From positions 2,910,501-2,974,500 of the forward strand of contig NZ_CP073581.1 of assembly GCF_018200035.1 (NCBI RefSeq): a stretch of DNA of 64,000 nt, read 5' to 3'. Position 1 is the first letter of the stretch, and every line of letters begins with the position of its first letter. The notes under the pieces were generated by a model. It had not been told where the DNA came from, searched no databases, and saw only the letters and a program-made list of their open reading frames with translations. Below, piece by piece: positions 1 to 64,000 of the stretch. Position numbers and translations under genes: made by a program. This DNA is from Sulfitobacter albidus (GTDB taxonomy: Bacteria; Pseudomonadota; Alphaproteobacteria; Rhodobacterales; Rhodobacteraceae).

Positions 1-1
1 C

Positions 2-514
2 AAGCTGGGCACGCACGCCGTACCGCCGCTGGTCGGACGCGCGGTCATCCTCGACATGGCCGCCCACGCGGGCGTTGAAGTGATGGAAGCCGGCGCGCAT
101 TTTGGCGAGGCCGAGATTACGGCGGCGGCCGAGGCGCAGGGCGTCGAGATGCGCGAGGGCGACATCATCCTGTTCCACACCGGCTGGACCGAAGGCATGC
201 TGGAAAGCAATCCGACCGCCTGGGGCAGCTCTGAACCGGGGCTGAACAACGCAGGCGCCGAATACATCGCCTCGCTGAACCCGATGGCCGTGGGCGCGGA
301 TACCTGGGGATTGGAGCCGATTCCGGCACCGGACGGGGACAAGGTGTTCTACGGCCACGTCACCCTGTTGAAAGACAACGGGATCTACATCCTTGAGACG
401 ATGAACGTCGGCCCCCTGCTGCGCGAGGGCGTCAATGAGTTCATGTTCGTGCTGGGCCAACCCCGGATCGTGGGCACCGTTCAGGCGATGATCAATCCGG
501 TCGCGCTGTACTGA
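2..514 (+). CDS. Cyclase family protein (kynurenine formamidase-like), C-terminal part
   Basis: The reading frame is open from base 2, so this is the 3' part of a gene that begins before the window; the ATG at 56 is internal. The visible 170 residues match the C-terminal half of the cyclase/kynurenine formamidase superfamily: a segment starting KLGTHAVPPL at the cut edge, then GDIILFHTGW, GADTWGLEP and a closing ETMNVGPL segment. Family members are metal-dependent amide hydrolases or lactone cyclases. The metal-binding HxGTHxDxPxH region would lie upstream and is not visible, so the substrate cannot be assigned. The gene ends at TGA 512-514 and converges on ilvE across a strong hairpin. Confidence 0.8.
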   Translation, partial: KLGTHAVPPLVGRAVILDMAAHAGVEVMEAGAHFGEAEITAAAEAQGVEMREGDIILFHTGWTEGMLESNPTAWGSSEPGLNNAGAEYIASLNPMAVGADTWGLEPIPAPDGDKVFYGHVTLLKDNGIYILETMNVGPLLREGVNEFMFVLGQPRIVGTVQAMINPVALY

Positions 515-551
515 CAGTTCAGGTTTTGCGCCGTCCTTCGGGCGCCGCCAC

Positions 552-584
552 GGGGCCAGCCGGTTCTGCGATCCGGCTGGCCCC
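552..584. terminator. Bidirectional hairpin terminator between cyclase gene and ilvE
   Basis: A perfect 12-bp inverted repeat (GGGGCCAGCCGG at 552-563, CCGGCTGGCCCC at 573-584) with a 9-nt loop lies in the 81-bp gap between two convergent genes. There is no long T-tract on either side, but the position fits a shared terminator. Confidence 0.7.
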
Positions 585-595
585 TCAAGCACGCA

Positions 596-1465
596 TTAGC
601 TGCGCACCAATTTCTCATACGCTTCCGCAATCTCCCGCGTCAGCGCGCCCACCTCGAACGTGTAGTCGCCAATCTGGCCCACCGGCGTGACCTCGGCGGC
701 GGTGCCGGTCAGCCAGCACTGCTCGAACCCGCTCAGCTCTTCGGGCATGATGTGACGCTCGTGCACGGTGATGCCTCGATCGCGCAGCATGCCGATCACC
801 GTCTGCCGCGTGATCCCGTTGAGAAAACAATCAGGATCGGGCGTGTGCACCTCCCCGTCTTTCACGAAAAAGATATTCGCCCCCGTCGCCTCGGCCACAT
901 AACCGCGATGATCGTACATCATCGCGTCCGAACACCCCTTGGCCTCTGCCGCATGTTTGGACATGGTGCAGATCATGTAGAGGCCCGCCGCCTTTGCGTG
1001 GCTCGGGATCGTCTCGGGGCTGGGGCGTTTCCATTTGGAAATATCAAGCTTGGCACCCTTCATCTTGGCGTCGCCGTAATAAGCGCCCCACTCCCACGCG
1101 GCGATGGCCACGCGCACAGGATTCTTGGCTGAGGCCACGCCCATATCCTCGCCCGCGCCGCGCCAGGCAATTGCGCGCACGTAGGCGTCCTGCAGACCCG
1201 AATCCTTGAGCACCAGAGCCTTGGCCGCCTCAAGCTCATCAATCGAATAGGGGATCTCGAAATCGATCATCTGGGCGGAGCGTTTCAGACGCTCGGAGTG
1301 TTCGCGGCTCTTGAAGATCTTGCCGTTATACGCACGCTCCCCCTCGAACACCGACGAGGCGTAGTGCATCGCGTGGGTCAGGATATGCACATTGGCCTCG
1401 CGCCACGGCACCATCTCGCCGTCCATCCAGATGTGCCCGTCCCGATCGTCGTATGCTCCGGCCAT
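596..1465 (-). CDS. ilvE: Branched-chain amino acid aminotransferase
   Basis: This is a 289-residue class IV PLP aminotransferase that would make valine, leucine and isoleucine from their 2-oxo acids with glutamate as donor, in the cytoplasm. Visible family signatures are GEMVPWREANVHILTHAMHY near the N-terminus, SVFEGERAYNG, the lysine-bearing stretch IPSHAKAAGLYMICTMSK, EATGANIFFVKDGEVHTP and FLNGITRQTVIGML. I chose the ATG at 1465 rather than the upstream one at 1519 because GGGAGG lies 7 nt before it and the extra 18 residues are not family-like. The gene is divergent from petP with a 175-bp shared upstream region. Confidence 0.93.
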   Translation of the reverse strand: MAGAYDDRDGHIWMDGEMVPWREANVHILTHAMHYASSVFEGERAYNGKIFKSREHSERLKRSAQMIDFEIPYSIDELEAAKALVLKDSGLQDAYVRAIAWRGAGEDMGVASAKNPVRVAIAAWEWGAYYGDAKMKGAKLDISKWKRPSPETIPSHAKAAGLYMICTMSKHAAEAKGCSDAMMYDHRGYVAEATGANIFFVKDGEVHTPDPDCFLNGITRQTVIGMLRDRGITVHERHIMPEELSGFEQCWLTGTAAEVTPVGQIGDYTFEVGALTREIAEAYEKLVRS

Positions 1466-1640
1466 TGCATGCCCTCCCACTGTGGCGCCCGCGCGCCTGA
1501 ATTTCCGAATGTTGCGCAAATTAGGTCCGAATAGGACATTTAGTTACGCAAAACCTGCGTAGGCCTAGCCTTTCACTCTTGGAGTGTCAACAACACTGAC
1601 ATAAACTCTGCAAAAGACAAAAGGCCGCGAGGAGCCTACG

Positions 1641-2150
1641 ATGAACAGGCGAACATCCGGAACGGCGCGCGGCGAGGCGCTGTTGTTCCTGACCGACGAA
1701 CAACTGCGGCAGGGGATCGAGGCGATGTTCTTTGCCTACCGCGGGTTTACCGCCGATCCGGATCGGATCCTTGCCGATATGGCCTACGGACGGGCGCACC
1801 ACCGTGCGATCCACTTCATCCATCGCGCGCCGGGCACGACGGTCAACAACCTGCTCAACATCCTCGGCGTGACCAAACAATCGCTCAACCGTGTCTTGCG
1901 CACGCTGATTTCCGATGGTCTGGTGGAAAGCAAGGTCGGACGCCACGACAAACGCGAACGGCACCTGCACCTCACCGACGCGGGTCGTGCGCTGGAGCAA
2001 ACCCTGTCCGACGCCCAGCGCGCCCGTATGCGTGCGGCCTTCCGCGACGCAGGGCCAGAGGCCGTCGCAGGGTTCCGCACAGTGCTGGAGGCGATGATGG
2101 ACACCGAAATGCGCGCCACTTACGCGCGACTGAGGGATAGCGGATCATGA
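1641..2150 (+). CDS. petP: MarR family transcriptional regulator (PetP-like)
   Basis: This is a 169-residue winged-helix regulator. The central part reads APGTTVNNLLNILGVTKQSL, followed by a recognition helix and the wing GLVESKVGRHDKRERHLHLT, which is typical of MarR proteins. GAGGAG precedes the ATG by 6-7 nt. The 3' end overlaps the next gene by 4 nt (ATGA). A MarR gene directly coupled to an OmpR response regulator matches the petP-petR pair described in Rhodobacter capsulatus, where it is required for cytochrome bc1 expression. The name rests on this arrangement, so the function in this organism is inference. Confidence 0.8.
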   Translation: MNRRTSGTARGEALLFLTDEQLRQGIEAMFFAYRGFTADPDRILADMAYGRAHHRAIHFIHRAPGTTVNNLLNILGVTKQSLNRVLRTLISDGLVESKVGRHDKRERHLHLTDAGRALEQTLSDAQRARMRAAFRDAGPEAVAGFRTVLEAMMDTEMRATYARLRDSGS

Positions 2151-2848
2151 CTGCACCAGACGCCCACCTGCTGATCGTCGACGACGACGAACGCATCCGC
2201 ACCCTGCTTAAGAAATTTCTGATGCGGCACGGATTTCTGGTGACGGCGGCGCGCGATGCGGCCCACGCGCGCCGGGTACTGTCGGGGCTGGATTTCGACA
2301 TGCTGATCCTTGACGTGATGATGCCCGGCGAGGATGGGCTGAGCCTCACGCGCGATCTGCGCACGCAAATGAGCACGCCGATCCTGCTGCTCACCGCCAA
2401 GGGCGAGACAGACAACCGCATCGAGGGGCTGGAGGCCGGCGCCGACGACTACCTGCCCAAACCGTTCGAGCCCAAGGAGCTGTTGCTGCGCATCAACGCC
2501 ATCCTGCGCCGCATGCCCGAGGCCGACGCGGGTGAGACCGCGCCAAAGGTGCTGTCGCTCGGGCCCATCCGCTATGACATCGACCGTGGTGAGCTGTGGC
2601 AGGGCGAGGATCTGGTGCGTCTGACGGCCACCGAAATCCAGCTGATGAAGATCTTTGCCGCCCGCCCGGGTGAGGCGCTGAGCCGCTCGAACCTTGTCGA
2701 GGAGTTGGGGCGCGACCGGGGACAGGCGCAGGAGCGCGCGGTCGACGTGCAGATCACCCGCCTGCGCCGCAAGCTTGAGGCCGACCCGAAGCAGCCCCGC
2801 TATCTGCAAACGGTGCGCGGCGCGGGCTACATGCTTGCCCCCGACTGA
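2147..2848 (+). CDS. petR: OmpR-family response regulator (PetR-like)
   Basis: This 233-residue protein has a receiver domain (about residues 7-118) with the acidic pair in LLIVDDDERIRTLL, the phosphoacceptor Asp in MLILDVMMPGEDG, the Thr switch in ILLLTAKG and the conserved Lys in YLPKPFEP. A C-terminal winged-helix DNA-binding domain follows (about 135-230), ending VQITRLRRKLE and YLQTVRGAGYML. It is translationally coupled to the MarR gene through ATGA. No cognate histidine kinase is adjacent, as for PetR in Rhodobacter. The kinase partner and targets cannot be read from this window. Confidence 0.85.
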   Translation: MTAPDAHLLIVDDDERIRTLLKKFLMRHGFLVTAARDAAHARRVLSGLDFDMLILDVMMPGEDGLSLTRDLRTQMSTPILLLTAKGETDNRIEGLEAGADDYLPKPFEPKELLLRINAILRRMPEADAGETAPKVLSLGPIRYDIDRGELWQGEDLVRLTATEIQLMKIFAARPGEALSRSNLVEELGRDRGQAQERAVDVQITRLRRKLEADPKQPRYLQTVRGAGYMLAPD

Positions 2849-2917
2849 CGCGCGCCGGGTGGCATCCCGCCGCGCCCGCGTCTATGGTCGGCGCACGAAC
2901 GAACAGCGAGGCCCCCG

Positions 2918-3160
2918 ATGACGGATACAGCAATTGACGAGATGAGCTTTGAGGCCGCTATGGCCGAGCTTGAAAAGGTGTTGGGCCAACTGGAACGCGG
3001 CGATGTGGCGCTCGACGAATCGATCACCCTTTACGAGCGCGGTGCCGCCCTGAAAAAGCGCTGTGAGACAAAGCTGAAGGAAGCCGAGGAAAAAGTCGCG
3101 GCGATCACGCTGGACGGCGACGGCACTCCCCAAGGGCTCAAGCCGGTCGAAGGGCTGTAG
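2918..3160 (+). CDS. xseB: Exodeoxyribonuclease VII small subunit
   Basis: This 80-residue protein is the usual size for XseB, which with XseA degrades single-stranded DNA bidirectionally to oligonucleotides. The characteristic core is visible: [20 protein letters not shown], then [19 protein letters not shown] and a helical tail [12 protein letters not shown]. The stop lies 2 nt before the ispA ATG, so xseB, ispA and dxs form one transcription unit, an order common in alphaproteobacteria. Confidence 0.92.
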
Positions 3161-3162
3161 CG

Positions 3163-4014
3163 ATGTCCGCGTTTCCCGCAGCCCTCGCGGCGGCGGCACA
3201 GGCCGCGCGGGCCGAAATCACAGGAGCACTTTCGGGGCTCGACAATCCTATTGCAGACGCGATGCGCTATGCCACCGACGGCGGCAAAGGGCTGCGCGGG
3301 TTTCTGGTGATGGAAAGCGCGCGACTGCACGGCGTCGTGGTTGAGCGCGCGAGCCTCGCCGCCGGCGCCATCGAAGCGTTGCACGCCTATTCGCTGGTGC
3401 ACGACGATCTGCCCTGCATGGACGACGACGATCTGCGACGGGGCCAGCCCACCGTGCACCGCCGCTGGGACGAGGCGACCGCCGTTCTGGCCGGGGACGC
3501 CCTGCAAACCCTTGCGTTCGAACTTGTTGCGCGCACCGACGCGCCCGCACTGGTGCTGACGCTCGCACAGGCTTCCGGCGTGCGCGGCATGGTCGGGGGA
3601 CAAGCGCTCGACATCGCGGCAGAGACGGCAAGCGCGCCGCTCACGCTCGACGAGATCACCGTGCTGCAAGCGGGCAAGACCGGCGCGCTGATCGAATGGT
3701 CCGCCATGGCCGGGCCGCGTCTGGCGGGCGATGATCCCACGGCGCTGGGTGGTTATGCCCGCGATCTGGGTCTCGCTTTTCAGATCGCCGATGATATTCT
3801 CGACGTCGAAGGCGACGCCGCCACCGTGGGCAAAGCCACCGGCAAGGACGCCGACGCGGGCAAAGCCACATTCGTGTCGCTGCTGGGCCTTACGGCGGCC
3901 AAGGCCCGCGCGCAGGATCTGGTGGACAGGGCCTGTGACGCGCTATCTGCCTACGGACAGGACGCGGATACCTTGCGCGATGCCGCGCGGTTCGTCGTGA
4001 ACCGCAAGAGTTAG
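3163..4014 (+). CDS. ispA: Polyprenyl synthetase, probable farnesyl diphosphate synthase
   Basis: This is a 283-residue short-chain trans-prenyltransferase that condenses IPP with DMAPP and GPP to FPP. Both aspartate-rich motifs are present: LVHDDLPCMDDDDLRRGQPT (first) and FQIADDILDVEGD (second), plus GGKGLRGFLV for the substrate pyrophosphate. Length and motif spacing fit bacterial IspA. The exact product chain length (GPP, FPP or GGPP) is not settled by the sequence alone. It lies between xseB and dxs. Confidence 0.9.
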   Translation: MSAFPAALAAAAQAARAEITGALSGLDNPIADAMRYATDGGKGLRGFLVMESARLHGVVVERASLAAGAIEALHAYSLVHDDLPCMDDDDLRRGQPTVHRRWDEATAVLAGDALQTLAFELVARTDAPALVLTLAQASGVRGMVGGQALDIAAETASAPLTLDEITVLQAGKTGALIEWSAMAGPRLAGDDPTALGGYARDLGLAFQIADDILDVEGDAATVGKATGKDADAGKATFVSLLGLTAAKARAQDLVDRACDALSAYGQDADTLRDAARFVVNRKS

Positions 4015-4023
4015 GATAGTGAC

Positions 4024-5952
4024 ATGACCGACACCCCAAAGACGCCCCTGCTCGACCGTGTTCAGCGCCCTGCCGATCTCAAGGGCATGTCAGACCGTGA
4101 GCTCACACAGCTCGCGCACGAGCTGCGGGCCGAAACAATTTCGGCCGTGTCGGTCACCGGCGGCCACCTCGGCGCCGGTCTGGGCGTGGTCGAGCTGACC
4201 GTGGCGCTGCACGCGGTGTTCGACACCCCGCGGGACAAGCTGATCTGGGACGTCGGCCACCAGTGCTATCCTCACAAGATCCTGACCGAACGCCGCGACC
4301 GTATCCGCACCCTGCGGATGAAAGACGGGCTGTCGGGCTTCACCAAGCGCAAGGAGTCTCCCTACGATCCGTTTGGGGCGGCGCATAGCTCTACCTCGAT
4401 CTCCGCCGCGCTCGGCTTTGCCGTGGCGCGTGATCTGGGCGGCGTGGTGCCCGAGGGCCTCGGCGACGCGATCGCGGTGATCGGTGATGGCTCCATGTCG
4501 GCGGGCATGGCCTATGAGGCGATGAACAACGCGGGCCATCTGAAAAAACGCATGATCGTGATCCTCAACGATAACGAGATGTCCATCGCCCCGCCCGTGG
4601 GCGCGATGTCGAGCTATCTGTCCCGCCTCTACGCCGAAGAGCCGTTTCAAGAGCTGAAATCCGCCGCCAAGGGCGCGGTCTCCCTGCTGCCCGAACCCTT
4701 CCGCGAGGGCGCCAAACGGGCCAAGGATATGCTCAAGGGCATGACCGTTGGTGGGACGCTTTTTGAACAGCTCGGCTTTTCCTACCTTGGCCCCATCGAC
4801 GGGCACGACATGGATCAGTTGTTGCCCGTGCTGCGCACCGTCAAGGCGCGCGCGACCGGTCCGATCCTGATCCACGTGCTGACCAAAAAGGGCAAAGGCT
4901 ACGCCCCCGCCGAAGCCGCCCGCGACCGGGGCCATGCCACGGCCAAATTCGACGTCGTGACCGGCGCGCAAAAGAAATCGCCCAGCAACGCACCCAGCTA
5001 TACCCGTGTCTTTGCCGACAGCCTGCTGGAAGAAGCCGCCCGTGACGACAAAATCTGCGCCGTGACCGCCGCCATGCCGGACGGCACCGGCCTCAACCTT
5101 TTTGCCGAACGCTACCCCTCGCGGTGCTTTGATGTAGGCATTGCCGAACAACACGGCGTGACCTTTTCCGCCGCGCTTGCCGCCGGCGGGATGAAACCGT
5201 TTTGCGCGATGTATTCGACCTTCCTGCAACGCGGCTACGATCAGGTCGTGCACGATGTGGCGATCCAGCGCCTGCCCGTGCGCTTTGCCATCGACCGCGC
5301 GGGTCTGGTGGGCGCCGACGGCGCCACGCATGCGGGGTCATTCGATGTGGCGTATCTTGCCAATCTGCCGGGGTTTGTGGTCATGGCCGCCGCCGATGAG
5401 GCAGAGCTGAAACACATGGTAGCCACCGCCGCCGCCCATGACGACGGGCCCATCGCCTTCCGCTTTCCGCGCGGCGAAGGCAACGGCGTCGAGATGCCCG
5501 AGCGGGGCGAAGTTCTGGAAATCGGCAAGGGGCGGATGATCGCGCAGGGCGCGCGCGTCGCGATCCTGTCGTTCGGCACCCGTCTCGCCGAGGTGCAAAA
5601 GGCCGCTGAAGCGCTGGCGGCCAAGGGCATCACCCCCACCATCGCCGACGCCCGTTTCGCCAAACCGCTGGATCGCGACCTGATCCTGGGCCTTGCCGCG
5701 GATCACGAGGCGCTCATCACCGTCGAAGAAGGCGCTGTCGGTGGCTTTGGCAGCCATGTGGCGCAGCTATTGGCGGACGCGGGCGTGTTCGATCACGGCC
5801 TCAAATACCGCTCGATGGTGCTGCCCGATACCTTCATCGATCAGGCGTCCCCCGCCGATATGTACGCCGTCGCCGGCATGAACGCCGCCGAGATCGAGGC
5901 AAAGGTGCTCGATACCCTCGGCATCGCGCAGATCGGATCGCAGCGGGCCTAG
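4024..5952 (+). CDS. dxs: 1-deoxy-D-xylulose-5-phosphate synthase
   Basis: This 642-residue thiamine diphosphate enzyme joins pyruvate and glyceraldehyde-3-phosphate to DXP, the first step of the MEP isoprenoid pathway. Markers include [35 protein letters not shown], the TPP-binding [18 protein letters not shown] with ILNDNEMSI, and the transketolase-like pyrimidine domain ([33 protein letters not shown]). The C-terminal transketolase domain follows from about residue 490. Full length matches the family. It starts 9 nt after ispA and is followed by a GC-rich hairpin. Confidence 0.96.
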
Positions 5953-5961
5953 AACGCGAAA

Positions 5962-5991
5962 CCCCGCGAGGACCTTTCGGCTGTCGCGGGG
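5962..5991 (+). terminator. Hairpin after dxs
   Basis: The inverted repeat CCCCGCGA (5962-5969) and TCGCGGGG (5984-5991) begins 10 nt after the dxs stop. It is followed by CTCTACC rather than a T-run, so it is a plausible but not textbook terminator. Confidence 0.55.
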
Positions 5992-6129
5992 CTCTACCAA
6001 ATTGGAAGCTTCAGTTTGCTTCCGACATGGAACACGTGTACCTTCGACAAGCAAATGTCAACTCAAAGTTGACACAGAAACTAATCTATGCTGACAAATT
6101 GTGTAAGCTGATTCCTTTGGAACTAGATA

Positions 6130-6756
6130 TTGTATTCCTCAATTGAAGCATGTGTCTCATCGGCGCGCCTTGCGACCTATCGGCTGAAATCTGGGTTCGA
6201 CGAACAGCGCGCTCTTGATCTCTATTACTGGAATATGGAGATTTCGGCATCTTTCTATCCTCTTCTCGCGTCCGTCGAAGTCTGCCTCAGAAACATCATT
6301 TTGCGACGTATGATAGAACGTTTTGGTGAGATGTGGTGGGCAAACGAGGCACTGTACGCTCTTCTGCAACCGAAGGGAAAAGGCATTTTATTGCGCGCGA
6401 GCAGGGAAATTGAAAAGCGCGGCAACGTACCCGACTCAGGACGTATGGTAGCAGAACTCAGTTTCGGATTTTGGACGAATATGTTGCTCCCAAAATATGA
6501 CGCTGTTATCTGGTCGGCCTTCAACGAAACATTTAAAAGACTACCCCATGGCAAATCGAGGGGCGACCTTTTTGATCGCGCGACGCGCATTCGGGAACTC
6601 AGAAATCGCATTTCCCATCATGAACCAATCATCGGTCGAAATTTGTCTCAGGATTATGCGGATACCATTGAGTTTCTCGGATGGCTTCATCCAGAAAAAG
6701 CGAAATGGCTACGCCCAAGGCTAAGCATCATGTCTACCCTGCGAACACGGCCTTGA
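6130..6756 (+). CDS. Abi-like HEPN-domain protein
   Basis: This 208-residue protein resembles the Abi-like (abortive-infection) family. The N-terminus carries the typical DEQRALDLYYWNMEISASFY and VEVCLRNIILRRM helices. Near the C-terminus IRELRNRISHHEPI contains the RN-x3-H (Rx4-6H) signature of HEPN RNases. A stop codon at 6124 precedes the first start in frame, so translation must begin at TTG 6130 or later, and the family-like N-terminus favours the TTG. Codon use and base composition are visibly more AT-rich than in the flanking dxs and channel genes, which suggests acquisition by transfer. No antitoxin gene is adjacent. Whether it acts against phages is unknown. Confidence 0.7.
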   Translation: MYSSIEACVSSARLATYRLKSGFDEQRALDLYYWNMEISASFYPLLASVEVCLRNIILRRMIERFGEMWWANEALYALLQPKGKGILLRASREIEKRGNVPDSGRMVAELSFGFWTNMLLPKYDAVIWSAFNETFKRLPHGKSRGDLFDRATRIRELRNRISHHEPIIGRNLSQDYADTIEFLGWLHPEKAKWLRPRLSIMSTLRTRP

Positions 6757-6761
6757 GCATG

Positions 6762-7562
6762 TTAATCCTTTTTCGCGGCGATCAGCGCGTCCAGCTTGGC
6801 TTCCACGGCGGCAAGCTTTTCCTGCACGTCGGCGCGGTAGGCATCCGTCGCCTCGACCGTTTCTTCCTGATGGGCGTCCTGCATCGAGTTCACGATCAAA
6901 CCGACCAACAGGTTCACCACGGCGAATGTTGTAACCAGAATGAACGGCAGGAAGAACATCCACGCCAGCGGGTAGACCTCCATGACGGGGCGCACGATCC
7001 CCATCGACCAGCTCTCAAGCGTCATCACCTGAAACAGTGTATATCCCGAGCGCCCCAGCGTGCCGAACCATTCCGGGAAGGCAAAGCCGAACAGCTTGGT
7101 CGCCATCACGGCGCCGATGTAGAAAATCAAAGCCATCAGCATGAATACCGATCCCATTCCCGGTAGGGCCGTCACCAGTCCTTCGACCACACGGCGCAGC
7201 TGCGGCGCGACCGACAACACGCGCAGCACCCGCAGGATGCGCAGCGCCCGCAGCGCCGAGAACCCCTGCGCCGCCGGCACCAGCGAGATGCCCACGATGA
7301 TGAAATCAAAGATGTTCCAGCCGTCGCGAAAGAACTTGCCCCGGAACACGAACAGCTTGGCTGCCAGCTCTGCCACAAAGATCGCAAGACAGATCTGATC
7401 CAGCAACAGGATCAACGCCCCCGCACGCCGCATCACCGCCGGAGAGGTCTCGAGCCCCAGAATGATCGCGTTGAACAGGATCACCGCCAGAATGAAATTG
7501 CGCACCCGTGCGGAGGCAAGGTGGCGGGCAAGGGTATCCGTCAGAGCCATCGTGAAATCCAT
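6762..7562 (-). CDS. Bacterial voltage-gated sodium channel (BacNav)
   Basis: This 266-residue, six-transmembrane ion channel subunit would assemble as a homotetramer in the inner membrane. The S4 voltage sensor shows regularly spaced arginines (RALRILRVLRVLSVAPQLRR). The pore loop has the selectivity filter TLESWSM, identical to that of the crystallised channel NavAb, and the following GIVRPVMEVYPLAWMFFLPF matches S6. The C-terminal tail (DVQEKLAAVEAKLDALIAAK) is a predicted coiled coil, as in NaChBac-type channels. A second start at 7550 has a somewhat better ribosome site (GGATGG 8 nt upstream). Sodium selectivity is inferred from the filter. Confidence 0.92.
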   Translation of the reverse strand: MDFTMALTDTLARHLASARVRNFILAVILFNAIILGLETSPAVMRRAGALILLLDQICLAIFVAELAAKLFVFRGKFFRDGWNIFDFIIVGISLVPAAQGFSALRALRILRVLRVLSVAPQLRRVVEGLVTALPGMGSVFMLMALIFYIGAVMATKLFGFAFPEWFGTLGRSGYTLFQVMTLESWSMGIVRPVMEVYPLAWMFFLPFILVTTFAVVNLLVGLIVNSMQDAHQEETVEATDAYRADVQEKLAAVEAKLDALIAAKKD

Positions 7563-7613
7563 CCAATGATTTGCGCCTATATGGCCGCTCGTCCCGTGCG
7601 CGACAAGGCGCCG

Positions 7614-8201
7614 CTACAGGACAATCCCAAGCGCCAGTATCATCGTCAGCGCGATCATGCCGTAACCTGCCAGCACAAACAGACCATCCCGACTGAACAG
7701 TCCAAAAACCAGCATCGCAACGGTTGCCGCACCAGTGGATGAGACGAACGGCAAAAACTCCAGCAGCGGCCACCCAAGCGGGATGATCACGCAGGCGAAC
7801 ATGGAGACCGGACGCAGGATCGGCCCCGACAGCCACAAAAGCCGGGGCCGCGTGTGGCGGTCGATAAATCCACAGGGCCTTCGCAGCCAGTCGAGAACAC
7901 TGCGCAGGCGCGCGGCCGGGATTTGCCGCCGCAGGATCACATCCGGCAACCACAACCTGCGACGTCCTGCCAGCGATTGCAGGGCGAGCAGAACGATGAT
8001 GATCGCACTCACTGTCGGCACCCCCGGCACACCGGAAAGGGGCGAAACCAGCAGGAGCGCGACAACCAATATGAACGGGATAAAGGACCGTTTTCCCATC
8101 GCCCGCGACAGATCGCGCACGCTGACGCGCTCCACCTCACCCGCCACACTTTCAAGTGCGTCGAGAAGATCGGTCAGGGGCTGGTCTAAATGAGGCGCCA
8201 T
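7614..8201 (-). CDS. exoD: ExoD-family membrane protein
   Basis: This 195-residue protein matches the exopolysaccharide synthesis ExoD family: a cytoplasmic N-terminus (LTDLLDALESV), the family stretch MGKRSFIPFILVVALLLVSP, PLSGVPGVPTVSAI and several membrane helices ending in GYGMIALTMILALGIVL. ExoD of Sinorhizobium meliloti affects exopolysaccharide production and alkali tolerance, but its biochemical role is not established. It starts 9 nt after the SDR gene stop, so the two are probably cotranscribed. The position at the edge of the polysaccharide region supports the assignment. Confidence 0.85.
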   Translation of the reverse strand: MAPHLDQPLTDLLDALESVAGEVERVSVRDLSRAMGKRSFIPFILVVALLLVSPLSGVPGVPTVSAIIIVLLALQSLAGRRRLWLPDVILRRQIPAARLRSVLDWLRRPCGFIDRHTRPRLLWLSGPILRPVSMFACVIIPLGWPLLEFLPFVSSTGAATVAMLVFGLFSRDGLFVLAGYGMIALTMILALGIVL

Positions 8202-8210
8202 CGGCAGGGC

Positions 8211-9065
8211 TCAGGGGTCTTTCTTCAAAAGGTCCGCAAGCCCCGTCCGGTAGTCCGCATACCGGGGCTGCCAACCCAACGCGTCCTTGATACGGTCGTT
8301 CCGTACCCGTTTGCTTTCGGCATAGAAACTCCGGGCCATCGGCGTCATCTCGGCAGTCTCGAAATCCACGGCGGGCGGCAGCGGCAGTCCCAAAAGCTCT
8401 GCCGCATGGGCGATGACATCCTGTGGCGGGGCCGGATCGTTATCACACAGGTTGTAAATCGCGCCGGGATCGGGCGCGGCAAGCGACAGATCCAGCGCAA
8501 GGGCGATATCCTCAACGTGGATCCGGCTGAAGACCTGCCCTTGCTTGATGATGCGGCGGGCGGTTCCTTTGCGCACCTTGGCAAACGGGCCGCGTCCGGG
8601 GCCGTAAATGCCCGCCAGCCGAAATATGTGAAGCGGCAGACCCTCGATCTCCCGCCACGCCGCCTCCGCCTCGACACGCGCCTGACCGCGCTTGGTCGCC
8701 GGGGTCAGGGCCGTATCCTCGTCGACCCAGCCACCGCCGTGATCGCCGTAGACGCCCGTGGTAGAAAGATACCCGACCCAGCGCAGCGCGGACGCCCTGC
8801 GGACAAACACATCACGGTACGCGTCCAGCACTGGATCGCCCCCGGCGCCCGGTGCCGCGGAAAGCAGCACGTGCGGCATCTCTTCGATCAGGGGGGTCAG
8901 ATCGGTACCCGGCCATAGCACCGGCGCAACACCGGTCTGGGCGATTCCGGCTATATTGTCCGCTGAGCGGGTCGTACCGATAATCTCCCAACCCAACGGT
9001 ACCAATCGCCCCGCAAGCGCCCGCGCGCTGAATCCGTGACCGATTGACAACAATCGCTTTTGCAT
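8211..9065 (-). CDS. SDR/NAD-dependent epimerase family protein (YeeZ-like)
   Basis: This 284-residue protein belongs to the atypical extended SDR group resembling YeeZ. The N-terminal nucleotide-binding turn is LLSIGHGFSARALAGRL, a variant of GxxGxxG. Later segments are WVGYLSTTGVYGDHGGGWVD, HIFRLAGIYGPGRGPF and SRIHVEDIALALDLSL. The long upstream extension of the frame is rejected because an AGGA site lies 6 nt before the ATG at 9065 and the homology begins there. The substrate is unknown. It is followed closely by exoD. Confidence 0.82.
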   Translation of the reverse strand: MQKRLLSIGHGFSARALAGRLVPLGWEIIGTTRSADNIAGIAQTGVAPVLWPGTDLTPLIEEMPHVLLSAAPGAGGDPVLDAYRDVFVRRASALRWVGYLSTTGVYGDHGGGWVDEDTALTPATKRGQARVEAEAAWREIEGLPLHIFRLAGIYGPGRGPFAKVRKGTARRIIKQGQVFSRIHVEDIALALDLSLAAPDPGAIYNLCDNDPAPPQDVIAHAAELLGLPLPPAVDFETAEMTPMARSFYAESKRVRNDRIKDALGWQPRYADYRTGLADLLKKDP

Positions 9066-9116
9066 GTCGATCCTGCCCTGAACGCTGCGACCATATACAT
9101 GGTCCCCGAACGAAAA

Positions 9117-9145
9117 TGGCCTCCCCTGCGCCGCAGGGAAGGCCA
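9117..9145 (-). terminator. Terminator after the YjbE-like gene
   Basis: Read on the minus strand, GGCCTTCCCTGCG and CGCAGGGGAGGCC form a near-perfect hairpin followed by ATTTTCG. It lies about 25 nt beyond the stop of the small exported protein gene and separates it from the downstream SDR gene. Confidence 0.75.
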
Positions 9146-9168
9146 AAAATCTCGACGGGGAAAAAGAC

Positions 9169-9414
9169 TTAGTCTTCTTCGACTGCGCCTGTTGTTGTGT
9201 CGCTGTCGCTGTCGTTGGAAACGACGGCTGCCAGAACGGCGGCGGCTGCAACTGCGCCGATCACGGCAGGAACACCGATACCGGAGCCAACCTGTGGAAC
9301 GAACACGCCTTCATCCTGAGGCTCTGCTTCGACAGTTGCCGTGCCCAGCGAGCCGGCGAAAGAAGCGGAAGCCATCATGGCGATGAGGGCGGATACGGAA
9401 AGTGTCTTAAGCAT
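9169..9414 (-). CDS. Small exported protein, YjbE-like
   Basis: This 81-residue protein has a clear signal peptide (MLKTLSVSALIAMMASASFA, cleavage before GS), a hydrophobic Gly/Ala-rich segment (VIGAVAAAAVLAAVV) and an acidic Ser/Asp/Thr tail (SNDSDSDTTTGAVEED). The ATG at 9414 is preferred over 9423 because AGGA sits 8 nt before it. Size, signal peptide and low-complexity polar tail recall E. coli YjbE, and the gene follows yjbH and yjbF on the same strand, as the small gene accompanies them in yjbEFGH. The resemblance is in architecture and position only; no enzymatic function is visible. Confidence 0.65.
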   Translation of the reverse strand: MLKTLSVSALIAMMASASFAGSLGTATVEAEPQDEGVFVPQVGSGIGVPAVIGAVAAAAVLAAVVSNDSDSDTTTGAVEED

Positions 9415-9561
9415 TGGTGTCATCCTGTTTTACTCAATGTCAGGGTCTCTCACCCTGGTACGATTAGGTGCAGGGATAGCCTACGTGATTGAAATTCACA
9501 ACTATCCATTCTGCGGTGCGTCATTTAATTGGCAATGATTTGCCCAATATCTCCGCAATGT

Positions 9562-10269
9562 CTAGTTTTTTAGCAAGATCATCTCGAAGTAGCCAGAGCG
9601 CGGCCCCACCCATTGTCGCGATTTTCGCACCAATCCGCTGCCATCCTGCACCCAGTAATCATTGCTCAGCACGGTGCGCGCGTCCTCTCCTGCGCGGCAG
9701 TTTTCCCGCAGGTGAGTTGTTGGAAACTTTTGATTTACAACGATAATATTTTCACGACCAACAACAGATACGTCACATTGCAACTGGAACTTTGTTGTCG
9801 TCGCGTCACCGTTGGAGATTTCATAGCTGCGCAGCCCGGCGTTTGCGCGTCGGCCCTGCACCGCCAGAACGGTCATTGTCGCATCTGCGGCAATAATGTC
9901 ACCCCCGACGCCACGTGTGCCCACCAGGACACCATCACGCAGAAAGACCTGTGCATTGTCGGAGGAGTTCCAGATCTCGACCCGTCCCGGATGCGAATCG
10001 CGCCGCGATGCAGCGCGGCGGAGAAAGTCGCTCCCGCCCAACAACTCAGGATTGATCTGAAGCGCGGCCTCACGGGTCTCCGCCAACATCTTCGGCGTGA
10101 CCTGCACCTTCGGCGCGCGCTCCGCTCTCTGCGTGCGAACCGCCTCGCGCAGCGAACCGACAAGCACCGTGCCCAGGCTGCGCTCTTCGTTGGCGGATTC
10201 GGAACTACAGGCCGCCAGAAGGCTCAGCCCCACAAGCGCCCCAAGCGCACCACGACCCATGCGTCTCAT
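9562..10269 (-). CDS. yjbF: YjbF family lipoprotein
   Basis: This 235-residue protein begins with a lipoprotein signal (ALGALVGLSLLAACSS, lipobox LAAC). The rest matches YjbF/GfcB lipoproteins: VEIWNSSDNAQVFLRDGVLV, GTRGVGGDIIAAD, YEISNGDATTTKFQLQCDV and the closing YWVQDGSGLVRKSRQWVGP. The start at 10269 overlaps the yjbH stop as ATGA, which decides against the longer frame beginning at 10428. In E. coli yjbEFGH and gfcABCDE take part in surface polysaccharide export. The YjbG/GfcC partner is absent here. Confidence 0.85.
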   Translation of the reverse strand: MRRMGRGALGALVGLSLLAACSSESANEERSLGTVLVGSLREAVRTQRAERAPKVQVTPKMLAETREAALQINPELLGGSDFLRRAASRRDSHPGRVEIWNSSDNAQVFLRDGVLVGTRGVGGDIIAADATMTVLAVQGRRANAGLRSYEISNGDATTTKFQLQCDVSVVGRENIIVVNQKFPTTHLRENCRAGEDARTVLSNDYWVQDGSGLVRKSRQWVGPRSGYFEMILLKN

Positions 10270-12422
10270 TGCCAAACCCCCGACCAATTCCCGACCAAGC
10301 CCTCGCGGTGCCCTTGCACGACCTGATCGTACAGGCGATTGGGCACCGACAGGCGCGCGCCACCGTCCCGCTGGATCGGGCGGATTGTCGTACTCAAACT
10401 GCGGCTGTCGGGTTGGCCAAGGAACCAATCGACCGGGATCGTCAGGGTGATCCCCTTGTCAAACGACCCCTCGCCAAAATCATCCGCCGACACATCCGTG
10501 AGCGTAAAGAAGCCACCGACCTTCCAGCCATTGTCAAACGCCCGCTCCAGCGTGACGGTCGCCCCGACGTCACCGGCCAGATAGCGGCCCACGTCCAATT
10601 GCCCGGTGTAGCCGTTGCCGAATTCATAGTAGGCCGAGATATGGCCCGTCGCGACCCCGTAGTCCTGAAAGCCAAAGCCCTGATCGAATTCACGCTGTCT
10701 GACATAGTTGGCCTCGACCCCAAGCGCGAGACGACTGGCCACGGGCTTCCAAAGCATCTCCGCCGAGACGCCACCGAACATACGCTCCAGGTAGCCAGCG
10801 GTGACGCGGGCATAAAGATCGCTGCGCGGCTTCCACTGGTGATTGACGTAAAGCGTGCGCAGCGTGGTGTCTGCGCCTTGCGCGTATAGCCCCGCATTGG
10901 TCCGTACGGGCTCCAGGTTCGAGGTACTCGGCGTTGCGTTTTCACCGATGTTGCCGGTCAGACGGTGGCGCAGTTCCCCCGCGATGGTCCAACCGGGTGC
11001 GGGATTGAACGACGCCTTGGCGCTGATGCCCGCATCGATGCGTACGGGCTCCTCGGGGTCGAAAAAGCTTTGCGCGATGTAGGGACCGACCGACCAGCGG
11101 AACGCAGGATAAAGGTCTTGGTTGCGCGCGGTGTTGACCAACGACGGGCGCGCGTTCTCGATGCCCGAGACCGCAAGCAGCGCGTCGGGCGCGTTGGGTG
11201 AGGTTTCCAGCGCCTCTAGGTCGGACCGGCGGAACACCACCGTCGACTGCGGCAGCCCCGCGATCATCGGCGTGATGCGGAATGTCTCGACCGAGGCGGG
11301 CAGAACCCGCGCCATCGCACGCGCCACACGTCCGATCCCGATTGTCGTCGCGCGGTAGCGTTCGTTGCGGAAGCGGATCTCGGTGGTCGAAGCCGTGGTG
11401 CTGGCCTCGACCAGCGTCAGCCCTTCGGCCTCCAACAGCGGGATCAGCGCATCGCGCACCGCCCCCGAGGCCGCCGCCTCTGTCACGACCCAATCGCCGG
11501 AATAGGCCTGCGGATCGGCGCTGCGCCGGGGGCGCACATCAAACGGGCGCGGCGCGGGAATGCGCAGCGCGGATGGCGGGCGACTGGGGTTCAACTGCAT
11601 CTGCACGTTGACGCCAAATTCAGAGCCATAGAGGTAGTAGGCGCCGAGCCGGATCGCGTCGCTTACCTGGTATTCGGCGCCGAAGTTGAACCGCGAGTCC
11701 CGCTCAAATACGCCCTCACTGGTCTCAAGCGCGTAGGCGTCAGAGCTGTACTCGGCCTTTACGCCGAACTTGTCGTTGATCTGCCATTCCACCCCGGCAA
11801 AGGGCGCGGCCTCTCCGCGGAACCATTGATCCGTCGACAACTCGCCACCGGTGTCGCCGGGCACAAACGCCGGGCGGTCGCTGCCAAAGGGCGCGCCGAT
11901 CCCGCCGGAACTCCCCAGACGGCCCCAGCCCAGGCCGACCGTCGCCTTGATCCGGCCGGGCAGGCGGGCGCCCTCGAACGTCTTGGTCGCGGCCACGAAT
12001 TCACCACCATAGATCCCGGTGCCCGCAAAATCCTGCAAGCCGACGGTGACCGCGGGCAGATAACGGCTTTCGCGGTTGATGAGAAAGCGCAGATCGAAGC
12101 TACGGTCACGGTAGACATCGTCGAACCCGGCAATATCGAGATCCTGCACCCCGATATAGCGGAAGCTGGCAGAAATGCGCGGCGTCGCCTGAAAGCTGAG
12201 CGTGGTACGGGTCTGACCGCCGAAATGCGACACGCCAACGGTGAATTGCCCGTCCGGCAGCGCCTCGCCCGAGGGCATGTCGATCAGGCCCGGTGCGCCG
12301 TAAAAGTTCAGCGACGGGCGGTCGGGGGCGTCAAAAATCGCATCGGCATTCTGCGCCACGACAACGCAGGGCATCGCCAGTGCGGTGCTCCCCAGCGCAA
12401 GTGTCAGGAAACGTCGGATCAT
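10266..12422 (-). CDS. yjbH: YjbH domain outer membrane protein
   Basis: This 718-residue protein has an N-terminal signal peptide (FLTLALGSTALAMPCVVVAQ) followed by the YjbH/GfcD pattern: SLNFYGAPGLIDMPSGEALP, GVSHFGGQTRTTLSF and alternating beta-strands with aromatic residues throughout, consistent with an outer-membrane barrel. A mid-protein segment (about 335-440) forms a separate, probably periplasmic, domain. The C-terminus ends LYDQVVQGHREGLVGNWSGVW. Start ATG 12422 was chosen because the signal peptide begins there. The product probably works with YjbF in polysaccharide secretion or modification at the outer membrane; the exact role is not established for the family. Confidence 0.85.
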   Translation of the reverse strand: MIRRFLTLALGSTALAMPCVVVAQNADAIFDAPDRPSLNFYGAPGLIDMPSGEALPDGQFTVGVSHFGGQTRTTLSFQATPRISASFRYIGVQDLDIAGFDDVYRDRSFDLRFLINRESRYLPAVTVGLQDFAGTGIYGGEFVAATKTFEGARLPGRIKATVGLGWGRLGSSGGIGAPFGSDRPAFVPGDTGGELSTDQWFRGEAAPFAGVEWQINDKFGVKAEYSSDAYALETSEGVFERDSRFNFGAEYQVSDAIRLGAYYLYGSEFGVNVQMQLNPSRPPSALRIPAPRPFDVRPRRSADPQAYSGDWVVTEAAASGAVRDALIPLLEAEGLTLVEASTTASTTEIRFRNERYRATTIGIGRVARAMARVLPASVETFRITPMIAGLPQSTVVFRRSDLEALETSPNAPDALLAVSGIENARPSLVNTARNQDLYPAFRWSVGPYIAQSFFDPEEPVRIDAGISAKASFNPAPGWTIAGELRHRLTGNIGENATPSTSNLEPVRTNAGLYAQGADTTLRTLYVNHQWKPRSDLYARVTAGYLERMFGGVSAEMLWKPVASRLALGVEANYVRQREFDQGFGFQDYGVATGHISAYYEFGNGYTGQLDVGRYLAGDVGATVTLERAFDNGWKVGGFFTLTDVSADDFGEGSFDKGITLTIPVDWFLGQPDSRSLSTTIRPIQRDGGARLSVPNRLYDQVVQGHREGLVGNWSGVWQ

Positions 12423-12541
12423 TTTCTGCTCTCTATCCGCCTGCCGATTGATCGGCTCTTGAAAATCTATGCACGCGCCCCCGCAGGAAAGCAACCTGAC
12501 CGGGGCGCGCGCGGGGTCACCGTGATAATTCTACGCCGCGT

Positions 12542-14422
12542 TCATGACGCGCTCGCTGCCGTCATTTTGCTGTCGAACCCATCCACCCAGCGCCGCACCA
12601 CCTCGCGCGCCATCTCTTCGTCGCTGGCCACGAACGCCTCTCGCAGACCGCGCAGGGCGCTGGCGATTTCAATCTGCGACAGCCCGTGTTCACGCGCGGC
12701 AAAGATCTTGGGATACTTGGTGCCCAGGATGTCATTCGAGATCGTCAGCTCTTCGCTCATCTTTTCGCCGGGGCGCAGGCCGGTGATTTCGATGGCGATA
12801 TCGCCATCCGGGTTGGCCTCGTCGCGCACTTCGTATCCCGCGCTTTCGATCACCTGACGGGCGAGGGTAAGGATCGGCACCGGCTTGCCCATGTCCAGCA
12901 CGAACACCTCGCCGCCCTGCCCGATGGAGCCTGCCTGAAGCACCAGTTTCACCGCCTCCTGCACGGTCATGAAATAACGCTCCACGCCCTTGTCGGTGAC
13001 GGTCAGCGGGCCGCCCCGGCTCAGCTGCTCCTGAAACAGCGGCACGACCGAGCCTGACGATCCCAGCACGTTGCCAAAGCGGACCATCGAAAACACCGTC
13101 TGGTTCGAGCGCTTCGCCATGTCCTGCACGACCAGCTCCGCCAGACGTTTCGACGCGCCCATCACATTGGTGGGCCGCACCGCCTTGTCGGACGAAATCA
13201 GCATGAACCGCTGCACCCCGGCCTTCGCAGCCTGTTCGGCCATGGTCTGGGTGCCAAAGACGTTGTTGACCAGCCCGGTCAGCGGGTTCGCCTCGACCAG
13301 CGGCACATGTTTGTAGGCGGCCGCGTGCAGCACGATCTCGACCTTGTGCGTGGCCAGCAGTTTGCGCACCTGTCGGCTGTCGGTCGCAGATCCCAGCACC
13401 GGGACGATCTGCGTCGCCAGCCCCTCCTGCTCCGCCACGGCGCGCAGCTCCATGTCGATCTGATACAGCGCCAGCTCACTCAGTTCGAACAGGATCAGCC
13501 TTTCGGGGCGACAGTCCAGTACCTGGCGACACAGCTCTGATCCGATGGAGCCACCGGCCCCGGAGACGAGGATCGACTTGCCCTTGTAGACGGCCTGCGC
13601 ATCGCCAAGCGGGCTGTCGACCTCGTCACGCCCCAGGAAACTCTGCGCCGATACCGGCGTGAGCTTGTCCACCAGCGCCTCCTCCCCGATCAGCTGCGAG
13701 AAGGACGGCAGCGTCTGCACCTCCAGCCCCATCCCTTCGAGCCGCCGCGCGATCTGCGCCTGTTTTGGACGGCTCAGCGAGGGCACGGCCAGCAAGACGC
13801 GGTCGATCTTCATCTCGCGCACCACTTCGGCCACACGGATGGGCGCGTAGACGGGCAGGCGGTGCACCAGCATCCCCTGCAAGCCCTTGTTGTCATCGAC
13901 AAAGGCAACCGGCTGGATCTTTTCGTGCGCCCGCAACGCCGACACCAACTGCGATCCGGTGGTGCCCGCGCCATAGATCAGGACCCGGCAATGCTCCGCA
14001 CCCGATCGGTAGATCGCCATGACGATCTGCAGCATCACGGCCCGCGAGGCGACGGCCAGGCAAAAGAAGACAACGCCGAACACCATATGAAAGCCGATCG
14101 GCAGACCCATCCCCGCAATGTCCGAAATCGTGATCGACGCCACCGTGAGCAGGATCGCAAACACCGCCGTCAGCCCGACCGCCGCCGCCTCGTAGGCGCT
14201 GACCTGCACATCGCTGATCCCGGTCCAGTAGGAAAACCCGATACCCGCCGCCAGCATGTAGGGCAGGATGATCAGATAGCTTTGCAGATTGCTGACAATC
14301 CCGTCAGGCAGATCCAGCGCGGCAAATGCAAACAGCGCCGACAGTGGGATCAGCACGGAATCCAGCCCCAACATGATCCGCCGCTTATGGACCTTTGTCA
14401 GTGATTTCACCCAATTGAGCAT
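12542..14422 (-). CDS. CapD/FlaA1-type nucleoside-diphosphate-sugar 4,6-dehydratase
   Basis: This 626-residue membrane protein has four N-terminal transmembrane helices (about residues 15-120), a CoA-binding-like Rossmann domain (RVLIYGAGTTGSQLVSALR) and a C-terminal extended SDR domain starting SILVSGAGGSIGSELCRQVL. The catalytic region reads SSDKAVRPTNVMGASKRLAE, with Met in place of the usual Tyr of YxxxK, as in other members of this family. It would make UDP-4-keto-6-deoxy sugars for surface polysaccharide. ATG 14422 has AAGG 8 nt upstream; the ATG at 14446 has its GAGGG directly abutting and is less likely. Confidence 0.9.
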   Translation of the reverse strand: MLNWVKSLTKVHKRRIMLGLDSVLIPLSALFAFAALDLPDGIVSNLQSYLIILPYMLAAGIGFSYWTGISDVQVSAYEAAAVGLTAVFAILLTVASITISDIAGMGLPIGFHMVFGVVFFCLAVASRAVMLQIVMAIYRSGAEHCRVLIYGAGTTGSQLVSALRAHEKIQPVAFVDDNKGLQGMLVHRLPVYAPIRVAEVVREMKIDRVLLAVPSLSRPKQAQIARRLEGMGLEVQTLPSFSQLIGEEALVDKLTPVSAQSFLGRDEVDSPLGDAQAVYKGKSILVSGAGGSIGSELCRQVLDCRPERLILFELSELALYQIDMELRAVAEQEGLATQIVPVLGSATDSRQVRKLLATHKVEIVLHAAAYKHVPLVEANPLTGLVNNVFGTQTMAEQAAKAGVQRFMLISSDKAVRPTNVMGASKRLAELVVQDMAKRSNQTVFSMVRFGNVLGSSGSVVPLFQEQLSRGGPLTVTDKGVERYFMTVQEAVKLVLQAGSIGQGGEVFVLDMGKPVPILTLARQVIESAGYEVRDEANPDGDIAIEITGLRPGEKMSEELTISNDILGTKYPKIFAAREHGLSQIEIASALRGLREAFVASDEEMAREVVRRWVDGFDSKMTAASAS

Positions 14423-14578
14423 CGTATCGCCTTCAAAACCGCGCATCCCTCACAAACGGGCGCGCCCCACCGAAACACCGTCAGCGCTTAGGATAATCCG
14501 CCAGCAGCATAAAGCCATTCCGCGCGCTTGCCTAACGTTTCGTCCCGATCTGTCACGCAAGCAACCTCCAGCGCTGCC

Positions 14579-15190
14579 TCACCGCCGCCGGAAAAGATTG
14601 GCAATGGTCTGGAATACCAGATCGAAATCATAGCAAGTACTTTGATTCCGTTGATAAATCAGATCCAGCCGGGCCTTGCGCGGCACACAGATCCGGCAAT
14701 AGACATCATCGGTCTGCGCGGCATTGGTGCAGCGCGACAACAGCCGCTCCTCGTGCTTGTGAAAGCGGATTGTCGCCAGCCCGGTCACGCCGGGCCGCGA
14801 TTTCAGGACCTCCGCGTAGATTTCGGGAAAGCGTTCGACGTATTCGCGCAGCGGCGGGCGCGGGCCCACAAACGACAGATCGCCGCGCAGGATGTTCCAC
14901 AGCTGCGGAAATTCATCCAGCCGCTTGGCCCGCAGGCGCGCGCCCACCGGCGTGACCCGCCCGGCCTTGTGCGCCCCCGACACGCCCTGATCCTCCGCCA
15001 CCACGGTCATCGTGCGGAATTTCAGCAGGTTGAAAGGCTGATCCGGTGTCTTCATCCGCTCCGCCACATAGAACAACGGGCGGCCTTGTTTGAGGTAAAT
15101 GTAGATTACCAAAGCCAGAATAACCGGCCCCAGAATGATCACCAGAAGGCTGGCAAAGAACAGATCGAACAGACGTTTGCGCCAGGTCAT
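14579..15190 (-). CDS. Undecaprenyl-phosphate sugar phosphotransferase (PglC/WcaJ C-terminal type)
   Basis: This 203-residue protein is the small, single-domain form of the bacterial sugar transferase family that loads the first phosphosugar onto undecaprenyl phosphate. It shows the re-entrant N-terminal helix (RKRLFDLFFASLLVIILGPV), FYVAERMKTPDQPFNLLKFR with the KFRTM signature, RLDEFPQLWNILRGDLSFVG and PRPPLREYVERF, and SRPGVTGLATIR. AGGAG lies 8 nt before the ATG at 15190. The gene is embedded in the 3' end of the preceding epimerase frame (278 nt overlap), which is unusual. It is probably the priming enzyme for the polymer made here. Confidence 0.9.
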   Translation of the reverse strand: MTWRKRLFDLFFASLLVIILGPVILALVIYIYLKQGRPLFYVAERMKTPDQPFNLLKFRTMTVVAEDQGVSGAHKAGRVTPVGARLRAKRLDEFPQLWNILRGDLSFVGPRPPLREYVERFPEIYAEVLKSRPGVTGLATIRFHKHEERLLSRCTNAAQTDDVYCRICVPRKARLDLIYQRNQSTCYDFDLVFQTIANLFRRR

Positions 15191-16043
15191 CGGGGGGCTC
15201 CTGCGACAGGTCGCATTCCGCGACGATCCCGGCGGGCGTACACGCCCGCGCCTCAAAGCGGTAGAGCCGTTCGAGCCGCCGCGTGTCAAAAACCACCCGC
15301 GCGATGGCCGTGTCGGGCGCGGGCACAGGCGACCAAGGCAGACCGGCGGCATCCAGCAGATCCCCCATGGCCACCGCACCGGGTGCCGCGACGTTCAGGA
15401 TGTCCGGCAAGCTCTGCGCAGCACACAGCGCGGCAATCACCCGCGCCAACGTGCGCGGCCCGATATAGCTGCGCTGCGGCGTGCTGCCGTCACTGAATTG
15501 GTGCAGCGTCATGCCGGGCCGCCAGCCGCCCAGGATCGCGTCCGCACCCGCCACATTGCCGATGCGCAGGATATGCGCGCGGCCACCGCCTTGCGCCAGC
15601 ACCGCATCCTCCATGGCCGCCTTGGCATCTCCGTATTCCGACAGCGGCGCGCGCGGCGTATCCTCGGCCAACGGTCCTGCCTGCGCGCCGTAAACCGCCG
15701 CCGACGAAATCGCCAGCACGCGCGTCCCCGGCGCGGTTGCGCGCAAGGCGGCCAATGGCAGCGTGGTGTTGAGCGACATCGGCGCCCCCGTGCGTGCCGC
15801 GTAGGCCGGGGTGACACCCGACAGGCACACCACCGCCGCACAGCCCTGTGCCAATTCGGCCAGCCGTTCGGGCTCTTGCAGCGGATCGCACACCGACACG
15901 CCCGCGCCCGGCACGCGCGCCTGCGCCCGCAGAGCTGTGCCGTCCGGCCAATGCAGCCGCAGCATCGCGCCCAGACGCCCCGTGGCCCCCATGACGAGGA
16001 CGGGCCGATTCCCGGTTGTGTGGGTTGAAATCATTGACGCCAT
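14913..16043 (-). CDS. NAD-dependent epimerase/dehydratase family protein with overlapping 3' extension
   Basis: The first 285 or so residues are a normal small epimerase: VLVMGATGRLGAMLRLHW (nucleotide binding), ISSAAVYGAQAGPL, YGDAKAAMEDAVL (YxxxK) and HILRIGNVAGAD. Homology-like sequence ends near GIVAECDLSQEP, but no stop codon occurs until TGA 14913-14915. The frame therefore continues about 93 codons through the sugar transferase gene in a different frame, giving a glycine/arginine-rich tail that does not look like protein sequence. Either the stop was lost or an indel removed it. No strong ribosome site precedes the ATG at 16043 or the alternative at 16034. Confidence 0.7.
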   Translation of the reverse strand: MASMISTHTTGNRPVLVMGATGRLGAMLRLHWPDGTALRAQARVPGAGVSVCDPLQEPERLAELAQGCAAVVCLSGVTPAYAARTGAPMSLNTTLPLAALRATAPGTRVLAISSAAVYGAQAGPLAEDTPRAPLSEYGDAKAAMEDAVLAQGGGRAHILRIGNVAGADAILGGWRPGMTLHQFSDGSTPQRSYIGPRTLARVIAALCAAQSLPDILNVAAPGAVAMGDLLDAAGLPWSPVPAPDTAIARVVFDTRRLERLYRFEARACTPAGIVAECDLSQEPPDDLAQTSVRSVLCQPSGDHSGAGYSGFGNLHLPQTRPPVVLCGGADEDTGSAFQPAEIPHDDRGGGGSGRVGGAQGRAGHAGGRAPAGQAAG

Positions 16044-16145
16044 GCGCGGAAAGGGTATCTTGCCCCAAACAGGTTTCCAAGCCAGCGCAGCGGCTATTTT
16101 TCGACACTGCACCGGCTCAGGACACCAAAAATAATGGTGGTGATT

Positions 16146-17255
16146 ATGGGCGTGTGGTGGAAACTCTGTCTTGGCGGGCTTTTGGCGCTGTCCGTCGCGG
16201 CCTGCGGTCCGCTGCCGCGCGGGGCGGCGCTTCGCTCTGAAATCATTCAGGGGTCGAATGATGCAGTTGCCGATTTCGCCGTTTACCCCGTGACCAAAGC
16301 CTTTCTGCCCAGCGTCAACGCATGGCCCACGACGGGCACAAAACACTATGGCTGGCTGGGGCACAGCCACGGCTCCGCGACGCAGGTGATCCGCCCCGGC
16401 GACACCATCGACATCATCATCTGGGACAACACGGATAACTCGCTGCTGACCGTGCCGGGCCAACGCACTGCCAACCTCGAAGGGATGCGGGTCGCGGCGA
16501 ATGGCACGATCTTCATGCCCTACATCGGCAAGGTCCGCGTCTCTGACCGCAGCCCCGACAGCGCGCGCGAATTGCTGCAACGCCGGATCGAGGTCATCGT
16601 CCCCGGCGCGCAGGTACAACTGCGCATGGCCGAGGGGCGCGTAAACTCCATCGATCTGGTCGGCGGCGTCAGCTCCCCCGGTACGATCCCGATGCCGGAT
16701 CAGAATTTTTCTGTTCTGGCGGCGATCTCGGCGGGCGGCGGTATTCAAAGCAGCCTTGAGAACCCGCAGGTCAAACTGGTGCGCGGACACAAGATCTACC
16801 AGACTTCCGCGGCGCGCCTTTACGAGAACCCGCAGCTCGACACCCGCTTGCGCGGCGGCGACAAGGTCATCGTCGAAGAAGACCGCCGTTATTTCCTTTC
16901 GCTCGGCGCGGCCGGGCAGGAGAGCCAGCATCAGTTCAACCGCGATTCAGTTTCCGCGCTGGATGCGCTGTCGATCATCGGCGGCGTGCAGGATTCCCGC
17001 GCCAATCCCGAGGGCGTGCTGATCCTGCGCGAATATCCCGCCAGCGCGCTTGCCGCAGGCGTGCGCGGGCCGCGTCAGCAGCGGGTGGTGTTCACCATCG
17101 ATTTGACGTCCTCGGACGGGCTGTTTTCTGCCCGCAATTTCCCGATCAATTCGGGCGATCTGGTGTTCGCGACCGAAAGCCCCGTGACCAGCGCGCAGAC
17201 GATCTTTGGCCTCATCGGCTCCGCCTTTGGCGTAATCAATATCGCGACGAACTGA
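16146..17255 (+). CDS. Polysaccharide biosynthesis/export lipoprotein (Wza family)
   Basis: This 369-residue outer-membrane export protein has a lipoprotein signal ending LSVAACGP, the Poly_export domain (VIRPGDTIDIIIWDN, NGTIFMPYIGKVRV, ARELLQRRIEV) and two SLBB-type segments (VNSIDLVGGVSSPGTIPMP and YFLSLGAAGQES). The C-terminal part ends in a hydrophobic stretch, QTIFGLIGSAFGVINI, consistent with the amphipathic membrane helix of Wza. The start at 16146 is preferred over 16134 because GGTGG lies 5 nt before it. It is divergent from the epimerase cluster and abuts the convergent glycosyltransferase gene (TGATCA). No Wzc tyrosine kinase is nearby. Confidence 0.9.
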   Translation: MGVWWKLCLGGLLALSVAACGPLPRGAALRSEIIQGSNDAVADFAVYPVTKAFLPSVNAWPTTGTKHYGWLGHSHGSATQVIRPGDTIDIIIWDNTDNSLLTVPGQRTANLEGMRVAANGTIFMPYIGKVRVSDRSPDSARELLQRRIEVIVPGAQVQLRMAEGRVNSIDLVGGVSSPGTIPMPDQNFSVLAAISAGGGIQSSLENPQVKLVRGHKIYQTSAARLYENPQLDTRLRGGDKVIVEEDRRYFLSLGAAGQESQHQFNRDSVSALDALSIIGGVQDSRANPEGVLILREYPASALAAGVRGPRQQRVVFTIDLTSSDGLFSARNFPINSGDLVFATESPVTSAQTIFGLIGSAFGVINIATN

Positions 17256-18512
17256 TCACCCCGCAGGCGGCGTGATCTGCCTGTCGGCTGGCAGCAGGGC
17301 GTTCATTTCCGCGATATGCTCGGGCAGGCATTTGGTGAGGAAGTCGTATTCCTTGATCACATGCTGGCGCGCGGCGACGCCGAGATGCGCAAAGTCTTCC
17401 GGGCGCTCCAGTACCTCCACCACCTGCGCCGCAATCGCCTTGGGATCGAAGTAATCGACCAGCAATCCGGTCTCGCCATGGGTGACGGCCTCGCGCACGG
17501 GGGCGACATCCGAGGCGACGATGGTCGCCTGCATCGACATCGTCTCGAGCAGCGACCACGACAGCACAAACGGCATCGTGAGATAAATGTGGCAGCGGCT
17601 GATCTGGATGATCTTCTGGTAGCTGTCAAACGGCACCTGCCCCAGAAAATGCACCCGCGACCAGTCGACCCGATCGCCGACCTCCGCCTCCATCTCGCCG
17701 CGCAGACCACCGGGTGATTTGTTCTTGGCCCCGTAGGAGGTCTCGTTGCCGCCGATAATCAGCACCCGCGCGTTTGGCCGCGCATCCATGATATCGGGCA
17801 GTGCACGCATGAACTGATGAAATCCGCGCATCCGCTCAAGGTTGCGCGCCATATAGGTCACGATCTCGTCGTCGCGGGTAATCGGCCGATCCAGCCGGCC
17901 CAGCGACAGTGACGCGGACGCGTCCGGCACCAGCTTGTCCGTGCGGATACCGTCGTGGCAGACATAGATCTTGTCGTGGAATTCCGGCGGGAAGCAGTCG
18001 CGCTGCCAGCGCGTCGGGCTCAATCCACGATCCACCGTCATAAGGTTCGCCGCGGGCGTGGCATTGCGCGCCTGCAACAGGAACGGCGTGTGCGCGTTCA
18101 CCGGCTCTTCGGCATCGAAATTCACGGGGCCGCCGTGCAGCCGGTAGTAATATTCGAAAAAGCCCACGATCGGCACGTCTGCCCACAGCTGTTTGAAAAA
18201 CGTAAGCTCCCCCCAACCGACGTGACCCACGATGATATCGGGCGTGAAGTTCTCCTCCCGCTCGATCTTGGCGGCGGCCTGAACAGCGCCAAAGCCCGCG
18301 CCGGTGCTTTCCTCCCAAACCTTTGACAGCCCGTAGGCATCGCTTTTTGGTTTGTGGTGCGGCTTGTAGATACGCGCCTCGACGCCCTTGATCTTGGGCG
18401 GGTTCTGGCGCTGGGTCAGGAAGTAGATCCGGTGCCCGCCCTGCTGGGCCAGCCAGACAACCAGCTCGCGGTACTGTCCGGGCATGTTCTGATGCACAAA
18501 GAGAATGTTCAT
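17256..18512 (-). CDS. Glycosyltransferase, GT4-like
   Basis: This 418-residue protein has a GT-B layout. The N-terminal domain begins MNILFVHQNMPGQYRELVVW and the C-terminal nucleotide-sugar binding domain contains VLIIGGNETSYG, VHFLGQVPFDSYQKIIQISR and the acidic loop WSLLETMSMQATIVASDVAP followed by THGETGLLVDYFDP. The start at 18512 has AAGG about 9 nt upstream. It probably adds a sugar to the polymer assembled by this cluster; donor and acceptor are not deducible. Its stop codon directly abuts the stop of the Wza-type gene on the other strand. Confidence 0.88.
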   Translation of the reverse strand: MNILFVHQNMPGQYRELVVWLAQQGGHRIYFLTQRQNPPKIKGVEARIYKPHHKPKSDAYGLSKVWEESTGAGFGAVQAAAKIEREENFTPDIIVGHVGWGELTFFKQLWADVPIVGFFEYYYRLHGGPVNFDAEEPVNAHTPFLLQARNATPAANLMTVDRGLSPTRWQRDCFPPEFHDKIYVCHDGIRTDKLVPDASASLSLGRLDRPITRDDEIVTYMARNLERMRGFHQFMRALPDIMDARPNARVLIIGGNETSYGAKNKSPGGLRGEMEAEVGDRVDWSRVHFLGQVPFDSYQKIIQISRCHIYLTMPFVLSWSLLETMSMQATIVASDVAPVREAVTHGETGLLVDYFDPKAIAAQVVEVLERPEDFAHLGVAARQHVIKEYDFLTKCLPEHIAEMNALLPADRQITPPAG

Positions 18513-18623
18513 GGCAAATACCTTGGGGCCGCAGGGGTGAATAATTCGTGATAGCCCCGGCACCCATGGATTGGCAAACCCCGCCCGTCACGCGCGCTGC
18601 ACCCTGTTGCCCGCATGCCCGCC

Positions 18624-19364
18624 TCAGGCGGCGTAGTCCGATCCCTCGCTGTCCAGGATGGCCTTGAGCTCTGCCAGATGGCGGGCGTCCTGATCGGGGT
18701 ATTGCTCCAGCTCGCGCGCGGTCTTCTCCGCGATTTCATCGCTGATCCGACGCAGCTTCATGCCGGTCTGCAAGGCGCGAATGTATGTCTCGGCCGCGCG
18801 CTCGAAATAATAAAGCCGGTTGAACGTATCGGCCACCGTGTCGCCGATCACCATCACCCCGTGACTGCCCATCACCATGACCTTTTGCTTGGGATCGGTC
18901 AGCAGCTGCGCGCAGCGATCCCCCTCATCTTCGAACGCCAGCCCGCCGTAATCCTCATCGATCACCACGCGGTTGAAGAAGGTGCAGGCGTTCTGGTCGA
19001 TGGGCGGCAGGCGGCTGTCCTCAAGGCAGGCCAGCACGGTCGCGAATATCGAATGCACATGCATCACGCAGCGCGCGTGGCCGCAGGCCCGGTGCACCCC
19101 GCCGTGCAGGCCCCATGCGGTGGGGTCCGGCGCGTTCGGCCCCTCCAGCGTGGCGGGATCATTGGCGTCGATCAGCAACAGATCCGAGGCGCGGATCCGG
19201 CTGAAATGGACTTGGTTGGGGTTCATCAGAAACTGCGTGCCACTGTCGTTCACAGCGAGGGAAAAATGATTGGCCACCCCTTCGTGCATGTTCAGCCGCG
19301 CGGTCCAGCGAAACGCCGCCGCCAGATCGACCCGTTCCTGCCAGTGCTCCATATTCGCCGTCAT
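18624..19364 (-). CDS. Class II aldolase/adducin family protein
   Basis: This 246-residue protein fits the class II aldolase/adducin fold. The metal-binding histidines are visible in GHARCVMHVHSIFATVLACL (HxH) and the downstream MGSHGVMVIGDTVADTFNRL. The N-terminus has NMHEGVANHFSLAV, where the family usually reads GNxSxR, so it belongs to the non-aldolase subgroup of unknown substrate. GGAGGG precedes the ATG at 19364 by about 8 nt, which rejects the start at 19400. It stands alone between the glycosyltransferase and a small membrane protein gene. Confidence 0.85.
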   Translation of the reverse strand: MTANMEHWQERVDLAAAFRWTARLNMHEGVANHFSLAVNDSGTQFLMNPNQVHFSRIRASDLLLIDANDPATLEGPNAPDPTAWGLHGGVHRACGHARCVMHVHSIFATVLACLEDSRLPPIDQNACTFFNRVVIDEDYGGLAFEDEGDRCAQLLTDPKQKVMVMGSHGVMVIGDTVADTFNRLYYFERAAETYIRALQTGMKLRRISDEIAEKTARELEQYPDQDARHLAELKAILDSEGSDYAA

Positions 19365-19421
19365 GCCGTGCCCTCCGCTGTGCTGCGGACAGGCAATCAC
19401 GTCGCGCGTCCTGCGTCCAGC

Positions 19422-19820
19422 CTATCCGCCAAAGAGGACCGCGTGCATCGTGCGCCCCGGCAGCAGCGTGAAGGCCCCGGTGATGACGAGCGCATAAAGA
19501 TAGAGCGACCGCATGATGATCCGGTGCTGCGCGATATTGCCCGCCCGTGCCGTACGCACCGCCTGAACCAGCGACACCAGCGTGAGGATCGACAACAGAT
19601 GGATCGGGCTCCACGGCCCGATCAGTTGCAATTCGTGGATAAAAAAGCTGCTGAATGCGACAAACGCCATCAACGCGACCCAGACACGCCCCGCAATGCG
19701 GTGCAAATGCGTGCCCTTGGCCAGCACCAGCTGCACAGCCCCAAGCGCCAGCGCGCCAATCGCCGCCAGCGCATGTGCCGGAACGGGCGGGGCATCCGCC
19801 CACAGGAGTGAGAAATCCAT
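19422..19820 (-). CDS. DUF2306-like small membrane protein
   Basis: This 132-residue protein has four predicted transmembrane helices and the pattern of DUF2306 proteins: a conserved KGTHLHRIAGRVWVALMAFV turn, FIHELQLIGPWSPIHLLSIL, and AGNIAQHRIIMRSLYLYALV. Conserved histidines could bind haem or metal, but no function is established. AAGGAG lies 7 nt before the ATG. Confidence 0.8.
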   Translation of the reverse strand: MDFSLLWADAPPVPAHALAAIGALALGAVQLVLAKGTHLHRIAGRVWVALMAFVAFSSFFIHELQLIGPWSPIHLLSILTLVSLVQAVRTARAGNIAQHRIIMRSLYLYALVITGAFTLLPGRTMHAVLFGG

Positions 19821-19897
19821 GCGCGTCTCCTTTTCGGCACCCTATCCCGGCAGGCTGCACCCAACGATCCACCAGGAATGAATAACGCTATCCGCTG

Positions 19898-20317
19898 TCA
19901 GAGCGGGCGGCTCGGCACCCAGGCATAGCCGTTCTCGCACAGGATATACGCCTCGCGCAGGCCGTGCGGTTTGTCCGTCGGCGGCTGCAGGACGGTCCCG
20001 CCCACGGTCTCTGCCAACGCTGCCGCAGCGTCGGGATCAATATCGTACAGCCGTATCTCGATCCCGGCGCCGCGCGGCGGGGTCTCGGGCAGCAGGCCCA
20101 GCAGCGGGTTGGCATGATAGGTGCCGTCGCTGTGGATCTGGAACACCTGATCGCCACTGGTGATGATCGCGAAATCCGCCGTCGGCTGATGCGCGCGCAT
20201 CCCGAAAACCGCCCCCAGAAACGCAACCTGCGCGCTCACGTCGCGCACCAGCAGATTGATCCCGATGCCGCGTAGCGATGCACCAAAGGCCGCTGCCCCC
20301 ACGGTATCGTACTCCAT
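19898..20317 (-). CDS. VOC family (glyoxalase-like) protein
   Basis: This 139-residue protein has the paired beta-alpha-beta-beta-beta modules of the vicinal oxygen chelate fold: GINLLVRDVSAQVAFLGAVF, then GAGIEIRLYDIDPDAAAALA and a closing YILCENGYAWVPSRPL. Its reaction cannot be assigned. The start at 20317 follows a GGGGGCAGG stretch; the much longer frame extending to 22063 is an antisense shadow of the adenine deaminase gene. It is divergent from that gene. Confidence 0.75.
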   Translation of the reverse strand: MEYDTVGAAAFGASLRGIGINLLVRDVSAQVAFLGAVFGMRAHQPTADFAIITSGDQVFQIHSDGTYHANPLLGLLPETPPRGAGIEIRLYDIDPDAAAALAETVGGTVLQPPTDKPHGLREAYILCENGYAWVPSRPL

Positions 20318-20365
20318 TGCCTGCCCCCCGCTTGAACCTGCCAAGACCCTGTGCCACCGTTGGTT

Positions 20366-22162
20366 ATGACGCAAGAACCTTTCCCAACCTGGGCCGATAC
20401 GGCCGCCGATCTTGTCAACGTCGCCGCAGGCCGTGCGCCCGCCGAGATGATCCTCACCGGTGGCATCTGGGTCAACGTGCACACGCGCGAGGCGCTGCCC
20501 GATCACGACATCGCCATCACAGCCGGGCGCATCGCATTTGTCGGCCCCTCGGCTGACCACTGCAAAGGCCCCGACACCCGGATCATCAAGGCAAGCGGCC
20601 GCTACATGATCCCCGGCCTGCTCGACGGGCATATGCATATCGAAAGCGGCATGCTCACCCCCGCCGAATTCGCCCGCGCCGTGATCCCCCACGGCACAAC
20701 GACCATGTTCACCGATCCGCACGAGATCGCCAATGTGCTGGGCCTTGCGGGCGTGCGCATGATGCACGACGAAGCACTCATGCAACCCATCAACATCTTC
20801 ACCCAGATGCCCTCCTGCGCGCCCTCGGCACCGGGGATGGAGACCACGGGTTTTGAGATCACCGCAGACGATGTGGCCGAGGCGATGGATTGGCCCGGCA
20901 TCATCGGTCTGGGCGAGATGATGAACTTTCCCGGTGTCAGCAACGCCGATCCGCAGATGCTCGCCGAGATCGCGGCGACCCAACGCGCGGGCAAGACGGT
21001 GGGCGGGCACTATGCTTCCCCCGATCTGGGGCCAGCGTTTGCGGCCTATGTGGCGGGTGGCCCGGCGGACGACCATGAGGGCACCTGCGAGGCCGACGCG
21101 GTGGCGCGCATGCGGCAGGGGATGCGGTCGATGATCCGGCTGGGCTCTGCCTGGTACGACGTGGAAAGCCAGATCACCGCGATCACCGAACGCGGCCTCG
21201 ACAGCCGCAACATGATCCTCTGCACCGATGACTGCCACTCCGCCACGCTGGTCAACGATGGCCACATGAACCGCGCGGTGCGCCACGCCATCGACTGCGG
21301 CTGCGATCCGCTGGTGGCGCTGCAAATGGCCACGATCAACACCGCCACCCATTTCGGACTGGAGCGGGAGCTGGGCTCGCTCACGCCGGGGCGCCGCGCC
21401 GATGTGATCCTGACCTCGGACCTCAAAACCCTGCCGATCGAGACGGTGATCGCGCGCGGTCAGATCGTGGCGCAGGACGGCGCGTGCCTTGCCGACTGCC
21501 CGCATTACGATTGGCCCGAAAGCGCCCGCGCCACCGTCAACATGGCCCGCGATCTGGCGGCGGAGGATTTCGACATCCCCGCCCCCGACGGCGCCAACGC
21601 CGTCACCGCCAATGTCATCGGCGTAGTCGAAAATCAGGCCCCCACCAAGGCCCTGCAATTCGAGTTGCCGGTGACCGAGGGCCGCGTGCAGCCCAGCGGT
21701 GACGTGGCGCAGATCGCGCTGGTGGAGCGTCACCGCGCGACCGGCGGCGTGGTCAACGCGCTGGTGTCTGGCTTTGGCTACGAGGGGTGCATGGCCATGG
21801 CCTCCACCGTGGCGCACGACAGCCATCACATGATCGTCGTGGGCACCGATCCCGCGCAAATGGCGCTGGCCGCCAACCACCTGCGCGCCCTTGGCGGCGG
21901 CATCACGATCTTCCGCGACGGCGCCCCGCTGGCCACCATCGACCTGCCCATCGCCGGGCTGATGTCCGACAGACCGGCGGCAGAGGTCGCCGCCAAGACC
22001 GACGCACTGATGGCCGCGATGCGCGCCTGCGGTTGCCGCCTCAACAACGCCTATATGCAGCACTCCCTGCTGGCGCTGGTGGTGATCCCTGAATTGCGGA
22101 TTTCCGATCTGGGGCTCGTGGACGTACGCAGCTTTGAATTCATCGACGTGATTTCCGCATGA
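20366..22162 (+). CDS. ade: Adenine deaminase
   Basis: This 598-residue amidohydrolase converts adenine to hypoxanthine and ammonia. Characteristic segments are MIPGLLDGHMHIESGMLTPA (metal ligands HxH), GTTTMFTDPHEIANVLG, IIGLGEMMNFPGV, KTVGGHYASPDLG and MILCTDDCHSATLVNDGHMN. The C-terminal Ade domain ends with ALVVIPELRISDLGLVD. A GTG at 20351 is a possible alternative start. It overlaps the next gene as ATGA. With amn two genes downstream it forms a purine salvage route from AMP to adenine to hypoxanthine. Confidence 0.93.
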   Translation: MTQEPFPTWADTAADLVNVAAGRAPAEMILTGGIWVNVHTREALPDHDIAITAGRIAFVGPSADHCKGPDTRIIKASGRYMIPGLLDGHMHIESGMLTPAEFARAVIPHGTTTMFTDPHEIANVLGLAGVRMMHDEALMQPINIFTQMPSCAPSAPGMETTGFEITADDVAEAMDWPGIIGLGEMMNFPGVSNADPQMLAEIAATQRAGKTVGGHYASPDLGPAFAAYVAGGPADDHEGTCEADAVARMRQGMRSMIRLGSAWYDVESQITAITERGLDSRNMILCTDDCHSATLVNDGHMNRAVRHAIDCGCDPLVALQMATINTATHFGLERELGSLTPGRRADVILTSDLKTLPIETVIARGQIVAQDGACLADCPHYDWPESARATVNMARDLAAEDFDIPAPDGANAVTANVIGVVENQAPTKALQFELPVTEGRVQPSGDVAQIALVERHRATGGVVNALVSGFGYEGCMAMASTVAHDSHHMIVVGTDPAQMALAANHLRALGGGITIFRDGAPLATIDLPIAGLMSDRPAAEVAAKTDALMAAMRACGCRLNNAYMQHSLLALVVIPELRISDLGLVDVRSFEFIDVISA

Positions 22163-22958
22163 CCCGCTTTGCCGATGCCCTCACCAGCATGCTGCACCCC
22201 GGCATGGCGCTCCCCCCCGCGCTGATCCAGACCTTTGACTGGATCGAGGCGCAGGGATGGACGATCTCGCGCGGGGATGCCCCGCAGGATCAGGGGCTGC
22301 ACATCTACCCGCCCGAACTGGTCGTGGATCCCGCCACCAGCCACGCAGCCTTCGGCGGCAGCCCCTACGGGTTTTCCGACCATTGGGAAACGCCCGATCC
22401 CGCCGTCGACGCCCGCGTGGCCGACATCGCGGAAACCGCCGGCGACGGCGGGCGCGCGGCGCTCTGGCTCGACGATACGGGCAAACAATGGTTCGTGCAC
22501 CTCGGCCACGACACGCTAGGCACGATAACCGACGATCCGGTGGTGTTTCTGCACTTCCTCGCCATGGGCTACCCCGAGCCGGGCGCACTGTCGCGGACCG
22601 ACATCACCCCCCTGCAAGCGGCCCAAGACTATCACGGCACCGACGATCTGCCGCCCGAGGATCAGCCCATCGCGCCCCAAGCGCTGCAAGCCTTCCTTGC
22701 CGAAAACTTTCCCCGCCCCGCGGCCCAAACCGCGCGCGATCTCGGCATCGCGGATTTCAGCGCCTACGACGACGCCGACAGCACCGATCCCTTCGTGCGC
22801 TGGGTGGCAGAGGTTACGCCGCCCCCTCCGAAGAGGAACTGGCGCATCTTCAGGAAATCATGCGCACCGTCGAAGGGCTCGATCTGCGCGACGACGACAG
22901 CTCTGACACGATCATGCAAAAGATCGGCAGCCTATTCTCAGAAAAGAAACGCGACTAA
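22159..22958 (+). CDS. Hypothetical protein between ade and amn, apparent 1-bp frameshift
   Basis: I do not recognise this family. The frame starting at the ATGA overlap with ade reads as a normal acidic protein to about residue 222 (DPFVRWVAEVT). It then runs into improbable basic sequence and would end inside amn. In the -1 frame the sequence immediately after is protein-like (SEEELAHLQEIMRTVEGLD, then SLFSEKKRD and TAA 22956-22958, 3 nt before the amn ATG). One extra C in the CCCCC run at 22822-22826 would restore a continuous 266-residue protein. This is therefore either a sequencing or assembly error, a recent mutation, or a slippage site. It contains many Trp and Asp residues and no membrane segment. 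Confidence 0.7.
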
Positions 22959-22961
22959 CCG

Positions 22962-24431
22962 ATGAAGCAATTTGCCATCCTCACCCCCGACGCCCCAAAA
23001 TCCGAAGAGTTCACGGATGCCACCGCCGCCGTTGACCGGCTGACGATGCTCTACGATCAGGCGGTCGGCTTTCTGCGCCAGCATTTCACCGCCGCCATGG
23101 CCGACGCGCCGCCCGATACCCGCATCCGCGCGTTCTACCCGGAGGTGCGGTTCACCACGCAAAGCTTCGCGCGCGTGGACACGCGGCTCAGCTTTGGCCA
23201 TGTCTCGACGCCCGGCACCTATGCCGCGACGATCACCCGGCCCGATCTCTTCCGCAATTACCTGATCCAGCAGATCGGCCTGTTGATCGAAAACCACGGC
23301 CAGCCCGTCATCATCGGTCCCTCGACCACGCCGATCCCCGTGCATTTTGCCATGACCAATGACGCCAATGTCACCGTCCCGCAGGAGGGTGCCGCCGATT
23401 TCACCCTGCGCGACGTGTTCGACGTGCCCGACCTCAGCACCACCAACGACGACATCGTCAACGGCACCCACGTGCCCGAGGATGATGTCGCCCCGCTCGC
23501 CCCCTTCACCGCACAGCGGGTGGATTATTCGCTGGCGCGGCTGGCGCATTACACCGCCACCGATCCCGATCACTTCCAGTGCCATGTACTCTTTACCAAC
23601 TACCAGTTCTACGTGACCGAGTTTGAGGCCTTCGCCCGCGAGATGCTGCGCGACAAGGACAGTGGCTATACCTCCTTTGTCTCCACCGGCGATGTGGAGA
23701 TTACCGATCCCGACACGCCGATCGATCCCTCACCCAAGATCCCGCAGATGCCGACCTATCACCTCAAACGCGCGGGCGGTGGGGGCATCACACTGGTCAA
23801 CATCGGCGTCGGCCCGTCGAACGCCAAGACCGCGACCGATCACATCGCGGTGCTGCGCCCGCACGCGTGGCTGATGGTGGGTCACTGCGCGGGGCTGCGC
23901 AATTCGCAGGCGCTGGGGGATTTCGTGCTCGCCCATGCCTACCTGCGCGAGGATCACGTGCTCGACGATGATCTGCCCACTTGGGTGCCGATCCCCGCGC
24001 TGGCCGAAATCCAGATCGCGCTGGAACAGGCGGTCGCACAGGTCACCCAGCTGGAGGGGTACGAGCTCAAGCGCATCATGCGCACCGGTACCGTCGCCAC
24101 CATCGACAACCGCAACTGGGAGCTGCGCGACCAATCCGGCCCCGTGCACCGGCTCAGCCAGGCGCGCGCCGTGGCGCTGGATATGGAAAGTGCCACAATC
24201 GCCGCCAACGGCTACCGCTTTCGCGTCCCCTACGGCACGCTTCTGTGCGTCTCAGACAAGCCGCTTCACGGGGAGCTGAAGCTGCCCGGCATGGCATCGG
24301 ACTTCTACAAGACGCAAGTGTCGCGGCACCTGATGATCGGGATCCGCGCGATGGAACACCTGCGCGAGATGCCGTTGGAACGCATCCACAGCCGCAAACT
24401 GCGCTCGTTCGAGGAGACGGCGTTTCTGTAA
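22962..24431 (+). CDS. amn: AMP nucleosidase
   Basis: This 489-residue enzyme hydrolyses AMP to adenine and ribose 5-phosphate. The N-terminal Amn-specific domain occupies about residues 1-180. The nucleoside phosphorylase-like catalytic domain follows with LVNIGVGPSNAKTATDHIAV, HAWLMVGHCAGLRNSQALGD, MRTGTVATIDNRNWEL, ALDMESATIAANGYRFRVPY and CVSDKPLHGELKLPGMA. Length is typical. It lies 3 nt after the frameshifted gene and is probably cotranscribed with ade. Confidence 0.95.
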   Translation: MKQFAILTPDAPKSEEFTDATAAVDRLTMLYDQAVGFLRQHFTAAMADAPPDTRIRAFYPEVRFTTQSFARVDTRLSFGHVSTPGTYAATITRPDLFRNYLIQQIGLLIENHGQPVIIGPSTTPIPVHFAMTNDANVTVPQEGAADFTLRDVFDVPDLSTTNDDIVNGTHVPEDDVAPLAPFTAQRVDYSLARLAHYTATDPDHFQCHVLFTNYQFYVTEFEAFAREMLRDKDSGYTSFVSTGDVEITDPDTPIDPSPKIPQMPTYHLKRAGGGGITLVNIGVGPSNAKTATDHIAVLRPHAWLMVGHCAGLRNSQALGDFVLAHAYLREDHVLDDDLPTWVPIPALAEIQIALEQAVAQVTQLEGYELKRIMRTGTVATIDNRNWELRDQSGPVHRLSQARAVALDMESATIAANGYRFRVPYGTLLCVSDKPLHGELKLPGMASDFYKTQVSRHLMIGIRAMEHLREMPLERIHSRKLRSFEETAFL

Positions 24432-24725
24432 CCCGTACCCAAATGCCTGGCAGACCCGGCGGGTTATCGCCGCCTGACAGCACATTTGCCGGCTTTTTGC
24501 TCGACCGGATTCGGCAAATCGGCGATGGTGTTCCCAAGCGCGAAGGCCCGATTTCGCCCCGAATGGCCGTCAAACCTGTGGTTGAAGCGCTCAGAGACGT
24601 AAAAAACGGCTCATATCCCCTATTTTCTTGGCAAATCGCGCCACTATTCGTTGTGTTCGTCCACAACATGCCGTTACATTCGCCCCATGAGGCCCTATAT
24701 TCGGGCGGACGTAGGAGAATTAAAA
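24432..24725 (+). other. Intergenic region between amn and the HU gene
   Basis: This 294-bp stretch holds no supported gene. The last 15 bp contain the HU ribosome site (AGGAGA, 8-9 nt before the ATG). The region should carry the HU promoter, but I cannot point to a convincing -35/-10 pair. A weak inverted repeat near 24450-24480 might serve as the amn terminator. Confidence 0.4.
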
Positions 24726-25016
24726 ATGGCCACTAAACCAATGACAAAAACCCAACTCGTCGCCGCATTGGCCGAAGAGATGGACACAGACAAGAAATCC
24801 GCAGGCGCAGCTCTTGAAGCCGTTTGCGATCTGATCACACGCGAAGTTTCCGGCGGCGGTGCCGTGACGCTTCCCGGCGTTGGCAAAATCTACTGCCGCG
24901 AACGCCCCGAGCGGATGGTGCGCAACCCCGCTACCGGCGAACAGTTCAAGAAAGAAGCGGACAAGGTCGTCAAGATGACGATCGCCAAGGCACTGAAAGA
25001 CAGCGTCAACGGCTGA
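24726..25016 (+). CDS. HU family DNA-binding protein
   Basis: This 96-residue protein has the HU/IHF fold: helical N-terminus (MTKTQLVAALAEEMDTDKKS), the beta-arm region with VTLPGVGKIYCRERPERMVR and the DNA-intercalating NPATGEQ signature (MVRNPATGEQFKKEADKVVK). The Cys in the sheet is unusual but not disabling. It would act as a nucleoid-associated DNA-bending protein. AGGAGA precedes the ATG at 24726, and a strong terminator follows the stop. Confidence 0.92.
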   Translation: MATKPMTKTQLVAALAEEMDTDKKSAGAALEAVCDLITREVSGGGAVTLPGVGKIYCRERPERMVRNPATGEQFKKEADKVVKMTIAKALKDSVNG

Positions 25017-25042
25017 TGTCGCTACGGCGAACCAGATAGAAA

Positions 25043-25074
25043 GAGGCGCCCCCAGCGGTCGCCTCTTTTTTTTT
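25043..25074 (+). terminator. Intrinsic terminator after the HU gene
   Basis: GAGGCG (25043-25048) pairs with CGCCTC (25060-25065), followed by nine T residues (25066-25074). This is the clearest factor-independent terminator on the plus strand here. Confidence 0.9.
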
Positions 25075-25165
25075 GCCCACTCTGCACTTAGTTGCACTAT
25101 CGTGCATTGAACTCGCGCGCGACGGGATTAGCTTCCCTTCAGTCGAAAAAGCGTCGCGAGGGACT

Positions 25166-26263
25166 ATGCACGCAGATCCACATCCACTGAATGCCAAAAG
25201 GGTATCGACCCTTCGACAATTCGAGGTCCTCGATTCGAGTCCCGAGCCGGAATTCGACGACATCGTCGATCTCGTCTCAAAGATCTGCGAGGTGCCGGTC
25301 TGTCTGGTATCGCTCGTGGACACGGATCGTCAGTGGTTCAAGGCCCGCAAGGGGCTCGACCTGTCCGAGACCCCGATCAGCCAATCGGTCTGCGCGCACG
25401 CGATCCTTCAGGACGATCTACTGGAAATCGAGGATACGACAAAGGACCCGCGCACGGCCAACAACGGCCTTCTACACGGCGAGGCGCCCCTGCGCTTTTA
25501 CGCGGGCATGCCGCTGATCGGGCCGGGTGGTATGCCGCTGGGCACGCTGTGCATCCTCGATCACGCGCCGCGCCGCCTCACGTCCGTGCAGCGTCACACA
25601 CTGCGCTCGCTGGCGCGGCAGGTCGTGACCCAGCTTGAGCTGCGCCGCGCTATCCGGAACGAGGAAACGCTGCGCGCCGAGATGGACCACCGGATCAAGA
25701 ATTCGCTGCAATCGACCTCCTCGCTTGTGCGCATGTACACCCGCGCGGTTGAAGACAACGCCGCCCGCGAAGCGCTCGAAGCGGTGCAGCGCCGGATCGA
25801 CGCCATGTCCGCCCTGCACGAGCAACTGCAAAAGACCGCCGACAAGGGCACCATCGACGCCCGCCGCTATCTTGAAGAGCTCATCACAAGCCTGCGCGTG
25901 ACCGCACCCGACCATATCACCCTCGAACATCTCACCGCCGATGAAATCACCATTCCCGCCCGCGACGCCACCGACATCGGCATCATCGTGTCCGAATTCA
26001 TCGCCAATTCGATCAAACACGCCTTTCCCGAAATGACACCGGGCAAGGTGGCAATCACCCTGACCTCCTCGGACGAGGACAAGCTGATCCTACAAGCCAC
26101 CGACACCGGAATCGGCAGCGCCGCCCCCCCGAAAGAACCCTCGCGCATCAGCGGCATCGGCAGCTCTCTGGTCGAAGCCGCGGCCTCCAGTCTTGACGGG
26201 ACGCTGACCAACGATCTGACCGACAGTGGCGCACGCCTTACGCTGGTGTTCGAGCGGCGCTAG
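25166..26263 (+). CDS. GAF-domain soluble histidine kinase (HisKA_2/HWE type)
   Basis: This 365-residue cytoplasmic kinase lacks transmembrane helices. A GAF domain spans about residues 25-155 (CLVSLVDTDRQWFKARKGLD, GAPLRFYAG-like region EAPLRFYAGMPLIGPGGMPL, GTLCILDH). The phosphoacceptor region AEMDHRIKNSLQSTSSLVRM is of the HisKA_2 kind, and the ATPase domain has the N-box SEFIANSIKHAFPE and a G-box (ATDTGIGS, then ISGIGSSLVEAAASSL). ATG 25166 follows GAGGG; the upstream ORF extension runs into the HU terminator and is rejected. No response regulator is adjacent, so its output is unknown. Kinases of this kind often feed general stress regulators in alphaproteobacteria. Confidence 0.88.
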   Translation: MHADPHPLNAKRVSTLRQFEVLDSSPEPEFDDIVDLVSKICEVPVCLVSLVDTDRQWFKARKGLDLSETPISQSVCAHAILQDDLLEIEDTTKDPRTANNGLLHGEAPLRFYAGMPLIGPGGMPLGTLCILDHAPRRLTSVQRHTLRSLARQVVTQLELRRAIRNEETLRAEMDHRIKNSLQSTSSLVRMYTRAVEDNAAREALEAVQRRIDAMSALHEQLQKTADKGTIDARRYLEELITSLRVTAPDHITLEHLTADEITIPARDATDIGIIVSEFIANSIKHAFPEMTPGKVAITLTSSDEDKLILQATDTGIGSAAPPKEPSRISGIGSSLVEAAASSLDGTLTNDLTDSGARLTLVFERR

Positions 26264-26326
26264 CCATCTTGCACCCGGCGCGCGATTGACCGATGGTCCC
26301 TCCAAGCCGCACAGGGGGGGACCGAC

Positions 26327-27202
26327 ATGGATATTCGCGCAATCGCCCTCGGCCTCGCCTTCGCCCTGATGTGGTCGTCTGCCTTCACCTCCGCCCGTAT
26401 CATCGTTGCCGATGCCACGCCGCTGGCTGCCCTCGCGGCGCGCTATCTGCTGTCGGGGATCGTCGGCATCGCCATCGCCCGCGCCATGGGGCAAAGCTGG
26501 CAACTGACCCCGGCCCAATGGCGCGCGACGATCCTGTTCGGCTTTTTGCAGAATGCCGTCTACCTCGGCCTGTTCTTTGTCGCCATGCAAACGATCGAAG
26601 CCTCCTTCGCCGCGATCATCGCTTCCACCATGCCGCTGATGGTCGGTTTTGCCGCTTGGGCGTTCATGGGCGAGCGGTTGGGCAATCTGGGCATCGCGGG
26701 GCTGGTTGCGGGATTTGTCGGTGTGGTGCTGATCATGGGCGCGCGCGTGGGGGCGGGCGCGGATCTGTGGGGTGTGGCACTCTGCGTCGTTGGCGTGACC
26801 GCGCTGGCAATCGCCACGCTGACGGTGCGCGGCGCCTCGACGGGGGGCAATCTGATGATGGTGGTGGGGCTGCAAATGCTGGTGGGTTTTGCCGCGCTCA
26901 CCGTCGCCACGCTGCTGTTCGAAACACCGCAGGTCACGCTCAGCACACCGCTGATCCTTGCCTTCCTCTACACCTGTTTTGTCCCGGGCCTGCTGGCCAC
27001 GCTGGTCTGGTTCTGGCTCGTGGGCCGCATCGGCGCGACCAAGGCGGCGACGTTTCACTTTCTCAATCCGTTCTTCGGCGTCGCCATCGCGGCGCTGCTG
27101 CTGGGTGAGGCGCTCGGCCCCCGCGACATCCTTGGCGTGATCATCATCGCCGCCGGTATTCTGGCCGTGCAGGTCTCGCGCCAGAGCGCGCGAAAGGTCT
27201 GA
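26327..27202 (+). CDS. EamA/DMT family transporter
   Basis: This 291-residue inner-membrane protein has about ten transmembrane helices arranged as two EamA repeats. The first begins ALGLAFALMWSSAFTSARII and includes ATPLAALAARYLLSGIVGIA. The second contains the signature PGLLATLVWFWLVGRIGATK and AATFHFLNPFFGVAIAALLL GEAL-type ending. Such proteins usually export metabolites or amino acids; the substrate is not evident. A G-rich ribosome site precedes the ATG. Confidence 0.88.
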   Translation: MDIRAIALGLAFALMWSSAFTSARIIVADATPLAALAARYLLSGIVGIAIARAMGQSWQLTPAQWRATILFGFLQNAVYLGLFFVAMQTIEASFAAIIASTMPLMVGFAAWAFMGERLGNLGIAGLVAGFVGVVLIMGARVGAGADLWGVALCVVGVTALAIATLTVRGASTGGNLMMVVGLQMLVGFAALTVATLLFETPQVTLSTPLILAFLYTCFVPGLLATLVWFWLVGRIGATKAATFHFLNPFFGVAIAALLLGEALGPRDILGVIIIAAGILAVQVSRQSARKV

Positions 27203-27265
27203 ACGCGACATCCTCCTGCCGCAAGGAATCAAGCGGGGTGCACCCACCGCCCTAGTCTGTTGTCC

Positions 27266-28243
27266 ATGACCGACACGCCCAAATCATACGCCTTTCTGCT
27301 GGTGCCCGGCTTTTCGACTCTCGGCTTTTCTTGCGCGCTCGATGTGTTGTCGCTGGCCAATCACCACCCGTCGGGGCGCGAATTCTACCGCTGGCGGCTG
27401 ATATCGGAAACCGGCGGCCCCGTCGCCGCCTACAATGGCGTGCAAATCAACGTCGACGCGGGGCTGGAGCCGTTGCACCGCAATGAGACGCTGATCGTCT
27501 GCGCGGGCGAGAACGCGGGCCAATCGGCGTCAAAACCCCTGCTCAGCTGGCTGCGCCGCGAGGCGCGGGCGGGCCATGATTTTGGCGCGCTGTCATCAGG
27601 CACCTACATCCTCGCGCTGGCCGGTTTGATCGGCGGCAGGCGCGTAACGACCCATTGGGAATACAAGACGGCGCTCGCCGAAATGCTGCCCGACGTCATC
27701 ATGGAGGATACGATATTTTCCGTCGACGGGCGTATCTTCACCTCTGCGGGCGGGGCCGCGTCGATGGATATGATGCTGCACCGATTGCGCGACGACTACG
27801 GCGCGGATCTGGCGACATGGGTGGCCGATCAGATGATCTATACCGCGCCGCGCAACCACTCCGACGCGCAGCGCATGTCCCTGCAAACCCGCCCAGAGGT
27901 GCGCAATCCCAAGCTGCTCATGGCCATGCAGATCATGGAAAACAACATCGAAGACCCCCTGACCCCCGAAGAGATCGCCACAGTGATCGGCCTGTCGACC
28001 CGCCAGCTGGAACGGCTGTTCGCGCGCCACCTGTCAATCTCACCCAAACGCTACTACCTGCGCATCCGCCTGGAAAAGGGCCGCAACCTGCTGCGTCAAA
28101 CCCAGCTTTCGGTGACAGATGTCTGCATCGCCTGCGGCTTCAAATCGCTTTCGCATTTCTCAAAAAGCTACCGCGCGGCATACGGCATCTCTCCGGGTCT
28201 TGAGGCCACGGATGGCAAGGTGCTGTGGGCGGGGCGGGCCTAA
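27266..28243 (+). CDS. GlxA family transcriptional regulator (DJ-1/PfpI plus AraC HTH)
   Basis: This 325-residue protein has an N-terminal class I glutamine-amidotransferase-like domain (SYAFLLVPGFSTLGFSCALD, ALSSGTYILALAGLIGGRR, FTSAGGAASMDMMLHRL), in which the nucleophile position reads SSGTY instead of a catalytic Cys. A C-terminal AraC domain follows (about 215-320: EEIATVIGLSTRQLERLFAR and DVCIACGFKSLSHFSKSYRA). This is the GbdR/CdhR-like group that senses quaternary amines or amino acids in other bacteria; the ligand here is unknown. ATG 27266 is preferred over TTG 27260. The stop TAA overlaps the opposite gpx stop by 3 bp within CTAA. Confidence 0.87.
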   Translation: MTDTPKSYAFLLVPGFSTLGFSCALDVLSLANHHPSGREFYRWRLISETGGPVAAYNGVQINVDAGLEPLHRNETLIVCAGENAGQSASKPLLSWLRREARAGHDFGALSSGTYILALAGLIGGRRVTTHWEYKTALAEMLPDVIMEDTIFSVDGRIFTSAGGAASMDMMLHRLRDDYGADLATWVADQMIYTAPRNHSDAQRMSLQTRPEVRNPKLLMAMQIMENNIEDPLTPEEIATVIGLSTRQLERLFARHLSISPKRYYLRIRLEKGRNLLRQTQLSVTDVCIACGFKSLSHFSKSYRAAYGISPGLEATDGKVLWAGRA

Positions 28244-28758
28244 TCCAGCAGTGCCTCGATTTCCCCGGTGACAGACGCCGAAAGCGGCCGCGCCGACGAG
28301 CCCCACGTGCGCACCACATCACCCTCACCGTTCAGCAATACCTTGTTGAAATTCCACCGCGGGGTGAATCCCGTATCGGCCTGCACATCGCGGTAGAACG
28401 GATGCGCCTGCGGTCCCCGCACGTGGGTCATATCGGTCATAGGCAGGGTGAGGTTATAGTTAATCTCGCAGAATTCCTTGATCTCTTCGGCTGTCTCCAG
28501 CTCTTGGTTGAAATCATCCGATGGTACCGCCAGCACCACCAATCCGCGATCCGCATACCTATCCTGAAGCGCCTGAAGCCCCTCGTACTGCCGCGTGAAC
28601 GCGCATTGCGAGGCGGTGTTGACCACCAAAACAGGCTGCCCACGAAAATCGCTCAGCGCAATTTCGCCCCCGTCAATCGAGGGAAATACCGCCTCACCCG
28701 GCGCGGCCGTGGCCATCCCCGCCGCAAGGCTTGCCAAAACTGTCCAGACCATGCGCAT
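28240..28758 (-). CDS. Glutathione peroxidase family protein, exported
   Basis: This 172-residue protein has a signal peptide (WTVLASLAAGMATAAPGEAV) and a thioredoxin-fold peroxidase domain. VLVVNTASQCAFTRQYEGLQ carries the peroxidatic Cys where selenoenzymes have Sec; LVVLAVPSDDFNQELETAEE holds the region of the catalytic Gln (here Asn/Gln), and FTPRWNFNKVLLNGEGDVV the conserved WNF. It would reduce peroxides in the periplasm, probably with thioredoxin-like donors. GGGGAG precedes the ATG at 28758. It is divergent from msrB, giving an oxidant-repair cluster. Confidence 0.88.
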   Translation of the reverse strand: MRMVWTVLASLAAGMATAAPGEAVFPSIDGGEIALSDFRGQPVLVVNTASQCAFTRQYEGLQALQDRYADRGLVVLAVPSDDFNQELETAEEIKEFCEINYNLTLPMTDMTHVRGPQAHPFYRDVQADTGFTPRWNFNKVLLNGEGDVVRTWGSSARPLSASVTGEIEALLD

Positions 28759-28881
28759 CGAACGATCTCCCCGGTTCCGTTGGAATAGATACGCTGCAAA
28801 GGCGCAAACGGTTTCATCCCCCTTTGAAAATCGCCTCCAGAGACCCATGTATACAGCCAAGCACAGCGCAAGGAGAAACCC

Positions 28882-29325
28882 ATGCCAGAGTATACCAAGA
28901 ACCCCGACGTCATCGCGACCCTTTCCCCCGAGGAGTATCACGTCACGCAGGAATCCGGCACCGAACGCCCCGGCACCGGCAAGCTGCTGGGCAATAAGGA
29001 GCCGGGCATTTACGTCGATATCGTCTCGGGTGAGCCCCTGTTCGCCTCTGGCGATAAATACGAGAGCGGCTGCGGCTGGCCATCCTTTACCAAGCCGATC
29101 GAGAATGTGACGGAGCACGAGGACAACAGCCTCGGCATGCGCCGGGTCGAGGTCCGCTCGAAACACGGTGACAGCCATCTGGGCCACGTGTTCCCCGACG
29201 GCCCACCCGACCGCGGCGGCCTGCGCTATTGCATCAACTCCGCGTCGCTGCGTTTCGTGCACCGCGACGATATGGAGGCCGAGGGGTACGGCGAATACCT
29301 CGACCAAGTGGAGGACGTGGCATGA
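28882..29325 (+). CDS. msrB: Peptide-methionine (R)-S-oxide reductase
   Basis: This 147-residue enzyme reduces the R-epimer of methionine sulfoxide. The core motifs are [14 protein letters not shown], with a resolving Cys, [10 protein letters not shown] and the catalytic [12 protein letters not shown]. The two CxxC zinc sites of the E. coli type are missing ([19 protein letters not shown] has none), so this is the zinc-free form. AGGAG lies 8 nt before the ATG. It overlaps msrA as ATGA. Confidence 0.94.
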
Positions 29326-29831
29326 GCGAAGAACGCGCAGTACTGGCAGGCGGTTGTTTCTGGGGAATGCAGGATCTCATCCGCAAGATGGACGGTGTGA
29401 AATCCACTCGCGTCGGCTATTCCGGCGGTGACGTGGCCCACGCCACCTACCGCAACCACGGCACCCACGCCGAGGCGATCGAGGTCATCTTCAACCCCGA
29501 CGTGCTCAGCTACCGCAAGCTGCTGGAGTTCTTTTTCCAGATACACGACCCCACCACAGTCAACCGTCAGGGCAACGACGTCGGGATGAGCTACCGCTCA
29601 GCGATCTACTACGAGAACGAGGATCAAAAGGCTGTGGCGCTCGACACCATCGCCGATGTCGAAGCTTCCGGCATCTGGCCCGGCAAGGTCGTCACCGAGG
29701 TCGAACCGGTCTCTGATTTCTGGGAGGCGGAACCGGAACATCAGGATTATCTTGAGCGGATCCCAAATGGCTACACCTGCCATTTCCCGCGTCCCGACTG
29801 GGTGCTGCCCAAACGCGACGCCGCCGAATAA
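29322..29831 (+). CDS. msrA: Peptide-methionine (S)-S-oxide reductase
   Basis: This 169-residue enzyme reduces the S-epimer of methionine sulfoxide. The catalytic motif [20 protein letters not shown] is at the N-terminus, followed by [20 protein letters not shown] and [20 protein letters not shown], then [17 protein letters not shown]. It starts within the msrB stop (ATGA), so both are made from one mRNA. The start at 29229 in the same frame is rejected because homology begins at the coupled ATG. Confidence 0.95.
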
Positions 29832-29837
29832 CCATAC

Positions 29838-29865
29838 TGGCCGGGGCAAACGCTCCGGCCATTTT
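29838..29865 (+). terminator. Terminator-like hairpin after msrA
   Basis: TGGCCGG (29838-29844) pairs with CCGGCCA (29855-29861), followed by TTTTC. It lies 6 nt after the msrA stop and 20 nt before the next ATG, so it probably reduces read-through into the ADP-ribosylglycohydrolase gene. Confidence 0.7.
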
Positions 29866-29881
29866 CTGTCAGGAGATCCCT

Positions 29882-30814
29882 ATGCCCACCCGCTCCGCCG
29901 ATATGCTCTTTGGCGCACTGATCGCCGATGCCGCCGCCCTTGGCCTGCACTGGCTCTACGATCCGGCACGCATCGCCGAGATCGCCGACCGGCGGGGTGG
30001 GGCTGCCTTTTGCCCGGTGGATGAAACGCAGTATCACGACGCCAAAGGCATCTTTGTGCACCACGCCCGCAGCGACGGCATGCTCAGCCAATACGGCGAA
30101 GTGCTCGCCCTCGCGCTACGATCCATTGCGACCGAGGGTGCGTTTGACGCCACCGCCTACCGCACCGCCTTTGCCGCGCATTTCGGCGCAGGCGGCAGCT
30201 ATCAGGGCTACATCGACCGCCCCACGCGCGGCGCGCTCGACAACATCGCGGCAGAACGGGACGAGACCGGCATCGACGACGACCAACTCCCCGCAACCGC
30301 CACGCTGCCCGCCATCGTCGCGCGTTATCACGGCACGCCGGATCTGCACGCACAGCGCCGCGCCGCGATGGAGGTCACCAACATCAACCCCGTGGCCGAC
30401 GCCTACAGCGCCGCCTTCGTCGATCTGCTGACCCGCCTCCTCGACGGCACAGCGCTGGCGGATGCGTTGACCGCCACCGCGCAAGCCGCTGATCCCGCCA
30501 TCCGCGACGCCCTGTCAGACGCGCTCAACACCGATGAGGATGACACCGTAGCCTACGCCGAAGAGGTCGGGCGCGCCTGCCACCTACCCATGGGTGGCCC
30601 GGTGATCTTTCACATCCTCGCGCGCAGCCCCGATCCCCGCGACGCGGTCGAGCGCAACATCCGCACCGGCGGCGACAGCTGCGGGCGCGCCATTCCGCTC
30701 GGCGCGGCCCTCGGCGCCGCCTACGGCATCACGGCGTTTCCGCTTGACTGGGCCTTGCGGCTCAGCGACGGCCACGCGCTCTGGCAGTCCTGTCAGAAAG
30801 TGGCATCAGCCTAG
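29882..30814 (+). CDS. ADP-ribosylglycohydrolase family protein
   Basis: This 310-residue protein fits the ARH/DraG fold. Metal-binding acidic residues are seen in DMLFGALIADAAALGLHWLY, in NINPVADAYSAAFVDLLTRL and in the C-terminal RNIRTGGDSCGRAIPLGAAL, whose GGDS motif is diagnostic for the family. It may remove ADP-ribose from proteins or nucleic acids, or act on related metabolites; the target is unknown. AGGAGA precedes the ATG. The stop overlaps the convergent hyuA stop within CTAG. Confidence 0.85.
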   Translation: MPTRSADMLFGALIADAAALGLHWLYDPARIAEIADRRGGAAFCPVDETQYHDAKGIFVHHARSDGMLSQYGEVLALALRSIATEGAFDATAYRTAFAAHFGAGGSYQGYIDRPTRGALDNIAAERDETGIDDDQLPATATLPAIVARYHGTPDLHAQRRAAMEVTNINPVADAYSAAFVDLLTRLLDGTALADALTATAQAADPAIRDALSDALNTDEDDTVAYAEEVGRACHLPMGGPVIFHILARSPDPRDAVERNIRTGGDSCGRAIPLGAALGAAYGITAFPLDWALRLSDGHALWQSCQKVASA

Positions 30815-32805
30815 CGCGCAACCCGTGGCCGCCCGGCGGCCTCCACCGTCACGCTCGCCTCGACAAAAACCTCGCGCTCTTCGACGCCCGCGCGGCGGAT
30901 ATCGCGCGTCACGCTCACCTGAATATCCGCTGCCCCCGCCGCTTCGGCCGCCGCCCGCGCACGGGCGCGCAGCACCTCCTCCAGCCGCGCCAATGCCCCG
31001 GCTTCGTCGCCAAAATCCTCAGGCCCCTCTGCCAGATGCACGCGGTAACGCCCCTCGCTCGGCGCGGTGATTGTCCCGCTTTCGCGCATGGTCACGCGTC
31101 CCACCACCGCCCCGATAGCATTGGCGACCCCGGCATGCGCGGGCAGGATCATCTCACACCCCAGGCGTTCACCCACCGCCGGATAATAGGTCGGCGCCGA
31201 CGCTCCCAGCCCCACCACCGGCACTGCCAGCCCCGCGTCAATCCGCACCAGCCCACGGTGCCCCGCCAACCCCCGCTGCATCAGCGTGTGCCGCGCCAGT
31301 GTCGCGGGATCGCCCTCAAATCCTTCCTCCTCGAACGCGGCCTCCAACAGCGCCAGCGCCGTCTGTTCGTGCAGCTGAGCGATGATCCGCTCCGCCATCG
31401 CCTCTGCCGTCTGTGCCAGCCTGTCACCCGACCCCGTCCGACGCCGCGCAAACAGCGCCAGTGCCTTGTGCGCCGCCTCCGCATCCCACGCCTGCGCCAG
31501 CCCCAGCGCATGCGCGGCATCAGACGGCGTCACGCCGCCCATCTGCACCAGCCCACGCGCCACCAGCCGCCCCAGCGCGCCCACCTCGATCCGCGCGCGC
31601 AGCACGTCTCCCAGCGGTCGCACCCCGTCGCCGATCCGCTCCAGCAGCGCCAACTCCCGCGCGCCCAGCCCCTCTGCGCTCAGCCCCGGCACCGCGCGCA
31701 CAAACCGCCCGTCATGCTCATTGGGCACCGTCGCGCGCAGCTGCGCATCAAGCACGGCGTGCACGCCCGCATCCTCATGCGCCAGCAGCGCAACCGGCAG
31801 CACCCGCCGCGGCCCCAGCGTCACCCCACCGGCCAAACCCTCGCCGATGAAATGCACCTCGCTGTCGCCACCCAGCCCCGTGGTGCGCATCGCGACCGCC
31901 TCGACCATGGTGCGAAATGCACCCACACGCGCGCCCCCAGGATCAATCGCGGGCCGCCCGTCGCGCAGTAGCGCCACATCTGTCGTCGTCCCGCCGATGT
32001 CGCTGACCAGCGCGTGATCCGCCCCCGTCAGCCACCGCGCCCCCACGATCGAGGCCGCAGGCCCGCTCAGGATCGTCTCGATGGGCCGCTCGCGCGCCTG
32101 CGCCGCCGAAATCAACGCGCCGTCCCCGCGCACCACCATCAGCGGCGCGGTCACGCCCAGCTCTCCCAGACGGTCCTGCGCCCGCCCGATCAGCCGGTCA
32201 ATCATCCCGATCAACCGCGCGTTCAGCAACGCGGTCATCGCGCGCTTTGGCCCGTTCAGCTTTGCCGACAGCTGATGCGAGGCCGACACGGGCCGCCCCG
32301 TCAGTTCAGTGACCAAAGCCATCGCCCGCAGCTCATGCGCGGGGTTGCGCGTGGCAAATTGCGCAGCCACGGCAAATCCGCCCACCGCTTCGCCATGCTC
32401 TGCCAGAAACGCGCGCAAGGCATCCTCATCCAGCGCCGCCGCCTCGCCGCCCGCGTGATTGTGCCCGCCCGCCAGCACGATAAACGGATCACCCTTCAGC
32501 GCATCTGCCAGCCCGTGCGCCTCGATATCGCGCGCCTTGAACCCGATATAGATCAGCGCCACACGTCCGCCCTGCCCCTCGACCAACGCGTTCGTCGCCA
32601 ACGTCGTCGACAATGACGCAAGCGATATCTCCGACGCAGCAATGCCCGACTGTTCCAGCACCGCGCGCACGGCCTCGCCCACACCAATCGCCAGATCCTG
32701 CCGCGTCGTCAGCGCCTTGGCCGAGGCGATCACCTCCGCCTCATCGCGCAGGATCACCGCATCGGTATACGTCCCACCCGTATCGACCCCCAAAAGCAGC
32801 GCCAT
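30811..32805 (-). CDS. Hydantoinase/oxoprolinase family protein (HyuA type)
   Basis: This 664-residue protein has the HyuA N-terminal ASKHA-like domain (LLLGVDTGGTYTDAVILRDE, GGHNHAGGEAAALDEDALRA) and the hydantoinase_A domain (DHALVSDIGGTTTDVALLRD, VEAVAMRTTGLGGDSEVHFI). These proteins perform ATP-dependent ring opening of hydantoins, oxoproline or acetone-like substrates, usually with a HyuB partner. No HyuB gene adjoins it, so the activity is uncertain. It starts 3 nt after the queG stop, on the same strand. Confidence 0.85.
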   Translation of the reverse strand: MALLLGVDTGGTYTDAVILRDEAEVIASAKALTTRQDLAIGVGEAVRAVLEQSGIAASEISLASLSTTLATNALVEGQGGRVALIYIGFKARDIEAHGLADALKGDPFIVLAGGHNHAGGEAAALDEDALRAFLAEHGEAVGGFAVAAQFATRNPAHELRAMALVTELTGRPVSASHQLSAKLNGPKRAMTALLNARLIGMIDRLIGRAQDRLGELGVTAPLMVVRGDGALISAAQARERPIETILSGPAASIVGARWLTGADHALVSDIGGTTTDVALLRDGRPAIDPGGARVGAFRTMVEAVAMRTTGLGGDSEVHFIGEGLAGGVTLGPRRVLPVALLAHEDAGVHAVLDAQLRATVPNEHDGRFVRAVPGLSAEGLGARELALLERIGDGVRPLGDVLRARIEVGALGRLVARGLVQMGGVTPSDAAHALGLAQAWDAEAAHKALALFARRRTGSGDRLAQTAEAMAERIIAQLHEQTALALLEAAFEEEGFEGDPATLARHTLMQRGLAGHRGLVRIDAGLAVPVVGLGASAPTYYPAVGERLGCEMILPAHAGVANAIGAVVGRVTMRESGTITAPSEGRYRVHLAEGPEDFGDEAGALARLEEVLRARARAAAEAAGAADIQVSVTRDIRRAGVEEREVFVEASVTVEAAGRPRVAR

Positions 32806-32808
32806 CCT

Positions 32809-33828
32809 CTACTCCTTCTCCAGCCGCGCCACCGCCCAGCGCGCCGCGTCGGCAACGGCAGGATCCGCATCTTCACACAGACCCTGCGCCACACCACGCA
32901 ACTCTGCCATTCCCGAATTCCCGATGGCGTACAGCACGTTGCGCACAAAACGATCCCGCCCGATCCGCTTGATCGGAGAGCCTGAGAACCGCGCGCGAAA
33001 CCCTGCATCATCCAGCACCGCCAACTCCGCGAGGCTCCCCCCCGCCCCGCCGTGATACCGCAGATCACTCGCCGCCACGGCAAACTTGTTCCACGGACAG
33101 ACCGCCAGACAATCGTCACAACCGTAGATCCGGTTCCCCAGGCGCGCGCGCAAATCTTCGTCCACCGGTCCGCGGTGCTCGATCGTGAGGTACGAAATGC
33201 ACCGCCGCGCATCCAATCGGTAGGGCGCCGGGAAGGCATCGGTGGGACAGACATCCTGACAGGCGGTGCAACTGCCGCAATGATCCCGCTCCGCGGTATC
33301 CGGCGCCAGGTCCAACGTGGTGAAAATCGCGCCCAGAAACGCCCAGTTTCCCCAGTCGCGGCTCACCACATTGGTGTGCTTGCCCTGCCAGCCCAGCCCC
33401 GCCGCCTGCGCCAAGGCCTTCTCCGGCACGGGCGCGGTATCCACAAACACCTTCACCTCACAGGGCGCTTCGGCCACCAGCCAGCGCGCCACCCGCTTGA
33501 GCCGCTTTTTCACAATGTCATGGTAATCGCGCCCCTGCGCGTAGACGGACACCGCCCCCAGATCGGGTCGCTCCAGCACCGCCAACGGATCATGCTCGGG
33601 CGCATAGCTCTCCGCCAGCATCAAGACCGAGCGCGCCTCGGGCCACAGGGTCGCCGGATCCGACCGCCACGCGACCCGATCCGCCATCCACGTCATCTGC
33701 CCGTGATACCCGGCCTCCAGAAACGTGGCCAATCGCTCCGGCACCTCGGGCACCGCGTCTGGCCGACAGATCCGCGCGCCCGCAAATCCCTCGTGCAAAG
33801 CCCGCGCCACCAGCCGCTCCTTGAGCAC
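32809..33828 (-). CDS. queG: Epoxyqueuosine reductase
   Basis: This 339-residue cobalamin-dependent enzyme performs the last step of queuosine synthesis in tRNA. Two [4Fe-4S] motifs are visible: [20 protein letters not shown] and [15 protein letters not shown]. The N-terminal domain has [20 protein letters not shown] and [20 protein letters not shown], typical of QueG. A HEAT-like C-terminus follows ([18 protein letters not shown]). GTG 33828 is preferred because GGAAGG lies 9 nt upstream; the frame is open to a TTG at 33855. Confidence 0.92.
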
Positions 33829-33878
33829 AGCCGCCCTTCCTGCACCCTTTTCCAAATACCTACAGCGCTCCGCCAGCT

Positions 33879-34544
33879 TCAGAAATCAAGGTCATTGTAG
33901 TGACGCGGCGGCGGAAACCCGGGCACCTGATCGGCCAGTATCCCGCGAAACGCCGGGCGGGATTTGATCTTGGCGTACCAGTCCTTTACCTCCGGGCAGC
34001 TTTTCCAATCCACGTCCGAGATATAATCGAGCGACGACAGATGTGCTGCGGCGGCAAAATCCGCCAGCGTCATCACATTCCCCGCCAGCCAACGCCGCTG
34101 GTCCAGCAGCCACGTCATATAGCCAAGGTGGAACTTGATCGCCTTGGCCCCAGCCTTCACGTTCTTGCTATCCGGATAGCCCGCTTTCATCACCTTCTTG
34201 TTCACCCGCTCGTACAGCAGCTTGGCCGTCACCTCATGGTGGAACTTGTCGTCAAACCAGCTGACAAGGCGGCGCACCTCCATCCGCTCCACCGGATCAT
34301 GGGGCAGCAATGGCGGCTCGGGGCGCGTCTCCTCAATGTATTCGCAGATCGCCGCACTCTCGCTCATCATGATCCCGTCAAGCCGCAGCACCGGCACCTT
34401 GCCCGCCGGGTTGCGGCGCAGGAAATCGGGATCCTGTTCCCAATAGCGTTCCTCGATCAGATCGACTTCGATCTTCTTTTCGGCGAGGCTCAGGCGCACC
34501 TTGCGGCAATAGGGCGACAGCGGAACGTGGTAGAGGCGGGCCAT
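33879..34544 (-). CDS. Glutathione S-transferase family protein
   Basis: This 221-residue protein has an N-terminal thioredoxin-like domain ([20 protein letters not shown], with a Cys in the SPYC active-site turn) and the glutathione-binding [20 protein letters not shown]. The all-helical C-terminal domain includes [20 protein letters not shown]. It is of the general bacterial type; the substrate is not predictable. Confidence 0.9.
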
Positions 34545-34596
34545 GACAGTCTCTCTTTCGGGGGCTCCCCCTGAATGCCCCGGCGGCGCGCCAGTT

Positions 34597-35331
34597 TCAA
34601 CTCTCGAAACATTCCGCCCGGCCGTCCGCGCGGATAGTGGCCGCGCCGGAGCGGATCTGTGCGGCCCGCTTTTGCAGGAAATTTGTGGGCCGACTGGCAG
34701 AACGATCCTTGGGCGCTGGCAAAACGGCGGCCAGCGCCGATGCCTGCCGCGCGGTCAACGCTTCGGGTCCGACGCCAAAATAATGCCGCGCCGCCGCCTC
34801 CACGCCGAACACACCCTCGTCGAACTCCGCGACATTCAGATAGACCTCGAGGATGCGCCGTTTCGACCAGACCGCCTCCATCAGCGGCGTGATCCCCGCT
34901 TCCATTGCTTTGCGCACATAGCTGCGCCCGTGCCAAAGGTACACATTCTTGACCGTTTGCTGGCTGATGGTCGACGCGCCCCGGTTCGACCCTTCGGCAA
35001 TCGCCAGCCGGATCGCGGCCACATCCAGCCCCCAGTGATTGCAGAAATTCGCGTCCTCCGCGGCGACGGCGGCGCGGGCCATCACGGGCGCGATCTCCTC
35101 GATGGGCACCCATTCGTGATCCACGCCCCCCAAACGGCGACTTTCGGAGAACATGTAGGCAGTCGTCGGCGGGTTCACGACAGCACCCAGCAGCACGGCG
35201 CCCACGACCCCCAGAAAGGCGATCGCGACCGTGCGCCAGATCGCACGGCGCACGCGCTTTCGGATCGGCATCCGCTCGGGCGCCTTTGCCTTGCCTCTAG
35301 TGGATTTCGCTTTTATCGCCCGCTTCGCCAT
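34597..35331 (-). CDS. mtgA: Monofunctional biosynthetic peptidoglycan transglycosylase
   Basis: This 244-residue GT51 enzyme polymerises lipid II into glycan strands. It has a basic cytoplasmic N-terminus, one transmembrane helix (IAFLGVVGAVLLGAVVNPPT) and the catalytic motif MARAAVAAEDANFCNHWGLD. Further signatures are GASTISQQTVKNVYLWHGRS and KRRILEVYLNVAEFDEGVFG. There is no transpeptidase domain, as expected for MtgA. Confidence 0.93.
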   Translation of the reverse strand: MAKRAIKAKSTRGKAKAPERMPIRKRVRRAIWRTVAIAFLGVVGAVLLGAVVNPPTTAYMFSESRRLGGVDHEWVPIEEIAPVMARAAVAAEDANFCNHWGLDVAAIRLAIAEGSNRGASTISQQTVKNVYLWHGRSYVRKAMEAGITPLMEAVWSKRRILEVYLNVAEFDEGVFGVEAAARHYFGVGPEALTARQASALAAVLPAPKDRSASRPTNFLQKRAAQIRSGAATIRADGRAECFES

Positions 35332-35356
35332 GCCCCAGCTATACCGCCGGGGGGCG

Positions 35357-36037
35357 TTATTGTGAACGGCCCTCGGCGCGCGCGATCAGATCGGCCAGCG
35401 CCGTGCCCAGAAGGGCACTCCCCTCGCGCGAGGGATGCGTGTCGTCGTTCGCAAAATGATCGGGGTTCTCGCGCACAATCACATCCTCCCCGTCGAAAAA
35501 GAACGTATCGCCTCGCGCCTCGGCATAGCGCGCGATGCGCCCCTCAAGCACGATCAGATCGTCGGTGCAGCCGGCAAAGGACGTGCCCGGCGAGGTGTAA
35601 TACCCCATCCACAGCACCCTTGATCCGGACGCGCGCAACCGGTTCAGGAACGCGGGGATCTTTCCGGTCGCCGCGTCCGGCCCGATCAGCGCATCAACAA
35701 CCCGCGCGCAATCCCCGCAGCCGCAATCGTCAAATCCCAGATCATTGGCGCCCCCGTTCAGCACCACCCAGTTCCACGCGCCGCCTGGATATTGCGCCTG
35801 AATGTCGAACCCCACGGCCGAGGCGAGGCCCGACGCGTTGTCGAACTGCGCCCCCGGCACCGCCCGCACCGATACCCGCCGGTCAAGCCTGTCGGCGATG
35901 ACATTGCCGATATCGGCGTTGTCACTGCCGTTCCACGCCATCACGCTGTCGCCCAACAAAAGGATGTCACCCGATTGCGGGCCACCGCCCACACAGGCAG
36001 TCAGAAACAGAAAGGCGGTCAGGATGAAATGGCGCAT
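35357..36037 (-). CDS. SGNH/GDSL hydrolase lipoprotein
   Basis: This 226-residue protein has a lipoprotein signal (FILTAFLFLTACVGGG). The esterase blocks follow: block I ILLLGDSVMAWNGS with the nucleophilic Ser, block III VLNGGANDLGFDDCGCGDC with the GxND Asn, and block V DDTHPSREGSALLGTALADL with the Asp-His pair. Four closely spaced Cys in block III may form disulfides. It would be an envelope esterase of unknown substrate. ATG 36037 is chosen because the lipoprotein signal starts there. Confidence 0.85.
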   Translation of the reverse strand: MRHFILTAFLFLTACVGGGPQSGDILLLGDSVMAWNGSDNADIGNVIADRLDRRVSVRAVPGAQFDNASGLASAVGFDIQAQYPGGAWNWVVLNGGANDLGFDDCGCGDCARVVDALIGPDAATGKIPAFLNRLRASGSRVLWMGYYTSPGTSFAGCTDDLIVLEGRIARYAEARGDTFFFDGEDVIVRENPDHFANDDTHPSREGSALLGTALADLIARAEGRSQ

Positions 36038-36074
36038 GCCCCGCCACATAAGGCGGCGGCGGCGCGGGTAAAGG

Positions 36075-36965
36075 TCAGGCCGCGCGTAAACAGATCGCTT
36101 CGGCCCGATGCGCCACAGTGCGCACGGATTCCGCCCCGAAGAGTTGCAGCAATTCCACTTGTTTTGGGTCCATCCGCGCGATCAGCGCGGGATCGGGCAG
36201 GCAGCTTTCCGATTGGCAGCCGTCGGCGGTCACGATCTGGTGATCGTCAAAGACCAGATGGATATAGGTCACCGATCCGCCCTCGATCCGCTGCACGCTC
36301 GTCCCGTTGACGAGATGTTTCGCCGCCACCAACGCCTCGTCACACCCCATTAATAGTGCCGCGCGCCAATCAGCAATCAGCATCCGGTGTTCGGGCGATA
36401 CGGCAAAGGCGCGCTCTTGTCCCAGCGCGCCGGCCGCAAAATGGATGGGCGCAAAGGCGCCGTAGGCCCGCACCGTCTGGCGCAGGATCGCCCGCACGGG
36501 CTGCGCGCCGTCGTCCAATGTCTCCACCAGATCGCCCACGGCGATCTCCTCGATGCGACGCATGCCGCCGGGCACGTCGATCCGCGCGCCGGTGGTGAAA
36601 CAGGTCGGCCCAAAGTCACCGACGTCCATCTCGGTGCTGGAAGTGACGAAACTGCTGCCCGCAACCGTCCCGTTTTGCAGAACCTGCCCGTCTGTCGGCG
36701 TGAACACCGGGTTGCCGGTCGCCAGATAGAATGTCGTGCCGGTATAGGTGACAGTGCCCACGCCCGGCACGTTGACCGTCAGCGTATCGCCCTCCCAGAC
36801 CCGCGTGATCTGCACTCCGTTGAACAGATCGTTGTCATTGTCGTCGATCAATCCGTTGTCGTTCACATCCGTCATCTGCGCCCGGAACACCGTGACCGGT
36901 GTGCCGGGGGCCGGGGACGTGCCCGGATCGATCTCGAAAAACTGGTCCTTGTAGGTCGTCGGCAT
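36075..36965 (-). CDS. Hint domain-containing protein with N-terminal calcium-loop-like motif
   Basis: This 296-residue protein has a C-terminal Hint_2 (hedgehog/intein-type) domain beginning at CFTTGARIDVPGGMRRIEEI with its leading Cys, then VGDLVETLDDGAQPVRAILR and FAVSPEHRMLIADWRAALL, with HIVFDDH-like HLVFDDHQIVTADGCQSES near the end. The N-terminal 120 residues hold DVNDNGLIDDNDNDLF, an EF-hand/dockerin-like Asp-rich loop, and beta-rich sequence. AAGGAG precedes the ATG. Such proteins are common in Rhodobacteraceae and often are type I secretion substrates, but the function here is unknown. Confidence 0.85.
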   Translation of the reverse strand: MPTTYKDQFFEIDPGTSPAPGTPVTVFRAQMTDVNDNGLIDDNDNDLFNGVQITRVWEGDTLTVNVPGVGTVTYTGTTFYLATGNPVFTPTDGQVLQNGTVAGSSFVTSSTEMDVGDFGPTCFTTGARIDVPGGMRRIEEIAVGDLVETLDDGAQPVRAILRQTVRAYGAFAPIHFAAGALGQERAFAVSPEHRMLIADWRAALLMGCDEALVAAKHLVNGTSVQRIEGGSVTYIHLVFDDHQIVTADGCQSESCLPDPALIARMDPKQVELLQLFGAESVRTVAHRAEAICLRAA

Positions 36966-37056
36966 ATCGCCACTCCTTGCCTGCTGTCAGCGGGCAAGGT
37001 GTCGCAACAATTTGTCTCAAACACGGCGGGGCCGGTGCCGGATCGGGGTCATTGCG

Positions 37057-37090
37057 TGTCAGGCGCGGCGGATTGTTTCCGCGCCTGACA
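37057..37090 (-). terminator. Hairpin after gltB
   Basis: A perfect 12-bp inverted repeat (TGTCAGGCGCGG at 37057-37068, CCGCGCCTGACA at 37079-37090) with a 10-nt loop lies 14 nt beyond the gltB stop on the minus strand. There is no T-run, so it may be a terminator or an mRNA 3'-end stabiliser. Confidence 0.6.
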
Positions 37091-37104
37091 CAATTGCACA
37101 GGGG

Positions 37105-40100
37105 TCATTCCGCCGGAACGGCCGTCTCCTCGATCCCCAAAGGCGCGGGAATACGGCTCAGCATCTCCTTGGGGCAGACCTGCACGAAATGCCCGCGCTC
37201 GGTCTCCCAATGTTGCAGGATCTCCGCGCCGTGGCGGCTGCCGGTCTCGGCGACGTGACGCTCGATCAGGTCGCGCAGCTCGGCCTCCCAATGGTCGACC
37301 GTGACGGGGCAATGCACCAGCGTTTCATGGTTCATCATGTCCACCGCACGCCCCTTGGGATCATACAGATACGCCATCCCGCCGGTCATGCCCGCGCCAA
37401 AGTTCGCGCCGACCTGCCCCAGAATGACGGCCACGCCACCGGTCATGTATTCGCACCCGTTGCTGCCACATCCCTCGATCACCACCCGCGCACCGGAGTT
37501 GCGCACGGCAAACCGCTCGCCCGCGCGGCCGGCGGCGAACAGGTAGCCATCCGTCGCGCCGTACAGCACGGTGTTCCCGATGATTGTGTTCTCGGCGGCG
37601 ACAATCGTGCTCGCCATCGGCGGGCGCACGACGACCGTGCCCCCTGACAGCCCCTTGGCCACATAGTCATTGGCGTCCCCGGACACGACCAGCTTCAGCC
37701 CCGGCGCCGCGAAGGCCCCCAGCGATTGCCCGGCAGAGCCCGCCAGCTTGACCGTCAGGTGATCGGGTTGAAGATCGTTGCGCATCCCGAATCGTTTGAC
37801 GATGTGGCTGCTGACCCGCGTGCCCACGGTGCGGTGCGTGTTCTGCACCGCATAGCTCAGCTGCATCTTTTCGCCGTCCTCAAGGAACCGCGCCGCATCG
37901 CGCACGATCTGCGCGTCCAGCGTGTCGGGCACCGCATTGCGCGGCTGGTCCCGATCGTAAACCGTGTCCAGCGCCCCATCGACCGAGATCAACAGCGGAT
38001 TGAGATCCAGATCATCCAGATGCGCCGAGCCGCGCGAGACCTGTGCCAGCAAATCCGCGCGCCCGATCACCTCATCAAGGCTGCGCGCCCCGATAGAGGC
38101 GAGGATTTCGCGCACTTCGGTCGCGTAATGCGTGATCAGGTTCACCACCTTGTCGGCATTGCCGGTGAACTTGTCGCGCAGATCCTGATCCTGCGTACAC
38201 ACGCCCACGGGGCAGGTGTTGGATTGGCACTGGCGCACCATGATGCAGCCCATCGCGATCAGCGCCGCCGTGCCGATGCCGTATTCCTCGGCCCCCAGCA
38301 TCGCGGCCATGACGATGTCACGCCCGGTGCGCAGCCCACCATCGGTGCGCAGCGTCACCCGCTCACGCAGGTTGTTCATCGACAGCACCTGATGCGCCTC
38401 GGTCAGCCCCATCTCCCACGGGAGGCCTGCGTATTTGATCGAGGTCGCAGGCGAGGCGCCGGTGCCGCCGTTGTGCCCCGAAATCAGGATCACGTCCGCC
38501 TTGGCCTTGGCCACCCCGGCAGCAATCGTGCCCACGCCCGAAGACGCCACCAGCTTGACCGTAACCTTGCAGCGCGGGTTGATCTGCTTGAGGTCATAGA
38601 TCAGCTGCGCCAGATCCTCGATGGAATAGATATCGTGGTGCGGCGGCGGGGAGATCAGCGTCACCCCCGGCGTCGAATGACGCAGCCGCGCGATCAGGTC
38701 GGTGACCTTCATACCGGGCAGCTGGCCGCCCTCACCGGGCTTGGCGCCCTGGGCCACCTTGATCTCCAGCTCTTCGCACTGGTTGAGGTATTCCGCCGTC
38801 ACGCCAAAGCGTCCCGAAGCCACCTGCTTGATCTTGGCTGACGGATTGTCGCCATTCGCCTCGGGCGTGAAATGCGCGGGATCTTCCCCGCCCTCGCCGC
38901 TGTCAGACTTCGCACCGATCCGGTTCATCGCCACGTTCAGCGTCTTGTGCGCCTCAGGGCTCAGCGCCCCCAGCGACATGCCCGGCGTGACAAAGCGTTT
39001 GCGGATCGAGGTGATGCTTTCCACCTCCTCAATCGGCACCGCATCGCCCAGCTTTTTGATATCCAGCAGATCGCGCAGGTGGATCGGCGGATTGCTCTGC
39101 ATCTTGGCCGAATACTGCTTCCACATCTCATAGGACGCGCGGTTGCAAGCCTCCTGCATCATATGCATCGAGGTCGCTTCCCACGCGTGTGTCTCACCTG
39201 ATTTGCGCGCCTTGTAGAAACCGCCAATGGGCATCACCGTGTCGCCCCCGGACCAGCCCTTTGCATGAACCTCTTCGGTCATGCGCTGAATGCCCTTGAT
39301 GCCAATGCCGCTGATGCGGCTGGTCATGCCGGGGAAGTATTCCGCACACATCGCGCGGCTCAGGCCAACGGCCTCGAAATTCAGGCCGCCGCGATAGGAG
39401 GAAATCACCGAAATCCCCATCTTTGCCATGATCTTGAGCAATCCGGCGTCGATCGCATCGCGGTAGCGCGCAACCGCCGTGGTCAGATCACCGTCGAGCA
39501 ATCCGCGCCCGATCCGGTCGGCCAGACTGTCCTCGGCCAGATAGGCATTCACCACCGTGGCACCACAGCCGATCAGCACGGCAAAGTAATGCGGATCGAT
39601 ACATTCCGCCGACCGCACGTTGAGCGAGCAGAACGTGCGCAGCCCCTTGCGTGTCAGATGGCTGTGCACAGCACTGGTGGCGAGGATCATCGGCATCCCC
39701 ACACGGCCCTCACCGGCGCCCTGATCCGTCAGCAGGATATGCCCCGCACCCGACCGCACCGCATCCTCCGCTTCCGCGCGAATGGCGCGCAGCGCGGCGT
39801 CAAGGCTCTTGCCCGGCTCAAACGTGCAATCGATGGTGGCCAGCTCCGCATCCAGTTGCGAGGTCAGCTGATCCCACTGCGCGTTGCCCACGAACGGGCT
39901 GTCAAGCACCAGAATCTCCGTCTGGCTTGAGCTTTCCTCAAGCACGTTCTTGAGGTTCCCAAACCGCGTTTTCAGGCTCATCACCCGGAATTCGCGCAGG
40001 CTGTCAATCGGCGGGTTGGTCACCTGGCTGAAGTTCTGACGGAAGAAATGGCTCAGCGGGCGGTACTTTTTCGACAAGACCGCCGAGGGCGTATCATCCC

Positions 40101-41634
40101 CCATCGAGGCCAGCGTTTCCTTGCCGTCCTCCGCCATGGGCGCGAGGATCTGCTCAAGTTCCTCGATGGTATAGCCGGCCGCAACCTGACGGCGGCGCAG
40201 CTCGGCACCCTCGAACAGCGGCGCCTCGGTCACACCCGCCAGCGCCTCGTCCAGCTCGTTGATCTTGCCGACCCACTCGCCAAAGGGGCGCGCGGCGCTC
40301 AGCTTGTCCTTGATCTCCGTATCGCCGTACAGCTTGCCCTCGTCCATATCCACGGCCAGCAACTGCCCGGGGCCAAGCGCGCCCTTCTTGACGACGCGCG
40401 CCTCGTCCAGCGGCACCATGCCCGCCTCGGACCCCGCAATCAGCATCCCGTCAGAGGTTACGACGTAGCGCATCGGGCGCAGCCCGTTGCGGTCAAGGCC
40501 CGCACAGACCCAGCGGCCATCGGTCATTGCCAATGCTGCGGGGCCGTCCCACGGCTCCATCACCGAGTTGCAGTAGGAATACATGTCGCGCCACGCCTGC
40601 GGCAGCTCGATCGCCTGCTTCGACCACGACTCCGGCACCAGCATCGTCTTTGCCATGGGCGCCGAACGGCCCGCGCGCACCAGCACCTCGAACACGGAAT
40701 CCAGCGCCGCGGAATCCGACGATCCGGCCGCGACGATGGGTTTGATATCCTCCGCCATCTCGCCGAACGCATCCGACGCCATGCGGATCTCGTGGCTCTT
40801 CATCCAGTTGAGGTTGCCCTTCAGCGTGTTGATCTCGCCGTTATGCGCCAGCATGCGGAAGGGCTGTGCCAGCCACCACTGCGGGAAAGTGTTGGTCGAA
40901 TAGCGCTGGTGATAGAGCGCGAAGGCACTCTCAAACCGTTCGTCCATCAGATCGGGATAGAAATCCGCCACCTGCTCGGCCAGCATCATGCCCTTGTAGA
41001 TGATCGACCGGCACGACATCGACGCGATATAAAGCGTCGGCACCTGTGCCGCGACCGCCGCCTTTTCGATCCGGCGGCGGATCACATACAGCTCCCGCTC
41101 GAACGTCTCTTCATCGACGCCCTTGGCGTTGGAGATCAGGATCTGCTCGATCTCGGGGCGGGTCGCGTTGGCCTTTTCGCCCAGACAATCCACGTTCACC
41201 GGCACGTGCCGCCAGCCGTAGATATAGTAGCCCATGCGCAGCACTTCGGTCTCGACGATGGTCCGGCAGGTCTCCTGCGCGCCGAAATCCACCCGGGGCA
41301 AAAATACCTGCCCCACGGCAATCAGCTCATCCCGGCGCGGCTTGTGGCCAGTACGCTCCACCTGATCGTAAAAGAACGGCACCGGGATCTGCACATGAAT
41401 GCCCGCACCATCGCCGGTCTTGCCATCCGCATCGACCGCGCCGCGGTGCCAGATCGCTTTCAGCGCCTTGATCCCGTTCTCGACCACCTCGCGCGAGCGT
41501 GACCCGTCGATGTTCACCACCAAACCGACCCCGCAAGAGGAATGCTCCTCCTCCGGCGCATACAGACCCTTTTCAGCCATGAAAGCGCGTTTGGCTTCCT
41601 CACGGGCTACCCATGCTGCGTCATATTTGGTCAT
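37105..41634 (-). CDS. gltB: Glutamate synthase (NADPH) large subunit
   Basis: This 1509-residue subunit transfers the glutamine amide to 2-oxoglutarate. After a propeptide of about 32 residues the mature N-terminal nucleophile Cys lies in EEEHSSCGVGLVVNIDG (class II amidotransferase domain). The central and FMN-binding domains follow (FGVTAEYLNQCEELEIKVAQ, GAKPGEGGQLPGMKVTDLIA, VILISGHNGGTGASPATSIK). Iron-sulfur Cys residues lie in MGCIMVRQCQSNTCPVGVCT. The C-terminal GXGXG repeats end the protein. The ATG overlaps the upstream GFA gene stop (ATGA). Confidence 0.97.
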   Translation of the reverse strand: MTKYDAAWVAREEAKRAFMAEKGLYAPEEEHSSCGVGLVVNIDGSRSREVVENGIKALKAIWHRGAVDADGKTGDGAGIHVQIPVPFFYDQVERTGHKPRRDELIAVGQVFLPRVDFGAQETCRTIVETEVLRMGYYIYGWRHVPVNVDCLGEKANATRPEIEQILISNAKGVDEETFERELYVIRRRIEKAAVAAQVPTLYIASMSCRSIIYKGMMLAEQVADFYPDLMDERFESAFALYHQRYSTNTFPQWWLAQPFRMLAHNGEINTLKGNLNWMKSHEIRMASDAFGEMAEDIKPIVAAGSSDSAALDSVFEVLVRAGRSAPMAKTMLVPESWSKQAIELPQAWRDMYSYCNSVMEPWDGPAALAMTDGRWVCAGLDRNGLRPMRYVVTSDGMLIAGSEAGMVPLDEARVVKKGALGPGQLLAVDMDEGKLYGDTEIKDKLSAARPFGEWVGKINELDEALAGVTEAPLFEGAELRRRQVAAGYTIEELEQILAPMAEDGKETLASMGDDTPSAVLSKKYRPLSHFFRQNFSQVTNPPIDSLREFRVMSLKTRFGNLKNVLEESSSQTEILVLDSPFVGNAQWDQLTSQLDAELATIDCTFEPGKSLDAALRAIRAEAEDAVRSGAGHILLTDQGAGEGRVGMPMILATSAVHSHLTRKGLRTFCSLNVRSAECIDPHYFAVLIGCGATVVNAYLAEDSLADRIGRGLLDGDLTTAVARYRDAIDAGLLKIMAKMGISVISSYRGGLNFEAVGLSRAMCAEYFPGMTSRISGIGIKGIQRMTEEVHAKGWSGGDTVMPIGGFYKARKSGETHAWEATSMHMMQEACNRASYEMWKQYSAKMQSNPPIHLRDLLDIKKLGDAVPIEEVESITSIRKRFVTPGMSLGALSPEAHKTLNVAMNRIGAKSDSGEGGEDPAHFTPEANGDNPSAKIKQVASGRFGVTAEYLNQCEELEIKVAQGAKPGEGGQLPGMKVTDLIARLRHSTPGVTLISPPPHHDIYSIEDLAQLIYDLKQINPRCKVTVKLVASSGVGTIAAGVAKAKADVILISGHNGGTGASPATSIKYAGLPWEMGLTEAHQVLSMNNLRERVTLRTDGGLRTGRDIVMAAMLGAEEYGIGTAALIAMGCIMVRQCQSNTCPVGVCTQDQDLRDKFTGNADKVVNLITHYATEVREILASIGARSLDEVIGRADLLAQVSRGSAHLDDLDLNPLLISVDGALDTVYDRDQPRNAVPDTLDAQIVRDAARFLEDGEKMQLSYAVQNTHRTVGTRVSSHIVKRFGMRNDLQPDHLTVKLAGSAGQSLGAFAAPGLKLVVSGDANDYVAKGLSGGTVVVRPPMASTIVAAENTIIGNTVLYGATDGYLFAAGRAGERFAVRNSGARVVIEGCGSNGCEYMTGGVAVILGQVGANFGAGMTGGMAYLYDPKGRAVDMMNHETLVHCPVTVDHWEAELRDLIERHVAETGSRHGAEILQHWETERGHFVQVCPKEMLSRIPAPLGIEETAVPAE

Positions 41635-42056
41635 TGGTCGATCTCCTCTCGGGGCGCGAACAGCGCGATTGTCTCTTGGGTCGTCAGCTTTTTCTGCGAC
41701 CCGGCCAGCGCATAGCCCTGCGGGCAGGCGTCGGCGAAAAATTCCACGGCCAGCGTGCCACCGCCGGCATTGTCAAACAGCCCGGCTGACAGGTGCCGCA
41801 CGCCATCGGCGACAGTCCCGTACCAAAGCGTCGATCCGCAGGTGCCGCAAAACCCCCGCTCCGCCCAATCGGACGACCGATAGCTCTGCGCAGGCCCGGC
41901 CACCGACAGCACCCGCGCGTTGATCGAGAAAAACGGGCCAGAGCCATGCCGCCGACACATGTCGCAATGACACGCACGCAGCTTGGGCGCACCATCGTGG
42001 GTCGCCTCCACCTGCACCGCACCGCACAGGCAGTGTCCGGTCATCCGCTCACCCAT
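41631..42056 (-). CDS. GFA family protein (second copy, next to gltB)
   Basis: This 141-residue protein has the GFA zinc fold: CLCGAVQVEA, ACHCDMCRRHGSGPFFSINA and GFCGTCGSTLWYG, i.e. CxC, CxxC and CxxC zinc ligands. GFA proteins were named for glutathione-dependent formaldehyde activation, but most have no proven activity. The ATG at 42056 has GAGGTG 6 nt upstream and overlaps the preceding GFA gene by 8 nt; the stop overlaps gltB ATG (ATGA). It is thus translated as part of the glutamate synthase operon. Confidence 0.88.
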   Translation of the reverse strand: MGERMTGHCLCGAVQVEATHDGAPKLRACHCDMCRRHGSGPFFSINARVLSVAGPAQSYRSSDWAERGFCGTCGSTLWYGTVADGVRHLSAGLFDNAGGGTLAVEFFADACPQGYALAGSQKKLTTQETIALFAPREEIDQ

Positions 42057-42483
42057 CGCGCACCTCGCGAAACTGCGGGTTCTTCGCCAGATAGGCCTCC
42101 CGCGTGGCAGTCTTGTGGTCGCCCGCGATGCGCAACCACGCGGGCGCCTCATCCAGGTAGATCTCGCTTTTTAGCGGCCAGTCCCGTGCGGCGGCAAAGA
42201 GACCCGGCATCAGGTCATAATCCGCACCCTCCGCCCGATCCCGCACCCACAGATGGCTGCCGCAGGTCTCGCAAAACGCCCGCTCCGCGAACTCCGACGA
42301 CGCGTATGTTCGCACCTGCCCCGTCACGCGCACAGTCTCCGCCGCTGCCGGAAAGCCTGCGAACACCGTTCCGCTCCAGCGGCGGCACATGCTGCAATGG
42401 CACGCTCCCACCCAACCGGCGGGCGCGCTCAGCGTGATTTCAACCGCACCGCAAAGGCATCGGCCATCGATCTGTTCAGACAT
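42049..42483 (-). CDS. GFA family protein (first copy)
   Basis: This 144-residue paralogue of the following gene has the same zinc motifs: GRCLCGAVEITLSAP, ACHCSMCRRWSGTVFAGFPA and AFCETCGSHLWVRDR. Sequence identity between the two copies is moderate outside the motifs, so the duplication is old or they came separately. It lies 106 bp downstream of gltD and overlaps the second copy by 8 nt. A role linked to glutamate or glutathione metabolism is only a guess from position. Confidence 0.88.
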   Translation of the reverse strand: MSEQIDGRCLCGAVEITLSAPAGWVGACHCSMCRRWSGTVFAGFPAAAETVRVTGQVRTYASSEFAERAFCETCGSHLWVRDRAEGADYDLMPGLFAAARDWPLKSEIYLDEAPAWLRIAGDHKTATREAYLAKNPQFREVRDG

Positions 42484-42589
42484 CCTTAACCCCCTCCGCG
42501 ATCCGGGTCAGCACCGCTGACCGTTTAACGTTTTGGTGACTGACACAGCGGTGCACGAGCGGTGTACGCCCTGTGCACATCGTGTGACT

Positions 42590-44023
42590 CTACTCCGCCG
42601 CGACGGCCGGCGCCGCGCTCAACTGCTCAAGGATGGCCTCGGCGCAGTCGCGCCCGTCCTTGATCGCCCAAACGACCAGCGACGCGCCGCGCACGATATC
42701 GCCCACGGCATAGACGCCCTCGGCCTCGGTCTTGCCGGTGATGTAGTCGGCCTTTACCGTGCCCCAGCGATTGACCGGCAGATCGGGGCAGTCCCACAGC
42801 GTCGGCAGATCCTCGGGCTCAAATCCCAGCGCCATGATGACCAGATCCGCCTCCTCGGTATAATCGGACCCTTCGATCACCTCCGGCGCGCGACGCCCGG
42901 TGGCATCGGGCTGCCCCAGCCGCATTTTCTGCGCCAGAACGCCGGTCACCGGATCGCCGGTAAATCCTTTGGGTGCGGTCAGCCATTCGAACACCACGCC
43001 TTCTTCCTCGGCATTCTGCACCTCGCGTTGCGAGCCGGGCATGTTGTCCCGGTCGCGGCGGTACAGGCACTTCACGCTGGTCGCCCCCTGACGGATCGAG
43101 GTGCGCACGCAATCCATCGCCGTGTCGCCGCCGCCGATCACCACGACGCGCTTGCCTTCTGCATTCAGACTTCCGTCGCTGAACTCCGGCACATCGTCGC
43201 CAAAGCTCTTCTTGTTGCTCACCGTCAGGAAATCAATCGCCCGCGCGATGCCCGGCACACCCACGCCGGGGGCCTGCAAATCACGGCTTTTGTAGACGCC
43301 CGTGGCGATAATCACGGCATCATGGGCGCTGCGGATCTCGTCGAACGTGATGTCGCGCCCGACCTCGCAATTCAGACGGAAGGTCACGCCCGACTGCTCG
43401 AGCTGTTCGTTGCGGCGGACCACCACGTCCTTCTCCAGCTTGAAGCCGGGGATACCGTAGGTCAGCAACCCGCCCGCGCGATCGTAGCGGTCGTAGATCG
43501 TGACCTGCACACCGGCGCGGCGCAACATATCCGCCGCCGCCAGCCCGCCGGGGCCCGCGCCGATGATGCCCACGCTTTCGGTCCGCTCTTGCGCCGGGGT
43601 AATCGGCTGAACCCAGCCCTCTTCCCACGCGGTATCGGTGATGTATTTCTCGACCGAGCCGATGGTGACGGTGCCGTGGCCCGACGTCTCGATGACGCAG
43701 TTGCCTTCGCACAGACGGTCTTGCGGGCAGATACGGCCACAAATCTCGGGGAAGGTATTGGTCGCCTGACTGACCTCCCATGCCTCACGCAGCCGCCCCT
43801 CGGCGGTCAGGCGCAGCCAGTCGGGGATGTTGTTGTGCAGCGGACAATGCGACTGGCAATAGGGCACGCCACACTGGCTGCACCGGCTCGCCTGCTCTGC
43901 TGCCTTGGCCTCGGCGTACTCGGCGTAAATCTCTTTGAAATCCTCGCGGCGTACCTCTGCCTCCCGCTTGGGCGGCATGTCGCGCGCGACGTTCGTAAAC
44001 TTCAGCATGGGTTGCTTGGCCAT
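42590..44023 (-). CDS. gltD: Glutamate synthase (NADPH) small subunit
   Basis: This 477-residue flavoprotein delivers electrons from NADPH to GltB. The N-terminal Cys-rich region binds [4Fe-4S] clusters (CSQCGVPYCQSHCPLHNNIP and ICGRICPQDRLCEGNCVIET). FAD- and NAD(P)-binding motifs follow: VGIIGAGPGGLAAADMLRRA and VVVIGGGDTAMDCVRTSIRQ, with VYAVGDIVRGASLVVWAIKD near the C-terminus. It is first in the operon gltD-GFA-GFA-gltB, the reverse of the more usual adjacent gltB-gltD order. Confidence 0.96.
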   Translation of the reverse strand: MAKQPMLKFTNVARDMPPKREAEVRREDFKEIYAEYAEAKAAEQASRCSQCGVPYCQSHCPLHNNIPDWLRLTAEGRLREAWEVSQATNTFPEICGRICPQDRLCEGNCVIETSGHGTVTIGSVEKYITDTAWEEGWVQPITPAQERTESVGIIGAGPGGLAAADMLRRAGVQVTIYDRYDRAGGLLTYGIPGFKLEKDVVVRRNEQLEQSGVTFRLNCEVGRDITFDEIRSAHDAVIIATGVYKSRDLQAPGVGVPGIARAIDFLTVSNKKSFGDDVPEFSDGSLNAEGKRVVVIGGGDTAMDCVRTSIRQGATSVKCLYRRDRDNMPGSQREVQNAEEEGVVFEWLTAPKGFTGDPVTGVLAQKMRLGQPDATGRRAPEVIEGSDYTEEADLVIMALGFEPEDLPTLWDCPDLPVNRWGTVKADYITGKTEAEGVYAVGDIVRGASLVVWAIKDGRDCAEAILEQLSAAPAVAAE

Positions 44024-44183
44024 CGGTCAGCTTCCTTCGGATTCCGGTCAGAGCCCACCGCTTACCGGAAGGACAGACGGAATAAAAGGCAGCAAAGCTG
44101 ACCTATATACGGATTTTCGCCTGCCGCGCCGCGGCATTTTTGACCATCCAGCGTGAAACTAAATCCGAAACGGACCTAAAGTC

Positions 44184-44987
44184 TCAGAAGCCGCTGATAA
44201 GAAACAGCAAAGCAATCGACCCCACGACAATCCGCCACCAGCCAAAAAGTGCGTAGCCGTGGCGGCTCACATACCCCAGCAGCCAGCGCACCACAAAAAC
44301 GGCCGAGATAAACGCCATGACAAAGCCGACCGCGATCTCGCCCAGCGCCGAGGTGTCCAGCACGTCGCGATTCTGGAACAGATCATAGGCAAACGCCCCC
44401 GCCATCGTCGGCATCGACAAAAAGAACGAAAACTCCGCCGCGGCCCGTTTGCTGGCCCCCAGCATCAACGCCCCCACAATCGTCGCCCCCGACCGCGACA
44501 CGCCGGGGATCATCGCAAGACATTGGATAAAGCCGATTTTCACCGCCATGCCCAAGGGCAGCTTCATCGCATCCTCATGTACGGGCTCCGGCGCCAGACG
44601 GTCGACAAACAGCAACACGATGCCGCCGAGGATCAGCATCACCGCGATCAGCATTGGCGTCTCGAACAGCACTTCCTTGATGAACTCATGGGCCAGCACA
44701 CCGATCACCACGGCGGGCAGGAACGCGATCAACACCGACAGGATAAACCGCCGCGCCTGGGGGTCGTGCGGCGCGTCACGGAACACCGCAAACAACCGCG
44801 CTGAATACAGCGTCAGGATCGCCAGAACCGCGCCCAACTGGATCACGACCTCGAACGTCTTGCCCGCGCTGTCAAATCCCAGAAAATGCCCCGCCAGCAG
44901 AATATGCCCGGTGGAGGACACGGGGATGAACTCCGTCAGCCCTTCCAGCAGCCCCAACAGCGCCGCGACGATCGTCGAATTCTCCAT
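44184..44987 (-). CDS. uppP: Undecaprenyl-diphosphatase
   Basis: This 267-residue inner-membrane protein recycles undecaprenyl diphosphate to the monophosphate carrier for peptidoglycan and polysaccharide synthesis, and its family gives bacitracin resistance. The signature [20 protein letters not shown] and the second motif [19 protein letters not shown] are both present, among about eight transmembrane helices. It has no visible ribosome site and overlaps the preceding stop by one base (TAATG), which indicates translational coupling. Confidence 0.95.
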
Positions 44988-45970
44988 TACGAGGAGCGCA
45001 GGTTACGTGCCGATTCCTTGATCGCGTCGTATTGGCCGGAGGGCCGGAAGCGCCACAGATACTCGGGCAGCACCGACACCATCGCCACGGGCTCGATCCC
45101 CAGATCGTCAAACCCTTTCGCATCCTCGGCCACCACATTGTCGCGCCGCAGGTTGCGTACCTGATCGCGGGTAATCATGCCGTTGCGCACCAACCCGGCG
45201 GTGATGAATTGCAGCGTGTCAAACCCAAACGCCATGAGGTTCGCCGCCCAGAACGGTATGTTGAGCACCAACCGACGGCGACGGATCACATCCAGCATCA
45301 AATCCATCAGACCGCGGAAATCCATCGTCACCGGCCCGCCCAGCTCGTACACACCCGGCCGGTCACCGGTCACGCCCATGACGGCCGCCTTGGCCACATC
45401 GTCCACGTAGACGGGCTGGAACTCGGTCGCCGCACCGACCACCGGCAGCACCGGCCCCATGCGGGCCATGCCGGCAAAACGGTTGAAGAATTCATCCTCG
45501 GGGCCAAACACGATCGAGGGCCGCAGGATCATCGCCTGCGGCATATGCTTGAGCACACCCGCCTCACCCTCTGCCTTTGTGCGCGCGTAATCGCTGTCGC
45601 TTTCGATATCCGCTCCGATGGCAGAGACATGCACCATCCGCGCCACCTTGTGCTCCGCCGCGATACGCGCGATGCGCTCGGGCCCTTCGGATTGCACGGC
45701 GTCAAACGTGTTCTTGCCGACCTCCGCCAACACGCCCACGCAGTTTACCACCGCCGTGGATCCGTGCATCACATCCGCCACGGACTGATCGTCGCGAATG
45801 TTGCAGAAAACCGGCTCGACCTGCCCGACTGCGCCGTAGGTGCGCACGAAAAGCGCCTCATTCGGACGGCGCACGGCGACACGCACACGCCAGCCCGCCT
45901 TGGCCATGCGGCGCGCGATATAGCGCCCGACAAATCCGGATCCGCCAAAGATGGTTACAAGCTGTGCCAT
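44987..45970 (-). CDS. NAD(P)-binding SDR protein, complex I NDUFA9-like
   Basis: This 327-residue atypical SDR begins with the nucleotide-binding motif [20 protein letters not shown]. Other family segments are [40 protein letters not shown] (catalytic Tyr changed in context), [20 protein letters not shown] and [17 protein letters not shown]. It matches the group annotated as complex I NDUFA9 subunit family proteins; a role in NADH dehydrogenase is not shown for bacteria outside alphaproteobacteria. ATG 45970 has GGAG about 9 nt upstream. It is coupled to uppP. Confidence 0.85.
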
Positions 45971-46092
45971 GATGTGGGTCTCCGCCATAAGGTCCGTGCA
46001 TGGTGTACCCGTGCGCGACTGCCCAAACAAGGCGCAAAACCGCGCGGCGACGCCGGGCCGGAAAAGAAGTTCCACGCGCCCCAGAATCCCGA

Positions 46093-46121
46093 TTGACACC
46101 TCCGGCCACGCGCCTTAGACG
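46093..46121 (+). promoter_or_regulatory. Putative promoter of the tRNA-Leu gene
   Basis: TTGACA at 46093-46098 is followed 17 bp later by TAGACG (46116-46121). The tRNA begins 17 bp after the -10 element, a suitable leader length. The -10 matches the consensus only partly. Confidence 0.5.
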
Positions 46122-46138
46122 CTCGTGACACAAGGTGT

Positions 46139-46224
46139 GCCCAGGTGGCGGAATGGTAGACGCGCTAGCTTCAGGTGCTAGTACTGGCAACGGTGTGGAG
46201 GTTCGAGTCCTCTCCTGGGCACCA
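46139..46224 (+). tRNA. tRNA-Leu (CAG anticodon)
   Basis: This 86-nt class II tRNA has acceptor strands GCCCAGG and CCTGGGC, anticodon stem CTAGC/GCTAG around the loop TTCAGGT (anticodon CAG), a long variable arm and a T-arm with TTCGAGT. The CCA end is encoded. It is intact and serves as the attachment site of the island that follows: its last 16 nt form the start of the 43-bp direct repeat. Confidence 0.96.
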
Positions 46225-46251
46225 AAATACTCCCGATAAGATACTGATTTT
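46209..46251 (+). repeat. attL: left copy of the 43-bp direct repeat at the tRNA-Leu 3' end
   Basis: The 43 bases from CCTCTCCTGGGCACCA (tRNA 3' end, 46209-46224) through GATTTT (46251) recur exactly at 53015-53057. Imperfect similarity continues beyond both copies into integrase sequence. Confidence 0.93.
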
Positions 46252-46282
46252 TCAGCATTTTCCTGAGTAGGTGGCACCGTGA

Positions 46283-46302
46283 GGTCCACATTCAGGTCCA
46301 CA
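46283..46302 (+). repeat. Left pair of arm-type repeats (RGTCCACA, 12-bp spacing)
   Basis: GGTCCACA occurs at 46283-46290 and 46295-46302, 12 bp apart and just before the integrase ATG. The same spaced pair recurs near the right end (52936 and 52948). This layout resembles integrase arm-binding sites. Confidence 0.5.
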
Positions 46303-46306
46303 ATCC

Positions 46307-47690
46307 ATGACGACCCGTTTTGCCATGAAGTACGTTAAACAGCTCAAAGATGGTTCCTACAAGTATCGGCGGCTGGTGCCAAAGCCGCTCCAGACAGTGC
46401 TTGGAAAGAAGGAATTTAGCCGCCATTTAGGCCGGACCGAAGAAGAGGCGCTGAAAGCTTATCCCGCCGTCCATGAGCACTTTGAGCGTGTCGTCGCAAA
46501 CGTACCTGCTGAAACGGGAGCGGCGGAAATAGAGGCGCTCAAACAGCAGATCAACGCACAATTTGAAGAGCTTGGTTTACGGCGCCACTGGGCAAAGTCA
46601 GGCTGGAACGAACAAGCAGCCCGTGAGGAGGAAGCAGATCGAATCCTCGCAAAATACCCCATTGACGAGGAAACCGGCAATCCAGACCCGGATGACGTGT
46701 CCCTTGCAGACCGCCTGATGGTCACGGCCTTGCTTGAAAGCCCTGCGGCGATTGAGGTCACCTACACCATAAGCGACGTGTTTTCCCACTACATCGAACA
46801 CTGGAAGCGGGACCAAGACGACGAAGGAAAGATCAAGAGATACGAAGACAGAGTAAGACGGATGCAAAGGCATCTGCTGTCTATCGTTGGTTCAGACATC
46901 CCGATCACCGAGTTGACCCGCGACCACGCTCGCAAGCTACGCGACCGACTGCGAGAACAGCCGTCGCAGAGTGGGGACGGGAAGGCGGCCTACGGCACGG
47001 TGAAACGGAACTTCAATACCACGAAAGCGGCGATAAACCACGGCATCAAAGAGTTGGATATTGTCATGGTAAACCCGCTTAACGGCATCGAACTAGGAAA
47101 GCCGCCGATAAATGCTCGCGACTTGAAGCACTCCCTGCCGCCGGAGGTCATCGCGGCGATGTATCGAGAATTGTCCAACAACCAAGTGCTGCTCGATGTA
47201 TGGACGCTCATGCATCATACGGGGGCACAGAACGCGGAAATTCTCGGCCTAAGGAGCGATGACGTTTATCTGAACGACCCCGTACCGCATTTCGAAATCA
47301 GGCCACGAGAAGGACGGTCAGTTAAAGAGGGCGTTCGGATCAGGAAACTCCCGTTGGTCGGGAAGGCTCACGACACGATGAGAAGGTTGATCGAAAACAC
47401 CGCACACGGAGAATACCTTTTTGGCAAAATATGGCCCGACAGACAAACACTCGAATTTTAGCGTGCTCTGCATGAAAAGGCTTCGGAAGCATACAGAGGA
47501 CAAACGGCACACCATCTACAGTCTGCGGCACGGGATGAAGGACGCTCTGAGGGCTGCAAATGTATCTCTATATGTGCAAAATGCCATCATGGGGCATACG
47601 GGGGAAAACCGTGTCTCTGACGCCTACGGATCAGCCGTTACGCTAGAAGAGAAGCACCGGGCATTGTTGTCTCTGAGATTTGTGGCGTAG
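46307..47690 (+). pseudogene. Tyrosine site-specific integrase, frameshifted
   Basis: The N-terminal part (46307-47461) has the KYVKQLKDGSYKYRRLVPKP start seen in DUF6538-type integrases, a SAM-like core-binding domain, and the beginning of the catalytic domain. The frame stops at TAG 47459-47461. The rest (YSLRHGMKD, AIMGHTGENRVSDAYGS with the catalytic Tyr) continues in the +1 frame from about 47460 to TAG 47688-47690. The first catalytic Arg is also missing: HTGAQNAEILGL has Gln where HTGxR is expected. Both changes argue for an inactive gene. Its place next to the tRNA and in the outward-to-inward orientation is normal for island integrases. Confidence 0.88.
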
Positions 47691-47799
47691 CGGAGAACGT
47701 TCTGAACCATGCTACCCAAGCTCACAGCCTCTTTAACGCTCTAGGAGGCTTCCTGAGGGCCCCTTTATCTCACTGACTACTCGACCAGGTAAAAATCAA

Positions 47800-47840
47800 A
47801 GAGCCGCCTGTATGGCCCGCTCTGCGGCTCTACGGGCGGT
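47800..47840 (+). promoter_or_regulatory. Two mutually exclusive hairpins upstream of the polymerase-like gene
   Basis: AGAGCCGC (47800-47807) can pair with GCGGCTCT (47824-47831). Alternatively GCCGCCTGTA (47803-47812) can pair with TACGGGCGGT (47831-47840), with two G-U pairs. The two helices share bases, so only one can form. They lie 74 nt before the start codon of the next gene and could form a terminator/antiterminator or copy-control leader. Confidence 0.4.
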
Positions 47841-47913
47841 TTCATAATTCGGCCTCTTTAGTGAAGGACAGGAGCCGCTTGTGGTTTCCGCTTCCGATCC
47901 AAAGGAGGCCCCG

Positions 47914-49305
47914 ATGATCGCTTTACAAACTACCCCTACAGCCCCCCGGACGATCCCCCCGGTGGATCACATTGAAACCGACACCGATGCGTGGCGAGAT
48001 ATGTTGAACGCCGCACGGATGGCTACCTTCGATCACCACCTAAAGCCCGAGACACCCCAGCCTTGGCTTGACGAGCTGGTGTCCCGAACACTGACCCACG
48101 AGGCGGCCAATGATCCCCGAACAAGGAAGCGTCGGAAGACCGACGCACAGGCGTTCAGGGAGGCCGTAGCGGCCTTTGCAGTCGATCTGGTCAGGGAAAG
48201 CGCCAACGAGGCCTCACAAGGCTTCCTGTATCGCCCTGTGTGCCGTGCGGAGTTGAAAGCCACCTTCGTCTCCCGAACCAACTTCGAGGTTTTGACAGCC
48301 TATTGGGAGGCGATGGGTTGGCTGGAGAAGGTCAATCACACTTATCACTATATTGACTTCGACGGCGAGAAGACTGACCTTGTGGATTACGCCAAAGCGG
48401 CGCGCTACAGGGCCACGCCTGCCTTCCTGACCTTGGCCGCAGACCACGGGATCACACCCGAAACGGTGGCGCAGTATTTCGAGCGATCCTTCAAGGATTC
48501 CGCCTTGGTTCAAGTTCGGGAAAGCAAGGGCGGTAACTACCTGCGGCCCCAGAAAGGCAAGCTGGTGAAATGGGCCGACCACAAAATCAAACCGCACCTC
48601 AAACAGATACAATACCTGAACACGATGATGCAGGAACACAACTACAGCCTGACCTCCCCACCAGCAGTCAGACGGCTGTTCAACTGTTCGGATCGGGAAG
48701 ACTTCGACCTCGATCTGGGAGGGCGGCTATACGCAGTTTCGGACGACAACTGGAGGAACATGCCCAAGGCGGAACGCGCCAAGATCACCATCGACGGATG
48801 CGCAACGGTGGAGGTGGACGTGAAGGCCAGTCACCTGTCGATCCTTTACGCCCTTCACGGGCAGACCTTGGTGTATCGGCCTGACCCCTACTACCTCAAG
48901 GGCGTCCCCAGATGGATCGTGAAAGGGCTGGTCGTGGCGTGGATGGGCAGAGGTAAACAGCCTTCAAGATGGCCCCAGAAGATGATCGAGGAGTTCCACG
49001 AAAAGGAGGGCAAGAAGCTCGGCCGGGTTCACCGCGCAAAGGACATTGGAGCTGCGATGTTGGCACGGCATCCGGTTCTGGGAGAGTTGAAGCCGGACGT
49101 TCTGGATTGGGCAAACCTACAATACGAGGAGGCACAGTGTTTCATCGGTGCGATGATGAAGCTGCACGAGGATAGTATACCATCTTTGCCTGTTCACGAC
49201 AGCCTGCGTGTCAGGGTGGACGACCTGGAGAGGGTCAGTGAGGTGCTAAAGGCAGAGTATCGGTCGCGACTTGGGTTCGTCCCTGTATTGGAGATGAACC
49301 TATAG
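47914..49305 (+). CDS. Putative replication protein with single-subunit polymerase-like motifs
   Basis: This 463-residue protein is not one I recognise by name. The start at ATG 47914 is set by a perfect AAAGGAGG (47901-47908) with a 5-nt spacer. The C-terminal half shows three motifs in the order of the Pol I/T7 RNA polymerase palm and fingers: a motif A-like VEVDVKASHLSILYALHGQ, a motif B-like PRWIVKGLVVAWMGRGKQP (R-x3-K with a downstream Gly) and a motif C-like SLPVHDSLRVRVDDLE. The N-terminal half is helical with winged-helix-like stretches. There is no exonuclease domain. A plasmid or satellite replication polymerase is a reasonable hypothesis; a coincidental resemblance remains possible. 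Confidence 0.6.
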   Translation: MIALQTTPTAPRTIPPVDHIETDTDAWRDMLNAARMATFDHHLKPETPQPWLDELVSRTLTHEAANDPRTRKRRKTDAQAFREAVAAFAVDLVRESANEASQGFLYRPVCRAELKATFVSRTNFEVLTAYWEAMGWLEKVNHTYHYIDFDGEKTDLVDYAKAARYRATPAFLTLAADHGITPETVAQYFERSFKDSALVQVRESKGGNYLRPQKGKLVKWADHKIKPHLKQIQYLNTMMQEHNYSLTSPPAVRRLFNCSDREDFDLDLGGRLYAVSDDNWRNMPKAERAKITIDGCATVEVDVKASHLSILYALHGQTLVYRPDPYYLKGVPRWIVKGLVVAWMGRGKQPSRWPQKMIEEFHEKEGKKLGRVHRAKDIGAAMLARHPVLGELKPDVLDWANLQYEEAQCFIGAMMKLHEDSIPSLPVHDSLRVRVDDLERVSEVLKAEYRSRLGFVPVLEMNL

Positions 49306-49880
49306 GGATATCCTACGTAGGGGGCATACCCATAAGACACACAGCTAAGTGGTTCTGTCCTGTGTCTGTCCAAAGTCAGGCCTAGGTTACCCGATTGGCC
49401 TATGGCTCACCACAGCGATCAACTATCCCCTTGGTCTGTTGTCGCCCCCCTACAGCATTACTCTGCGCCGTAAGAGTTTTGGCAGGCAAGAATGGATGGC
49501 GGCAAAGGTCTACCCCTCACGGCCACCTTAATTCACTTTGTTCAAACAAAGGCGATTTGAGTTGCGTGCGATTCCATCGCGCCTGTGAATTATCTTCACA
49601 GCACCACGTTACCTTCATGGCAGCCGGGATCGAAAAAACTGACAACCAACAACACCAATAACCCCGGTTTTTGAAGTGACGATCTGCGAACCCCCACCCC
49701 TTCGGATTGGCCGGTGATTTTTCCACGCCCAGCGCCGCCACCGATATCGTCTGCCATTAGACCATGCCCGTACGGCAGTGTTTCCAAACTCCGAACACAC
49801 TTGCCACAAGAATGGGGATTCTCTTTTGGCAGACCGTTTGCCACCATGTTACAGACGCTATTGGCAGAAGGAATGGCACA
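49306..49880 (+). other. Non-coding stretch before the serine recombinase
   Basis: This 575-bp region has no convincing gene; the short frames at 49349-49661 and the antisense frames have poor composition and no ribosome sites. The last 150 bp would be the place for a recombination (res-like) site, but I see no clear pair of inverted repeats. Confidence 0.4.
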
Positions 49881-50426
49881 ATGATGATCGGATACGCACG
49901 GACTTCGACACTGGAACAGAAGGCATCGCTAGAGGCGCAGAGAGAGGCGCTGGAAGCCTTGGGGTGCGAAAGGGTGTAGGAGGAGCAAATAAGCTCTGTC
50001 GCGCACAGGAGCGGCCTTACAGACGCCATAGGCTACGCCCGTGAGGGGGATACGCTTGTGGTGACGAAGCTCGACCGTCTGGCCCGTTCTGTGCGGCACC
50101 TTGGGGAGATCATCGAAGAGCTAGACAGCAAAGGCGTTGGGCTGCGGATCGTTGATCTTGGATTGGATACGTCCAATGCGACCGGGAAGCTGATGCTGAA
50201 TGTGCTGGGGTCGGTAGCACAGTTTGAGCGGGAGATGATGCTGGAACGCCAGCGAGAAGGCATCGCCAAGGCGAAGGCGGAGGGAAAATACAAAGGCAGG
50301 AAACCGACAGCGATGGCGAAGGCTGATGAGGTGTTGGCGCTGCTGTCTGAGGGGAAGAGTAAGCGGGAGGCGGCGCGTTTGGCGGGGGTGTCGGAGCGGA
50401 GCGTTTATCGGATAGCGGTAGGGTGA
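49881..50426 (+). pseudogene. Serine recombinase (resolvase/invertase), in-frame amber codon
   Basis: This 181-codon gene has the resolvase N-terminal catalytic domain: MMIGYARTSTLEQ with the nucleophilic Ser, then LVVTKLDRLARSVRHL with the catalytic Arg residues, NVLGSVAQFEREMMLERQRE on the E-helix, and a C-terminal helix-turn-helix (SKREAARLAGVSERSVYRIA). TAG at 49977-49979, after residue 32 (LGCERV), interrupts it; the sequence continues in the same frame with EEQISSVAHRSGLTDAIGYA, where relatives carry an aromatic residue at the stop position. AAGGA lies 9 nt before the ATG. It is a single nonsense mutation with no other decay. Confidence 0.88.
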
Positions 50427-50852
50427 TCTACATATAGAAATGTCCACACCGCCTTGCACAACATATAGACGGAATTTTACCACTGACCGTGCAAACCGTG
50501 CCGATAGATTGCTGTTTCGAAAACGCTCAGAACCAGATTTCTGCTTCCGGCCCTTAACCGGCATTCGGCGGACGACGGTGGTAATGGCGTTCAATTGGTC
50601 AAACCAGACTGTTGCTGCGCCTACAAACTCGCGCCGAAAGCAGCCCCACTGATTGGTCGATATCGTGGTGACGGTGAAAGCAAAGCGTAGTTGGGCGATC
50701 TACCTTTAACTCAATACCACGCCAAGACACGTAGCGAGACTGCAGCACATAACCAGTTATCGACTATTCCATTTTCACCCATCTGATAGTACGACTTTCT
50801 AATTAACCATGAGCGACCCTGTTTTTGAAGCTGGGCGAGGTGAGGTGTCAAA
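50427..50852 (+). other. Non-coding stretch after the serine recombinase
   Basis: In these 426 bp I see no supportable gene. A 70-codon frame at 50440-50652 has arginine- and threonine-rich improbable sequence and no ribosome site. GC content falls toward the right, marking the change to the AT-richer gene pair. Confidence 0.4.
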
Positions 50853-51932
50853 ATGAGCGAGGCGACCAAATACGCAGGACGGCGAGTCAACGCGTATGCC
50901 TTCTTCGAACCGATCTACGATCCCGAGCTTCTAAAAAGTCTGCAACAAAACGATTTTGGAAAAGGAAGCTGGGATTTTTCACAACAGAAAGGTCCCTGTA
51001 GGTTCGTCTTCAATGGCGATGACCTCAAAAAGGATTATGCCAAGATTGATGATATTACCTTCTTAGAATGCGATTTTTTCGGTGTTCAAGGTAAAGCAAT
51101 CACATTCAAAAAATGCAAATTTGAGAAGTGTGACTTTCGAGGTGACTTTACAAACGTGAAATTTTCGAACTGTACTTTCGATACTTCGTCCCTTTCGCTT
51201 GTTAAGTTTCACAACTGTCAGTTCAGAGACTGCAAATTTGTCAATATAGGCGTTTCTGGGAATGAAACTCAGATTATTTTGTCCGACATAACAAATCCAG
51301 CCGAATTCCTTAAAGCCGCATCAACAAATCTTCGTCATCTCCCTGAGGGGACGACAGAAGAGTACCAGCTACTTCGACTGGAGCAAACCAAGGCGACACT
51401 TGCTCGAGTGATTTTGAGCAATCAGTCAACTGAAGGTTCCGACTTGTCCTATTATGACGCTGTAAAAGCCTCTACTCTTTACGGAACTCGTTCTCGCGGA
51501 GTTGCCACAAAACTGAAACTACCACGATTTGATGATCAAGAGGGGCGAGAGAAGCGTGCAGCCATGGTGGAACTGAGAGTACACGTAGCTTCATTCCTCA
51601 CTCAAGTAAGTACCTCATGTGAGTTTTTGATCCTTCAAGTAGCTGGTCTTGCCAATGCTTGGGGCAGAAGCATTTTCCGAGTAATTTCGATTGGAGTTTT
51701 CTTAGTTCTGATAGCTGGTTGGCTGCGCAGCAAGTTTCTCTGTAATCCATTTATGGAGAGCCTCGTCGATGCTGCTGAGGTGTTCCTCCTATTTGGCTAC
51801 ACGAAACATAGCGTGCCTCAAGACGTGCTACATACAGACGCGCTGAATTTAGGCACCGCCTTTCTGGGCTTGTGTTGGTTTGCAGTCGCAGCCGCAACTA
51901 TCGTCAACCGAGTTACAAAGGTTCGTGGCTGA
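50853..51932 (+). CDS. Pentapeptide-repeat protein with C-terminal two-helix channel-like domain
   Basis: This 359-residue protein has a run of pentapeptide-like repeats at about residues 55-130 (FLECDFFGVQG, FKKCKFEKCDFRGDF, FSNCTFDTSSL, FHNCQFRDCKFVNI), which should form a right-handed beta-helix. A charged helical linker follows (about 165-260). The C-terminal 100 residues contain two membrane helices (VISIGVFLVLIAGWL and GTAFLGLCWFAVAAATIV) flanking a short re-entrant-like segment EVFLLFGYTKHS, laid out like the pore unit of two-TM potassium channels, though the filter TxGYGD is not conserved. GAGGTG precedes the ATG by 6 nt. The nucleotidyltransferase gene follows at once. Base composition is AT-rich relative to the chromosome. 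Confidence 0.75.
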   Translation: MSEATKYAGRRVNAYAFFEPIYDPELLKSLQQNDFGKGSWDFSQQKGPCRFVFNGDDLKKDYAKIDDITFLECDFFGVQGKAITFKKCKFEKCDFRGDFTNVKFSNCTFDTSSLSLVKFHNCQFRDCKFVNIGVSGNETQIILSDITNPAEFLKAASTNLRHLPEGTTEEYQLLRLEQTKATLARVILSNQSTEGSDLSYYDAVKASTLYGTRSRGVATKLKLPRFDDQEGREKRAAMVELRVHVASFLTQVSTSCEFLILQVAGLANAWGRSIFRVISIGVFLVLIAGWLRSKFLCNPFMESLVDAAEVFLLFGYTKHSVPQDVLHTDALNLGTAFLGLCWFAVAAATIVNRVTKVRG

Positions 51933-51933
51933 A

Positions 51934-52626
51934 ATGAGCGCTTGTGTTCTCTTGTTTGGCAGTATGGCTCGCGGAGACAGTAGCGGTACTTCAGATGTGG
52001 ACTTGCTGATCTCGGAAGAAACAGGGAGTATAAAAAGCGAACGCGCTGGACGAGTCGAAGTTCAATACACGCCACAGAAATATCTGCTGGAAATGTCTGC
52101 GCGCGGCGACCTTTTTGCTATTCACCTTGCCTATGAAGCAAAAGTTGTCGCAGACCCAGATGGCTTCTTCGATAGCTTCAAAAAGTCTTTGAAGATAAAA
52201 TCATCCTACGCGAAAGAGCGCGAATCTGCATCTGCTCTGGCTGCTTATCTGCTAAAGCGTAAATTATCAAAACGTCAATTCCCTATAAGAAACAAAAGGA
52301 TTGCTTGGTGCGTGCGAACAATACTTATCTCGTTGCTCTTGGAGGACGGCGAGATTGTATTTTCACCAATGCGATTACAAGAGCTATACCCTGACAAGAG
52401 AATTGGCATTCTACTCAACGCGAGAAGAACAAAAATAGATATTTCTGGCTACAAAAAAGCGTTGCGATGGTTTCTTGAGGAGTTTGGCGAAGATGAATTT
52501 AGTCGGAAGGGGCTGAAACAGCTTCGCCAAGTTTTCAAACAGCAAGACAATAAGGTGGCGGAATCAACTATCCGCTCGCTTTCATGTTCTGTTGCGTTTT
52601 CACCCTACCATACTCGATCTGCATAG
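51934..52626 (+). CDS. Nucleotidyltransferase-domain protein
   Basis: The protein has the minimal nucleotidyltransferase signature VLLFGSMARGDSSGTSDVDL (GSxAR...SDxD) and a third acidic candidate in GRVEVQYTPQKYL, so the metal-binding triad looks intact. About 150 further residues are helical and basic (LKRKLSKRQFPIRNKRIAWC). The frame is open upstream to TTG 51880, and the extra residues SSTELQRFVAEM look like the usual first helix of the fold. The true start may therefore lie inside the preceding gene (TTG 51880 or GTG 51925); I list the first ATG after that gene's stop. Spacing of 1 nt indicates an operon. No HEPN partner gene is present. It may be a toxin, an AMPylating antitoxin or a signal-making enzyme. 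Confidence 0.75.
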   Translation: MSACVLLFGSMARGDSSGTSDVDLLISEETGSIKSERAGRVEVQYTPQKYLLEMSARGDLFAIHLAYEAKVVADPDGFFDSFKKSLKIKSSYAKERESASALAAYLLKRKLSKRQFPIRNKRIAWCVRTILISLLLEDGEIVFSPMRLQELYPDKRIGILLNARRTKIDISGYKKALRWFLEEFGEDEFSRKGLKQLRQVFKQQDNKVAESTIRSLSCSVAFSPYHTRSA

Positions 52627-53014
52627 AGCAAAAAAACGCTGTGAGGATGATGCTTGGCGTCTTACAGGTACGAGGGAGATTTCAAACCAATCGCAATTTC
52701 CGACAATAGAACCAATTAGACGTCAACTGGATCAGCAGTGTTTTGTTGTGCCTTTGGCCGTCAACTCTTTAGATTTTCTAAGCCCCAAACATTTGTCGCT
52801 ATCGCGGCGAATTGAATGATGCCGAGCATACGCACCGAAGTTCTGCATTCCGCCCTACTCGCACAGCGCAAACCACCAGCGCGTGGCCCCGCTCATAACG
52901 TCAGAGGGGAACTTCGCCAAGTGACCCGCACCTTAAGTCCACAATCGGGTCCACAATGCAAAATTGACAAAAGATAAGTATCTGATATTATTGCACATAT
53001 ATAGTCGAAACTTG
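52627..53014 (+). other. Non-coding right end of the island
   Basis: The 388 bp between the nucleotidyltransferase stop and attR hold no supported gene. They include the right-hand arm-type repeat pair at 52936-52955. Confidence 0.4.
52936..52955 (+). repeat. Right pair of arm-type repeats (RGTCCACA, 12-bp spacing)
   Basis: AGTCCACA (52936-52943) and GGTCCACA (52948-52955) are 12 bp apart, the same unit and spacing as the pair before the integrase gene. They lie 60-80 bp inside attR. Confidence 0.5.
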
Positions 53015-53057
53015 CCTCTCCTGGGCACCAAAATACTCCCGATAAGATACTGATTTT
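53015..53057 (+). repeat. attR: right copy of the 43-bp direct repeat
   Basis: This repeats 46209-46251 exactly, including the last 16 nt of tRNA-Leu with CCA. It marks the right border of the island. Only the tRNA 3' end is present, so this is not a second tRNA gene. Confidence 0.93.
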
Positions 53058-53190
53058 CAGAATTTTCCTGAGTAGACGGCGCCGTGAGGTCTACAATCCA
53101 TGACGACACGTTCGCTATGGAATACGTCAAACAGCTCCCAAATGCATCGGCGCCCCGTTCCGCGGCCGCTCCAGACAGCGCTCGATTAGA
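53058..53190 (+). pseudogene. Remnant of the 5' end of a second integrase gene
   Basis: After attR the sequence continues to resemble the region after attL: AATTTTCCTGAGTAG, a GTGAGGTCTACAATCCATGAC leader with the ATG at 53100, AATACGTCAAACAGCTC, and CCGCTCCAGACAGCGCTC. The alignment to 46252-46418 has several small deletions, including one right after the start codon, so it cannot be translated. It is what is left of another island of the same kind that used the same tRNA. Confidence 0.75.
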
Positions 53191-53196
53191 AAGAGT

Positions 53197-54114
53197 TCAG
53201 TCCGCGTTCTCGCTGGCCGCTTCCGAGAGGCTTGAAACTGCTTGTCTATAAGCCGCGAAAAGACCGTCGGGACTGCCTTTGCTGGCCCCGGGTTCAAAGA
53301 CCACGCTTTGCAGCCCAAGAGTTTCCGCGAGCTCAATGGCTTCCCGAGGTGGTTGTGCCTCCCAGATCAGGATACGCGCGTCCAGTTCTGTTGAAAGCCG
53401 TTCCAGATCCGAAAGGTCGTCTTCGCTCGGCATGGCACCCGCATCCCATTCAAGCGACGCAATGGATAAGGAGTAGCGCCGGGCGAAGTACTGATACCGG
53501 GGGTGCGTCGCAATCATTGTGACGCCTTCCAGGCCACTCAACGCATCCTGGGCCATCGCATCCAACTCGGTCAGGTCAGAGCGCAGTTCAGTCAGCCTTG
53601 CTTCAACATCTTCCCCGGTGGCCAGATCACGCGCAACGACAGCAGCTGCAATGGCTTCCGCCTGCGCGATCGCGAGCATCGGATCAAGCCATGTATAAGA
53701 AGCGATGCCTTCATGGGAGTGCTCTCCCCCATCCCCATGACTGTGTGTGATGCTTTCGGTAACAATGAACGCGTCTTCGATCGCCGCCGAGGTATTCACG
53801 ATCCGAGACCGCGGCAGCGATACCCGATCAATCCAGGATGCGAAGCCAGCGCCGTTCAGAAGAATCATATCAGCGGACTGGATCATGCTGATATCGGCAA
53901 TCGAGGGACGCCAGAACGACGGATCGACGCCCTCGGGGACGGGGAAGACGACTTCCGCCGTGTCCTCCAAAAGGCGTTCGGCGAGAAAGTGCAGCGCTTG
54001 GTTGACCGTGACGATGCGCGGGCGATCCTGTGCGAGCGCCGCATTCACCGAGAACACGATCATCAGGGCGGCGAGAACGCCTTGTAGAACACGCACCAGA
54101 CTCAGCTCCCGCAT
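53197..54114 (-). CDS. ZnuA-like metal ABC transporter substrate-binding protein
   Basis: This 305-residue periplasmic protein has a signal peptide (ALMIVFSVNAALA) and the cluster A-I binding-protein fold: PRIVTVNQALHFLAERLLED, SIADISMIQSADMILLNGAG, a His-rich loop THSHGDGGEHSHEG, WLDPMLAIAQAEAIAAAV and MIATHPRYQYFARRYSLSIA. Of the three usual zinc histidines, the first (normally DPHxYEPS) is replaced by DPSFWRPS and the second (normally HxWLDP) by YTWLDP; the third is kept. It is the last gene of a six-gene operon and overlaps the preceding gene by 13 nt. Metal specificity is unknown. Confidence 0.82.
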   Translation of the reverse strand: MRELSLVRVLQGVLAALMIVFSVNAALAQDRPRIVTVNQALHFLAERLLEDTAEVVFPVPEGVDPSFWRPSIADISMIQSADMILLNGAGFASWIDRVSLPRSRIVNTSAAIEDAFIVTESITHSHGDGGEHSHEGIASYTWLDPMLAIAQAEAIAAAVVARDLATGEDVEARLTELRSDLTELDAMAQDALSGLEGVTMIATHPRYQYFARRYSLSIASLEWDAGAMPSEDDLSDLERLSTELDARILIWEAQPPREAIELAETLGLQSVVFEPGASKGSPDGLFAAYRQAVSSLSEAASENAD

Positions 54115-54437
54115 TTCCGCGCAATGTCTTCGGGTGTCACGATCCAGTAGTTGTCGTGGCTGCCCGTATCGACCTCGATCAATAGCCCGCTGGTGTAGTC
54201 AACGCTGTCGAGCGGCACGAGGACCGTGCCGTCGCTTTCAAGCTGCAATGTCGTCAGCAGGTTGTTTTCGCCATCGAGGACACGGACATCGCCCTGCTGG
54301 GTGACGCGCCCATTGGAGAACTTCGCCTCAACCGTGACGGCTTCGCAATCGACCGAGGCAAAGACCACAAGTTGATGCGCCGCCGCCCCGATCGGAGCGG
54401 CGATCATGAGGCTTGAGAAGGCAAGCGCCCGGATCAC
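54102..54437 (-). CDS. Small exported NikL-like protein
   Basis: This 111-residue protein starts with a signal peptide (ALAFSSLMIAAPIGAAAHQL) and has a compact beta domain: AVTVEAKFSNGRVTQQGDVR, VLDGENNLLTTLQLESDGTV and GLLIEVDTGSHDNYWIVTPE. The mature N-terminus AHQLVVFA resembles NikL of nickel ECF transporters, which keeps an exposed His. GTG 54437 overlaps the previous stop as GTGA and is preferred over GTG 54449. It follows the NikK-like gene, as in nickel gene clusters. Confidence 0.65.
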   Translation of the reverse strand: MIRALAFSSLMIAAPIGAAAHQLVVFASVDCEAVTVEAKFSNGRVTQQGDVRVLDGENNLLTTLQLESDGTVLVPLDSVDYTSGLLIEVDTGSHDNYWIVTPEDIARKCGS

Positions 54438-55210
54438 TGGCCCGTCCACTCTTCGAAGTGGACCCAGATCACGGCGCCAAGCTCGACGGGCTTTTCCTCG
54501 CCCGATCCTTCTTCGGTGATGGTGTAGTCAGCGGTGTTGAGCGCGGCAAAGCCCCACCAGCCAGCGGCGGGAGGTGCGTAAGTGAACACGCCATCAGCGT
54601 CGGCCTTGACGGTTTGCGTAATCATCAGCTCGTCCGGTGCGGTGGCAGCGAGACCCTCATTGAAGAACTCGACCTCGACCTCGGCGTAGGGCACCGGCGC
54701 GCCGTCGAGTTTGATGATCCCCTGGAACACATTGTGCTCCCACAGACCAAACGGCTTGGTCAGCGGGACCACTTCGGTCTTGAGGCCCAGTTCCGTGTCC
54801 CAGCCCTCGTCGTCGCCATAGGCGGTTACGTAGGTCTTGGTGTAGTGGATGATAAAGGCATCTTCGGCAGGTTCCCAATAGGGTTGCGGCTCCATCGCGA
54901 AGATGTAGGTGCCCGGACGTTCCAGCGGGTAGTCGAGCGTATAGCCTTGCTCCTCCATCACAGTGGCGTCCTGCAAACTGCCAAGGAGGTCTGTCGTCGT
55001 GCCCTCATGGGTCACCGCGAACGACACCGGTGTTTCAAGGATCATCCCATCCATCTCGAACGGATGGGAGAACGACATGGTCAGTGCGACGCTGCGCCCG
55101 TCTTCCTGGCTGATCATGGGATCGTTCGGGATGATCATGCCGTAATGCGCCAGCGCGGGCGTGGCGGCGATCAAGGTCGCGAGCGATGCGGTGAGAAAAT
55201 GTCGTTTCAT
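54434..55210 (-). CDS. DUF4198 domain protein (NikK-like)
   Basis: This 258-residue periplasmic protein has a signal peptide ending ATPALA, so that the mature protein begins with His (AHYGMIIPND). Family stretches are RSVALTMSFSHPFEMDGMIL, MEPQPYWEPAEDAFIIHYTK, GLKTEVVPLTKPFGLWEHNV and GWWGFAALNTADYTITEEG. DUF4198 includes NikK, an accessory protein of nickel/cobalt uptake systems. AGGAGG lies 5-6 nt before the ATG. There is no nikMNQO here; the gene sits behind a type VII ABC permease instead. Confidence 0.85.
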   Translation of the reverse strand: MKRHFLTASLATLIAATPALAHYGMIIPNDPMISQEDGRSVALTMSFSHPFEMDGMILETPVSFAVTHEGTTTDLLGSLQDATVMEEQGYTLDYPLERPGTYIFAMEPQPYWEPAEDAFIIHYTKTYVTAYGDDEGWDTELGLKTEVVPLTKPFGLWEHNVFQGIIKLDGAPVPYAEVEVEFFNEGLAATAPDELMITQTVKADADGVFTYAPPAAGWWGFAALNTADYTITEEGSGEEKPVELGAVIWVHFEEWTGQ

Positions 55211-55225
55211 GAAACCTCCTGTTGA

Positions 55226-56395
55226 TTATGACCCAAGGGCAAGCAACCAGCCCACCCAGGCTTCAGCGTTGCGCGACACGATGGCCGCACCAATGGCTGC
55301 GATACTTCCTGCCAGTAACAGTAGAGTAACGGTCTCCGCTGCCAAGAGTTTCAGAACCATCCCTTTCTGAGCGCCCAGTTTTACAGCGGTGCCCAATTCG
55401 CGGGCACGCAAACGATAGCTGAGGAAAACCGCCAGCCCCACTGCGGCGGCGGCAGCGACCGCGATGATGGCCGTTACGACGTCGAGCAGGGATTTGATGC
55501 GGAAAATGCGGTCGACCAACCCCTGGATCACGCCAGCAGGCTCGATCATCTGCGTCGGGAGATCGCTGTCGAGATAGCGGCCCTTCAGGATGGTGTTCGA
55601 CCGCGTGTCGTTAGGCACGACGATGACGGCAGAGGCTGGAAAATCATCCTGACTGCCGTGAAAATGAAAGCTGTCGATGTTGTCTTCGGTTATTCGCTGG
55701 TACTGCACCACCGCAGCATTCGCGAGCGCAGCCGTTCCGGCGGCTACATCCGCTGCCGTCACCACGTCCTCGTGACCATGACCTATGCCTTGAATGACCC
55801 AAGCCGTCTTGATGTCCACAAAGATGGCTTGATCGTCGGCCGTGTTCGTCGGCGCAAGAACGCCGACGATGGGCATTTCCAGCGGATAGACGCCGTCCAG
55901 GTCGAAGAGGTTTTCCGGGGCAGACACAAGCGTGTCGCCAACGCCTTTTCCCAAGGCGGACGCAACATCCGACCCGATGACCGCGTCTCCGAGAATCGAA
56001 AGGCCTCGCCCATCGGCGGGGGTCAACGCGCGGAAATCGAAGTAGTCCAGCGTCGTACCCACGATCCGAAACCCGCTTGAGGAAAACGCCGTGTGCACTG
56101 GAATCGGAACACCGAGGCCGCTGTCCCATACACTTTCCACCTCGCGCATCGCGACCGGGTCCGGGCGTTCGTCCGAAAAGTAGAGTGCCGCCATCGTCAG
56201 ATCGAGTTGCGATCCGCGGCTACCCAGCAAGAGCGGCGTCGCCTCGCCACGCGCGACCAAGGCGCGCTCGCTGGTGGACAGAAGCGTTTGGGTCGCCACA
56301 GGGACAAACATGATGAGCGCAGCCACGAGCACCAGCACAAGGCTGCGTGCCCAGTGATAGCGCAGGTAGGAAAAGGCGAGAAAAAGCGCGTTCAT
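55226..56395 (-). CDS. FtsX/MacB-like ABC transporter permease
   Basis: This 389-residue permease has one N-terminal membrane helix (SLVLVLVAALIMFVPVATQT), a large periplasmic domain of about 230 residues and three C-terminal helices (ITAIIAVAAAAAVGLAVFLS-like region, then TVTLLLLAGSIAAIGAAIVS). RLRARELGTAVKLGAQKGMV is the coupling segment typical of FtsX-domain permeases. This is the type VII (mechanotransmission) topology, which moves substrates within the periplasm rather than across the inner membrane. The periplasmic part contains HGHEDVV and FHFHGSQD, possible metal-binding sites. It is 3 nt from the ATPase gene. Confidence 0.87.
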   Translation of the reverse strand: MNALFLAFSYLRYHWARSLVLVLVAALIMFVPVATQTLLSTSERALVARGEATPLLLGSRGSQLDLTMAALYFSDERPDPVAMREVESVWDSGLGVPIPVHTAFSSSGFRIVGTTLDYFDFRALTPADGRGLSILGDAVIGSDVASALGKGVGDTLVSAPENLFDLDGVYPLEMPIVGVLAPTNTADDQAIFVDIKTAWVIQGIGHGHEDVVTAADVAAGTAALANAAVVQYQRITEDNIDSFHFHGSQDDFPASAVIVVPNDTRSNTILKGRYLDSDLPTQMIEPAGVIQGLVDRIFRIKSLLDVVTAIIAVAAAAAVGLAVFLSYRLRARELGTAVKLGAQKGMVLKLLAAETVTLLLLAGSIAAIGAAIVSRNAEAWVGWLLALGS

Positions 56396-56398
56396 GGC

Positions 56399-57061
56399 TC
56401 AACCCCCTTCGCGAAACTGCGCGAAATCAAGAACACGCTCAAAGCGCGGTAGCAATTCGTGATCGTGGGTGACGGCAAGCACGGCGGCACCCGCCTCTGA
56501 CGCCTGCTCGAACAAAAGATCGAGGATGCGCGCCTTGCTGTCCGGGTCGAGATTGCCGGTCGCCTCATCCGACAGGATCAGTTTCGGTTGGGTGACCAGC
56601 GCCCGACAAATCGCCACCCGTTGCTGTTCGCCCTGGGAAAGCGCCGTCGGATGCCGGTCGAGTTTGTCGCCGATCCCGCAGGCCGCCGCGAGCGCTTCGG
56701 CGCGGTCCCGTGCCGCGTCGTCGAGGGTCAAGGCGGGCGTGATGCGATAAGGATAAAAAATGTTCTGCCGTGCCGAGAGATAATCAAGGAGCGCAAAGTC
56801 CTGAAACACGAAGCCGATCCGGCTCGCCCGAAAGCGGCGACGCGCCGCATCCGACAAACCCGACACCTCGGTGCCTGCGACGTCGATGCGCCCCGCTTCC
56901 GGCGTCAGGATACCCGCTATCAGATTGAGCAGCGTCGTTTTCCCGCTGCCGCTCGGGCCAACCACGGCAACCCGTTCTCCATCATCGAGGTGAAACTCAG
57001 GCACCCGCAACCGGAACCCGCCGCCGCCGTAGCCGAACGTGAGATTTTCGACCCGGACCAT
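56399..57061 (-). CDS. ABC transporter ATP-binding protein (LolD/MacB-like)
   Basis: This 220-residue ATPase has Walker A (VAVVGPSGSGKTTLLNLIAG), the Q-loop in GFVFQDFALLDYLSARQNI, the signature TALSQGEQQRVAICRALV (LSQGE for LSGGQ), Walker B LILSDEATGNLDPDSKARIL and the H-loop VLAVTHDHELLPRFERVLDF. It is of the LolD/MacB/FtsE class and pairs with the following permease. Its ATG overlaps the preceding stop by one base (TGATG). Confidence 0.93.
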   Translation of the reverse strand: MVRVENLTFGYGGGGFRLRVPEFHLDDGERVAVVGPSGSGKTTLLNLIAGILTPEAGRIDVAGTEVSGLSDAARRRFRASRIGFVFQDFALLDYLSARQNIFYPYRITPALTLDDAARDRAEALAAACGIGDKLDRHPTALSQGEQQRVAICRALVTQPKLILSDEATGNLDPDSKARILDLLFEQASEAGAAVLAVTHDHELLPRFERVLDFAQFREGG

Positions 57062-57639
57062 CAGTTTGTCGGAGGTGCGGGGAACGTCTCGCCCGCGGTA
57101 TCTCTGTTGACGTCGAGCAGTTCGAAATCAGTGATCCGCCACGCCCCTTCGACGGGCGAGACAGTCAGGTCAGCGCTGTACGTGTTGCCACGGACATGCA
57201 GATGTTCGGAGTGTCCCACGGTGCCAATGACCTGCCAGGAGGCATCGATAACGAGCGAGCTGTTCTCACGCGCGACCTGCGTGTTCAAAAGTTTGATCTC
57301 ATGGATCGTCTGATCAACCTCGTCCAGCCCACCATCCTTCATCGCACCGACGCGCTCCAGGTAGAGGTATTCAAGGGCTTCGCCGTGCGTCACGCTGGCC
57401 AAGGTATCATAGATCCCATCTTCTTGCGTCTCGCCGAATGCTTTGTAGACCTCCAGCAGCAGCGCGGGCGTCAATCGCCAGAACTCCGATTGAGCGTCGC
57501 TGATTGTAAGCGGGTCGAGACCTGGCACTGAAAAGGCGTCGGACTCGGAAATCTGCGGACCCTTGGGCCAAACGATCGCAACAGCAGCCGCGAGGACGCC
57601 TGCCGATACAAGTGCTGCAATCGTGTATCCGACTTTCAC
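57061..57639 (-). CDS. Membrane-anchored hypothetical protein, first gene of the metal/ABC operon
   Basis: I do not recognise this family. The 192-residue protein has one N-terminal membrane helix or uncleaved signal (GYTIAALVSAGVLAAAVAIV) and a periplasmic alpha/beta domain. VGHSEHLHVRGNTYSADLTV includes a possible metal site (HxxHxH), and GAWRITDFELLDVNR resembles the end of nuclear-transport-factor-like folds. It starts with GTG 57639 with a weak ribosome site. Tight coupling to the ATPase gene (1-nt overlap) implies a joint function. Confidence 0.75.
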   Translation of the reverse strand: MKVGYTIAALVSAGVLAAAVAIVWPKGPQISESDAFSVPGLDPLTISDAQSEFWRLTPALLLEVYKAFGETQEDGIYDTLASVTHGEALEYLYLERVGAMKDGGLDEVDQTIHEIKLLNTQVARENSSLVIDASWQVIGTVGHSEHLHVRGNTYSADLTVSPVEGAWRITDFELLDVNRDTAGETFPAPPTN

Positions 57640-57660
57640 GGTTCAAGACCCAAACATTGT

Positions 57661-57672
57661 CTGATTGATCAG
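57661..57672 (-). promoter_or_regulatory. Inverted repeat upstream of the metal/ABC operon
   Basis: CTGAT-TG-ATCAG forms a 5-2-5 inverted repeat 22 bp before the GTG start of the first gene. It could be an operator or part of the promoter. It does not match the Zur or NikR box consensus known to me. Confidence 0.35.
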
Positions 57673-57854
57673 CGCGTAACCTGTTCGAAATAGAGTGGAA
57701 GTGCAAGCACCCAGCTCGCGAAGGCGCTGCCTGAAACGTCAGGTATCTCCGACCCTCAAACGAACCCTCAAGTAGCCCACCAGCACAAAATGCCAAACCT
57801 TCGCGCCAACATTGGGCCGGCGTTCAGGGAGGATTTGGCGGAGCGGAGGATCAG

Positions 57855-58127
57855 TCATTCGAACGCTAAACCTGACAGCCATTCGCGCGCCTCGCCCTCG
57901 GGCACACCAAAATGTAGGGCACGGTTCGGTACTTGGATGTTGAACTCGAGGATGCGCTGGCAATCGCCGAAGCCAATGAAATCTAGCGCATTGGGATCGC
58001 CTTCACTGGCGGCCCGGAGCTGCCATTCATCCACCTTTGGCGATGCCGCGGTAAGGCCCGTTGAAGCGTCCCTACCCCCAGCCTGCTGTTCAAAACGGCA
58101 AAGTCGGACCAGATATCCGACTGGGGG
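57855..58127 (-). pseudogene. Possible remnant of a protein gene
   Basis: A 90-codon stretch on this strand between TAG (58128-58130) and TGA (57855-57857) reads as plausible protein sequence (KVDEWQLRAASEGDPNALDF, RILEFNIQVPNRALHFGVPE, GEAREWLSGLAFE) but has no ATG and no ribosome site. Sequence in another frame just upstream (DKAHLVLELIVSLQDDERRA, to about 58300) could be its continuation after a frameshift. I do not recognise the family. Confidence 0.3.
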
Positions 58128-58130
58128 CTA

Positions 58131-58587
58131 CCGCGCACTCATGACCCATAATCTGATAGCCAGCCCGGCGTTCATCGTCCTGAAGGCTGACAATGAGTTC
58201 CAGCACAAGATGAGCCTTGTCGCGCCATTGGTCCGAGCGACAATGGCGAATGCCATCAACCAGCTTTGGTAGACTGGCACGGTGCGTGCGCGTGGAAACA
58301 CGTCTAGGGACGCAGCCATTCGAAAAGTGCGTCCTTCCATACGAGATGAAAAAGTGTCGCAGGTGAGATAAGAGGCGAAAATCTGCGTACCGGCAGCGCC
58401 CGTTTGGCAAGGCTTTGCGCGGGAGTTTCCACGGCCTTTTGACCAACACCACAATTCCCTATCTGAGTCGCATTCGCAGCACATTTGGTGAGTAGCGTTA
58501 GCTTGAAGTTCATCCGTTCCGGCTAATCCATCCCTGCGTGGGGCGGTTCGGGACGACGTATGTGGTAGCTAGAGGACGAGAGTGTAG
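58131..58587 (+). other. Intergenic region upstream of the RTX protein gene
   Basis: No gene is supported in these 457 bp apart from the possible upstream piece of the minus-strand remnant (to about 58300). The right part must carry the promoter of the RTX gene. A purine-rich AGGACGAGAG precedes its ATG. Confidence 0.4.
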
Positions 58588-60348
58588 ATGGTATATGCAA
58601 GCGCGTTAGAGCGGTACATGTTGGAGCTGGTGAACGAGGAGCGAACCTCCCGCGATCTTGGGGCGCTGAAACTCGAAACCAACCTCAATATGTCGGCCGA
58701 GGACCATTCCCTGTGGATGCTCGAAACCGACACTTTCTCCCATACCGGCGAAAATGGCAGCTCATCGCGCGAACGTATGGTCGCGGCGGATTTTGATCTG
58801 GTGGCCCCCTGGGGTACGGCAGAGAACCTTGCAGTGCAGTCGGCGCGCGGGGCATCAGGGTATCTTGACGATGTGGCCGATCTGCATGTGTCTTTGATGA
58901 ACAGCCCCGGTCACCGGGCCAACATTCTCAACCCGGATCTCGAATACATCGGGATCGGGATCGAGGTCGGTTCGTTCACATACGATTCCGGCTTTACCGC
59001 AACTTCGGTGATCGCCACGCAGAACTTTGCACGGACCAATGGCACGGTCGATCTTGATGACCTGAACGGTGGACGTTCGGTCACTGTCGCCGAAACGCCG
59101 ACTGTGACCACGACGCAAGCACCGGTAGAAATCACATTCAGCGCAACCGCTGGCAGCGATACATTCAGCGGTACTGATGCACAGGATACCGTGGACGGCG
59201 GGGCCGGAAATGACCGGCTCTACGGCGCCAGCGGCCACGACGCTTTGAAAGGCGGTATCGGCAACGACACCATCGACGGCGGCGGCGGAAACGATACCCT
59301 TATTGGTGGCGATGGGGGCGACAACATCGAAGGCATGGATGGGTTCGACAACATTTGGGCCGGCGCTGGAAATGACACGGTTTCCGGCGGGGGCTGGGCC
59401 GACACGATCGGTGGCGGTGGCGGGAACGACAAGCTCGACGGGGACGCCGGCGACGATGCGATCTGGGGCGGAAACCAGAACGACACGATCGACGGCGGTA
59501 GCGGGAACGATACGTTGAACGGCGGGTCCCAATCCGACCAGATCGATGGGGGCACCGGTGACGACAGCCTGAATGGCGGTTGGGGTCGCGACACACTCGA
59601 CGGCGGGACCGGGCACGACTTTGTCGACGGGTCGCACAGCGACGATGTCGTCAGCGGCGGCGCCGGTAACGATACGGTTCTTGGTGGCTCCGGGGAGGAC
59701 ACCGTCTACGGCGGAGGTTGGTCTGACACACTTGGTGGCGGATTGGGTGACGATGTCATTTACGGCGATAACGGCAATGACAAGATTTGGGGCGGCGATC
59801 AGAACGATACGATCTACGGCGGCGCCCACAACGACTTGCTCAACGGTGGGTCCCATTCGGACCGGCTGTTCGGTGGTGACGGCAACGACAGCGTGAACGG
59901 TGGCTGGGGCAACGATACCGTAAACGGCAACAGTGGCAACGACACGGTCAACGGCTTCATCGGCGATGACGTGGCCAACGGCGGAAGCGGCCGTGATGTC
60001 ATGCTTGGCGGTGCCGGGGATGACACACTCAACGGCGGAAGTGGGAACGATACGCTCTTCGGCGGATGGGGCGATGATGAGGTCACCGGCGGCTCCGGCG
60101 CGGATCGGTTCGTCTTTGGCTTCCAGCCGGGCAATGACACGATCACCGATTTTGATGCGGGCGAAGGCGATGTCTTGCGGGTGGACGATGTGTTGTGGCG
60201 CGACACCCACGGAGAGCTCAGCAGCGCTGCGGTTGTTCGCATCTTTGGCGAGGTTTCCGACGGATCGCTCAAGCTGACGTTTGATGATGACGAGACCCTG
60301 GTGATCGAAGGGGTGACGTCACTGGGCGGGGCGCTGGATATCTTCTAG
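58588..60348 (+). CDS. CAP-domain RTX calcium-binding exoprotein
   Basis: This 586-residue protein starts with a CAP/SCP (allergen V5-like) domain, about residues 5-150: YMLELVNEERTSRDLGALKL, FSHTGENGSSSRERM, APWGTAENLA and SLMNSPGHRANILNPDLEYI, with the two His and Glu residues of the CAP cavity. From about residue 195 to 520 come some 35 RTX nonapeptides (GGxGNDT type), then a C-terminal block DRFVFGFQPGNDTITDFD and a hydrophobic end GALDIF, as in type I secreted proteins. There is no N-terminal signal peptide, which also fits type I export. Residues 252-359 and 360-467 are a tandem duplication. No secretion genes are adjacent. Confidence 0.92.
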   Translation: MVYASALERYMLELVNEERTSRDLGALKLETNLNMSAEDHSLWMLETDTFSHTGENGSSSRERMVAADFDLVAPWGTAENLAVQSARGASGYLDDVADLHVSLMNSPGHRANILNPDLEYIGIGIEVGSFTYDSGFTATSVIATQNFARTNGTVDLDDLNGGRSVTVAETPTVTTTQAPVEITFSATAGSDTFSGTDAQDTVDGGAGNDRLYGASGHDALKGGIGNDTIDGGGGNDTLIGGDGGDNIEGMDGFDNIWAGAGNDTVSGGGWADTIGGGGGNDKLDGDAGDDAIWGGNQNDTIDGGSGNDTLNGGSQSDQIDGGTGDDSLNGGWGRDTLDGGTGHDFVDGSHSDDVVSGGAGNDTVLGGSGEDTVYGGGWSDTLGGGLGDDVIYGDNGNDKIWGGDQNDTIYGGAHNDLLNGGSHSDRLFGGDGNDSVNGGWGNDTVNGNSGNDTVNGFIGDDVANGGSGRDVMLGGAGDDTLNGGSGNDTLFGGWGDDEVTGGSGADRFVFGFQPGNDTITDFDAGEGDVLRVDDVLWRDTHGELSSAAVVRIFGEVSDGSLKLTFDDDETLVIEGVTSLGGALDIF

Positions 60349-60379
60349 TTCAGGTTTCCGTGTCAAACGTGGACATGTC

Positions 60380-60413
60380 GGCCCTTCCCCTTGCCGGGGG
60401 AGGGCCTTTTTTT
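60380..60413 (+). terminator. Intrinsic terminator after the RTX gene
   Basis: GGCCCTTCCCC pairs with GGGGGAGGGCC (60380-60406) and is followed by seven T residues. Confidence 0.92.
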
Positions 60414-60507
60414 CATGCGCGTCTCATTCGCCTGCCCAAGCGTCAAAATCCGTACATTTCCCTCAAAGGGAGGTCGAGAAATAAAATATCGTTGCTTTGC
60501 AGATATA

Positions 60508-60528
60508 ACGCTGACAAAGTGTCAACGT
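60508..60528 (+). promoter_or_regulatory. Palindrome upstream of dctP, candidate operator
   Basis: ACG-c-TGACA-AAG-TGTCA-a-CGT is a 21-bp nearly perfect inverted repeat 49 bp before the dctP start. It is a good candidate for a regulator site controlling the TRAP operon. Confidence 0.5.
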
Positions 60529-60576
60529 AATGGATTCGACAGGGATCCGACCTGTAAACTGACTGGGAGACTTCTG

Positions 60577-61536
60577 ATGAAACATTTTCTGTTCGCCGCC
60601 GCCGCAGCGGTCCTTGCAACCGGTGCCAACGCGCAAAGCTGGGACATGCCGACGCCCTATGGTGATTCGACCTTCCACACCCAGAACATCGCGCAATTCG
60701 CCGATGATCTGCGGGATGCCACCGATGGCGCGCTCGACATCACGCTGCACTCTGCCGGATCGCTGTTTCCACACGCCGAGATCAAAGGCGCCGTACGCAA
60801 CCGTCAGGTGCCCATCGGCGAATTCTTCCTGTCGCGTCTCTCGAACGAAGATCTTGCCTACGGTATCGACAGCCAACCCTTTGTCGCCACCAGTTACGAC
60901 GATGCAAAACGTCTCTGGGATGCACAGAAACCTGTCATCACCGAACTTCTGGCAGAGCAGGGCCTGATCCCGTTGTTTTCCGTGCCGTGGCCTGCGCAGG
61001 GGCTCTATACCAACGGTGAAATCGCGACAGTTGACGATCTGAACGGTCTGCGTTTCCGCGCTTATAACGCGGCACTTGAGGAGTTTGCGACACTCGCCGG
61101 CGCCTCCCCGGTGCAGATCGAAGCGTCCGATATCCCGCAGGCCTTCACTACCGGCCAGGTCGAGGCGATGATTACCTCGCCTTCCACCGGTGTGAACAGC
61201 ACCGCGTGGGATTTCGTGACCCACTACACCCCTATCAACGCCTGGGTGCCGAAAAACATCGTCGTGGTGAACCAGCGCGTGTTTGACCGGCTCGACGCCG
61301 ATACCCAAACGGCCATCATGGAAGCCGCCGCCACTGCCGAGACACGCGGCTGGGAGATGTCCGCCGCCGAGGCCGAGAGCATGACCGCAGCGCTGGCCGA
61401 GAACGGAATCACCGTTTACGAGCCAAGCGCCGAGTTGCTTGAGGGTCTGCAGGGCCTTGGCGCCACAATGCTGGAGAACTGGAACGCCAATGCCTCCGAC
61501 AGCGCCAAAGCGGTGCTGAGCGCCTACAACAACTAA
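60577..61536 (+). CDS. dctP: TRAP transporter substrate-binding protein
   Basis: This 319-residue periplasmic protein has a signal peptide (HFLFAAAAAVLATGANAQ) and the DctP fold: NIAQFADDLRDATDGALDIT, GLIPLFSVPWPAQGLYTNGE, LNGLRFRAYNAALEEFATLA with the conserved Arg that binds the substrate carboxylate, and IPQAFTTGQVEAMITSP. The true start at 60577 has GGGAGA 9 nt upstream; the longer frame from 60391 includes the RTX terminator. Substrate is probably an organic acid but cannot be specified. Confidence 0.92.
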   Translation: MKHFLFAAAAAVLATGANAQSWDMPTPYGDSTFHTQNIAQFADDLRDATDGALDITLHSAGSLFPHAEIKGAVRNRQVPIGEFFLSRLSNEDLAYGIDSQPFVATSYDDAKRLWDAQKPVITELLAEQGLIPLFSVPWPAQGLYTNGEIATVDDLNGLRFRAYNAALEEFATLAGASPVQIEASDIPQAFTTGQVEAMITSPSTGVNSTAWDFVTHYTPINAWVPKNIVVVNQRVFDRLDADTQTAIMEAAATAETRGWEMSAAEAESMTAALAENGITVYEPSAELLEGLQGLGATMLENWNANASDSAKAVLSAYNN

Positions 61537-61550
61537 GCGTCCCTGACGTG

Positions 61551-61579
61551 CGGCCGGCGGCTTTTGCAGTCGCCGGCCG
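61551..61579 (+). terminator. Intercistronic hairpin between dctP and dctQ
   Basis: CGGCCGGCG (61551-61559) pairs perfectly with CGCCGGCCG (61571-61579). There is no T-run. Such hairpins between a binding-protein gene and its permease genes typically protect the upstream mRNA or attenuate transcription, giving more binding protein than permease. Confidence 0.65.
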
Positions 61580-61606
61580 GTACACCAACCGAAAGGCATC
61601 CGCACC

Positions 61607-62131
61607 ATGAGCCGCCTGCTGCAACGCCTCTACGACATCTGCGGGATGATCGCGGGCGGGTTGATCCTTGCGATCTGTCTTCTGATCTCGGCGCAGATCT
61701 GTCTGAACGCCTTTGGCCGTTTTGCGCCGGGGCTCCTGCCATCCACCATCCCCTCCTACGCGGATTTTTCGGGCTTCATGCTGGCGGGGGCGACATTTCT
61801 GGCGCTGGCACATACGCTGCGAGCGGGGGGCCACATTCGTGTCAATCTGGTGGTCTCTCGCCTGCCGGATCGTGCGCAATTCCTGGCCGAAGCTCTGGTG
61901 CTGCTGCTGGCAAGCGCACTGATCGGCTACGCCAGCTGGTTCATGGGCGCGCTGGTACTGGAAAGCATCCACTACGGCGATCTGTCGACGGGGATCATCC
62001 CCGTGCCCCTGTGGATCCCGCAAAGCGTTGCCGCCTTTGGCACCGTGCTGTTGCTGGTGGCGGTGGTGCACACACTGGTCGATCTGCTGCGCGCGGGCCG
62101 CCCCATTCTTTCTACCCCGGACGAGGTTTAA
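61607..62131 (+). CDS. dctQ: TRAP transporter small permease
   Basis: This 174-residue protein has four transmembrane helices and the DctQ pattern: MIAGGLILAICLLISAQICL, then AGATFLALAHTLRAGGHIRV, conserved in the small permease family, and LVLESIHYGDLSTGIIPVPL with WIPQSVAAFGTVLLLVAVVH. It forms the inner-membrane complex with DctM, whose gene starts 4 nt later. Confidence 0.9.
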   Translation: MSRLLQRLYDICGMIAGGLILAICLLISAQICLNAFGRFAPGLLPSTIPSYADFSGFMLAGATFLALAHTLRAGGHIRVNLVVSRLPDRAQFLAEALVLLLASALIGYASWFMGALVLESIHYGDLSTGIIPVPLWIPQSVAAFGTVLLLVAVVHTLVDLLRAGRPILSTPDEV

Positions 62132-62134
62132 CAC

Positions 62135-63436
62135 ATGTCGGATCCACTGATCGGCCTCGTCCTTCTGGGCGTCCTCATCACCCTGCTCGCCAGCGGCCTC
62201 TGGGTTGCGGTGTCGCTCGCGATCGTGGGTCTTGTCGGGCTGGTGCTCTTCTCCAACGCACCCTCGGGGCTGATCTTGGCCACGACCTTCTGGGGCCACT
62301 CGCACAGCTGGGCGCTGACCGCGCTGCCGCTGTTCATCCTGATGGGGGAGATCCTGCTCAGATCCCGGATGAGTGACGACATGTTCACCGGCCTTGTGCC
62401 GTGGCTCAGCCGCGCGCCGGGGCGGTTGCTGCATGTCAACGTGCTGGGCTGCGCGATCTTTGCCGCCGTCTCGGGCTCCTCCGCCGCCACAGCCGCGACC
62501 ATCGGGCGGATGTCGGTGCCGGAGCTGACCAAACGCGGCTACCCCGAAAGCCTGATCCTCGGCACGCTGGCCGGTTCCGCCACGCTTGGGCTGCTGATCC
62601 CGCCGTCAATCATCCTGATCGTTTACGGGGTCGCGACTGAGCAATCCATCGCCCGGCTCTTCATCGCGGCGATTATCCCCGGCATCATGCTGATGAGCCT
62701 CTTTGCGGGCTACGTCGCATTCCGCGCGTGGAAAGACCCCGACCTGATCCCGGCAATCGACCAGACGTTCTCCCTGCGCGAAAAATTCGCCGCGTCGCGG
62801 CGGCTGATCCCTGTTGCTTTGCTGATCGGCGGCGTGATCGGGTCGATCTACGGCGGGCTCGCCTCGCCCACGGATGCGGCGGCGCTGGGCGTGGTGCTGG
62901 CCACAATCCTTGCGTGGTCGTCGGGCACCTTCACCTGGCAGCTGTTTGGCGAGGCGGTCATGTCGGCCACGCGCACCTCCTGCATGATCGCCCTGATCCT
63001 GCTGGGGGCCGCGTTCCTGTCGGTCGCGATGGGGTTCACCGGGTTGCCACGCAATCTCGCCGCATGGATTTCCGACATGAACCTGTCGGTTGGGGCGCTG
63101 CTGGTGGCGCTGACGATCTTCTTCATCGTGCTGGGCTGCTTTCTGGACGGGATATCCGTGATCGTTCTCACGACCTCGATCATCATGCCCATGGTCACCG
63201 CCGTCGGCATCGATCCGATCTGGTTCGGCATCTACCTGGTGATCGTCGTCGAGATGAGCCAGATCACCCCGCCGGTAGGGTTCAACCTGTTCGTCATTCA
63301 GGGGCTGACCGGTATCGACATCCTGCGCATCGCCAAGGCGGCATTCCCGTTCTTTCTGCTGCTGCTGCTCGGCGTCCTGCTGATCTGCCTTTTCCCGCAG
63401 ATCGTCACCTTCCTGCCGACCTTCATGGCACGCTAA
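62135..63436 (+). CDS. dctM: TRAP transporter large permease
   Basis: This 433-residue protein has about twelve transmembrane helices and DctM signatures: ALTALPLFILMGEILLRSRM, AAVSGSSAATAATIGRMSVP, LIPPSIILIVYGVATEQSIA, and VIVVEMSQITPPVGFNLFVI. It carries out sodium-coupled uptake of the substrate delivered by DctP. Its TAA stop overlaps the stop of the convergent regulator gene within CTAA. Confidence 0.94.
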   Translation: MSDPLIGLVLLGVLITLLASGLWVAVSLAIVGLVGLVLFSNAPSGLILATTFWGHSHSWALTALPLFILMGEILLRSRMSDDMFTGLVPWLSRAPGRLLHVNVLGCAIFAAVSGSSAATAATIGRMSVPELTKRGYPESLILGTLAGSATLGLLIPPSIILIVYGVATEQSIARLFIAAIIPGIMLMSLFAGYVAFRAWKDPDLIPAIDQTFSLREKFAASRRLIPVALLIGGVIGSIYGGLASPTDAAALGVVLATILAWSSGTFTWQLFGEAVMSATRTSCMIALILLGAAFLSVAMGFTGLPRNLAAWISDMNLSVGALLVALTIFFIVLGCFLDGISVIVLTTSIIMPMVTAVGIDPIWFGIYLVIVVEMSQITPPVGFNLFVIQGLTGIDILRIAKAAFPFFLLLLLGVLLICLFPQIVTFLPTFMAR

Positions 63437-63954
63437 AGCGATGCCGCCGCGCGGCTGGCCTGATCGTATTGCCCCGACAGGGCGCGCAGGTTGGCCGCGA
63501 TCTCCCGCATCTCGTCGCCGGTCATATCCAGCCGCGACAGCCCATCGGTAAAGCACCGCTCGCGCACATCGCGGTACGCCTCGCACAGCCGCTCCCCTTC
63601 GGCGGAGGTGCTATAGAACACTTCCTTGCCGCGCTTTTCCGATGTCAGCAATTCCATCTTCAGCAGTTTGCGCAGGGCATAGTTGACCGTATGCGTGTCC
63701 TCTATGTTGAGCAGGAAACAGATATCCGTCAGCCGCTTTTGCCGCCCGCGGTGGTTGGCGTTATGCAGCACGAGGATTTCCAGCGGAGTCAAATCCGTGT
63801 TGCCCGCCGCCGACATGCAGCGCGTCATCCAGCGCGAAAAGGCGTTGTAGGCGATGATCATCCCGTATTCGATTTCGGAGGATTGCCAATGCTCCCCGTC
63901 CGCCAGATGGCGGGAAGAGACGATGCGGCGGCTGGGGATCTTTGGCTCGACCAT
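63433..63954 (-). CDS. MarR-type winged-helix regulator
   Basis: This 173-residue protein has a winged helix at about residues 50-125: DLTPLEILVLHNANHRGRQK, RLTDICFLLNIEDTHTVNYA as the helix-turn-helix, and LLTSEKRGKEVFYSTSAEGE as the wing. The N- and C-terminal helices would form the dimer interface. GAGGAAT precedes the ATG. Its convergent position next to dctPQM suggests it may control that operon. A TTTATCGATAAA palindrome lies just upstream of its own start. Confidence 0.85.
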   Translation of the reverse strand: MVEPKIPSRRIVSSRHLADGEHWQSSEIEYGMIIAYNAFSRWMTRCMSAAGNTDLTPLEILVLHNANHRGRQKRLTDICFLLNIEDTHTVNYALRKLLKMELLTSEKRGKEVFYSTSAEGERLCEAYRDVRERCFTDGLSRLDMTGDEMREIAANLRALSGQYDQASRAAASL

Positions 63955-63973
63955 TCTGATAATTCCTCGGTGT

Positions 63974-63985
63974 TTTATCGATAAA
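63974..63985 (-). promoter_or_regulatory. TTTATCGATAAA palindrome upstream of the MarR-type gene
   Basis: This is a perfect 12-bp palindrome 20 bp before the regulator start codon. It may be an autoregulatory operator shared with whatever lies beyond the window. Confidence 0.45.
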
Positions 63986-64000
63986 TAGCTTACAGAGTAC

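What the first reader, a model, noticed from the sequence alone, without database searches (positions are those of the whole stretch)
50853..52626. Two-gene unit: pentapeptide-repeat/channel-like membrane protein plus nucleotidyltransferase
An AT-rich gene pair, spaced by 1 nt or overlapping, lies inside a tRNA-Leu island. The first protein joins a pentapeptide beta-helix to a two-helix membrane unit arranged like a channel pore but with a non-canonical loop (LLFGYTKH). The second is a nucleotidyltransferase with an intact GSxAR...SDxD centre. Membrane effectors paired with nucleotide-handling enzymes are common in phage defence and toxin-antitoxin systems, and small islands are a usual home for them. 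I know of no described system with this pair. A defensive role is inference.
Basis: partly seen in the sequence, partly recalled or inferred. Interest (0 to 1): 0.75.

Follow-up and report, generated by a model that had tools for sequence, protein, structure and literature searches.

The report
Hailong anti-phage defence gene pair
The two adjacent genes are a member of Hailong, an anti-phage system described in 2025 in which an enzyme makes short DNA strands that hold a membrane channel shut; the pair is real, but the system was already known.

Summary
Two intact genes, 50853-51932 and 51934-52626 (+), lie 1 nt apart in a low-GC patch of a 6.8-kb element in tRNA-Leu, bounded by a perfect 43-bp repeat. 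The novelty claim does not hold: the pair is Hailong. Gene 1 is HalA (NCBIfam NF051894, 296 bits, cut-off 250; solved HalA 9nyi, E 2e-60; predicted fold TM 0.86). Gene 2 is HalB (solved HalB 9dbh, E 5e-39; predicted fold TM 0.86), though its NF051895 score, 180.9, is just under NCBI's naming threshold of 190. The residues mutated in the solved HalB constructs (D21, D23, R164) are present, as is the C-terminal tyrosine (62 of 64 homologues). The 'non-canonical' LLFGYT loop is a HalA family mark. HalB follows HalA in 6 of 6 other loci found with HalA (4 independent). Mechanism, by homology: HalB makes oligo-dA that holds HalA closed; phage exonuclease removes it and HalA arrests the cell. In passing: of 34 genomic HalB-like loci, 8 have HalA upstream but 23 have a CapW-type ssDNA-sensing repressor, mostly beside CBASS, Pycsar or 6A-MBL genes. 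HalB-like enzymes may therefore also feed CapW; this is untested.

The parts
50853..51932 (+). halA: pentapeptide-repeat region followed by a channel domain; the effector
   Evidence: NF051894 296.1 bits, cut-off 250; PDB 9nyi E 2e-60; AlphaFold2 model against 9nyi TM 0.86/0.92
51934..52626 (+). halB: nucleotidyltransferase expected to make oligo-dA; D21, D23, E42, R164 and C-terminal Y225
   Evidence: PDB 9dbh, 9dbj, 9dbi E 5e-39 to 8e-37; model TM 0.86/0.91; NF051895 180.9 bits, under the naming threshold 190; Y225
46139..46224 (+). tRNA-Leu (CAG), the integration target
   Evidence: ARAGORN
46209..46251 (.). left end repeat (attL-like), overlaps the tRNA 3' end
   Evidence: 43 nt, identical to 53015-53057
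53015..53057 (.). right end repeat (attR-like)
46307..47690 (+). phage-type integrase in two ORFs of different frame (46307-47461 and 47421-47690); looks frameshifted
   Evidence: the two ORFs match phrog_1 positions 34-367 and 382-444; frames
47881..49305 (+). 474-aa protein of unknown function carried by the element
   Evidence: phrog_4756, unknown function, E 3.5e-23; no Pfam or NCBIfam match
49881..50426 (+). serine recombinase/invertase interrupted by an in-frame stop at 49977-49979
   Evidence: two same-frame ORFs; the second matches Pfam Resolvase and phrog_125; the first was assigned by eye only

Best explanation
The pair is a Hailong anti-phage system. HalB turns dATP into single-stranded oligo-dA, primed on its own C-terminal tyrosine. 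The DNA binds HalA and holds its channel shut in healthy cells. When a phage exonuclease degrades the DNA, HalA opens and the cell stops growing, which protects the population. Shown here: sequence, fold, key residues and gene order. Inferred by homology: every biochemical step and the phage phenotype. The system rides on a small element in tRNA-Leu whose recombinase genes look broken.
For: HalA: NF051894 296.1 bits over the cut-off of 250; PDB 9nyi E 2e-60 over residues 16-359; fold TM 0.86/0.92. HalB: three solved HalB entries, E 5e-39 to 8e-37; the first 13 fold matches are HalB chains. D21, D23 and R164, the residues changed in 9dbi and 9dbj, are present; E42 fits the third acidic position of the motif given in PMC12265719 (passage). 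A tyrosine near the C-terminus is present in 33 of 33 aligned rows and in 62 of 64 homologues. HalB follows HalA in 6 of 6 other HalA-found loci, 4 independent. On a HalB tree the window groups with the reference HalB, support 100/99. Passages in PMC12657230, PMC12657218, PMC12265719 and PMC13275509 state the mechanism.
Against: HalB scores 180.9 bits, under NCBI's naming threshold of 190. Identity to the solved proteins is only about 34-37%. The tyrosine is followed here by five more residues, whereas the reference ends at it. PADLOC-DB of 2023 has no Hailong match. No activity was measured, and the original paper was not held.
Confidence: 0.95

Rival explanations
1. A type VII (MntA-like) toxin-antitoxin pair: the nucleotidyltransferase neutralises the membrane protein by modifying it covalently (AMPylation), with no free DNA signal.
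For: HalB has a weak MntA match at its N-terminal 24 residues (20.1 bits, cut-off 60), and weak fold matches to MNT antitoxins exist (E 0.1 to 0.5). The system does behave like a toxin with its antidote.
Against: The HalB match covers the whole protein and the partner is HalA, not HEPN. The C-terminal tyrosine is conserved in 62 of 64 homologues, which an AMP transferase onto a partner would not need (inference).
Confidence: 0.03
2. A new, undescribed two-gene membrane-effector system.
For: Identity to solved members is low, about 34-37%, and HalB is under the naming threshold.
Against: Both proteins match the same two-protein system over nearly their whole length, in sequence, fold and gene order.
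Confidence: 0.01
3. A decayed Hailong pair that no longer works, carried as a passenger on a grounded element.
For: The element's integrase is split between two frames and its serine recombinase has an in-frame stop.
Against: Both hal genes are open over their full length with no stop inside and keep the tested key residues.
Confidence: 0.05

Closest known systems
Hailong (HalA/HalB), Tan et al., Nature 643:794-800 (2025), seen here only as a citation; solved proteins 9nyi, 9dbh, 9dbi, 9dbj; reference DNA Rhodobacteraceae bacterium QY30 (L005)
   Same: Two genes in the same order; HalA pentapeptide region plus channel domain with the LFGYT loop; HalB core residues D21, D23, E42, R164 and C-terminal tyrosine
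   Different: About 34-37% identity; 1-nt gap in place of a 4-nt overlap; five residues after the tyrosine; carried on a tRNA-Leu element, while the QY30 pair (L001) lies between phage structural genes
Panoptes and Clover (guard-type defence with inhibitory nucleotide signals; passages)
   Same: Works alike: a constantly made nucleotide product keeps an effector off (as those papers describe it)
   Different: Other enzymes and effectors and a cyclic or short dT product, not a homopolymer of dA; not a member
Type VII toxin-antitoxin (MntA/HepT)
   Same: Minimal Pol-beta nucleotidyltransferase core
   Different: Match limited to the N-terminal 24 residues and under cut-off; the partner is a channel protein, not HEPN

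Membership tests
Hailong | HalA effector: pentapeptide region plus channel domain, homologous to the solved HalA | tested here: met
   NF051894 296.1 against cut-off 250; 9nyi E 2e-60; fold TM 0.86/0.92
Hailong | HalB nucleotidyltransferase homologous to the solved HalB over its length | tested here: met
   9dbh E 5.4e-39, residues 4-217 of 230; fold TM 0.86/0.91
Hailong | Score over NCBIfam's HalB naming threshold (190 bits): a naming rule, not a biological feature | tested here: not met
   180.9 and 180.7 bits, although 210 of 211 profile positions are matched. I do not treat this as a defining feature
Hailong | Active-site residues (D21, D23, R164 of the solved HalB; motif [DE]h[DE]..h[DE]h) | tested here: met
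   D21, D23, E42, R164 present; mutant names from PDB titles; motif from PMC12265719
Hailong | C-terminal tyrosine that primes DNA synthesis (role recalled from the abstract of Tan et al., not from a call) | tested here: met
   Y225; 33 of 33 aligned rows; 62 of 64 homologues have a Tyr in the last 12 residues, the two misses being a 173-aa protein and the weakest hit
Hailong | halA directly followed by halB | tested here: met
   1-nt gap in the window; 6 of 6 other HalA-found loci
Hailong | Oligo-dA synthesis, channel gating, phage protection | not testable with these tools
   needs biochemistry and plaque assays
Type VII TA (MntA) | MntA model over its cut-off, with a HEPN partner | tested here: not met
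   20.1 bits, cut-off 60; the partner is HalA

The most novel reading that the evidence does not exclude
HalB is a portable DNA-writing module with at least two kinds of reader. In the window it is paired with the HalA channel. In many other bacteria a HalB relative with the same C-terminal tyrosine is encoded directly behind a CapW-type repressor, a protein reported to release its promoter when it binds ssDNA, with CBASS, Pycsar or 6A-MBL genes on the other side. There the enzyme would write the ssDNA that sets the expression of a whole defence operon.
Probability: 0.3. Interest if true: 0.7.

Novelty: new member of a known kind. Interest (0 to 1): 0.25.

Why it matters
It adds a diverged Hailong pair on a tRNA-Leu element and shows which features stay fixed at about 35% identity: the HalA loop, D21/D23 and the C-terminal tyrosine. 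The search around it also shows that the HalB family as NCBI names it includes enzymes with no HalA but with a CapW repressor beside other defence genes, a directly testable lead on what feeds CapW.

Tried and rejected
Ordinary potassium channel: no ion-channel family appears among the Pfam matches up to E 1, and the loop differs from the canonical filter (TVGYG, recalled); the solved HalA explains it. MntA antitoxin: under cut-off. PADLOC 2023 gives no match to gene 1 and only weak PDC-S09 and PDC-M05A matches to gene 2. Phage records: no HalA match in 50,697; plasmids: 1 of 72,556. The family-wide HalA search rang in 27 of 295 genomes but passed the cut-off in 3, the own genome included; the other 25 places cover at most 125 of 338 model positions, and 5 of 14 control genomes ring in the same weak way. 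Shared contig lengths of HalA and HalB protein clusters (10) were not used as proof of adjacency. Alignment A1 holds 33 of the 64 HalB hits; A2 holds 25 of the 27 HalA hits plus the window, L001 and L002. One A1 row (P0028) is the D21A/D23A crystal construct and gives the single 'A' at those columns. A frame check of the serine recombinase used the wrong frame and was discarded; that statement rests. Literature: the search for Hailong with WYL held 44 papers, of which the 20 listed are unrelated by title; the first Hailong/HalA/HalB search was swamped by names; 6A-MBL occurred in none of the 8 listed.

Full report
What is there. Two ORFs on the + strand, 50853-51932 (359 aa) and 51934-52626 (230 aa from the ATG), are separated by one base. 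A GAGGTG stretch precedes the first ATG, as a ribosome-binding site would; the 1-nt gap suggests translational coupling (inference). Their GC is 45%, against 62% for the window. They sit in an element at tRNA-Leu(CAG), bounded by a perfect 43-nt direct repeat, 46209-46251 and 53015-53057.

What the genes are. NCBIfam names the first protein 'anti-phage Hailong system effector protein HalA' (296.1 bits, cut-off 250). Its best solved relative is 9nyi, HalA with oligodeoxyadenylate (E 2e-60, residues 16-359); the next hit has E 2e-4. An AlphaFold2 model from 28 aligned sequences (pLDDT 86) matches 9nyi at TM 0.86/0.92, and the next PDB match by E-value has TM 0.20. The second protein's solved relatives are three HalB entries (E 5e-39 to 8e-37), the next hit having E 0.18. 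Its model (pLDDT 91) has HalB chains as its first 13 fold matches, the best at TM 0.86/0.91. It scores 180.9 bits with the NCBIfam HalB model, below the naming threshold of 190, though profile positions 1-210 of 211 are matched. I report this as a shortfall in a naming rule.

Residue tests. The residues changed in the constructs 9dbi (D21A/D23A) and 9dbj (R164A) are D21, D23 and R164 in the window too. In the alignment of 33 rows, position 164 is R in 23 and K in 10; position 42, E in the window, is E in 22, S in 6 and N in 5. The C-terminal tyrosine, whose priming role I recall from the abstract of Tan et al. 2025 (not held), is Y225. It is present in 33 of 33 aligned rows, and 62 of all 64 homologues have a Tyr in the last 12 residues (the misses are a 173-aa protein and the weakest hit). 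In the window five residues follow it; the reference ends at it. The loop LLFGYTKH is a family mark: G315 in 28 of 28 rows, Y316 in 26 of 28 (one F, one truncated row), T317 in 25 of 28. The solved HalA has LFGYT too.

Neighbourhood and spread. HalA is followed by HalB in 6 of 6 other loci found with HalA: a Sulfitobacter pontiacus plasmid (L004), two further genomes of the window's family over the cut-off (L039, L040) and three viral-collection contigs (L066-L068). L039 and L066 stand for the same QY30 system and L067/L068 differ at 11 of 1844 bases, so there are 4 independent cases. In the window's family 3 of 295 genomes pass the HalA cut-off, the own genome included. A DNA search with the whole element in 60 genomes, 35 of the 59 others being congeners, gave no match over halAB outside the own genome; at most five candidate places a genome were scored there, so this absence is not exhaustive. 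On a tree of 38 HalB rows the window groups with the reference HalB (two identical rows) and two more HalA-paired rows, support 100/99.

How it most likely works. I read passages, not whole papers. Hailong makes single-stranded DNA oligomers that suppress its effector, and phage exonuclease activity de-suppresses it (PMC12657230). Hailong senses anti-defence activity with an ssDNA decoy (PMC12657218). Oligodeoxyadenylate is its negative regulator (PMC12265719). [quoted passage not shown] The window's pair has the parts for this; the biochemical steps are inferred.

The element. The integrase lies in two ORFs of different frame, 46307-47461 and 47421-47690, which match successive parts of phrog_1. 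The serine recombinase at 49881-50426 is interrupted by an in-frame stop. A 474-aa protein matches only a phage family of unknown function. The element thus looks grounded, while halA and halB are open. Just beyond the right repeat, 53087-53200 resembles the start of the integrase gene (92% over 26 nt, 71% over 65 nt), which suggests the remnant of a second, related element.

The side lead. A scan of GTDB species genomes with the HalB alignment gave 34 loci, all through one pattern around WCVRT, so the sample is not a census. HalA lies just upstream in 8 of 34. In 23 of 34 the gene just upstream is instead a protein of about 305 aa, 52-100% identical to that of L010, which matches solved CapW (9c5g E 1.5e-58; also 7tb5, 7tb6 and BrxR 7t8k). 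The other three have only a fragment (L009, by eye) or none (L036, L038). On the far side of the CapW gene, divergent, are: a phospholipase and CD-NTase of CBASS type in 9 (L007, L010, L013, L014, L018, L019, L020, L026, L030); another CD-NTase match in 3 (L008; L011 as a 161-aa piece; L015 at 25% identity); 6A-MBL genes in 8 (L012, L016, L021, L024, L025, L027, L029, and L033 weakly at 29%); a Pycsar cyclase in 2 (L031, L037); none found in L023. The names come from PADLOC and NCBIfam runs on 10 proteins each; the rest were assigned by tblastn to seven of those. NCBIfam's CBASS lipase and cGAS scores (195 and 126) were under their cut-offs of 200 and 150, and NCBIfam matched neither the CapW-like protein nor the Pycsar cyclases. 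Two of the 23 HalB relatives were scored with the HalB model and both pass (191.8 and 209.2). All 23 keep the DxD motif and a tyrosine near the C-terminus. Against DNA synthesis by them: position 42 is S in all 23, while it is N in seven of the eight HalA-paired genome loci and E in the window and the reference. PMC13373217 (passages) states that CapW/BrxR represses transcription until it binds ssDNA. A possible ssDNA-making enzyme beside an ssDNA-sensing repressor is a sensible but untested pairing. The listings and the passages showed no account of it, but most subscription papers, the Hailong paper among them, are not held.

Verdict. A real and complete Hailong pair: a diverged new member of a known kind, of low interest in itself, with a stronger lead in its relatives.

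Noticed in passing
L007, L008, L010-L016, L018-L021, L023-L027, L029-L031, L033, L037, about 5.0-6.7 kb of each locus (L013 about 0.2 kb earlier): In 23 of 34 HalB-like genomic loci there is no HalA; a CapW-type WYL repressor lies directly upstream, with CBASS, Pycsar or 6A-MBL genes divergent to it in most. These HalB relatives keep DxD and the C-terminal tyrosine, but have S in place of E at position 42. They may make the ssDNA that CapW senses.
   Followed up: partly
L001 3925-5684 and L002 3934-5666: The QY30 reference Hailong pair (L001) and a second pair (L002) sit among genes that look like phage head and tail genes, as a carried cargo would; the phage genes were judged by eye from the ORF lists.
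   Followed up: no
window 53087-53200: Just outside the right end repeat lies a stretch resembling the first bases of the element's own integrase gene (92% over 26 nt, 71% over 65 nt), perhaps the remnant of a second related element at the same tRNA.
   Followed up: no
window 46307-47690 and 49881-50426: The integrase is split between two frames and the serine recombinase carries an in-frame stop, so the element looks unable to move by itself.
   Followed up: partly
window 47881-49305: A 474-aa element protein with no Pfam or NCBIfam match and only a phage family of unknown function; one distant plasmid relative in Sphingomonas.
   Followed up: partly
L048 2-973, - strand: A partial HalB-like match (E 7.5e-16) near a weak pentapeptide hit in a genome of the window's family; could be a distant variant.
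   Followed up: no
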